Below are positions 1 through 64,000 of a DNA stretch of 64,000 bases, piece by piece (the first letter of the stretch is position 1; each line of letters opens with the position of its first letter). The position numbers and the translations under genes are program-made. The stretch comes from Sphaerolaimus hirsutus (taxonomy: Eukaryota > Nematoda > Chromadorea > Monhysterida > Sphaerolaimidae). The stretch spans positions 21,030,318 to 21,094,317 of the forward strand of contig OZ038451.1 of assembly GCA_964036195.1 (NCBI GenBank). Reading direction: 5' to 3'. Under the pieces are notes generated by a model that worked only from the letters and a program-made list of their open reading frames with translations, ran no database searches and had not been told where the DNA came from.

Positions 1-2490
1 AAGAGTAGTGCGCACAGCACGTTTTGAAATCTTAGGTATAAAAATGCTAACGCGAGCCTCTGGGGAGGCTGTGGATTCTGAGAGAGGATGTTCTCAGCTT
101 CGCAATGGTATCAAATATAGCCATTACGTCTCCTTAGTTCCGGCCTCACATGAGATGCAATCACCCAAGAGTAGTCCATGCAGCACGTTTTGAAATCTTA
201 GGTATAAAATCGTGACGGTGAACCTTCTTGAGAGTAGTAGATTCTGAAAGAGAATTTTTTCAGCTTTCCAATGGTATAGACCACAGCATTTAGTTTTTCC
301 TGGTTCCGACCTCACATGCGATGCAATCACCCAAGAGTAGTGCGCACAGCACGTTTTGAAATCTTAGGTATAAAAATGCTAACGCGAGCCTCTGGGGAGG
401 CTGTGGATTCTGAGAGTGGATGTTCTCAGCTTCACAACGGTATAAAATATAGCCGTTACGTCTCCTTAGTTCAGGTCTCACATGAGATGCAATCACCCTA
501 GAGTAGTCCATGCAGCACGTTTTGAAATCTTAGGTATAAAATTGTGACAGTGAACCTTCTTGAGAGTGGTAGATTCTGAAAGAGAATTTTCTCAGCTTTC
601 CAATGGTATAGACCACAGCATTTAGTTTTTCCCGGTTCCGACCTCACATGCGATGCGATCACCCAAGAGTAGTGCGCACAGCACGTTTTGAAATCTTAGG
701 TATAAAAACGCTAACGCGAGCCTCTGGGGAGGCTGTGGATTCTGAAAGGGGAGGTTCTCAGCTTCGCAACAGTATAAAATATAGCCGTTACGTCTCCTTA
801 GTTCCGGCCTCACATGGGATGCGATCACCCAAGGGTAGTGCATGCAGCACGTTTTGAAATCTTAGAGGTATAAAATCGTGACGGTGAACCTTCTTGAGAG
901 TAGTAGATTCTGAAAGAGAATTTTTTCAGCTTTCCAATGGTATAGACCACAGCATTTAGTTTTTCCTGGTTCTGACCTCACATGCAATGCGATCACCCAA
1001 GAGTAGTGCGCACAGCACGTTTTGAAATCTTAGGTATAAAAATGCTAACGCGAGCCTCTGGGGAGGCTGTGGATTCTGAGAGAGGATGTTCTCAGCTTCG
1101 CAATGGTATCAAATATAGCCATTACGTCTCCTTAGTTCCGGCCTCACATGAGATGCAATCACCCAGGAGTAGTCCGTGCAGCACGTTTTGAAATCTTAGG
1201 TATAAAATCGTGACAGTGAACCTTCTTGAGAGTAGTAGATTCTGAAAGAGAATTTTCTCAGCTTTCCAATGGTATAGACCACAGCATTTAGTTTTTCCTG
1301 GTTCCGACCTCACATGCGATGCGATCACCCAAGAGTAGTGTGCACAGCACGTTTTGAAATCTTAGGTATAAAAATGCTAACGCGAGCCTCTGGGGAGGCT
1401 GTGGATTCTGAGAGTGGATGTTCTCAGCTTCACAACGGTATAAAATATAGCCGTTACGTCTCCTTAGTTCAGGTCTCACATGAGATGCAATCACCCAAGA
1501 GTAGTCCATGCAGCACGTTTTGAAATCTTAGGTATAAAATTGTGACGGTGAACCTTCTTGAGAGTGGTAGATTCTGAAAGAGAATTTTCTCAGCGTTCCA
1601 ATGGTATAAACCACAGCATTAAGTTTTTCCTGGTTCCGACCTCACGTGCGATGCAATCACCCAAGAGTAGTGCGCACAGCACGTTTTGAAATCTTAGGTA
1701 TAAAAACACTAACGCGAGCCTCTGGGGAGGCTGTGGATTCTGAAAGGGGATGTTCTCAGCTTCGCAACAGTATAAAATATAGCCGTTACGTCTCCTTAGT
1801 TCCGGCCTCACATGAGATGCGATCACCCAAGGGTAGTGCATGCAGCACATTTTGAAATCTTAGGTATAAAAATGCTAACGCGAGCCTCTGGGGAGGCTGT
1901 GGATTCTGAGAGTGGATGTTCTCAGCTTCACAACAGTATAAAATATAGCCGTTACGTCTCCTTAGTTCAGGTCTCACATGAGATGCAATCACCCAAGAGT
2001 AGTCCATGCAGCACGTTTTGAAATCTTAGGTATAAAATTGTGACAGTGAACCTTCTTGAGAGTGGTAGATTTTGAAAGGGAATTTTCTCAGCTTTCCAAT
2101 GGTATAGACCACAGCATTTAGTTTTTCCCAGTTCTGACCTCACATGCGATGCAATCACCCAAGAGTAGTGCTCACAGCACGTTTTGAAATCTTAGGTATA
2201 AAAACGCTAACGCGAGCCTCTGGGGAGGCTGTGGATTCTGAGAGCGGATGTTCTCAGCTTCACAACGGTATAAAATATAGCCGTTACGTCTCCTTAGTTC
2301 AGGCCTCACATGAGATGCAATCACCCAAGAGTAGTCCATGCAGCACGTTTTGAAATCTTAGGTATAAAAATGCTAACGCGAGCCTCTGGGGAGGCTGTGG
2401 ATTCTGAAAGAAGATGTTCTCAGCTTCGCAACGGTATAAAATATAGTTGTTACGTCTCCTTAGTTTTGGCCTCAGTCGTGATGCGATCAC
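1..2490. repeat. 166-bp satellite with six-monomer higher-order repeat
   Basis: About fifteen head-to-tail monomers of roughly 166 bp start near 3, 169, 335, 501, 667, 833, 1001, 1167, 1333, 1499, 1665, 1831, 1997, 2163 and 2329. Two monomer types alternate: A (contains GCTAACGCGAGCCTCTGGGG) and B (contains GTGAACCTTCTTGAGAG). Variant positions repeat every six monomers: the units at 3, 335 and 667 match those at 1001, 1333 and 1665 almost exactly. The basic unit is therefore a higher-order repeat of about 998 bp. The order breaks near 1831, where an A-type unit follows directly, and the array decays near 2490. Short ORFs run through both strands but drift in frame with the 166-bp period, so I treat the array as non-coding. 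Confidence 0.93.
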
Positions 2491-2850
2491 CTCATGTCAC
2501 CATTCCATGCTAAAATGTTCAATTTTGCTATATATAAGAGGAAACAGAAAAAATGAAATATCATTTTTTTATCAGTGTTATACAAGCAACACTTTAAGAT
2601 AATAAAATTTTTTTCGATGTGTCCAACTTTTGGCTACTGACTCGTAGACTGACTCATATACATGGTTGTATACCTATTTTTAGTGTATTTTATTTGTATT
2701 TATAGCGATTTCGAAATTTTTGGCAGACTGCCAACTTTACATAAGGATATCTCCGCTAACCAGTGTATCCAAAACTAAATTTTCACAAAAAGAAAAAACC
2801 TTCAAAAAAATTCCAAAACCGATCATCACTTCACAAATCAACAATACGAA
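2491..2850 (+). promoter_or_regulatory. Rpt6 upstream region with TATA-like box
   Basis: AT-rich gap between the satellite and the Rpt6 start. It contains TATATATAAG at 2529-2538, about 310 bp before the chosen ATG. That is far for a core promoter unless the 5' UTR is long or contains an intron, so the role is a guess. No other gene-like signal is visible here. Confidence 0.35.
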
Positions 2851-7027
<4,177 letters not shown>

Positions 7028-7248
7028 TTTTTGGGTGGATTTTCGCGTGGATTTTTTTGTCATTTTTCCCCTGTTGTGACTGATTATTTTGTGGGGGATT
7101 TTTGTCTGCTTTTCGAGTCCAATATTTATTTTCCGTGTGAGCATAAATACTGATATTGTACTGTGAGGAATGAAAATTTGAACCACTCGAATGATATGCA
7201 GGTTTTAAACGTGGAATAAGTTTGCATAAAGTAGATTAATCAAATGAC

Positions 7249-7254
7249 AATAAA
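7249..7254 (+). terminator. Poly(A) signal of Rpt6
   Basis: AATAAA 222 bp after the Rpt6 stop codon, the first such hexamer downstream on the + strand. Confidence 0.6.
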
Positions 7255-8779
7255 AAGGGTTTCAGACGATACTTTTTTGTATGGCATCGAGCATCAGGGG
7301 TCTCCAATACGGGGGGGGGGGGGGTTACCCCTGGGCCTGGGGTCCTATTGGACATTATGCGGTGTTTATTTTTTACTAGAGATTTTTTTTTTCTTTTGGG
7401 AGATGTTCTGAGATTATGTTTACCCTAAATCCTCGAATAAGACCCTAGGGGAGTTATTTTTTCCTCAGACGTTTTGGAGGGGGGAGTTATTCGAGGCCGG
7501 GAGTTATTTTTTCCTCACCTCTCAAACGGGGAGTTATTCGAGGACGGGAGTTTTTTGTCCTCACCTCTCAAACGGGGAGTTATTCGAGGGCGGTAGTTAT
7601 TTTTTACTCACCTCGCAAACGGGGAGTTATTCGATGGGGGGGGGGGGGGGAGGGTGGCGTCATTTTTCTCATAAAAACAACATCATTAAAAGATGCTGTA
7701 TTTCCATCACTAGGCTGGTTATATTTTTGCTACTGTATGTGGCAACATCAAGAAAGTGAGCATGCAAGTTATATTTTTGCTTTATCTTGATATATAAATG
7801 AACTGCTGGCATTTAGATGTCATTAAGTGCGTGTAAAAACATTGGTAGAGAAACCAGCATCAGAAATTTCTGCAAACATCATACCAAAAAGTAACACATC
7901 TGACTCGACTCGAGACTCGAGATTTTTGCCTGACTCGACTCTACTTTTCACTGATTCGCCCGACTCGACCGCTAAAATTTTGGCGTTGCGACTCGAACTC
8001 GAGTTTGAAAAAAATCGAGTTTCGAGCCCATAGGTACAGGCCCAATAAAAGAAGGTTTCCAGATGATTTTTTCTGTATCGTATCGAGCAGAGCACTGTTG
8101 CCATATCGAATTTGACGCGATGACATTTCAAAATATCGAATCGTTACATTGTATTGTACTAATCCTCATGACAAATTGACAGACAGAAAGCACACAGAAA
8201 ACGTCATAAAAAGCAATCATTTTCATGGTAAATGAAATACTTATATGTGCATTTCAATTGAGGTGTCTAAATCAAAAAGTCGACAAGTCCATAAAACTTG
8301 ATAGCGGCATGCGAGCTGAAAAAATTTATTGAAAATAATGAGAAATGTGCGGGAGATGAGCAGCCCCAGATGACTTTTCCGGGACTAACTCGAATTTTCA
8401 TACCTTGAACTTGTCGAATTTTGGAATCGGATACCTCAATTATAGATCATTTTACCCAAACTGCGTACACTAATTAGCATTCCACAAATCTCGGGAGATT
8501 TACATTTTGAAAAATAAAGAAAAACTTAAATAAACTCATATCTTGTTATATTTTTTGTCTCAAAATGTTCCCAATATTTCTACAATAAATCTACTTATGT
8601 GCAATTATGTTTTATTTTTAGACTCATTTATATTTATTTATATTTTCTAGTTTTTTTACCAAATAGATTTTCTTTTTTTGCTGAGTTGTTTTGAGATTAT
8701 TTTTTTATACATTTCCTGAAAATCACCCATTTTTGGAATGTTAACAGTAATCCAAACATATTAAAAGACATTCATCAAA
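7255..8779. other. Intergenic: decayed repeat DNA between convergent genes
   Basis: Contains repeated CGGGGAGTTATTCGAGG units (about 7423-7650), one half of a CCGTAAAT-type element, then a GACTCGA-rich stretch (about 7895-8030), then AT-rich unique sequence. No exon is supported. A second copy of the sequence around the Rpt6 poly(A) signal lies near 8042-8090. Confidence 0.6.
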
Positions 8780-10600
8780 TTATAAGGTCTTTTTCCTTGA
8801 CTCCGGTGCGTCCACTGGCTGACTCGCAGAGGCCACGTGCTGAAAAAATGTGCACAAAGCCATGATAAGTCTGGCAAAATTCAGATTCAGAATTCAGAAA
8901 AATTCACAAAAATTCTCAAAAAATCACAAAAATTCACAAATTCACAAAAAATAACCCACCAGCAAGTTATCCCACTTATTCACGTGCAACGCGTTTCTCG
9001 CAGCGTGTAAAGTCTGTCCCCACAAAACCATCGGGTCCCTGGACCTTTGCGGGCTCAATTTCGGTCTCATTCTCATTTTGAACGATTCAGAATTGGGAAG
9101 CGACACCGATCTGACCAATGTATTTGGGCTGCTCGTGTATTCGAGTACCGTCTCGGTTTTGTTCGCATGGGTGCCAGCAGAGTTTTGGTCTGTAATGGTT
9201 TGGTGATTTTGGGTGACAATCGAACTGGGTCTGTTGACTACCGTATTTCCTCGAAATACCCCCCCGGGGGTGTATTTTTTTGTTGTGGGAATTTTGAAGG
9301 GGGTCTATCTATTATTTCGCCAGAAATTTCTTGAACTGCCACTAGGTAGTTATTTGTTGTTGGAAAAAATGCAGTCGGAGGAATTTCGTCATTTCTTGGC
9401 CGTCTGCCAATTCGCTTTTTATTTTATTTTGTCGAGCGGGTTACTCGCATAAGTCGCGCTTTTGTGTAGTCAGGTGGTCACTTTTTTAGTGTTCACTGTC
9501 TGCAACCGAAACCATGAGGGCAGCGACGAGAAAGAAATGCATGCACGAGCGTACAAAAGCGCGACTTATGCGAGTACCTAACCCGCCCGACAAAATAAAA
9601 TAAAAAGCGAATTGGCAGACGGCCAAGAAATGACGAAATAGTGATTTCCGGGCCAAAATCGAAGCGATATACGTCATATTGCAATATCGGCGACCTTAAG
9701 GGACGGTTTCGTATATTTTACAAACCGCCTTGCTCTCGGTGCATGTGCGTCGATGCGGCTGAACTTAAAAAAATCTATCGGGCGTACGCCCTACCCTACA
9801 AATCTGTAGGGAGAATAAAATCTGGCCCCTGGTGCCCATGTAGACCCGGTGCTCATGTATCCCCCCCTATACATAAACACTGGGTGGGGTGCATCTATGA
9901 GCTATTTAGCAAACTTGATGGAAAATGTGTCTATAATTTGATTCACCATGTTTTTTTTTCTCATTTTGATTGCTGTGAGCTTCATTTAAAAGAATGATCA
10001 ACCATGTTTGTGACCAAATTGGAATACAATATGCCACTTGAAATATGCCCTGCTATACCAAAAGCAAAATATTGAAAATATTGATATTGAATATCAACCA
10101 TATGTTCATATTGAATGTCGATACAGAATATCAAGGGTCCATATATCGATATCAAATATCCAGTTTCATACAAAAAATCTGGAATATTAATATGAAAAGT
10201 CATATCACCCCAACCCTACATGAGGACTGAAATTCAATTAATCCACACACTACAAACAGCTATTTTTGGTCAAATCACTTCACCAATTGATAAAAATATA
10301 TTCACCTGGTTTGTTACAATTTGTCAACTGCGTCGCACTGGAGGATTTTAACTCAGTTAAATAGGTTTTTCTTAATCCCAACGTGTTCCCATCTGTGGTA
10401 TCTGTTGGCGGCCTTGTAAATACCCTTCGTTTTTCACTCTTTTCGACCCGAAGAATCGGACACACGATTTTCGGGCACGGCCCGACTTTGGAATTGTCAT
10501 TTTTCTCATCCGATTTGGATTCTTTTGAACTTTTTGGCGAATCCGGTTCGCATGGCAATTGGCCGGCGTAATCGGGGGGTATTTCTGAAATGCCAATCAT
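8780..10600 (-). CDS. Unrecognised 194-aa protein, MIGI/PPDYAG family, copy 1
   Basis: Three exons on the minus strand: 10600-10306, 9189-8960, 8839-8780. Phases match (1/2, then 0/0) and all sites are GT-AG. The protein begins MIGISEIPPDYAGQLP and has a Ser/Lys-rich low-complexity middle with a PCPKIVCPIL pair of cysteines. A conserved block RDPMVLWGQTLHAARNAL is followed by a basic tail ending SRKKTL. No signal peptide or membrane segment is seen. I do not recognise the family. The PPDY near the N-terminus resembles a PPxY WW-domain ligand, which is only a suggestion. The model is supported by a second gene (23252-24197) with the same start, the same RDP-V-WG block and the same exon boundaries. 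Further upstream non-coding exons cannot be excluded. Confidence 0.78.
9243..9639. repeat. CCGTATTT-type half element and 80-bp hairpin in intron
   Basis: Lies inside intron 1 of the minus-strand gene. A single CCGTATTTCCTCG end sits at 9243. It is followed by a clear inverted repeat: 9382-9464 is nearly the reverse complement of 9553-9639, with an 88-bp loop. RNA across it would form a stable hairpin. Confidence 0.75.
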
Positions 10601-11889
10601 TTTTTATAAAAAAATTGTAGCTGATTTTTGTAGTAAAGGTTGATTTTTGAAGGACCCTGCGTGACGGAATTTTTGTTGATGGGGGCGGAATTGTTTGAAA
10701 TTGTAAGTTTTGACGCAATTAAATAATGCGTCACCAGTGTAAAAGTGAGTAACAGCTGCATATTGATAGAGGCAAAATATACCTGTTTTGCGAGGTAAAA
10801 TGACGGAAATAATCAATACCAGTCATAAAAGTGGAACTACCTAAATAAAGTGACTTATCGCCTTGGATAAGTGGTGATGAATGATGATGTATAAATCAAT
10901 GCCATGCCAATCCAGGGCAATACAGGTGCTTGAACGGTCATCGCTGTAGCCTTGACCATTGGCTACTCATAAGACACCCTTTGATGACCTATCAACACAG
11001 AGCAACATCATCAAATGATCAATGAAATGATACAACATGTTCGTCGACCATAGGCGCAGCCGTATTTAAACACCACCATTTGCACGTGGCGCACATATAC
11101 CTATTTATTTTGTCCGCATATTTTAAGTAAATATTCTACATATAACCAATCTTAATGAGGAACCGAAAAACTGACAAGTGGAGACGTAAAAAACCATTTG
11201 AGCAAAGTAAACTTTTACTTCTCATTTTACTTCACTTAATTTTTACTTGCCAATTCACTTTTCAATTTCCATTATAATACTCTCATCTCAAATGGTTTTT
11301 ACTTCTACACTTGTGGAATTGACCCCAGTTTAACTATAGACCCCAGTTTACCGTATTTACCTACTCGAATAATTCCCACCAAATGAATAATTTCCCCTCG
11401 AAAAATTCCCCACTGTTAAACGAGTAAGAAAAAAATAATTCCCCACTTGAATAATCCCCACCCCCCTAATGACAGTAGGTGGATATGTAATGCGCAATTA
11501 TTTATTTGATAAACGATCGATGAAGTCAAACCAAAGCAAAATATCAAAAGTGGTTTAATTCATCGAATGCAAATACAACACATTCGTTGTGCAAAGATGC
11601 AATGGAATGTGCACTAACAATGGAAACAGGACATGATGTGTATTTAGTGTGATAGAAACATGCTTGAAAATTTTGACGAAATAATAATCCCCCCACTGGT
11701 GCAAAGCACACTGGGTGTCAATAGGTATCCACGTCAATTCAGATTTTTATTTGACGGGCTGTAGGACAATTTTCAAGTGAAATGTGCAATGTTGAAAAGG
11801 AATTGATATTGGTATGTGTACCTATTTAGACATCGTTTCGCGACCAAACAACTAAAATCTGAAATGAAAACCAGTCGCCCAGTTGACAC
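10601..11889. other. Intergenic, no gene seen
   Basis: Upstream flank of the 194-aa gene. AT-rich, with one CCGTATTTACC half element near 11350-11460 (AATAATTCCCC repeats). No exon or RNA gene supported. Confidence 0.55.
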
Positions 11890-13707
11890 CAGCGTTGTTA
11901 AAAAGTATTTTAACTTTTTCAAAGAAAACGTAAATTTTAAGTAAAGTTTTGCTCACCCCCTGACCGTGAGTACAGAAAACACAAGGTAAAATTTTTTACT
12001 TTGACTCCGCGGAAAAGGTGATTAAAATTTTTTTCTGGAAGAGTATTTTTCGAGTTTGTGCCAGAGTTGCGAAAGCGTATTTACGCTTACCCGAAATACC
12101 CGGGTAATTGGGTATTTATACTTACGCTTACGCTTACGCTTTCATAAAATACCCGTACGCTTTATTACGCTTTCCCGGCCGAAATACCCGGGTACTAAAA
12201 GCGTAAAAAAGTTTTTCACATGGTCCGGTTTTATGCTTTTGTAAAAAGTGTATAACTACAAAAAAGAAAGTGAATGAAACTGCATATCAAAAAAATGACT
12301 GCATGTCTGCATCTGCAGTAATGCACTGGAAATAGCGGCACATCTACAAATTGTGTCGCAATATGAATGTCACTTTTATACTGTGTCCTCGGGCAAAATA
12401 TTTAGATGGCTTTAGATCGCAATGGCGTTAGAATTGAAATTTTCTGGCCAAAAATGCACGACGTCCGAGTTTGAAAATAAAGATGACATAAGTAAATATA
12501 AGTATGTCTTACGTTTACGCTATTAGAAGAAATGCGGTAAGTATTTATGATAATTAGGTATGAATACATCTCAAAAATCGACAGCACAAATCCGAGTTCG
12601 GAAATGAAGATTAATTAACTGTCGCTGTCGAATTATTGCCATCAACATCTAAGGGCAGAGTGCAGACTACCAAGTGGACATCCAAAAAATCACGCTTAAA
12701 CTTGATTTTGAACGAATTCACTGAGCAAAAACTCCCTGAAAATTTTTTACGCTTACGCTTTATTTTACGCTTTCCCAGGTATTTAAAAAATACCTTACGC
12801 TTTTAGTATCCACACTCAAAATTTGGAAAGTGTATTTACGCTTACGCTTACGCTTTCCAAAAATATCGGTATTTTAACAACTCTGGTTTGTGCTCAGAAA
12901 AATGTTAAGGGACAAATTTCTTGTTTTCCTGGAAAACAGAAGTGAGTACTTTTATTTAATTCTGGCGAAATAACAATACCCCGCTTCCTCGATTATTCTC
13001 TGACAATTTGCGGTGAGAAAAAAAAAATCTCCTGAGGGTATTTCGAGGGAATATGGTATGTATTTTTGAGTAAACATAATTACGTTTAACAACTGTGGTT
13101 GACACCCGATGCCATTGTCAACTAGTGTGTAGGGCCATTTTGATAGCCTTCTGTGTAGGGAATGAGATAGGCATTTCATGGTTCAATAAATTTACATTTA
13201 AATACATTGACTCAATAAATACGTATACTAGAGTACTGCATAAATACGTTTAAGTTTTAATTATAAAAAATCCCGGTACTCACTTACTCGCGTACTTTTT
13301 GAAAGTACGCGAGTACCGAAAACGTATTTTAAGGGAGCATAGAAAGTGACATTTTGTCAGACAAAAAGTGACAAACGTTGGATATTTTCCCAAGAAATCC
13401 TTATCAGGAGAAAAACACAAATATTTGATATATTCCAGAGTAAAAATTGAAAAAACCCTGACTGTTACGTTTTCTGCGAGAGAAAATACCCAGTTTTACA
13501 TTTTCTATGACTGGAAATACTTACTTTTACGTTTTCTGTGAGGAAAAAATACCCACTTTACGTTTTCCCTGGACAAAAGTATTTTACGCACGTTTTACAC
13601 AGTGTAAAAGTAAAAAAATTTACTTTACGTTTTCTGTACTCAGCCATGAGTAAAAAACACTATGTTTACATTTACTTTGAAAAAGTTCAGTACTTTTAAC
13701 AACTCTG
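11890..13707. mobile_element. Nested element with CAGCGTTGTTAAAA-type ends
   Basis: The left end CAGCGTTGTTAAAA and the right end TTTTAACAACTCTG are inverted repeats that extend into TTTTTCAAAG/CTTTGAAAAAG. The interior holds imperfect ACGTTTTC and TACGTTT repeats and a separate element at 12062-12885. No target duplication is visible, so the outer limits are tentative. Confidence 0.55.
12062..12885. mobile_element. hAT-like element (CAGAGTTG ends) with TTACGC repeats
   Basis: 824 bp with ends CAGAGTTG and CAACTCTG. The 8-bp target duplication GTTTGTGC is perfect (12054-12061 and 12886-12893). Both subterminal regions carry runs of TTACGCTTACGC. No ORF of note. Confidence 0.87.
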
Positions 13708-14789
13708 CTGCATTTATATATACGTAAATATTCACGCTAGTAAAAATACTCTTGCAAACTCGCAATCAAATCATTTTATAGAAAGAAATAAACACCTGTG
13801 TGTACAATATCTATGAACCGTGGAATATTTATCCCCACCGTGGAAAAACAATTTAGGTTGGTAGGTATCCTGAATATAAGAATTCTTACTTGTGGGTTGC
13901 CCTATTAGAATAATTTTGAAGTCTATAAACGTTTTTGGTAATAAAAAAATATCACACAACTTTATTGGGTGCCTGTCGGTATCAACACGCAATGTATTTT
14001 CTATACATCTTAATATTTAAAAAACCATCTGTATGCATGCATCGTATTGTCAACGGAAAAAGACTGAAATAACTTCACAAAATGAATACGAAATTTGTTG
14101 GCATGGCGCATTGTAACCAACGATGGGCAAGTTCTCCAGAAAAAAAAACACTTTCTGTGTTTTGAGTTTTTCAAAAATGAATACCTTTGTTTTGAATTGT
14201 TGTTTTTTTGCAAAAAAAAAACTTTAGTAATTCTTTTTTTATTTCTGTGTTTTTTGTTGTTGTTAAAACTCTAGTTTTTTTCTTCACAAAAGTTTCATTT
14301 TACAGCATTTCAATATGAAAACAGCGGTTTTCTTATCAAATATTAGTTTTCTTATTAAATGTTGTTTTTGTGCATGTTTTGAGTCCACCTAACATCTTCA
14401 TACTGATTCAAGTGCTAAAAAGTCCCCAAAAATCCACAATGAGCACATCCACCCGTGAAAAAGCTAGGTTCGCGTAGGGGTCAACCGTCAAGGGTCAAAT
14501 AAATGAACAGACGCATACGCACGCGTTCTATAAGTTTATGTGTGAATGCCGGTGCCGGATGCTTTGATTTTCAATGATAGAAAGGTCGCTCTGCGCCTGC
14601 GAGGCTCATGCATCCTAAATATGATTTCACACATATTAGTTGACACTTGACCGTGGTGATATATATTTTCATGATTATATATACTTTTTGAGGGGGGGGG
14701 GGGGTGAAACGGATGTCATGGCATGGCAGCATTATTTAAGTAATTTTTTAGCTGTCACTTCCGGTTCCGCGTAAACCGTTTTTCATATT

Positions 14790-15090
14790 GCCGCCATATT
14801 GTTTTTCATATTGCTTTATGAACAACTGTGAATGCCAGAAAAATGGCCAAAATCTCTATCCCTATAACCCAATCCCAATCCCGGAAAAATCCCAATCCCG
14901 ATCCCGTGACCCCAATCCCGGCCAATCCCGATCCCGAAATCTCAAAAAACCAATCCCGATCCCGATCCTGAAATCTCAAAAAACCAATCCTGATCCCGAA
15001 ACCCCAATCCCGATCCAGATCCCGATCCCGAAATCTCAAAAAGTGAATCCCGATCCCGAAAAGTCAATCTCGTTTGAAATTGAACCCTAG
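14790..15090. mobile_element. Right half of TAGGGTTCAAACGGG-family element
   Basis: Runs of CCAATCCCGATCCCG and a terminal GAACCCTAG match the right half of the complete copy at 54227-54725, including the shared internal GTGAATGCCAGAA. The left end is missing. Confidence 0.7.
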
Positions 15091-15146
15091 CTGTTGTTGA
15101 TTTGAAACCATTTCACGTTCACAAGCAGACATTTCATGTTTCGCAG

Positions 15147-15234
15147 AGACGCAATTGAGGAACCTTGTGGAAACTGCAGCAATTGGCGGATTCCGGGGGA
15201 TACATACATACCTACAAAATGGACGCGAGCACAG
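15147..15234 (+). CDS. Possible exon, unidentified
   Basis: Candidate internal exon between TTTCGCAG and GTGGGT. One open frame reads DAIEEPCGNCSNWRIPGD and onward for 29 residues, rich in Cys/Trp. It does not join in frame with the next candidate exon (15592-15880), so another exon may lie between or this may be chance. No family recognised. Confidence 0.25.
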
Positions 15235-15591
15235 GTGGGTTATCTTTCTATATCCGTAAAGGGATTCATTATACTCTGAATAATGTCCCAACCGAACTGC
15301 ACAAAAATATTTTGAGCATCAAGGTGCATACATCTTTAGACGCAACCGGTCAACAGAAAACGGAAAGATATCGGAAAATGAATATATTAACTGTATACCT
15401 GGAAAATAACATCGGATCGGAAAAAGGTTGTCTATCTATCTAGGTATAGATACACAGCACAACTATCCTCTGTCTGTCCTCCCTTTATTTATATATGTCA
15501 TTTGATGATCAATAAGTGCAGGGGGTGTTACGAAAATCGTATTGCTTTATGCATACGCATCAACCAATGAACAAAATTTACACCTTAATCT

Positions 15592-15880
15592 CTCAGATTC
15601 CGAAGCGCGCTACGAGCTGCCGATCTGGCAGCCTCAGATCAACATGCGTTGGTACCCTATGTACCAGAAGACAATCGTGGCGCCGGCCCTAAGGTGCATC
15701 ATTGACACAAATTACGAAAGCGAGATGCACCCTTTTGCCAGCTGCACCAATTGCGGGCACCACATGATGGAGACGGTTGAATTCTATGAAAATCACCTGA
15801 ATTCGACAAAAGAGGTCGTCTATCGCATTGGGGGCTTTGGCGCCGAGCTGGAAATACCGGAAATTGGGCGCAATGGTGTG
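15592..15880 (+). CDS. Probable internal exon of an unidentified gene
   Basis: Exon bounded by TAATCTCTCAG and GGTGTGTTG. The open frame of about 96 residues has protein-like composition and codon use, including RWYPMYQKTIVAPALR and CTNCGHHMMETVEFYENH. The C-x2-C-x-H-H cluster could bind metal. I do not recognise the family and cannot place flanking exons: downstream sequence is repeat DNA. It may be a remnant of a gene broken by transposons, or one exon of a gene with long introns. Confidence 0.4.
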
Positions 15881-17617
15881 TTGTATGTACATATTTCAAG
15901 TAAATGTTTTTCGAAATGAAGTTTTTAAAGTTATCTTGTTAAAGTTATCTTTTTTAAAGTTTAATAAAAAAATCTTTTTAAACTTTGTGAAGCCTGTGAA
16001 GTTTTTGAAGTCTTTTGAAGTTTTTGAATTGATCGTAAGCCCTGACAAATCAAATTGAAACTTGCTATACGGCCGATACTAAACTAGTAAAATGGCTCTA
16101 AACAATGCTAACATTCAAAAACAAACATTTTTTTAATAAATAAAACTAAAAATAATAAAAAAGGTATTTTTTATTTTATTCTTCAATTTTCCATTTTATT
16201 TTTTTTTATTCTTTAATTTTCTATTTTATTTTTATTTTTTTCTGAGATTTTGCCAACCCTGATCAGCATCAACAAAATGACAAACAAATAACAATTTATG
16301 TGGTGCTTCAATTCTTCAATGGATGCACTGTATTGGAGACTTCAGAACAGATTTGAACTGCAACTATACTTTAACATGAATATCCATTGAAGCCCTCATG
16401 ATATCTGAACTACTTAGCTGTCCCTAAATCAAGGACATCATCTTTATTTACCGCAAATCCTTGAATAAGACCCCCCCCCCCCCTAGAATAACTCCCCCCT
16501 GTTAGCGAGGTGAGGAAAAAATAACCCCCCCCTCGAATAACTCCCCTCTCTTGAATAACTCCCCCTCTAGAAGAAAACGATACAATATAAAAATACAAAA
16601 GAATATATGCCTACAGCAGCGACAGCAGATAAATACATGATATGTATGCAGTGTATACACATCATTTTGTTGTTGTTAGACAGGTAAATACCTGAATTAC
16701 ATGTGTTTACAGACTGCATCGATACAATGAATTAAGTCCAAGTTTCTGAGGAAAAAATAACTCCCCCCCCTCGAATAACACCCCCCTTGAATAACTCCCC
16801 CCTCTAAAACGTCTGAGGCAAAAATGACTCCCCTGGGGTCTTATTCGAGGATTTAGGGTAATTTCAGCAAAAATCGCATTCAAGGGACAAAGGGTTCATA
16901 CGGAATGCCTAGTGCTGGGGTTGGGATGATATGATTTTTGTTTGGATATTTATTCCATCATAAATTTTGGATACCTTATGTATATATTTTTGTTGTTTAG
17001 TCCATCTGAAATTGCATATGTCTTCAATGTTCAGTCACTTTGATGCAAAAAAAACTGAAAAAACTTTTCTGTATTTTCTGTGTTTCTGTATTTCTGTACT
17101 CTCCAATAAAAAACTCATTTGGGTTTTGAGTTTTTCCAAATTTGTGAGTTTCTGTGTTTCTGTGTAAAACAAAAACACAGAAACTCAATGAGTATCTGTG
17201 TTCAATTTATGTGTTTTTCCCATCATTGATTGTAACAAGTTTTGTGTACATTTTTTACGCTTACGGTGTCAGTGACGGAAAATCTCATCTGAAAGCGATA
17301 ATCAACCACATAAATACCTAAGTAGGTATCCTTATACTTATTCCCATTGTATTGTAGTTGTTTAAATTAATTGGACTGACGGCTATATAAAAAATATTGA
17401 GGACAAAACTTACCCATAATAAAAGCAAATGTCGATAATGCGATGAGAAAAACATTTTTGTTTTTGTATTCAGATGGGATATGGTAGAAATCATAAAGTG
17501 TATGGTCCTTTATATCGAATCTTTGATGCATGCATCCGTTACGTTCGCTTGGGCGCATCTTTTTTACTCGAAATTGCCTCCAAAAGATGTGATCGTGTTC
17601 TGGCGGAAGTTAGAATA
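15881..17617. other. Intergenic repeat DNA
   Basis: AT-rich sequence with a complete CCGCAAAT-type element (16451-16858) and low-complexity TTTCTGTG repeats (about 17040-17215). No gene supported. Confidence 0.6.
16451..16858. mobile_element. TA-flanked MITE with CTCGAATAA repeats
   Basis: The ends CCGCAAATCC and GGATTTAGGG are imperfect inverted repeats flanked by TA. Subterminal arrays read CGAATAACTCCCCCC at the left and the reverse complement at the right. Member of the CCGTATTT/CCGTAAAT group. Confidence 0.75.
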
Positions 17618-18124
17618 CCGTATTTCTTCTAATATACCGGCGCCGTTCTATTTTTTTGTCAACTTTTTACGTGCCGTTCTATTGGAGGGGCCGTTCCATT
17701 GCAGACTGCCGTTCTATTGTTTTCGTGGGTGTTGAAAAGTGCCAAAACCTGCCGTTCGATTTGAAGTGCCGTTCTATTGGACCTCCAATAGAACGGCACT
17801 TCAAATAGAACGGCAGGTTTTACTACTGTAGCTGCCGTTCTGGAGGGTTGACACCCATGTTGGCCGGGACGTTATGGCCGCGGACATTGTGGCCGCGCCG
17901 TTTTGGCCGCGGGACACGAAGGCCGCGGCCACGAAGTCCGTGGACACGATGGCCGCAAGCCCATTGTGGCCGCGGACACGATGGCCGCGCAGTGCCGGAA
18001 ACAGACGCCATCGCATCTCGCGCCTCCCATGCAATGGCGTCTGTTCTTCTATGTATATTGTACACGTTACATTGTTAGCTTTGCCACCTACAACTGACCT
18101 CTTCAACTCTTCAAGTACACCACA

Positions 18125-19595
18125 TAAACACCTTCCCGGACAAGTTCACCACTCAATTTTTTATTTCACTTCGGATGTAATATCTCCTTCTATGGGGGTG
18201 TTATAAAGCTGAAACTTTGAATATATAAAGTTGTAACACCCCCCTACTCTGCTTCAATGGGGGGAGGTGGGGCAACTCACTGCAGGGTGGGTTGCCCTAT
18301 ACGCAACAATTTTTTTTTGGCTTTTTTGCTGTCCCAAACAAGTTCACCACCCACTTGATTAGCTACACTTTTAGGGTCATATGTCCAGCTGTGAGGCTGG
18401 TATATGATGCTGAAATTTGGGGGATGTCTTGCCAACCACCCCTTACAATACACCAGTGGGGCTGCCTGCCGGTGACCCACTACAGTATGCATTGCTGCAT
18501 GTACAGTTGTTCACTTTTTCAAAACAACCCAAGTGTCCTAAACAAGTTTGCCATCAAACTGCATTATAAAAAATGTTGTGAGAACATACCTGGTATAAAA
18601 TTGAGTCAGATTTGAACCCTAATTCTGCTCATTAAGAATTTTTCAGTAGGGCACCCACCCTGTCCCATAAACAGCAGGCTGAAAATTTCACTTTAAACCA
18701 ATTTTTTGTTTCACACTTTTAAAGTTGGTTTACAAAGTTCATTAGGCAAGGGTCCAATGTTCAAAGTTACTTAAACAACATGACCTCTAAAATGCCTCCA
18801 TAAGGAAATTTATTTGGGGTGAAAATTATGGTGTCATGATGGCATCATCACAGGAACAAAATTTGACAAAATTTCCATTTTTTCATTCACCCCAAATAAA
18901 TTTCCTTATGCAGGCATTTTAGAGGTTATGTTGTTTACATAACTTTGAACCTTAAACCCTTTCCTAGTGAACTTTGTATACCAACTTTTCAAGTGTGAAA
19001 CAAAAAATTGGTTTAAAGTGAAATTTTCAGTCTGCTGTTTATGGGATGGGGTGGGTGCCATACTGAAAATTTTTTAATGAGCAGAACTAGGGTTCAAATT
19101 TTATTCAATTTTATATCAGGTACATTCTCACAACATTTTTTTATAATGCAGACAGATGGCGAACTTGTTTGGGAGACTTAGGTTGTTTTTAAAAAATGAA
19201 CAACTTTATATGCGGCGACCCATGCTGTAGTGGGTCATCAGCGGTCACCCACTGATGAATTGTTAGAGGGGGTTGTTTGCAAGACATCCCCCAGATTTCA
19301 GGTTTCTATCACCCACACAGCTGGAGATATAGCCCTTGTAGTATAGCCAATCAAGTGAGTGGTGAACTTGTTTGGGACACCGAAAAACCCAAAAAAATGT
19401 TTGCATGTAGGGCGACCCACTCTGTAGTGAGTCGCCGCACCTTCCCCCATTAATACGGAGTAGCGGAGTGTTAGGACTATTTACCAACCAAATATTAGCT
19501 TTATTTTATATTACTATACGGTTTCCATAGCCAGAGATATTGCATCTGAAGTGAAATGAAAAAATGGGTGGTGAACTTGTCCGGGAAGGTGTTTA
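18125..19595. mobile_element. Foldback (palindromic) element, TAAACACC family, copy 1
   Basis: 1471 bp. It starts TAAACACCTTCCCGG and ends CCGGGAAGGTGTTTA. The two halves (about 18125-18860 and 18865-19595) are imperfect reverse complements over their whole length, leaving almost no loop. There is no ORF with protein-like composition and no convincing target duplication. It is nested in the 17618-20688 element. Confidence 0.9.
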
Positions 19596-20139
19596 TTTAT
19601 GAAGCTATATTCACCTGACCTATTCCACTCTCCAAGTACAAGTACATATTTATAAAGGTTGTTCTTTACCTACGATAGCTACCTATTTACATACCAATTA
19701 TTTTTTTTCTAGTTGCAACACTTTTCAGAATTTTATTTTTGATATTTTAATTATTTTCATATAATGAAAAATCGGACAAAATGTACGGTTAGAATTGCTA
19801 GAGTTTTAAGTTGTAAAATTTTCAAGCAATATAATAAAAATTCTAAATTTCATTTTTGAAATTTACAAAATAACTCATAAAAAATTTGAAATTCTACATA
19901 CTGTTTCCACACGTCCTGTTCCCATTTCCGTGCTTCACTCCATTTCTGAAATTTAAAAAAAACTTCAACTTTATAAAATTTATGCAGGACCAATTCTAGA
20001 TACCAATTCCATGCTCGACCCAATTTTCGAAATTTTGGAGTTATTGACACCTCAAACTATAAAAGCGTCCCTTTTATTTCCAGCTGTTTTGCTGCTGCAC
20101 ACTTACTCGGAATTCATCAACACAACATAAATGATCTAA

Positions 20140-20345
20140 TGGGGGTACACATGCTAAACTGTAAACTGTGTGTTGGTAAACTCATAAATTGGCTTTGAAT
20201 GCATGTGAGTTTACCAAAATGAAATGTATGTCAACTGCAGTTGACTGGGATTAAGAATAACTCATTCCAGTAAACTCAAATGCGTTCAAAGCTGATTTAT
20301 CAGTTTACCAGCACACAGTTTACAGTTAAGTGTGTTCACACGCAA
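20140..20345. mobile_element. Short inverted-repeat element (GTAAACTCATAAAT family)
   Basis: The ends AAACTGTAAACTGTG and CACAGTTTACAGTT are inverted repeats, and GTAAACTC/GAGTTTAC motifs recur inside. Similar copies lie near 28050-28215 and 57540-57720. Confidence 0.65.
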
Positions 20346-21929
20346 TAATTTCTTTAGTTATGCTGGCAGGTAAAAGTAGGTAGTCTCGGCGGCATAAAGG
20401 CAGCCCGACAGACAGTGACATTAAATGTAACGTGTACAAAGTACATAGAAGAACAGACGCCATTGCATGGGAGGCGCGAGATGCGATGGCGTCTGTTTCC
20501 GGCACTGCGCGGCCATCGTGTCCGCGGCCACAATGGGCTTGCGGCCATCGTGTCCACGGACTTCTTGGCCGCGGCCTTCGTGTCCCGCGGCCAAAACGGC
20601 GCGGCCACAATGTCCGCGGCCATAACGTCCCGGCCAACATGGGCTCATACCCTATTGGAGGTATGCCGTTCTATTAGAAGAAATACGGTAAGTTATTTTC
20701 GGCGTGTGCAAATGGGTAATCTGGGATTTGGTCGCATTCAACCACAATTGTTGGATACTGGCGCTGCACAAACACTTATTTGACAGTTTACACAGCGTGT
20801 CAACAGGTTTCCATATTTGTCAGATTTTAGTTGACGGGTGACAGAATGATTTCAATGCACGCGCCGCAAGATCGCAACATTTCTTTCTCGGTATAACTGA
20901 TCTGCTTCGAATGTTTCTTCGACACGTCCAAATCTGAATTGACACCTGAATCAGTTAACACCCGTTGTCAACTAAATAATGTGCGTTCAATTCGATAATA
21001 AAGTCAATAATTTTTCCAACGCTGATTGGTGAATGCATAGTTGGTCAAACGTATTTACTTTACTCGATAAATACGTATACTCGAGTACAGAGTAAATACG
21101 TTTACGTTTCCTCCGTTTCCTCGAAATACCCCCCCTCAAAATGGACACTATGAAATAATTACCCACCCCCTCGAAATACCCCCCCAATTGAGTGTACAGA
21201 GAACGTACATAACAAAACTGCGGTTTGTGATTCGGGCAATGCAAAACAACCATTAGAAACAATGAATTGTTACGTAAAGTATACGTAAACGTAAAGTATT
21301 TATTTTTTACTCACCCCTCGAGTACAGAAAACGTAAAGTATATTTTTTTACATTCATTTTACGTTTCCAAACCAAAGTTCTAAAACTCCGCCGTGGGTTA
21401 TAACGCAAAATGTTGCTCCATTTTTTTTTTAAGGCAGCAAGAAAAAATAAAAAGATTAGAGCCCTTTTCTAAAATATGGCGCTGGACGCCGAACAAAAAA
21501 TGCCCGACTATAATCGTCAACAAAAAAAAACCAGTCGTGTTGTGTGTTTGTTTACGCATTTGTTGTTTGTTATATGAATAAATACCCGTGCATTTTTTGT
21601 AATAGTGTGTGTGATACGAGTATTTTTTTACAATCACCCTAAATATTTACAGAAATACTTTTGGTATTTATAAAAAAAACATTTGCCGATCACGCAATTA
21701 AACTGTAATCAATCAGCGCTACAAAATACACAATATTGATCAGTTCCTTTCACTTTGGGTTGAATCTGGTAAACATATCCGCGGACCGGCGGATAATTTC
21801 CGGATTTCCTGTCGTTTGTTCATAGCCGCGTCAACCGTGGTCGTCATTGACTGTACAAATTATTTAGTGAAGTTGTACATCAAACATAAAAGTATGTTTA
21901 AAAATGTTAAAAATAATGTTTTTATACTA

Positions 21930-22317
21930 CCGTAAATCCTCGAATAAGTCCCCCCCCTCGAATAACTCCCCCCTCGAATAACTCCCCCCTGTAAACTGAC
22001 TGAGGTAAAAATAACTCCCCCCATTTTATGGGTGGGAACGAAGTCCACGTCTAAAAAACGTAAGTATGTATATTTCAATAAAAGCATTTATTATTTTGCA
22101 GTTTATGCACACTAGCATAGATTTTATCTATGAATTATGGGATTTCTATTCTGGCACACACTTTTATGCAGCCTACTTAACCCCATTCAGATGATACTGG
22201 TCAAGTATTTTACTCAATATTCCGACGAAAAAATAACTCCCCCCCTCGAATAAGTCCCCCCTCAAAAAATTCTGAGGAAAAAAGAACTCCCCCGGGGACT
22301 TATTAGAGGATTTACGG
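21930..22317. mobile_element. TA-flanked MITE, CCGTAAATCC ends
   Basis: 388 bp. The ends CCGTAAATCCTCGAATAAG and CTTATTAGAGGATTTACGG form inverted repeats of about 25 bp with TA on each side. Subterminal CGAATAACTCCCCCC iterations are present. Confidence 0.85.
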
Positions 22318-22699
22318 TATATTATGAAAAAAGTTTGGTCTGTTCCAGAATTGCCAAGATTATCATTGTTTTGTCAGAACACCAGCAAGGCGACTAGAAC
22401 CTAAATGGTACAAATGTGAATATATTTCAAAAATACAAAGGCAAAAAACCTGGATTTGGAATTGGAAATTCAAATGTTCTATTTATACTTTTTAAGTTTA
22501 ACTACAAAAGGACTGAGTCCCACATGGTGTTTTTGTATTTTACTTGCATTTGGCTTTTGAGGTCTGAGTCAAGTAAACCTATTTGATTTGATTTGATGGT
22601 GGCAAAAGGCACTTGGCACAAAAAGGCATCAGTGTCTGTGCTGGTGCAGTGCCTTAGTGATTTTCAGATGTGCCATCTGGTTGGTGCCTATCTCAGACT

Positions 22700-22925
22700 G
22701 TGTAGTGTAAACTAAAGTGTCAAATCTCATTTAAAATGTCATGCAAAGTGTCAATTGTCATGACAACTGTAAAGTAAAGTGTCAATTGTCATGACAAATG
22801 TAAAGTAAAGTGTCAATCGTCTTAAAGTTCAGTAATAAGATCTTCTTTTTTGATTGCCATTGTACATGACATTTGGCACTTTTCTTTACACTTTACGGGG
22901 TCTGGGAGAATTCCAGCTGCCCAAC
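22700..22925. mobile_element. TGTCATG-rich inverted-repeat element
   Basis: Ends resemble CAGACTGTGTAGTGTAAA and CTTTACGGGGTCTGG. The body iterates AAAGTGTCAATTGTCATG. Same family as elements in introns of NTHL1 and the kinase gene. Confidence 0.6.
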
Positions 22926-23251
22926 ACCCTTCAGTATAGCACCTCAGTTTCCTGGTGCCTTGAGGTGTTGTGATAGCAGCAGGGGCAAACAATAATGTGC
23001 CAGAAAGGCATGAGAACAACATAAGATCATGTGGTAAAAATCGTTTCCATATCAGTGCAATAATATTTTTGAGGAATATAAGGTGCTGCTGTGATGCCTC
23101 ACCCACTACTAGTCCTCCTAACCACTATACAAGTGCAGATTTACGCACACATATTTATGGGCAAAACTTCACACTGTCTCATTAATAGTGGAACAGACCA
23201 AGCACAAAAAAACCAGGGGTCCACTGGGGCACATTCCCAAATTGAACACAC

Positions 23252-24197
23252 CAACAAGTTTTCACCTTTCTCCCTGTGCATGTTCATCCTGGTCGTGTTC
23301 AGCAAGCTCCCCCACATCACCAATGGGTCTCTGTTTTTCTGTGCACTAGATTTCTTCCTTGGTGGCAATTTATAGGTGTCTGTCTCTGGTAGGGGTGCAC
23401 TTTTGACTTGTTTTGTTTGGTCGCCACTTTTGTCACTGGAATCGATGGCATGGGGTATTGGGATTTGATTTCGACTGCTTTGAATACTCCCTGTGTGGGG
23501 GTGGTTTGATGGTTGGGAAATAAACTAGTATTTTAATAAAATAACAAGTTCAAAATTGAGGTCAAATAGTAAATCAAGGCTTTATATGGGGTTTGGAGGG
23601 CTCATGGCGCCCTTTTTCTGTGGCGCCCTTAGTGCCTGGCGCTTGGCGCTCTTTTTCTGGCACTTCTCCATCACTACCCAGCTGACAACATCCAATTCTG
23701 ACATGTCCTCCTACACCATTTACATGTGTCATCTTGAAGACATGTAGACTGTGGAGCAAAATGTACAGGGGTGCCCATTTTCCGAAGAACAATATTCTGT
23801 TTTCCTTTTTCCGGCAGCCAAATTTCCTTTTACTTTTTCGTTTTCCCATTTTCTCGCAAGTTAAATTTTTTACATTCCGATTCATGGCTGCCGATTTTGT
23901 CACCTTTCCGTTTTCCGTTGTTTTTTAAAATCAATTTTTTCAAACCCTACCAGTGCTCGTCGACGCCGCTGTGCTGGCCATCGAAATGCAGCTACATGTT
24001 TTAGCAGAATCAGAATACTCCGACTCTGAATATGACTGCATTCTCTCTGTGACCCTGTCGCTTGGCATCTTGCCAAAATCCCTGTTAATATATCCATATG
24101 ATATATTGCAGGATGGGAATTCCTTTGACACCCGTTTTGGACTTTCTGGCGGAAGATTGCCAGCGTAGTCGGGCGGTAGCTCAGTTATACCGATCAT
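23252..24197 (-). CDS. MIGI/PPDYAG family protein, copy 2 (3' end not found)
   Basis: Two exons on the minus strand: 24197-23951 and 23490-23252, with matching phases (1/2) and GT-AG sites. They encode about 162 residues starting MIGITELPPDYAGNLPPE. A Ser-rich region with SESEYSDS follows, then a basic stretch and RDPLVMWGSLLNTTRMNM. Exon 2 ends ENLL before GTGTGT, matching NLL before GTGGGT in the paralogue at 8780-10600. Both the start and the RDP-V-WG block are shared with copy 1; the middles have diverged. The third, short terminal exon could not be placed, so the gene may be incomplete or may use unfamiliar sequence. Function unknown. Confidence 0.68.
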
Positions 24198-24709
24198 TTT
24201 TCTATTTAGATAATTTGAAATTTTTGTGAGCAAATTGATATTGTCTGAAAAAGTGAAAGTGAAAGTGATAACACTATCCGCAAATAGCAAATTGTTTTTA
24301 CAATTGGAATAGTGCCAAACACGTGGAATATGCGGCGGAAATGTTTATCTATTGTTTATTATGTGAAGACTTGACGAACTGGAAAAACACATCAACTGTA
24401 TTTCGAGTAATTGCGTTGGTCTGGAAACATTGCCTCGGCAGAAATAATTGCGTGTAAACAGGTAGTCAACTGAAATCTAGCAACGTAAAAACGTCATAAC
24501 TTTGGCGTCAGGATATGAAGGCACCAAAAGGAGTTTACTGCTCGCGACAACAGCCATGGTGTTTCTACATTGCTAAGATTGTTTTCAGGTGTATTTTTAA
24601 ACTGTTGTGCCCTACCTATTATACCTAATTAATTTCTCTATTTTTCAATTGCACTTAATGCCGCAGTTTACGGAAAAGATACATAGTGACGCTCACCTAT
24701 TTATAGATA

Positions 24710-24982
24710 CCGTATTTCCTCGAATTACCCCCCGGGGGGAAACCGTCATTTATAACACTATGGAACTTATATATGTACGTAGACATAGTATATAACCGGT
24801 TCTAACATAACACAGTCATAGTTTTTAACATGTGTTCTGCGTTTACCCGATCAAAAACCGCATTACGTTCTCTATACAGTAAATTGGGGGGGGGGGTTAT
24901 AAGTTCATAGTGCCCATTTTGAGGGGGGTATTTCGAGACGGGGGTATTTCGCGGGGGGGGGGGGTATTTCGAGGGAATACGG
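24710..24982. mobile_element. TA-flanked MITE, CCGTATTTCC ends
   Basis: 273 bp. The ends CCGTATTTCCTCGA and TCGAGGGAATACGG are inverted repeats with TA on both sides. Subterminal GGGGGTATTTCGAG repeats. Confidence 0.85.
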
Positions 24983-25294
24983 TATACCTGCGTTACGTTA
25001 CGCTGTGCATTTTCCGGGGGAATAATGTGTTGTTTACTGTGTATACTTATGCAAATCCGCTTTGGACAAAACCAGCAAAATTCAATCCTAGATTATTTTA
25101 GCAAATTTGCGCTGGATTCGAATCACCTACCTAGTCTTACCTCTAAATACCGCAAATGTATAAAAATTCATATTGAGTTTTATTTCCATGAGCAGGGATG
25201 CATATTCATGTTCACGTGGGTGTAAAATGTAAAATGAGTAGGTAAATCGGATTCATAAAATTCATTGGTCAATGGTAATTGACAAAAACATGTA

Positions 25295-25671
25295 CCGTAT
25301 TTGCTTGAATAATCCCCCTGGGGGATTATTTTTTTCGTCAGACTATTTTGAGGGGGGAACTAATCGAGGGGGAATTGTTCGAGGGGGGGGGGTTATTATT
25401 CCGTCAACATTTTCAACCATGTTTCTATCAACTCATTTGATGAAATCTGCTTTATTCAAACAAAAACGTGCCATTTTTGTTTAAACTGGGCAGAATAAAT
25501 AGAGCAAATTCTTTAAGGGGGGATTATTCGAGGGGGGGAATTATTATTTCCTCACTCGTCTTACAGGGGGGATTATTCGAGGGGGGAATTATTATTTCCT
25601 CACTCGTCTTACAGGGGGGATTATTCGAGGGGGAGAGTTATTCAAGGGGGGTACTATTCAAGCAAATACGG
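25295..25671. mobile_element. TA-flanked MITE, CCGTATTTGC ends
   Basis: 377 bp. The ends CCGTATTTGCTTGAATA and TATTCAAGCAAATACGG are inverted repeats with TA flanks. A triplicated GGGGGGATTATTCGAGG unit lies near the right end. Confidence 0.87.
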
Positions 25672-26393
25672 TAAATATTTAAGTTCAAAAACAATTTTTT
25701 TTACCAAGTTCGAGATATCGACATCATGCAAAATGTGCATAATGTTTACGCCGGGAAGCTGCCCTCGCGGTTGTCAAAAATAATACGATAATTTTGCGTC
25801 TTAATAATTATTTATCACAAATTTGTATTCACAAGCACACAAGCACTTACGCCACCTATGAGCCTCAGATGACATTCTATATTTTTTAATGCATGTGGTG
25901 CAAATTGCAGGGTACATAGGTTGCAGGGTAGATGGGAGGGTTCTTTGGTGTTCAAAGCTCATTAGTTTATTTTAAACGTACTAGGAGTGAAAAACATGAA
26001 TGATTTATTTTGCGTCATAAGTCACATTTACGACATAAAATTACGTATATGCATCGCCATTATCCCTACTTTTTGAGAGTAATTAAGTACAGTAGGGTAA
26101 TTGTTAAAGTACAGAATCTGCATCTTTCATTATGCAACTCAGGGGTTTTGTAGATTTGGACCCGCGCGGGTGTTCATATAGATAGTAAATCGCTCCTCCG
26201 GTGGGATAGATAGCTGAAAATTTTTTTTTTTTGGGGGGGGGGGGGGTAGGGGGTGGGGGGGTCGGGGGTGGGGGGGGGTTCGCGGGGCTTCAATATATAG
26301 GCTTTTCCGAGCTATAGAAGAAAGAAAAAGGGGAAAAAATCGCTAAAAGTAGGAGAAAAAAAGCTAAAAATAGGTATATACCGTATTACCTCG

Positions 26394-26593
26394 NNNNNNN
26401 NNNNNNNNNNNNNNNNNNNNNNNNNNNNNNNNNNNNNNNNNNNNNNNNNNNNNNNNNNNNNNNNNNNNNNNNNNNNNNNNNNNNNNNNNNNNNNNNNNNN
26501 NNNNNNNNNNNNNNNNNNNNNNNNNNNNNNNNNNNNNNNNNNNNNNNNNNNNNNNNNNNNNNNNNNNNNNNNNNNNNNNNNNNNNNNNNNNNN
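26394..26593. other. Assembly gap, 200 N
   Basis: Exactly 200 N, typical of a scaffold gap of unknown size. It interrupts repeat DNA just after a CCGTATTACCTCG end. Confidence 1.
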
Positions 26594-27195
26594 TAATAAA
26601 TTTTATGATGTAATTTTACATCATCATTTCACGTCAAATGCCACTGAGCTGTAATCCTGGTGTGTTTGTTTTGTATGTATGTATACATCTGTTCATTCAC
26701 CATTTTTTACAATGTGTTTGCAGCATTCTCAAGTTTATTAAATGATCAAAATTATCACTTTGTACAAGATCCTTTACTGTGGAGTCATCAATAAAGCTTA
26801 ACCCATATCTGGATAAAAGGACAGAAAAGAGCATATAAAATGGCATAAACTGCAAATATTTTCAGTTGAAGATCAACAAGTGTAAAAGCTTTGGTCCAGT
26901 AATGTATGCAATGTGAATGTTTGTCCATAGAATTAAACATGTTGTCAAATTGATATGATGATTAAATGAATGTTATTGGAATGCTGTATGATTGGAAGTG
27001 TTTGATGCCATTGGTGTATTTTTGTCTGGTGTCGTACAAGTAAAAGAGCATGGCATGACACACTTTCATCATCATTTAACAGTTACAAAAATACCAATTC
27101 ACAAAGAATTGAAAAATTATCATCCATATCATCAACAACCATCAATATCAACCACAAAAACCCTCCATATCGAACTTCAAAAATCCAATCTCATC

Positions 27196-30100
27196 TCAAT
27201 TTCCCCTGCCGCCGCCCCTGCCACCCCTGCCGCCCTTCTTGCCCCGTTTGCCAGCATCCTCAGAGCAGAAATCGTGCTCGGGACGCTGCGGCTTGTCTTC
27301 CCAGTCGGCGGCTGAAATGGGGGGGGGTGTTTTGTGAAAATGTGGATTATTTTGAAAATGGAATAGATATGGTAGGAAGATTTAGAGATGATCTGAAGTT
27401 TTAATGATCTGTTTGTAAAATTCATCTGACATTTTTGTTTAGACTGTTTTCCCACTCATCCAAAAGTAAGAACAGTGAGAACTTATGATAATTTTTTCAA
27501 ATTTTGCTGAAAATTTAGACATTAAAATGCCAAATTTCCAGAAAGAACAAAACAGCACAGGTATTTCAACGACCAACACAATCACACCACCACAAAACAT
27601 ACCAATCTCGGAACAGTCCTTGTCCAACATGTTCAGGAAGCCCTTCTTGCCATGGCGACCCCCCTTTCTGCCCCCCTTGCGGCCACCGGGACTCCTGGCT
27701 GGCCTCCTGTGTTTGCCACCTTCTGGCTTGCAGGTCTCATAGGCAGCTTTCAGTGTTTCCGCGTCGCCCAGTTCTTGGACGCACTCGCATTTGGCTGTGA
27801 CACGGGCAATTTTCTGCTGCTTCATCACTTCGGCACAGTCTTCGGGAACGGGGTTACTGTGGGGGGGGGGGTTAATTGGGGTTCAGTGGATTTATGGGCA
27901 TGATTTTAGGCATGAACACCTAACACGTTTTCACGTGTTTAAAGACGGTCAGTTTTCTAAAAAAGTCTCACATTTTTGCAATCTTATTATGACATCGACA
28001 CTGTGCCATTGTCACTGCGACTGCGCACACTAGTTTGCTGCCAGATTTTGGTAAACTCATAAATCTGCTCTGAACCCAGTTCAGTTTACCAGAATGAGGT
28101 GTTTGTCAACTGCAGTTGATGATGATTAAGAATAACCAATCTGAGTACCTAAACTCAAATGCCTTCAAAGCCGATGTTTATGAGTACCTATACCAAATCT
28201 AGCAGTAAACTAGTGTGCGCAGACACGCATCATGTAAACACCAGTCCACAAAGAACCATAACAAACTTGGCACCCACGCGCCAACTCACTCTGCCTCACA
28301 CTGCGGCTGCGCGGCGCACATGGCGTCCTTGATGACCTGCTTGTCCAGGGTGGTCACGTCCACGCCCGTGGCGTCGGTGATGCACTGCACCGCCGCGTCC
28401 TTGTCGCCGTCTGCGCACGCGCGCTCCAACATCTTTGGCTTCATGCTGAGAGTTTGTGGGTGGGCATGGGAGTTGTGAAGTGTGCTTGGTAGAGTTTATA
28501 TAAGTAATAAATACATGTATGTTTATGTATATATATATGTATATAAATACATACCTACATATATATAGGTATATATATACCTATTTCATTATATACAAAC
28601 ATATAATTTTTTTGAAATATATAGAAATATTATATAAACCTATTTCATTCTATACAAACATATAATTTTTTTAAAAATATATAGAAATATTATATAATAT
28701 TTATGTTCCCCTACATCTTTCTAATAAAATGGTAACTGATTGAGTGGTATCTCACATTTATTGTAAGCAGAGTGCAACTTGGGGACTAAATTTATTTATG
28801 TTCAACACAGCTCACATGAACATGTTTTCTATATAATACTTTTTGATTTTCATGGTTAAAGTAAGGGATGATTATACTCCTAGTCTTAAGAGAGAAATTT
28901 GAAAAAACTCTATAGGAACAATGCAGATTATGAGTATCAAGCCTATTGGGAACATTTCATCATTTCTCAAAGCAAAATTTTCAGGGCAAAATTTCCACTC
29001 AAAGCTCACATATTTCATATCCATGTCCCATCATTTTTATAGGTATCAATGAATTTAGGAGATAACTTTCAAAAAATAGATGAAATGGGAAAATAAAAAA
29101 ATGAATTGAAACTTACAATCCCATGCCACCTTTGTGTCCTTTGCCATGCTTCCAGCCACCTCTTCCTTCGCCCTCTGGCTTGGTGAATCCCTTGCCTTCC
29201 ATGCATTTGGTCACTTCCTGCAGTGGTGGAATTTTTTGCAGTTTCAGGTTTATTTGATGGTTTAATAATGAAAGTAATAGGTGTGTGAACTTTCTTTCTG
29301 ATTACTTTTGGTGTGTGTTGTGGAGTGAATGCATGATTTTGAAGTACGTGTGAAGTAGGGTTGTCAAAAAATAATTCTATGGAAAATGGAAAACAGAAAG
29401 TTTAGGTCAAAAGTTTTGCTGCCAGAAAATGGAGGCGGAGGGATGAAACACTTCAACTGACAGAAAAAATTTATTTCTTCCACAAAATGGAAAAAAACAC
29501 AAAGTTGACACTCAAGTGTGAAAATACTTTCTGACACTTTACCGCACAGTGCATACCCATCTTCCACTCTGAACTACACCCTACAATCAATCAACCACAA
29601 CAAATCCCCACAAAACCCACCTCCTTGGGGTCGAAGCCGAGCTCGGTGCTGAGGCACTGCTTGAACGCCTCCCAGGGGTTGACGCTTTCATCATCATCGT
29701 CATCCTCCTCCTCGCTGCTGTCGCCGCGGCCCAACGAACACCCGTTGCTGTGGGGGGGGGTATTTACATGGGGTTTGCAATGGGGGTTTGCGAGGGGGTT
29801 TGGTGGTGGGGGTACCATGGGTATTTTACTGTGGTAGTTTTTGGTTTGGTGCTGAAGGTATGGTAGGCCAGAGCTATATGGTTCGTTTGCACGGGCGGTT
29901 TGTAATGTGGTATACTCTGCGGATCGCAGTTTTTCACTGCGCAATCCACACATATAATGGTGTTTTTTATTGTGCGCCATATATCTCTATGCGTGCACTT
30001 TCTCAAAAACGAGATCGGCGGAGCAGAGATCTGCGATTTTGTAATCATCTGGATAATCTTGAGATCTTAATATGCATTTGGTGGCTTTAAAACTAAAACT

Positions 30101-30443
30101 TCAATTCATTACGGAATTCTTTCATGCTTTTCCAACTACCGTATTTACTAAAGTATTACTCCCTTGAAAAACCCTCCCTCAAAATACCCCCAGACCAGTC
30201 TGAACTGAGATATCAATCAACCCCTCAAAAAAACACCACCCAAACCAACTCAGCGAGGCACTGCTTAACGGCATCCTTAAAAGCCTCCTTATCATCCACG
30301 GTCAATCCCATGGCGCTTTTGACCGCCTCCCACATGCACTCCTTCCAGCCCTGCTTGGCCTCCTTGCACTGGTCCGGCGTGGACTGCGCCAGCGCCGACG
30401 ACACCAGCGCCAGGCTCACGGAGATGAGCGCGCACAGTTTCAT
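27196..30443 (-). CDS. Secreted cysteine-repeat, Lys/Arg/Gly-rich protein
   Basis: Six minus-strand exons: 30443-30246, 29747-29621, 29217-29117, 28445-28290, 27856-27603, 27311-27196 (stop). The signal peptide is MKLCALISVSLALVSSALA. Three imperfect repeats with paired cysteines follow: one with GWKECMWEAV/KQCLAEL, one with FKQCLSTELGFDPKE/TKCMEG, one with AVQCITDATGVDV/DAMCAAQ. An acidic run EEEDDDDDE precedes repeat two. The C-terminal third is strongly basic with GGRKGGRKGG and a final Gly/Arg tail. Joins 2-3, 3-4, 4-5 and 5-6 are all in phase. The exon 1-2 join is not: exon 1 at GTTTGG ends in phase 0, whereas exon 2 needs phase 2, so a tiny exon or another donor is missing. Total about 317 aa. 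Family unknown; likely an extracellular, cation-rich binding protein. Confidence 0.75.
28502..28700. repeat. AT-rich TATATA low-complexity DNA in intron
   Basis: Alternating TA runs and two near-copies of CATATAATTTTTTT within the intron between exons 3 and 4 of the secreted-protein gene. Confidence 0.8.
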
Positions 30444-30538
30444 GGCTGGTTGAGTGGATTAGTGGATGAGTGAGTGGCTGAGTGGTTGAGTAGTTGGCTG
30501 AATAGAGTTTTGGTTGATCAGTGGTAGATTCGACTCGG

Positions 30539-30546
30539 TTTATATA
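30539..30546 (-). promoter_or_regulatory. TATA box of the secreted-protein gene
   Basis: TATATAAA on the minus strand, about 95 bp upstream of the signal-peptide ATG at 30443. The spacing allows a short 5' UTR. Confidence 0.65.
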
Positions 30547-31162
30547 GGTACCGAATGCGCGCTATTGACGTCAATGCGCGCGGATGCGCTCCGCCGAATT
30601 TGCGCTCATTTAATCGTAAATGTGTGCGAAAACAAAATCGGCAAAAATCGCGCGGTGTACGATCAGATTTTAACCCAAACGTGGTATGGTAAACAACAAT
30701 GGGGATAGGTAGGGTAGGTTACTGGTTGCTAAGGGCCGCGTGCGCGCATTGGAGTGCAGAGGTATCGTATGCGGCGCTTGTAAAGTTGGCAAGCGTAAAT
30801 TCTTAACTGCAAAAACGTTTTTGAATTTTTGAATTTTTTTTGGATTTTTTATTTTTATCACACCACTACACAGAAACAACACACTTGCAAATATTTATAT
30901 TTTTTCTGGAAAAATTTGGAAATAGAAAAAGTTTTTCGATTTTTCCCCCATTATATTTGGTAGAAACTATAAAAATGCCTGACTAAAATGTAGTCACACA
31001 ATTCAAAACTTGATTTTCACACAGATCTATTCGTGGAAGCAAAATGAAAATGTACAAATGTGTCTGTGGACGACAACAGCTTGTATTGCCATCATAGGCG
31101 GTGCAAGTTCCGAATTTTCGCTTGTGGCATTCACATTAGCCAAAATTTTACCTTGTGGCACC

Positions 31163-32069
31163 TAGTGATGTTAAAGGCACCGGGAAAAATGGCACCGCAC
31201 CGCACCGGCACCTTTGCCAATGCATGAAAAGGGCACCTGGCACCCTGGGGCACCGGCCAGAAAATGGCACCGCACCGCACCGGCACCGGTGCCTTTTGTA
31301 AAAAATGGCACCGGCACCGAAAGGCACCGGCGGGTTGCCGGTGCTAGCACCGAAAGGCACCGCACCGGGCTGGAATTTCTGAGTAAATATCGGGCAGTTT
31401 CTCAGTGATCTCACCTTTGGAAGTGCATATTTCCATGAATTTTCAACCGATTTTGATGGTTGAGCACTTAAAATGATCAGAATGATGTGGCAATCACTTT
31501 TATGAAGCAATTACAATAATTACAAATGAAAAATGAAATATTTAATTCACTGCAATGTCCATAGCCACTATTGTCTACTGATCGGAGTCGTTGCTGTACA
31601 GAGAATGTAACTAGCTCCGTCATAAACTGACAACAAATTTTGAACAAACATGTAAGATAAATATAAAATATAAAAATGATTTAAAATTCAACAAAATTTT
31701 CGATTCGCTCATCAGATCACGTATCGGGTATAATGGATTTCACAGTAGGCATATTTCATTGATGGGATGTTTACAAAATAGGCAAAAACGGTTGGGTAAA
31801 TATATCGCTGTTTTTTGAAATATGAATAAGCACATACTATGGACAAAATTGCACAGCACATGAAGATTGGCCGGTGCCTTTCCCGGTGCCTTTAATTTGG
31901 CCCTGGTGCTAGCACCTTTAGCACCGGCACCGGTGCTATTCTGAAAAAAATGGCACCGGCACCGGCATGGCACCCCTGAAGATTGCAATGGCACCGCACC
32001 AGCACCGGTGCTGGTGCCCTTCGGTGCCCAGCACCGGGGCACCGGTGCCCCGGTGCCTTTACATCACTA
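31163..32069. mobile_element. hAT-like MITE, TAGTGATG ends, GGCACCGG repeats
   Basis: 907 bp. The ends TAGTGATGTTAAAGGCACC and GGTGCCTTTACATCACTA are inverted repeats, with the 8-bp target duplication GTGGCACC on both sides (31155-31162, 32070-32077). Both subterminal zones are dense arrays of GGCACCGGTGCC. The duplicated target itself contains GGCACC. Confidence 0.92.
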
Positions 32070-32177
32070 GTGGCACCCTCTTACCGGAGCCTTTATGTGA
32101 AGTTGACAGCCAGCGAAAAATTTCGAAATCGCTATAAATATAAATAAAATTGGCTAAAAATAGATAATTAACCATGT

Positions 32178-34359
32178 ATTAGGTTGTAAACTAAATAACC
32201 TTATTTTTTGCGATTTCACATTCAAGCATCCCATTCTGTTGTACATTGGCGGATATAAATGCCGTTCGAGTATGTTAGGGTTTGGGGCCGGGGCTATGAC
32301 GAAATCTTTTTGTTTCCTTGAAAAATCCCCCAGTCCCGAGATAAGGGGGGTCTATCAAAACATGTTCATTTTGCATTGCCGATCTTGCTGATTGAGTTAG
32401 AAGCTTAATAACTTTCTCATTTCTAGGCCGATTTGGACTGTTTAACACTTAAAATGATCGGGACAACCGTCAGATTCTATTTTTGAGGTCGTATCAGTGA
32501 TGTCTCAATTCCTTATGCCGATTTGATCCAGTTTTTAGACGCGTAAACAAATTTATCTGAACATGCTGTCGTATACTTTAGACCACGAGAAGTCGTATTC
32601 CAAAAGAATGAGTTCAATATCGCTTTCCAATCAAAAGTTATAGCACTTCAAACTTTCGCCTCCCATCCACATACAGGACCGATCACTCACATCCGACCAT
32701 GAGCGATTTTTTTGGAAAATTATTCACCACCCCAGAACTAGGGCATTTCGGCCGGGTCTGTTCCATGAAAAATAAAGTTCAAACATTTGCCTAAAAAAGT
32801 ATATGGGCACCCCCTGGCTGGAACCCACCTTGGGCCGTGTAAACGGCCCACATTTTTTTATACTCTTTTTGGCTGATCACTCAAGTCCAACTGCGAGTGA
32901 TAATCAACTAAAATCATGCTTTTCAAGGCCGAATTTTGGCCTGAAATACAGAGCATGTTCATGGCGAATTGCCAAATGCAACTTCAATGGCTTTTTTAGC
33001 GAAAAAAATAGGATAATGATATTTTTTAGTTTGTATTGATTTGTATGGCGGAACGCACTTCGTCAGAATTTTTATCGCAGCAATTTTTAACGCTGCAAGA
33101 CGAAGCTATGAAAACACTTCCACATTAAAGAGAAAGCCAGAGGCATTTTTTTAAAACTTTCCCCACTCAAATGCCAAATAAATCAAATTTGAGAAAACGC
33201 CAGGTGAAATTTAAAAAACCTCGCTACATTTCCCTCAGTACTAATTTTTTTCCCAGAACGAAATAAGTAACATCTTCAAAGTTCGCCTCACACGTTCTCA
33301 AATTTGATTTATTTGGCATTTGAGCGGGGAAAGTTTGAAAAAAATGCCTCTGGCTTTCTCTTTAATGTGGAAGCGTTTTCATAGCTTCATTTTGCAGCGT
33401 TAAAAATTACTGCGATAAAAATTCTGACGAAGTGCGTTCCGCCATACAAATCAATACAAACTAAAAATCATCATTATCCTATTTTTATCGCTAAAAAAGC
33501 CATTGAAGTTGCATTTGACAATTCGCCATGAACATGTTCAGTATTTCAGGCCAAAATTCGGCCTTGAAAAGCAGGATTTTAGTTGATTATCACTCGCAGT
33601 CGGACTTGAGTGATCAGCCAAAAACAATTGAAAAAAATATATGGGCCATTTACACGGTCCAAGGTGGGTTCCAGCGGGAGGTGCCCATATACTTTTTTAG
33701 GCAAATGTTTGAACTTTATTTTTCATGGAACAGACCCGGCCGAAATGCCCTAGTTCGGGGGTGGTGAATAATTTTCTAAAAAAATCGCTCATGGTCGGAT
33801 GTGAGTGATCGGTCCTGTAAATAACCGCATGAAGAATGAATGATGTGCGCAACGTCAAAACTCCAACTCTCTAGCGTTTTTCAGCCGATTTTCACGATAA
33901 ACACTTAAAATGATCACAATAACCTGGAGATCCATTGTGATGCTCAGGTTATCTCTATGCACTTTCAAAATGATAATTTCATACAAGAGTTCACAATATT
34001 TTCTTGTATGGGAAATCTAATTAAATGTACAGGTGATTTGAAGATCACAATGGAATCTCCAGGTTTTTGTGATCATTTTAAGCGTTGATCGACCCAGATA
34101 TGCCCAGCAATGGCTGATGTATGGAGCTCAAAAATTCGTCCAACATCCAGATCGGCCATTCAAAATGACCACCTTTCTATAGACCCCCCCTTATCTCAGG
34201 ACTGGGGGAGTATACGAGGAAACAAAAAAATTTCGTCATAGCCCCAACCCCAAACCCCAACATACTCGAACGGCATTAATATCTGCCAATGTACAACATA
34301 AATGTACGCATGAATGTGAAATCACAAAAAAATTAAGGTTATTTAGTTTACAACCTAAT
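32178..34359. repeat. 2.2-kb palindromic foldback element
   Basis: The left end ATTAGGTTGTAAACTAAATA is mirrored by the right end TATTTAGTTTACAACCTAAT. Correspondence continues inward through GTTCGAGTATGTT, ATAAGGGGGG and AATGTGGAAGCGTTTTC to a centre near 33270. It lies next to the hAT element above. A larger outer pair (TAGGCGGTGCAAG near 31097 and CACTTACGCCGCC near 34539) suggests a bigger host element. No protein-like ORF. Confidence 0.85.
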
Positions 34360-36303
34360 ATAAAGATGAAAATAGGTAGTGAGGCTAAATGGAGCAAATT
34401 TTGGCAATTTTGAGCTAATTTTGAGCCTTCACTCTCGTTTGTATAATACACGCTTGTGAATGTCACAATGTGACAGTGAAATTTCTGCTTGTGACACCAA
34501 AAATTCCGCTTGTGACATTCACAAGCGCACAAACACTTACGCCGCCTTTGACTGCCATGAAACAAAGATGTATTCAAAATTGACAACGAAAATTCTAAAA
34601 TGCACCAATCTAAATGGTGGGGAAAAATTGAAGTTTAAAAAAAAAATAATGTAAATTCAGAATCAATTTTTCGAAATTTGAAATTCGAAAGGTCATTTTA
34701 GGGAACAAATATTAAAAATCGAAACCCTTCATCTCGGTAAGTTTGCCATCGTTACGCACATGCAATTGGGCAATTTATGTCAGTCGTCGGGCATTGTAAC
34801 CAGTTAAATCATGATTTTTACCTATTACCTAGCAGTGGGAAAACGTTTCAACATCGACCACTTTTCATGGTCACTTTTGGTAGAATAAGTGTCAGTAAGT
34901 AAATGTTTATTAGACATCTACACTCATGCAAAAACAATTAATTTACAGTAAAGCACCAAAAAACGTATCGTGGCACTGGCACCAATGTTAAAATGTCATG
35001 GCCAACAAAGGGAAAGTTCTCAAAAAAAACACTTATGTATTTTGAGTTTTTGAAAAATGGATAGGTATCTGTATTCTGAGTTTTTCAAAAGTCGATATCT
35101 GTGTTTGAGTTTTTTCTTCATAAAATTTGAGTTTCCATGTTTTAATTCAGTTTTTTTTGTTGGTAAAAACTCCAGTTGTTTTTTTACAAAAAGTTGCATT
35201 TTACCTACAGCATTTTGATGTGGAAACAGTGGTTCTCTTATCACATATAGGTTTTGCACGTTTAGACCCCACGTAGCTGTGCATATTCATGTGTTGAAAA
35301 ACTTACCATATGTACTCGAATAAAACCCCAAGGAAATTGTTTCTTCACAAGTTTTCGAGGGGGGTGTATTCAAGGGGGGGGGGGTGTTATTCAAGGGTTT
35401 TTTTCCTCAGAACTTGCATTATTATTAAACCTAAAATTATAGAACCTTGTTTATTGTATGAACTCATGCAATCCAGGTATTTAATAGTTCAAGAAAAACA
35501 AAAACAAGGTATTCAGGCAAAAATTAGTGTTCATCGAACTCAACGAGTTTCCGTATTTAATGTGTTTTTGCCATCGTTGGTCACATGACGCCGCCCAAAA
35601 AGCGCCGTGGCGCTGTCACGCCGGTAAAATAGTTAAATCTTGGCGCCCATTCCATCACTAGTTGGTTTTTATGAAGCGAGTGCCGGTTTTATATGTATTT
35701 ATCTGGATTCTGATGCGATCATGTTTATTTTCACCATCCGCAGTTGAAAAAATAAATTTATTTATTTACGTGAACTCGAATATCAATGTCAGGTCTCTAT
35801 TTCATGGACATGTGCAAATGATATACCTAATGATGTTTTTCGAAAAATTCACGTAGGCAAATTGAGGTCATTTCCACCAATTTAACACTAATTTTTGATT
35901 TTGAATACAGCGTTATCGTTTTTTCTTGCGTTTTATTGGTTTTCTTATGGGTAGAAAATAAAATACAGATATAACAAAATTGTTCAGTTGACCCAGTAAA
36001 CGAAAATTTGTGTCTCAAAAGGATATATCAATACATTCTTCAGCTTATAAATATGCAATCTTTCAAAAATGCGAGTCTGCAGATATTTTCCGCCATTTCG
36101 TTTCTGAAATTAAAAAAAAAACACACAACCGAACACCAGTTTGCACACTTGCACAGCTTACACAAAAGCTGTTACGGTCCAAAAGGAGACAAACAAACAA
36201 ATCTTATAATTCCCAGAGACAAGCTGTGAGGCGGCAAATTTTACATTGGAATTTTTATTGCACTTTGGTGTGAACCGTGCATGACTGTGCTTTACCAATG
36301 TTA
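34360..36303. other. Intergenic, no gene supported
   Basis: AT-rich DNA with TTGTGACATTCACAAGCG repeats (about 34450-34540), TTTCTGTGTTTTGAG-type low complexity (about 35025-35200), a CCATATGTACTCG half element (about 35309) and a GGCGCC block (35585-35640). Confidence 0.5.
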
Positions 36304-37769
36304 TAAACACCTTCCCGGTCAAGTAAGCCACCCATTTTTTTCTTTCACTTCGGAAGCTATATCTCGGGCTATGGTGGGGTTATAGAGCTGAAACTTTGTG
36401 AATATATACTTGTAACATCCCTCTACTCTGCATCAAAGGGGGGAGGCATGGCGACCAACTACAGGGTGGGTCGCCCTATATGCAACAATTTTTTGCCAGG
36501 TTTTCAGTGTCCCAAACAAGTACACCACCCACTTGATTAGCTATACTAAAGGGGCTGTATCTGCAGTTGTGGGGGTGGTAGAAAGCTAAAATTTTGGGGG
36601 TATCTTGGCAACACCCACCCCTACTATACGCCAGTGGGGCAGCTCCGACGACCCACTACAGTTTGTGCCGCACTGTATAAAGTTGTTTTTTTTTAAAAGC
36701 GACCCAAGTGTCTCAAGTAAGTTCACCACCTAAAGGAATTAAAAAATTTTTTTTGAGAACATACCTTATATAAAAAACTGAATCAGGTTTTCACCCTAGT
36801 TCTGCTAATTAAAATTTTTTTCCTTTGTTTAGCCACCCCCATCATAAATGGCAGACCAAAAATTTCACTTTAAACCAATTTTTTGTTCCACACTTTAAAA
36901 TTTGGTTTACAAAGTTCAGTAGAGGAGGGTCTAAGGTTCAAAGTTACGTAAACAACATGACCTCCAAAATGGCAACATAAGGAAATTTATTTGGGGTTAA
37001 TTCTATGATGTCATAATGATGTCATTGCAGGAACAAAATTTTACAGAATTTTCACTTTTTCATTCCACCCAAATAAATTTACTTATGTTGCCATTTTGGA
37101 GGTCATGTTGTTTACATAACTTTGAACCTTAGACCCTCCTCTACTGAACTTTGTAAACCAACTTTTAAAGTGTGGAACAAAAAATTGGTTTAAAGTGAAA
37201 TTTTTGGTCTGCCATTTATGATGGGGGTGGCTCAACAAAGGAAAAAATTTTAATTAGCAGAACTAGGGTGAAAACCTGATTCAGTTTTTATATAAGGTAT
37301 GTTCTCAAAAATTTTTTTTAATTCCTGTAGGTGGTGAACTTACTTGGGACACTGGGGTAGTTTTTTTTAAAAACAACAACTTTATACAGTGTGGCACAAA
37401 CTGTAGTGGGTCGTCGGGAGCTGCCCTACTGGCGTATAGTAGGGGTGGGTGTTGCCAAGATACCCCTAAAATTTTAGCTTTCTACCACCCCCACAACTGG
37501 AGATACAGCCCCTTTAGTGTAGCTAATCAAGTGGGTGGTGTACTTGTTTGGGACACTGAAAACCTGGCAAAAAATTGTTGCATAGAGGGCGACCCACCCT
37601 GACCCACCCTGTAGTTGGTCGCCATGCCTCCCCCCATTGATGCAGAGTAGAGGGATGTTACAAGTATATATTCACAAAGTTTCAGCTCTATAACCCCACC
37701 ATAGCCCAAGATATAGCTTCCGAGATGAAATAAAAAAATAGGTGGCTTACTTGACCGGGAAGGTGTTTA
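36304..37769. mobile_element. Foldback element, TAAACACC family, copy 2
   Basis: 1466 bp. TAAACACCTTCCCGG at the left and CCGGGAAGGTGTTTA at the right. The halves are reverse complements over nearly the full length, centre near 37035. Closely related to 18125-19595. Confidence 0.9.
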
Positions 37770-37774
37770 CGATA

Positions 37775-37919
37775 CCGTATTACTTCTAATGAAAAGCGCC
37801 GTTCTATTTTTATCGTAAACTTTTTTTACATGCCGTTCTATTTGGGATGCAGTTCTATTGGAGGCTGCCGTTCTACTTTTTTTCACACATGGTATGCCGT
37901 TGTATTAGAAGAAATACGG
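37775..37919. mobile_element. Short TA-flanked MITE with GCCGTTCTA repeats
   Basis: 145 bp. The ends CCGTATTACTTCTAAT and ATTAGAAGAAATACGG, with TA on both sides. Internal GCCGTTCTATT repeats match the termini of 17618-20688, so it is probably an internal-deletion relative. Confidence 0.8.
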
Positions 37920-38060
37920 TATTTAACTGCAAACTGCAACTGTTTGGGTGGGAAATACGGTAAATATGTAAGTTCCGCTTCACAATTGCTGGCACCATTA
38001 TTCATTGAGCCAATGACGAGTATCAATTGAGAGAAATCTATTGGAAGGCATTCGATTAAA

Positions 38061-38446
38061 CCGTATTTCCTCGAAATACACCCCCCTCAAAATGGACACT
38101 ATGAATTTATAAACTCCCCCTCGCGATAGCCACTCAAATTTCGCGTATAGAGGACATAAATGACAAAAGCTACCGTTTGTGGTCCGGGCAACGCCGAACA
38201 AAAACAAAACTGTGTTATGTTAGAACAGGGTTTATACTGTCTACGTACATACTTATATAAGTCTACTGTCTTATGGCGGTTTTTGTTGCATTTTTCGACG
38301 TCTGTGTACGTTACATACAACAATTTAGTACTGGGATTTCAAAAAATTTCTGGCGAAAGGATAAACCCCCCCCCCCTCGAAATACCCCCCTCAAAAATTC
38401 CACTCTGAAAAATAAACCCACCGGGGGGTAATTAGAGGAAATACGG
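38061..38446. mobile_element. MITE with CCGTATTTCC ends
   Basis: Ends CCGTATTTCCTCGAAATAC and TAATTAGAGGAAATACGG. The right flank is TA, the left flank AA. Very similar in layout to 46425-46823. Confidence 0.8.
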
Positions 38447-38722
38447 TATATCTAACTCGACTATTACTGTACGAATAAAATACTTTATTGAGCGGTCAGG
38501 TTTATAATTCTTTGCAAAAATACTTTAAATTATTCTTAACCGTACCAAATTTCGCAAAAAGACTGAGCGTGTTCCTGGAGAATCGCGGGCCAAATTTGCT
38601 GAATTACTAATTGATCATCATAATTATCTGAAAATACATACAGATTACTAACATATTAATCAAATCCAGCCAAAATTAAGAGATCGCAAAACAAAATCCA
38701 ATGAACCACATAGGTATTAAAA

Positions 38723-41700
38723 TCACTTTCTTTTTGCGGCTAGAACTTTGCCGCCAAAAGGACAAGTGTCTCTATTGAGACAGGATTGACATTTTGGGCC
38801 AATGGGCAGACAAATTTGCTGCCCAAATCCAACTAGCAGGTGGTTCACTTCAGCCCAAGTGGATCTGTGAGATTAAGAATATTTATTATCCTGAGTGTAA
38901 TTGGAAGGATTTGGTAGTGAGGATAAAGAAACAAACATTTTGCAATATGTATATCCAAATGCAGCAAAAAATAAGCGGTGGGAAATTGGCCTGTCAACTT
39001 TCCGTTGCGGTTTTCTAATGGCAAAAGTTTTACTTTCTCATTTTCCATTTTCTGTCAACTCAAAAGTTTGGCACTGTTATTTTCGTTTTCTGTCAGTTAA
39101 AAAGTTACACCTTCCTATTTAGTAGTCAAATGCCACGCACAATGTCAAAAGTATAGTAAAAAATGACTTTTTATTTTAATTGACATTTAGCATGACATTT
39201 GACACTACTTAACATTTTACAGGGTGCGGGACAACCTCCAATCCGGTACAATAAGATCTCACCTTGGCAGAAAACCTTCCAAGTCTTTCCTGGTCGCTTC
39301 TGGTTGTTTGGTTGGCTTGCGCACCCAGCCCAGTCTGTTGGCGACACTGCGTTGGGCAAAGATTATCTATCAAGAGATAATTCAAATCAGGGGTCTCCTA
39401 GATTTTGACCCTCCGGTGGGTTGTATAGATAGCTGAGCGGCCTCCGGGATAGATAGATAACTGGAAAAAATTTGGTGGGGGTTGCGGGGGGCTCTCAGAC
39501 CCTGTAAAATGTCAAATGTCATGCAAGTGTCAAATGATGGAAAATTCCCCGAAAAATGTTTAAAAAAATATCAGGTAAAACAATTAAAGAAAATTTGACA
39601 TTTAAATCTGTCATCGAAATTTAAGTGACATTTTACATGACTTTTGACGCTTCGCATGACATCTGACATTTTACAGTGTCACCTAAGGTCAGAATCCAAC
39701 ACCAAAAAGCTCAATCAACCAAAAAAGTGCAAAAAGTAGGTACCGGTGCACGTGGGTGTCGACCCCGATGCCGGTGAGTTGATTCCATGCGCTGCGCATG
39801 CACAAATGGGCCATTTTTGGCCCCACGCCAGGCAGCGCGCACAGGCCATCCAAAGTGGATGGGATGTCTCCCCCGTGCTGAGTTTGGCAAATTGCAGCCG
39901 CCGCTTTGATGTACGCTACTTTTTTCTGGATTTTTTTTAAAAGTTGTCAGTGGTTAAACAAGCGAAATTTTAATTTGATGACGAATTAGTGTTTTCATTT
40001 ACAAATTTAGTAGTCACATATCATTTTACTTGTCACTTATAGGTTTACTTGACAATGTGCATAATTGTCACGCGATGCAGCTAATTCCGCAAGTGTACAA
40101 GTGTCAAGAAAAAGGGTATATCTTAATAAAATTTAATACAATGTCAAGTCACAGGTCAAGTGACAAGTAAAAATGGAGACTAAAAAAGTAAAAAGTGACA
40201 AGTAATGTGACGCACAACTTATCTTTAATATCTGTCACATTTGTTTTTGACTTTGTACTTGTGTTACCACTTATAACTATGCTTGTAAACCTCATCCCCA
40301 AATACCAACTTTATAAAAGCCCACGGGCTTAATAATCTCTTCCATTCTCTGCGCGCTCATCTGCAAAACACCGGCGACGTTGCACTGTTTCGTGTCGATA
40401 AGTCGCCTCATGGCCGCGGAAGTCACCTGGTCCCAGATCCAATTGGAACGTAAGGCGCATGTAAGGCGCACCGAAGTGAGCGCGCTAAATTGTGCGCATA
40501 ACGTTGGGCGCCTTACCTGAGCCTTACCTTCTAATTGGATCTGGCACCTGGTCCTTGGTCTGGCTGGACAGCATCAGTGCTAGAAGCAATTGGAAGCGGC
40601 GCTCCTGTGTTGAGAGTGATGCGGTGTGGAGAAACGTTGTTTTGGATGTGCAAAAAAAGTTGTAAAGTGAAATAGACCCATCATGTTTTCTGTGAGTTAG
40701 GCTGCTCCGATAGGCTTTTGTAAGACACCGATAAACATGATCATTTGTGAGCGCATCATTTTTTCAACATGTTACATTTACACAAAACGGTCATTTTCTG
40801 TTTGATGTCCTCCTAAGTCTCATTTACAGTAGGGTTTTCAACACTTTACCTGGAAATAAAATATATCAGTTTATGGATAACTTCTCAAATTCAGTGCAAA
40901 AACCCTAAAAATTTGTCCGCAATCACAACGCAAACCAACAAAAAACACCTTCTCAAACTCGATATAGCACCACGCACCCGTGGCTCCGCCTTCTTATCGC
41001 AGCAAGTGTCGCAGCCCATGGAATCCACCGGTGCGTCGTTGCCGGCGCGCATAGAACGAATGTTGTCCAATTGCACCCGCCAGGAAGGGGGCGACCAATC
41101 AACGTTCAAGTCTGTGTGGAAAGATGAAATTGGAAGGCTGCCAAGGGAATGCATATGTTATTAATAATACGCATTTATAAATAGATAATAGTTAAAGTAC
41201 AGGTGGCGAAACATCTTTTCAAAGAGCTATTTCCCATGGGGAATTCCAGGGGCCACTCCCAGATCCAATAAAACACCCTGCAACATGTAGAATGTCGTGC
41301 AAAATGTCAGAAGTCATAGAAAATGTGATGAAATATGTCAAAAATGAGTAAAGAAAATTGACATTTTACACCACTTTTAACACTCTGCATGACATGTGTC
41401 AAACAGGGAAAAAGAGCTAAGAGGATTTCTCAAATCTAGCACAGTAGTGAGCCACTGATAACCGGCAGTGGTACGGTACTGACCATTTTCAACATGGCTT
41501 TAAACGGCGCGGTAACGTTTCACATTTACAGGTATCTATTTGAAAGTAGAAAAATTTTTGAAGGTACAGCACGATTATTTTCACAGCCTAGATTATAACT
41601 CGAATCTCAAAAACGACCTAACCTTCAATATCAGGTGAATTTTCAGCAAAATCCGCAGTGCTAACATTAGCACTATCAGAAGCTTCACTGGTTTTTACAT

Positions 41701-41899
41701 CTGTCCTTTTAGACCTCTTTTTAACTTTTCTGCCGCTGTTATTGTTATTTTTGTCGTTAGGCGATTTTCCCGCCGCCGCAGAAGTTCGTCGCCGAGTCAC
41801 GGCGGGCATTGGCGTAAAATTGAAACTTGCCGCAGATTTTGCACTTTGTAACCGGATAGAATTGTAGCCAGTGAATAGAATTCGATTAAAGCTTCGCAT
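38723..41899 (-). CDS. NTHL1: NTHL1: endonuclease III-type DNA glycosylase/AP lyase
   Basis: Removes oxidised pyrimidines and nicks the abasic site in base excision repair. Minus-strand exons: 41899-41623, 41111-40978, 40604-40548, 40426-40310, 39925-39744, 39346-39263, 38864-38723. All junctions are GT-AG and in frame, giving 330 aa. Residues 1-30 resemble a mitochondrial presequence; KVKKRSKR near 60 is a probable nuclear signal. SSQTKDQV starts the helical core. The HhH motif LPGVGPK carries the catalytic lysine (about K232), and GVDTHVH the catalytic aspartate (about D251). The 4Fe-4S cluster cysteines follow C-x6-C-x2-C-x5-C (about 302, 309, 312, 318). Divergent with the kinase gene at 42455. 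The intron 40427-40547 is a transposon (see separate entry). Confidence 0.95.
39497..39681. mobile_element. TGTCATG-rich element in NTHL1 intron
   Basis: ACCCTGTAAAATGTC near the left is mirrored by GACATTTTACAG at the right; CATG-containing TGTCAAATGTCATG iterations fill the body. It lies in the intron between the HhH exon and the next exon. A second fragment of the family (about 39120-39240) is in the following intron. Confidence 0.6.
40432..40544 (-). mobile_element. Introner-like MITE forming an NTHL1 intron
   Basis: 113-bp element with inverted ends CCAGATCCAATT/AATTGGATCTGG and inner GGCGCC-TTACC repeats. It is flanked by the perfect 8-bp duplication CACCTGGT (40424-40431, 40545-40552), which reads ACCAGGTG in the gene. 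Splicing at AG|GT in each copy removes 121 nt (40547-40427, GTGCCA...ACCAG) and leaves one ACCAGGTG. That restores the conserved DQVTSAAM reading frame. Stronger-looking donors (AAG|GTAAGG, CAG|GTAAGG) lie just inside but would break frame. Confidence 0.88.
41258..41410. mobile_element. TGTCATG-rich element in NTHL1 intron 1
   Basis: Begins CCCAGATCCAATAAAAC, sharing its first 12 bases with the introner-like element at 40432. It continues into CACCCTG and AATGTC/GACATG repeats of the TGTCATG family. The right end is not clearly delimited. Confidence 0.5.
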
Positions 41900-42454
41900 T
41901 AGCTGCTGAAAGGAATGAGAAAGTAATTCAATTATTTATAGTGTACTAAGTCAACATTCAAATGCACAAAAAAGCGGGCCAAAAACGCGATCCCAAAAAT
42001 GCGCAAAAATCGCCACAATTGAGCCTACAAAAAAAGAGCAAAGAGAGCCACACAAGCAGCAACCGCTCTCCACACATCAACCAATTGGGACCCAGAAAAT
42101 TTCCACCCAACCCTCCACTGGAACTGACTGGCTGGCGGCGAGGCTCGAAACTTGACCCGACTCGGAAATCGGTCAAAAGTGCCCGACAAAAGTGGATATT
42201 GCCGGTGAACTAGTGAACACCATGCCACTACACAACCGGCGCCAATTTGCCGGCACACTTACATAACTACTGGGAACCCGACATTGACCCGTCCCGAATC
42301 TACATTAAATGCGAAATGGGCACGCACATTTGACCCGAATCGCCAGATTTGACCCGGGTCGGGTTTCGAGCCGACCAGTTTGAGTTTCCTTTGCAGCCGG
42401 CGCTATAACACGAAAATAAAAGGCAACAGACTCGATTGAATTTTGGCGCCAAAA
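41900..42454. promoter_or_regulatory. Divergent promoter region of NTHL1 and kinase genes
   Basis: 555 bp between the two start codons, which point away from each other. The region is less repetitive than its surroundings. A basic 83-codon ORF (41962-42213, +) lies inside; it could be an alternative first exon but nothing else supports it. No clear TATA box. Confidence 0.55.
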
Positions 42455-43249
42455 ATGAGCAACAGAAAGCCGCGAGGCAACCGACATAGTGGAAGGGCTG
42501 ATGCCGATCCACCGCCTAGACACAGGAGGGCGCAGAAACCAAGGTGAAAATTGTCGAGTTGGGGGAAGGGGGGTCACCCCCCAAATCGCCCAGCTATATA
42601 CCTATCCCGGAGCCCGCTCATATATCTATCTATCCCGGAGGCAAAATTTTGGGCTACTATCCTCTACCCCCCTCCCCCAAATCGGACAGCTATCTACCTA
42701 TCTGGAGTGACTTTTGAGAAACCATACCCCAATTCTCGGTCAAAATCGCTATTTTTCATACATTAAAAAAGTAGATTTTCACCTCCAAAATCACTAGTTC
42801 ATGTGTCTAATAGCCTTCTTTCAGCTATGTTTAGTACTAAACACCTTCCCGGTCACGTCCGGCACCCTATTTTTGATCGTACTTGTGACACCCTATCTTC
42901 AGTTCTAGGGCGCGCCAGAAGCTGAAACTTGGGGGAGATATTGGCGCAACCCCCCTCTACCTCTCAGGGTGGGTCGCCGCGACCCCCCTAATTCATGCGA
43001 GGTAGAGGGGGGTTGCGCCAATATCTCCCCCAAGTTTCAGCCTCTGCGGCACCCTAGAACTGGGTATAGGATGTGAGAAGTAAAATCAAAAAATGGGTGC
43101 CGGACGTGACCGGGAAGGTGTTTATATGTGCCTATCTACCCATTTTCAGCCATTTTCACCTACTTAAGCAATTTTTCACCCTTCCTTCCTTATACACCTT
43201 GAAAAAGCCTACATATCGAATCTCCAGATAGATAGATAGATAGATAGAT

Positions 43250-43282
<33 letters not shown>

Positions 43283-46200
43283 ATAGATAGCTGGCGGATT
43301 TGGGGGGTAACCCCCCAGGGGTCTCCTAGGGGGGGGGGCTGGGGGGGGGCTGCCCCCCCCAGATCGGCCAGCTATCTATCTATCCCGGAGGCCGCTCAGC
43401 TATCTATCTATCCCGAGGCAAAATTTTTGGCTACTACCCCAAAAGACCCCCCCCCCCAAATCGCTCAGCTATCTATCTATCTGGAGTGGTTTTTGAGAAA
43501 TTTTGCCCCAATTTTCGCTCAAAATCACTAATGTTCGCACCTTTTTATAGTTTCTCACCTTCAAAATCGTGCTTTCCGGCTATATACATGGTTATATACC
43601 TATTTTTAGCCATTTTATACCTACTTTTGGCTACTTTTAACTAGGGTTGAAAAAAAAACGTTTTTTTTTAACTCGATGTTTTTAAAAAAAAACAACGTTT
43701 TTTAAAAAAACAACGTTTTTTTTAAAAAAAAACAACGTTTTTTTTAAAAGCTCCCAGATATGACCTAGTGTCAACATATATAGGTATATCAGACACTGGC
43801 AATACTCTGTGATGTTAAATATGACCATATAATGGCTGTGGAGCCATGGGATAGCATTATAAGTGGTGATTTGTGTCAAAAATATCCATTTTTCGTCAAC
43901 ATATCGTTCGTATATCGCCTTATAGTCAAATGTTTGTGACTTCAGGTAAAGTTTGGCACGGAATGGTGATCAAACAAGGTTATAAAAGGAGGTTGTTACT
44001 TTGGGAGTGAAGTTACACACTGTGGAGGTACATGGAAGCACATTACCTCAATATTATATATTACAGCGACATATGTCGGCTTATTCACCCATGGTAGCGC
44101 ATAGAAATGGATGTTTTGATACTAAAAATGCAACAAAACCAATGAAAACAACCACCAATGTCAATTTGTGTGTGAAATTGCGCGCTTGCGCGCAAAAATT
44201 TTGCAAAATACCTAGTGCTTAGTACTAAAAATTTCGGCCGATGTTTTTAAAAAAAAAAACATTTCGGACGTCATGTTTTTTTAAAAAAAACAACGTTTTT
44301 TTTATAAAAAAAACGTTTAAAAAAAACATCGGCCAACCCTACTTTTAACTGATTATTAGCGATTTTTTTCCCTTTCTGCCTTCTTAACCTTGAAAAAGCC
44401 TATAAATTGTGCCCCCGCCAGCCCCCCCCCAAGCCCCCACCCAGAAAAATTTTCCAACTATCTATCCCTCCGGAGGAGCGATTTGCTATCTATCCAGCCC
44501 CCGCGAGGGCCAAAATCCTGGAGACCCCTGTAACCCCCCACCCCCTACTAAACCCCTGATTCGGAGGGATAAGACAACCGCGCGACGGATGTCCACCGAG
44601 TGCAGATGTCTACCGAGCTCAATGTCCACCGGTCATCGACCCCCTCAGGCCGGGTCGCGTGACGCGCACGGGTCTGCCGCCGGGCTCGCTGGCGGGCAGT
44701 AGTTTCGAGTCGGACAGCGACGGCCGCAGCAGCGTCAAGGGCAGCGGCAGCGGCGGCAGCAGCGGCGGAAAACAACAAAAGCCCGTGCTGCCCGACGGAC
44801 AGGTGCGGGGGACATGTGATCCGTTTGGGGGATTTGAATTCGGGTCGGGTCTGTTTGTGGGACCGGTACCGCTGAAACCCGAGCAAAATGTCATGTCAAG
44901 TGTGGAATGTCAAATTAAATTAGAATGTCATGGGAAATGAGCAGTAAGATGGAATGAAAATGACATGACATTTACGTTTTGTAAATTTGACAAGTTTATG
45001 TGAAGTTTTATTTACATGACATTTTACTGGGCGCGGGGACCGGTTCTTGCGATGGCCCATGTTTTTTACGATCTAAAAACCGAATCTCAACCAAATTTTT
45101 GGGTACTTATGCACTAGGTATTTTAGATTCTTTTGCAGGCAAATTCTCTACCTCCCATACACATAACCATCGCTGGTCGTTTTATCAGGTTCTCAAGCAT
45201 TTTAGCGTTTAAAATCTCCCTTAACCCTCCAAAATACCCCCAACCCCCCCCCCCCCAGGAGTGGTACCACGGTCTTCTACCGCGGGAGGACATCACGCGC
45301 ATGCTCACCCGCCAGGGGGACTTCATCGTGCGCCAGACCGAGACGTCGCCCGGCCTGCTCGGCTACGTGCTCTCCGTGTGCTGGGACAAGAAACCCAGGC
45401 ATATTATTATACAGGTGGAGATTGGGGGTAGCTTGAGTTTTGACCCTTAAGGGGGTTGGATGGATGGTAAATCACTCTGGGGGGGGGGGGTTGGGGTAAG
45501 TACTAAAAAGTAAAAATAGCTGAAAATGGGCTGTTAGACACACGAACTGCTGATTTTGGAGGTGAAATTCTGACAAAAAGTATGAAAATTAGTGATTTTG
45601 AGCAACATTTAAGGAAAAATTTCTCAAAAATCGCTCCGGATATATCCGGAGCGCCAGATAGCTGGCCGATTTAGGGGGGGGGGTCGAGGCATACTAGCCA
45701 AAAAGTTTGCCTCCGGGATAGATAGATAAATAGCTGAGCGGCCTCCGGGATAGATAGATAGCTGGGCGGTTAGGGGGGAGGGGGTTACCCCCATTCGAGA
45801 CCCCTAGGTGGGATTGTAGAGGGGGAATGTATAGTGGGGAAAAGTGACAGAATGGTGTCGGGGGCTATTCAGATAAGAGGGGTATTCAGATAAGGAAAAG
45901 TGGTGCCAATGGTGCCAGGCGCCATAGCGCTTTTTATTGGCGCTACCACCAGGCGCCAGCGGGACCACTGTATGAAGGTTCTAGGTCGAATATGAGACTT
46001 TAGTCATCGACATCTTCAGTTCTTGGGGGAAACACCGCCGCACACTTTAAGCCCCCCCATGGCTCCCAAGCTGACCAGACTATCTCAAATGTTTTAATCT
46101 TTACAAACACACAGCAAAGCGATGTGCAAGAGCGAATGGTCTACACTTTGGGCGAGGGCAAGCGCACATTCGAAACGATTATAGATTTGGTCAAATTTTA

Positions 46201-49200
46201 CCTGCGCACATCAGAACCCCTGCCTAAGTCAGTTGAGCAAATGCAGTTGACATTGATGCACCTCAGTTGACAGTTTTTATAAGACCGCGTGGGCAGACGA
46301 ATATTCCGTCAAATAATCCACCCTCTTCGATCCGCCTTTCTATTTCTTTTCGCCTTAACGTGGTATCCAACCCATGGTGAACAGTTCAATCAAAGAAATC
46401 CGGTAGACCTCAAATATCCAGCTACCGTATTTCCTCGAAATACCCCCCCCCCCCTCTCGAGACCACTATGAAACAATCACCCCCCCTCGAAATACCCCCC
46501 CCCCCCAGATTGAGTGTAAAGAGAACGTACATGACAAATACTGCAGTTTATGTTCTGCGTAGTGCAGAACACACGTTAAAACAATGTCGTAATCCTGTTA
46601 GGACAGTGTTTATACCATCTACGTACTACTATTAGTCTACAGGAGTCTATACATGTCAGTTATTGATGCATTTTTCTACCCCAGTGTACAACACAAACGA
46701 CGATTTTGTACTAGGATTTGAAAAAATTTCTGGCGAAATAATACCCCCCCCTCGTTTAACCCCCCCCCCTCTCGGGACCACTATGAAACAATCACCCCCC
46801 GGGGGCATTTCGAGGAAATACGGTATACTCAGCGGACATGATACTCTGCCCTCGCACTCATTTATGTCTCACATTGGAAGCGTGCCAAATGATGGTAAAG
46901 CATGTGATTTTTGTGTAAAATATGAAGATCATTGTTGTGAATGAGTTAACGTATAACAGCGATCACCTTTTTCCACTTATGAAAATCGCATACGTAAAAT
47001 ATCGTTGGCACGCTCACAGCGGGAACCACGCGTGTAGGGTGTAAAGTAACTGGACTATACCACTAAATTCATCGAAAAACCTCAAAATAAATCGCCCCGC
47101 AGTTCCGACTACATTCTAATGAACCCAGTGCCCCGACAAGACTGGGAACTGCGACACGAGCACATAAAACTGGACAAAAAACTAGGTGAAGGCGCTTTTG
47201 GCGAGGTGTTCCTGGGAATGTTGGTGCTGAACAGTCAGGTGCCAGTCCCGGACCCTGTAAAAGACTCTGTAAAGAGTGAAAGGCTCAGTAAAATGTCATG
47301 TGTCATGTAAAAAACACAGTAAAGTGTCATGTGTCATGGAAAAACCCTGTAAAGTGTAATATGTCATGTAACAGACCCTGAAAAGTGGGATATGTATCCA
47401 AATCTTATTGTAACGTATCAAAATCTTATGTTTCAGTATCCTTATCTTTTGGATCTAAAGGGACAATAAGATCTTAATACACACGCCCCTTTACATGACA
47501 TTCGACACCTTACATCGTCTTTTACAGGACACATGACATTTTACAGGGTCTTTTACACTTTACAGAGTCTTTTACAGCGTCTGGGACTGCACCCAGAGCG
47601 ACCCACTGCCTGTAGCCGTGAAACGGTCCAATGTTTCTGAATCGCTCACAAAGGATGATATTAATAAACTCATTGCGGAGGTGAGTCGATGGAAAAATGG
47701 TTCTACGCAAACTGCGGTAGTTGACACCGCTGTCAATTGGTTTACATGTCAATTCAAATTCTAGTTGACTGATCGCGGAATCGTGTTCAAATGTGAAAAT
47801 GAGATTCTTATGTCCGTTTGGACATTGTGTTCCCCGTCAACTGAAACCAGCATACTGTCAACTAGTTTGCGTAGCGCCTTTGGCTGGTAGCTCACAGCCA
47901 CGAATTTTAACGCCAGTTTGCACTGCAGGTGCGAATAATGCAAAAATTTGAACATGAGAATATTGTCAAGCTGCATGGCGTAGCCGCCGACAAGCAACCC
48001 ATTATGATAGTCATGGAATTATGCAACCAGGTAAAGTATAACTTAAATGCTTACAATAGAGCTACTGACAGGTGCACTATCAGGCGACATATTAAAAACC
48101 CCTGCTTCCGTGGGCCAAGTGCGAACAAAGTAGTAATTGACAAGTGACACTTCAAGAGACAAGTAAATTTGTAATTCTTGTCGCTTTTGGGTTTAATAAA
48201 CTCGACTGACCACACAACTTTTCTCGCCACTTGTCCAGTAGCGAAATCGGCCTCAGGGTTAACAAATATTGGCATTTCGCCAACAATAAACTAAAACAGC
48301 AAATTGGCGCATCGCCACCCCCCTGCCCCCCAAAAAAGAAAAAAATTGTTTCGAAAAAACCCAGGGCGCCCTAAACAGCTACTTGCGAAGACACGGCACA
48401 AAAACATCGATCGAAGACAAATATCGGTGGTGTTTGGAAGCGGCGAACGGAATGAGCTACCTACATGATATGACCTGCCTGCACAAAGACCTGGCGTCTA
48501 GAAATTGCCTCTTGCAAAGTAATAAAATCAAATTGGCCGATTTTGGACTGTCTGAGGTGGGCGCTTGGGTCGAATGCAAGTGAGGGTCTCATTTACCCCC
48601 GATGTTATGTAAAGAATCTCGATTTCTCTTGTATATTATTCCGATCCGGAAACTATACAAGAGCGTGAGTGTTACCACCTGATACAAGACAATGGTAGTA
48701 GAGCTAACGTAATCGTCTGAATTGAAAATTACGGTAGTTTTTTGCTGCAGTATGTCTCTGAATGTACTATAATCCCTCAAATAGGATTATGGTAGTTTTG
48801 ACATAAAAATCGGGTGTTTGTGCCATGTGTTTTACAGAGAATGTTACCAGGGACGTACGCAGGATTTTTGAGCGGGGGGGGCGGATTGTATACGGAGCCC
48901 GGCGAACGGGGGGGGGGGCGGCGCCCCCCCCCCCCTAAATTTTGGCCCTTAAGTAAAGAAATGGAGCCATGGCGCATGCGCCATTTGTAGGCGCCAACGC
49001 CATGGCAGTATTGGCGCTGGCGTTGGCACCAACGTCTACTATATAGGTATCTTTATATACCTATATTTCGTACTAGAATCATGTTGGGTGCTTTTCTAAC
49101 GCTGCTAGGTACCTAAAAAGACATAGTAATCATTGGGTGGGTATTTGCGCGCTTGCGCGCAAAAAATTTTTAGAAGTGCCCACAAAATCGCTTTAGAAAA

Positions 49201-50247
49201 GTGCCATTTCTGGCAATTTTTGATGTCCGGCCCGGCAACGGGGGGGGCGGCCGCCCCCCCGCCCCCCCCCCTGCGTACGTCCTTGAATGCTACCATATTG
49301 TGTTGAATGTGAATAGTTGAAGTCATCAGAAAACTTTCTTGCACAAAGTCCACGGTAGGGTGATGTTGTGATGAGAAAGATTTTTGCTGGTTCTCATTCA
49401 GATGGAATAAATATGGTAGCATTCATTGTAATGTGTCCGGTCAGTGGATATTAACACGTCGATGGATGGATATTTACACATTGGCGCTTGGCGATCAGGG
49501 TTCAAGATACCCCCCTCTCAGATGGGGACGGGCCGCTCCAAATTGGGCAAGGGCGCCAAGGTGCCCATCAGATGGCTGGCGCCCGAGACCATGGCCAAGC
49601 AGTACTACGACTACAAAACGGACGTGTGGACGTACGGCATTCTCGTGTGGGAGATATTCACCGATGCCGACGAGCCCTATCCCGATTTGAAGACGAGCGA
49701 GGTCATCCGAAAAGTGAGCAAAGAGGTTGGTGGATCGAATGTATTGGAGCTGCGCGCGAACTAGTTGACGGGGTGTCAACTGGTTTCGATGTCAATTCGG
49801 ATTTTAGTTTACAAGTGGCTCGGAGATGCAAAATGGTAAAACGGTAAACAAATTCAATTTTATAAGTGTAAAATGCACCCGCTGCTAGATTTCCTTTTGA
49901 ACATTGTTCTGCGCACCATCAACTAAAATCCGAATTTGCAGTGGGTGTCAGTTACAATAACAGGTGTCTCGTTTTCTAGTAAAAAGTTTCCAGGACGCGT
50001 AACTTAAAAACTTGTAACATAAACCTTATCACTTTTCCGTCACTTATCCAATTTCAAAATCACCCCCACATCAAAAGCACCCCTCACAATTTGACTTCAA
50101 TTACCCCCTCCCCAGAAATACCAAATGCCCATACCGGGGGAGTGGCCGCGCCCCGTGCGCCATTGCATCAGAATGTGCTGGGACCACACGCCGAATCAAA
50201 GGCCAAATTTCGCCACTATCAGTAGACATTTGAAGGAAAATATGTGA
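42455..50247 (+). CDS. SH2-domain tyrosine kinase, Fer/Fps type without F-BAR
   Basis: Non-receptor tyrosine kinase. Exons: 42455-42543, 44649-44802, 45259-45414, 46115-46227, 47103-47238, 47597-47680, 47929-48030, 48365-48556, 49522-49725, 50116-50247. Every join is GT-AG and in phase, 453 aa. The N-terminus is basic (MSNRKPRGNRHSG), then a Ser/Gly linker. SH2 begins EWYHGLLPRED and has the phosphotyrosine arginine in DFIVRQ (about R106). Kinase: glycine loop GEGAFGEV (199-206), VAVK lysine (about 225), alpha-C Glu (about 244), catalytic loop HKDLASRN (318-325), DFG (337-339), PIRWLAPE. Oddity: HKD replaces the usual HRD, although the catalytic Asp is kept. The short SH2-kinase layout is typical of the expanded nematode Fer-like family. 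Introns are filled with MITEs. Confidence 0.93.
42838..43124. mobile_element. Foldback element, TAAACACC family, short copy
   Basis: 287 bp between TAAACACCTTCCCGGTC and GACCGGGAAGGTGTTTA. The inner parts GGGGGAGATATTGGCGCAAC and its complement pair almost perfectly. Much shorter than the 1.47-kb copies. Confidence 0.88.
43227..43280. repeat. (GATA)n microsatellite
   Basis: About 13 tandem GATA units with one interruption. It probably grew from the GATAGATAGATAGCTG motif of the surrounding transposon. Confidence 0.95.
43316..44530. mobile_element. hAT-like MITE (CAGGGGTCTCC family) with nested insert
   Basis: CAGGGGTCTCC at the left, GGAGACCCCTG at the right, and the 8-bp target duplication TAACCCCC on both sides (43308-43315, 44531-44538). 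Minus the 700-bp insert and its duplication, the element is about 507 bp, like 5963-6466. Confidence 0.9.
43642..44341. mobile_element. hAT-like MITE (TAGGGTTG ends), copy 1
   Basis: 700 bp, ends TAGGGTTG and CAACCCTA, 8-bp target duplication CTTTTAAC (43634-43641, 44342-44349). Subterminal A/T-rich AAAAAACGTTTTTT stretches flank a unique core. The core is closely repeated, in reverse orientation, at 61990-62661. Confidence 0.93.
44868..45036. mobile_element. TGTCATG-rich element in kinase intron 2
   Basis: 169 bp flanked by the perfect 8-bp duplication GGACCGGT (44860-44867, 45037-45044). The ends are weak inverted repeats, AAAATGTCATG opposite CATGACATTTTAC. This establishes the TGTCATG family as mobile, with 8-bp targets. 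Confidence 0.75.
46425..46823. mobile_element. TA-flanked MITE in kinase intron 4
   Basis: 399 bp. The ends CCGTATTTCCTCGAAATAC and ATTTCGAGGAAATACGG, TA on both sides, with paired CACTATGAAACAATCACCCC motifs near each end. Confidence 0.85.
47243..47589. mobile_element. TIR element filling kinase intron 5
   Basis: 347 bp with TIRs of about 32 bp: it begins CAGTCCCGGACCCTGTAAAA and its right end is the reverse complement with a few mismatches. The intron (47239-47596) extends only 4 nt beyond it at the donor and 7 nt at the acceptor, so the element is effectively the intron. Target duplication is no longer clear. TGTCATG family. Confidence 0.8.
48848..49285. mobile_element. hAT-like MITE (CAGGGACGTACGCAGG ends)
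   Basis: 438 bp in kinase intron 8. CAGGGACGTACGCAGG and CCTGCGTACGTCCTTG are inverted repeats with one mismatch. The target duplication is AATGTTAC/AATGCTAC (48840-48847, 49286-49293). The GGCGCC/GGGGGGCGG-rich interior has no ORF of interest. Confidence 0.88.
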
Positions 50248-53200
50248 TTGGGTGCATCTGAATGAGGCTGTTTTACTGGTTTCGGTTGAAAAATTACCGT
50301 AAAACTTCGTATAGATCCCCCGGGCTAAAGTTTTGTTTCTATGTCACTTCTTTGAGGGGGGATACCTTTTTTAAGGGGGGTCAAGCTTTTCAGGAGGATA
50401 CATTTTATTATTTTCATCACATTTCTACTAATTCTAAATTCATTAATTATAAACTAGCTTATCAAATGATAAAAGCCACATTTCTGACCCATCACAGTAC
50501 GGGGGGGTATTCAAGGAGGGTCTCCCTTCCTCTTTCGGTTGATATGGGGGATCGAACTAAGGGAGCTATTCGAGGATTTTCGGTAGTGAAAATAGCGTTT
50601 TTCACGAGTGGGAGACTACTGAATATATGGAGGGGTTAAATAAGAAATTACCATATTTTACTGAGATGATAAAGTTCAGAGTGACATTATTGAGAAAAAA
50701 AGTGAAATGATTAAGGCCGCGACTGTGATAACTGGAACAATACGCGCAGTTGTCAAAAATAAAGTGATGTAAAATAATATAAAATTTAATTGCTTAAAAT
50801 GTTAAAAAGTGAAAGTGAGTAAAAATGTGATAGAAAAAGATTGTGCAACTCCGGGTCGAAACATTTCAAAAACATTCAACTTTTTAAGCAGTGCAGGCAG
50901 ACCCGGGAAAAGTTACAAAATGTTATGCAAAGTGCAAAAAGAAGGTTCATCCAAGCAAACGACCATGTTGCGGGCACGTCATAAGCAACGTGAAACTTTT
51001 ATCGCCACTCGAGTGTATAATGAACCTTCAAGTGGGATATTTCCAGCAACCAATGCAAAGCTAAAACCGAACCCCCAAACAAGACAATTGGAGTAAAGAC
51101 ACCAAAATGAAGAAAAAACCCTAAACGCACAAATAAGAACGTTAAAAAATTCGCACCGGTCACTGAGAAGTTGACAGGATAGAAGCGACTCACCAAAGTT
51201 GACAAATTCGTAGATTTAGCAAAACGCAAAAACGATGAGTAGGCACACTTCGCCCGGAATTCTGTGGTGGAAAGAAATATTTATTTTGACATGCAAGCAC
51301 AAAATCGACATTTTTATGGTATTTTATATTCATGAAATAAATAGATAAGTCCAACAAAAACGCTTGCAGTTGAGATAGACTTTTTCATATTTATTCATGC
51401 AATTATAAAAATTGTTTTAATAATTCCCCCATCAATAGCCCCCTGTAAGATAAACGATGAAAAATAATTCCCCCCTTAAAGCATATGATCTATTTGTTGT
51501 CTAATTTGAACACAAATGGCACATTACTGTGCTAAGAAAGCAGGTTTTGTGGAACGAGTTGAAAGAAACATGCTTGACAATTTTGACGACACAATAATTC
51601 CTATCCTTGAATAATCCCCCTCAAATGTCTGACTAAATAATAACTCCACAGGGGAATTATTCAAGAAAATACGGTAGTTCATTTTTCGTTGATAGAACAT
51701 TTTGATAGAACAGTTTTCGTGTGCGTTGTCGCGATGAAAAAGCGCCAAAAAATGGTCCCGGGCGTCGCAAGAAAAAGCGCCGGGCGCCACTGAATTACTA
51801 CGATGGCGCCAATGTTTTTGGAGTTTGAAAGGGTGCCGCGTCAGGAAAGAAACGGAGAAATTTTGCATAGGGCGAAAGTTCAATGAAATAATTGACGATT
51901 TCCAAGAAAGGCGCCAATGGCATCATGGCGTGACGCCCTAAAAGGCGCTGGCGCCATTCCATTACTGGTGCGCTGGCGTATCATGGCCAATGCCAATGCA
52001 AAGCGTCAAGTTAGCTCACTGAATTCACACATTTTATTTCGCAAATCCTTCTCAAGGCACTGCACTAGAACGATTAAATTTACCAAATGATAATTTTTGT
52101 CGAATGCAGAACTACAAATAGGTAGGCAAATAGGCGCCACACACGCTGGATGTCAACTGAATTTGTGTCAACTACATTTTAGTGAATTATGTGATTTCAA
52201 CTTTCCTTATCTTGTAGAGCATGGTTAATTTTACATCATGACACTTAATTTTCATTATTTCTGATAAGTGTGATGCCTGTAAATGTTTTTTGTGGAATTT
52301 AGTTGACATTGAGTTGGCTAGAATTTCCGATGTCAACTAGCGTCCGCGGGGCCCATATTTAGATTGCATTTAAACACAACAAACTGACATACGAATTATT
52401 GCGTAGCTTAGAACTGAACAATCACAGTTTGCATATAAAGCCGCATCACCCTGTAACCCTACTATGGCGAAAAATCTTTCTTTAAATATCCATAGAAATT
52501 CGATTGGCTGAAAACTTGCAAGTGAACAAATGTCATGAATGGTGTAATCACAAAATACGGGTCGAAACTATGATTCGCATCATACACAAACACGAGATTA
52601 TCGAGGACATCGACATTTTGAATTTTGAATTTCGAGTATTTGACAATATCGAATGTCGTCGACATGTCCAATATCGAATGTCGAAAGTTGATTCATGGTA
52701 TATTTTTGACTGTATGTTATAAATCATGAAAATTGCGGGACTCTGCCAGTGAGCTCTAACCATCACAGACTTTCTTTAGATAAAATAAATTTCAACACCA
52801 AACAGGTCAAAACTTTGGAATATCGCAATCTTTGTATGATCCGAATCTTAGTCAAACGGAAGGAATGCTAATGCCGCTGGGTAAAGAACACAATTAAAGT
52901 ACTGGTAATCTGCATTTCGAATAGTAAAATATTCCATGTAAAATATCGAGCCAAAAATCTTTTAGGTATATGATAATGGCACCACCACGGGACTTTTTTT
53001 ACAAAACTCATAGAGGGAAAAATGAAAAAATGTATCTATAGAGCAAGCAAATGAGACAGAACTTTTTAAGGAATCGTAATCGCCCCTACAAAATTTTTGA
53101 CGTGAGCGGTAAGTCAAGTGACAAGTAAATCTGTAAAAGTGACAACTAAATTTATGAAGAAAAAACTTCACGTTACTGTCACTTGCCTACAACGTAGAAC

Positions 53201-53325
53201 TCTTACAATTTTACCACTATCGCCCATCACTTAACAATCTGGGTAATTACTCCCCGGAATTAAACACCCCCAGCCCGACAAGCCCACCAAAAACCCCGCC
53301 ACCCCCCAAAATGCCCCCCCCCCAA
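50248..53325. other. Intergenic between convergent kinase and USP genes
   Basis: Includes a CCGTAAAA-type element (about 50298-50584), a possible degraded coding stretch (50809-51240), half elements with AATAATTCCCCC repeats (about 51420-51675), a GGCGCC block (about 51740-51965) and TGTCAACT-type short inverted repeats (about 52140-52345). No intact gene. Confidence 0.55.
50809..51240 (+). pseudogene. Possible degraded coding sequence
   Basis: An open stretch of about 95 codons of basic, protein-like composition (RARHKQRETFIATR) runs to a TAA at 51094. The same frame then continues with EEKTLNAQIRTLKNSHRS before another stop, and a neighbouring frame reads KRLTKVDKFVDLAKRKNDE. An AATAAA follows near 51336. 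This pattern suggests an old intronless copy with stops and a frameshift. The parent gene is not recognised. Confidence 0.3.
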
Positions 53326-63925
<10,600 letters not shown>

Positions 63926-64000
63926 GGGTAGGTCGTGGTAATACGGTTCCCGTAATAGCATTTGGAATATAGGTACCTAATTCCTTCATTTCGCAGGTAA

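Follow-up and report, generated by a model that had tools for sequence, protein, structure and literature searches.

Introners, insertions whose repeated copies act as introns, bear on the old question of where introns come from, for which animal cases are few: in the survey by Gozashti et al. (2022, PMC9860276), which covered 835 genomes of animals and land plants, only two groups are reported to have them. In the same survey, Florenciella family 2 is described as co-opting both splice sites from the insertion site, and Aureococcus sp. family 4 as carrying both splice sites itself and lengthening the transcript by 12 bp. The insert in the NTHL1 gene described here very probably belongs to a family of non-autonomous DNA transposons with inverted repeats, which acts as an introner at CCWGG. 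As in Florenciella family 2, copies would recur in exons as introns, take both splice sites from the target and leave the frame unchanged; unlike that family as described in the survey, this one has an animal host, long inverted repeats with built-in decoy donors, and a CCWGG target that yields GT-AG introns in one orientation and apparently GT-TG introns in the other. It would add nothing to the transcript, in contrast to the 12 bp given for Aureococcus sp. family 4, and it shares inverted repeats, target duplications and a MITE-like structure with the Aureococcus and Micromonas introners as they are presented in PMC9860276 and PMC7789003.

Three further systems are close in their termini. 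The non-canonical introner elements of the dinoflagellate Amoebophrya have hairpin-joined ends, boundary direct repeats and termini partly outside GT-AG, as the copies here would have, but the account in PMC7789003 gives them direct repeats of 3-5 nt and widely variable ends, whereas the present copies belong to a single family whose ends are fixed and whose donor is GT. The tunicate Fritillaria borealis is, like our host, an animal with candidate introns without a 3′ AG; the report on it (PMC13326754) describes many such introns, which its authors tie to a duplicated U2AF, whereas our host is apparently no tunicate and its ordinary NTHL1 introns are GT-AG. Human TG 3′ splice sites, which share the GT...TG termini, are described as alternatives to an AG no more than 28 nt away (Szafranski et al. 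2007, PMC2374985), unlike the present ones, which would recur in one transposon family and be required for the frame. The sequence evidence set out below gives good support to an introner family in an animal, and of its copies those ending in TG most deserve a test. Together the copies form a natural series, in which a transposon would supply the splice sites through its choice of target alone.

An inverted-repeat element inside the NTHL1 coding sequence

The window (the whole stretch of 64,000 nt that was analysed) contains the features listed here in gene order; a slash marks a splice boundary, and all exons were assigned by frame and human match.

40978..41111, minus strand: NTHL1 exon (LNVDW...AEPR)
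40548..40604, minus strand: NTHL1 exon before the intron (ERRFQ...TKDQ)
40545..40554, no strand: donor-side copy of the direct repeat CACCTGGTCC; CCAG/G on the gene strand at 40551-40547
40427..40547, minus strand: inferred intron CAG/GTGCCA...GACCAG/GTGACT, 121 nt; frame restored, gap-free against human NTHL1 at the junction
40433..40544, no strand: inverted-repeat element (CCAGATCC...GGATCTGG), 112 bp, with a family in its own genome
40519..40544, minus strand: family end sequence, donor side, one mismatch to the 26-base pattern
40522..40527, minus strand: decoy donor AAG/GTAAGG, 20 nt into the intron
40511..40516, minus strand: decoy donor CAG/GTAAGG, 31 nt into the intron
40450..40454, minus strand: branch-like CTTAC with its A 25 nt upstream of the exon; predicted to pair with the decoys
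40433..40458, plus strand: family end sequence, acceptor side, exact match to the 26-base pattern
40424..40433, no strand: acceptor-side copy of the direct repeat CACCTGGTCC; CCAG/G on the gene strand at 40430-40426
40310..40426, minus strand: NTHL1 exon after the intron (VTSAAM...GFYK)
39744..39925, minus strand: NTHL1 exon (KKVAY...DTHVHR)
39263..39346, minus strand: NTHL1 exon (VANRL...FLP)
38724..38864, minus strand: final NTHL1 exon, reaching the stop codon region

A sequence-only reading of this DNA had described a 113-bp inverted-repeat element between perfect flanking copies; both are present, the element measuring 112 bp and the direct repeat 10 bp (CACCTGGTCC on the plus strand). The two ends, CCAGATCCAATT and AATTGGATCTGG, are perfect inverted repeats bounding 40433-40544, and the arms form a 45-nt inverted repeat with 87% complementarity. 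The 26-base end pattern matched twice in the window, at the two ends of this element, and not once in 100 shuffles. A scan of the window for 7-10 bp direct repeats with inverted ends gave six rows at five places, the NTHL1 element among them, and none in three local shuffles. The RNA of the element is predicted to fold much more strongly than 200 shuffled versions of it (z -8.07).

On the gene strand, the surroundings of the element read ...AAGGACCAG/GTGCCAGATCCAATT...AATTGGATCTGGGACCAG/GTGACT.... Cutting AG/GT in both target copies, as had been proposed from the letters, takes out 121 nt and leaves an uninterrupted NTHL1 frame. With this CAG/GTG...CAG/GTG cut, the exons encode 237 residues as far as the stop region, and the product matches human NTHL1 (7rds) with an E value of 6.5e-82, gap-free at the DQ/VT junction, as well as the Pfam HhH-GPD family (3.4e-21). 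It is from these frames and this homology that we infer splicing of the NTHL1 intron.

If the element were retained, a TAA stop would be reached at intron codon 8. That stop, together with the weak donor, would fit a broken or segregating null allele in which the element stays unspliced and the restored frame is a mere trace of the empty site. We regard this as improbable, given that the remaining NTHL1 exons are all open and match human NTHL1, that the gene is single-copy (all three genome matches lie at one locus, with no second copy) and that the same arrangement recurs across many genes with intact flanking frames, too many for chance nulls. The chance is slighter still that an older ordinary intron occupied this site and was later replaced or filled by the element: the whole 121 nt consists of the element plus one target copy, human NTHL1 is not known to have an intron at DQ/VT, and at the MPI locus treated below the paralogue is uninterrupted at the introner position.

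The introner reading has its counterpoints: the weak GTGCCA donor, two better donors inside the element, a predicted stem that buries CTTAC, and an in-frame alternative from AAG/GTAAGG. The internal GTAAGG donors had been said to break the frame; both exist and both lose the frame with the repeat's CAG acceptor, but AAG/GTAAGG joined to a downstream GCCATGAG keeps it exactly, changing five to six residues (TSAAM to PDPIR). An intron cut in this way, from what is the better donor, is nevertheless a long shot, for the VTSAAM stretch, a match to human VTAGAM, would be exchanged, and in other exonic copies the decoys are lost or the sequence there differs, yet the cut at the CCWGG edge is kept. 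As for the weakness of GTGCCA, which the sequence-only reading had thought in need of explanation, weak donors are common in NTHL1 (GTGCGT, GTTGGT, GTACCT and GTGAGA besides GTGCCA), the likewise weak GTACCT serving an ordinary intron of the gene. The weak donor beside strong decoys is a family-wide matter, the GTAAGGCGC decoys being the subterminal repeat.

A transposon family with a CCWGG target

A genome-wide search for the element ends, suggested with the original observation, was run on 348 Mb in 762 contigs and returned 928 matches (479 + 449) to the 26-base pattern at up to three mismatches, against 0 + 0 for the reversed control. Searching with the whole element gave 73 candidate matches, the best other full-length one being 74% identical over 139 bp; a 78% match is the element's own reverse strand. 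Both ends were paired in 41 distinct copies from loci L001-L096, and the 44 loci that lacked a pairable partner were excluded. The family has the terminal inverted repeats, short length, many copies and target site duplication of a MITE. The exact end pattern had no match elsewhere in the viral_contigs and genome_contigs collections, in which near relatives may be left out.

The CCWGG target stands two bases off the inverted repeat, and its successive positions are C in 60, C in 70, T in 41 or A in 30, G in 79 and G in 78 of the 82 ends. The two central bases of a copy are TT in 17, AA in 9, TA in 5 and other in 10 of the 41 paired copies, an agreement of 0.66 vs 0.41 expected; the register that matches is 9 bp, but its excess lies at the central base, the outer bases being unremarkable. 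When ten copies were added to the 41 pairs, 20 of 51 had an identical core; three of these 20 (NTHL1, L005 and L133) matched over the full 9 bp, vs 0.30 in shuffles (p 0.003), and their outer matches totalled 32 of 80 vs 26.7 expected (p 0.09). We first read the duplication as 5 bp by rule, and the three 9-bp matches speak against this; a 9-bp duplication that has decayed in most copies is the more likely. The 8-bp duplication given by the sequence-only reading fits neither length. That reading had also held that introns are, or were recently, being made in this genome, which is left unsupported: the best matches listed among the fetched loci reach 74-83% identity, and in most copies the duplication has decayed. 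A literature search for a CCWGG target with duplication found only one unrelated E. coli paper, and one for later introner work on horizontal transmission listed a mirusvirus paper alone; we do not claim that the family is absent from print.

Exonic copies in unrelated genes

Flanks without a database match were read as coding by eye, and gene identities were backed by Pfam and PDB; a codon-score classifier of flanks was dropped because it had too little training, and the NTHL1, tubulin and RtcB flanks scored low with it. Most copies seen sit outside recognisable exons, both flanks reading as coding in 6 of the 41 pairs. Three of these six have CCAGG on the sense strand (NTHL1; L034, which is cysteine-rich; L040, ammonium-transporter-like) and three have CCTGG (L2HGDH, L011; MPI, L041; L093). 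The donor T is present in 5 of the 6 donor ends read as coding and in 23 of the 76 other ends (one-sided p 0.016, the six cases having been picked by eye).

Further cases came from unpaired loci (L094, in the aquaporin gene, and L045, a paralogue) and from 36 ends chosen for CCAGGT or its one-mismatch form beside the inverted repeat. By eye, the left flank was coding in 16 of these 36 (L098, L099, L100, L102, L111, L112, L116, L122, L125, L126, L127, L128, L131, L133, L135 and L136). The paralogues L117 and L118 were fetched from CCTGGT ends, as were L119 and L120, which, like L149, have no recognisable exon around the copy; in L062 and L150, the left flank reads as coding. Extending the downstream sequence of 12 loci resolved the right flanks of L100, L111, L122, L127, L131, L133 and L136 but not those of L115, L125, L126, L128 and L135.

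With paralogues counted once, removal gives GT-AG ends in 11 of 12 loci with sense CCAGG: NTHL1, L034/L045, L098/L099, L100, L111, L112, L122, L127 (where the element is eroded on its right and the acceptor is TATCAG), L131, L133 and L136. Exact removal of the element at 1493-1804 of L040, the ammonium-transporter-like gene (Pfam, 1.1e-6), would leave GG-AG ends. Database matches run across the junction in RtcB (4.9e-27 and 7.6e-20, gap-free), DHHC (4.3e-25), Metallophos (2.2e-10) and a Cys-loop receptor (9e-9), and in an amino-acid permease at 1.6e-4, below Pfam's cut-off; tubulin (5.4e-9) and thioredoxin (7.4e-10) were matched by left flanks alone. Solved structures were matched by RtcB, PP1 and DHHC20. 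No Pfam family was found for L112 (read as COX11), L098/L099 (ankyrin-like) or L034, and no protein was identified for L093, L100 or L111 by eye, Pfam or PDB. The host genes are unrelated, seven loci matching different families besides NTHL1, the weak permease and the weak MPI. The gap-free junctions of NTHL1, L2HGDH and RtcB indicate that the coding sequence is unchanged by insertion. The sequence-only reading of the NTHL1 insert as introner-like is supported: it belongs to a transposon family, and the exonic copies of this family fit exactly as introns whose splice sites lie in the duplicated target or at its edge.

Copies in the opposite orientation and the TG acceptor

The sequence-only reading did not foresee that the family also has copies in the opposite orientation, whose introns would end in TG. 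Sense CCTGG occurs at five loci: L2HGDH, MPI, L093, the UAA transporter (L117/L118) and the aquaporin (L094). At all five, the donor is CTG/GT and the acceptor CCTG/, and exact removal keeps the frame, implying GT-TG. We give slightly less than even chances to the reading that these insertions are GT-TG introns, spliced precisely and constitutively and probably aided by a hairpin that closes at the junction. If this is true, housekeeping genes of this animal, L2HGDH for one, would carry a set of introns that were born of a transposon and end in TG. The rival reading, confined to the sense-CCTGG copies, is that TG goes unused, and that nearby AGs are spliced, alone or in tandem with TG, or that the alleles are damaged; this too we would put a little short of an even bet.

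The position of AG speaks for the rival. According to the account in PMC2374985, TG 3′ sites occur in human genes only beside an AG within 28 nt, and an AG lies between +9 and +28 after the TG in each of our five cases, so tandem use is possible. Among exact ends genome-wide, CCTGGT is also rarer than CCAGGT (16 vs 33, with 106 CCTGGV and 75 CCAGGV; odds ratio 2.9, p 0.002). Such counts fit a retention of ends that make GT-AG and suggest that CCTGG is a less favoured, though not an excluded, source of introns, the six exonic pairs above being evenly split between the two.

Against the rival stands what the AGs would cost. The in-frame GT-AG alternatives at the CCTGG loci bring deletions of at least three residues or, in L093, one exchange plus an insertion. 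In L2HGDH, the match to the fly protein is gap-free across the junction (3e-23; Pfam FAD oxidoreductase, 6e-9), and splicing to the closest in-frame AG would cost it AYE, residues that are kept in that match; the gene is single-copy, both genome matches flanking the element and no uninterrupted copy being among them. The UAA transporter aligns 61 residues with 61 profile positions across the junction (1.3e-14), and its seven in-frame AG alternatives all alter the protein, the shortest also needing another donor; against solved structures it gave only chance-level matches. In the aquaporin (MIP, Pfam 4.9e-6; a solved structure weakly, 0.02), the sole alternative found deletes 13 residues.

The match of MPI to Candida-type enzymes is gap-free and weak (0.082), the phosphomannose isomerase Pfam match (0.001) is below the cut-off, an AG at +21 is in frame, and a stop upstream bars the alternative-splice comparison. 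A second paralogue at C15:18392293-18392421, 48% identical, is uninterrupted at the position of the element, which makes it an empty site, lessens the weight of constraint as an argument and counts for the rival.

If the CCTGG copies are spliced, the family would offer A and T in matched pairs at one and the same acceptor position, a direct test of the strictness with which an animal spliceosome demands AG and of whether a hairpin can replace it. Our search for U2AF1 found one gene on C14, a near-identical set on the small contig C720 and a diverged homologue on C16 (C16:15183258-15191469), which may be ZRSR2 or a second U2AF1.

Decoy donors, a predicted hairpin and a proposed mechanism

Seven cases were folded (NTHL1, L2HGDH, MPI, L093, L117, L112 and L098), and all but L117 show by eye one long stem closing at the junction (6 of 7). 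In these predicted folds, the probability of being unpaired is 0.11-0.23 for the decoy donors, where present, and 0.23-0.39 for the true donors, a modest gap. CTTAC, which may be the branch site, has values near 0 in NTHL1, L2HGDH, L093 and L112, 0.67 in L117 and 0.61 in L098; MPI has no CTTAC. Ordinary splicing should be hampered by a branch site buried in a stem, which leaves two options: opening of the stem in the cell, or splicing guided by the structure.

We propose that a transposase inserts the element at CCWGG, a site that is palindromic except at its centre, and that the site is duplicated in the process. Where CCAGG is in sense, the left copy would supply the exon-end CAG and the donor G, the base adjacent to the element the donor T, and the right copy the acceptor CAG, so that excision of the element with one duplication would leave the coding sequence as before. 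In the modelled hairpin, the GTAAGGCGC repeats of the 5′ arm, which hold the decoys, pair with the GCGCCTTAC repeats of the 3′ arm; a hairpin closing at the junction would conceal the decoys and set the weak donor beside the acceptor. Because the target is nearly palindromic, a proto-splice site on one strand and CTG/GT on the other, introns could arise in either orientation if the GT-TG reading is true.

Other features of the window and genome

Several other repeats were observed. Two elements of about 510 bp (window 5955-6474 and 54219-54733) have 8-bp direct repeats and perfect 11-base inverted ends. Positions 1-2626 hold a tandem array with a unit every ~166 bp and identity alternately higher and lower, and large fold-back elements, whose inverted arms are nested and 82-98% complementary, lie at 32672-33819, 36304-37769 and 18460-19250. 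The introns of NTHL1 (41400-41270, 39720-39500 and 39250-39110) contain related TGTAAAATGTCA...TGACATTTTACAG stretches, which also adjoin several fetched family copies and are possibly another inverted-repeat family, bearing GTAAAA and TTTACAG. A 13-base match to the end of the NTHL1 element (TCCCAGATCCAAT) lies at 41256-41268, upstream of the exon 41111-40978, with no partner end found within the window.

The mitochondrial contig is 14,754 bp long, and its COX1 contains 14 TGA codons. In a 600-nt piece of COX1, AGA stands at four places that we take to be Ser positions of animal COX1, and AAA reads as Lys at one site. The tunicate reading of AGA is Gly; a tunicate host, first considered on the number of large scaffolds, was rejected on these AGA positions, the code being an invertebrate one and apparently not that of tunicates.

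Besides NTHL1, the window holds exons read as proteasome ATPase subunit 7 (4870-7024) and as a ubiquitin hydrolase (62616-63907), and SH2 and kinase domains were matched among its scanned ORFs.
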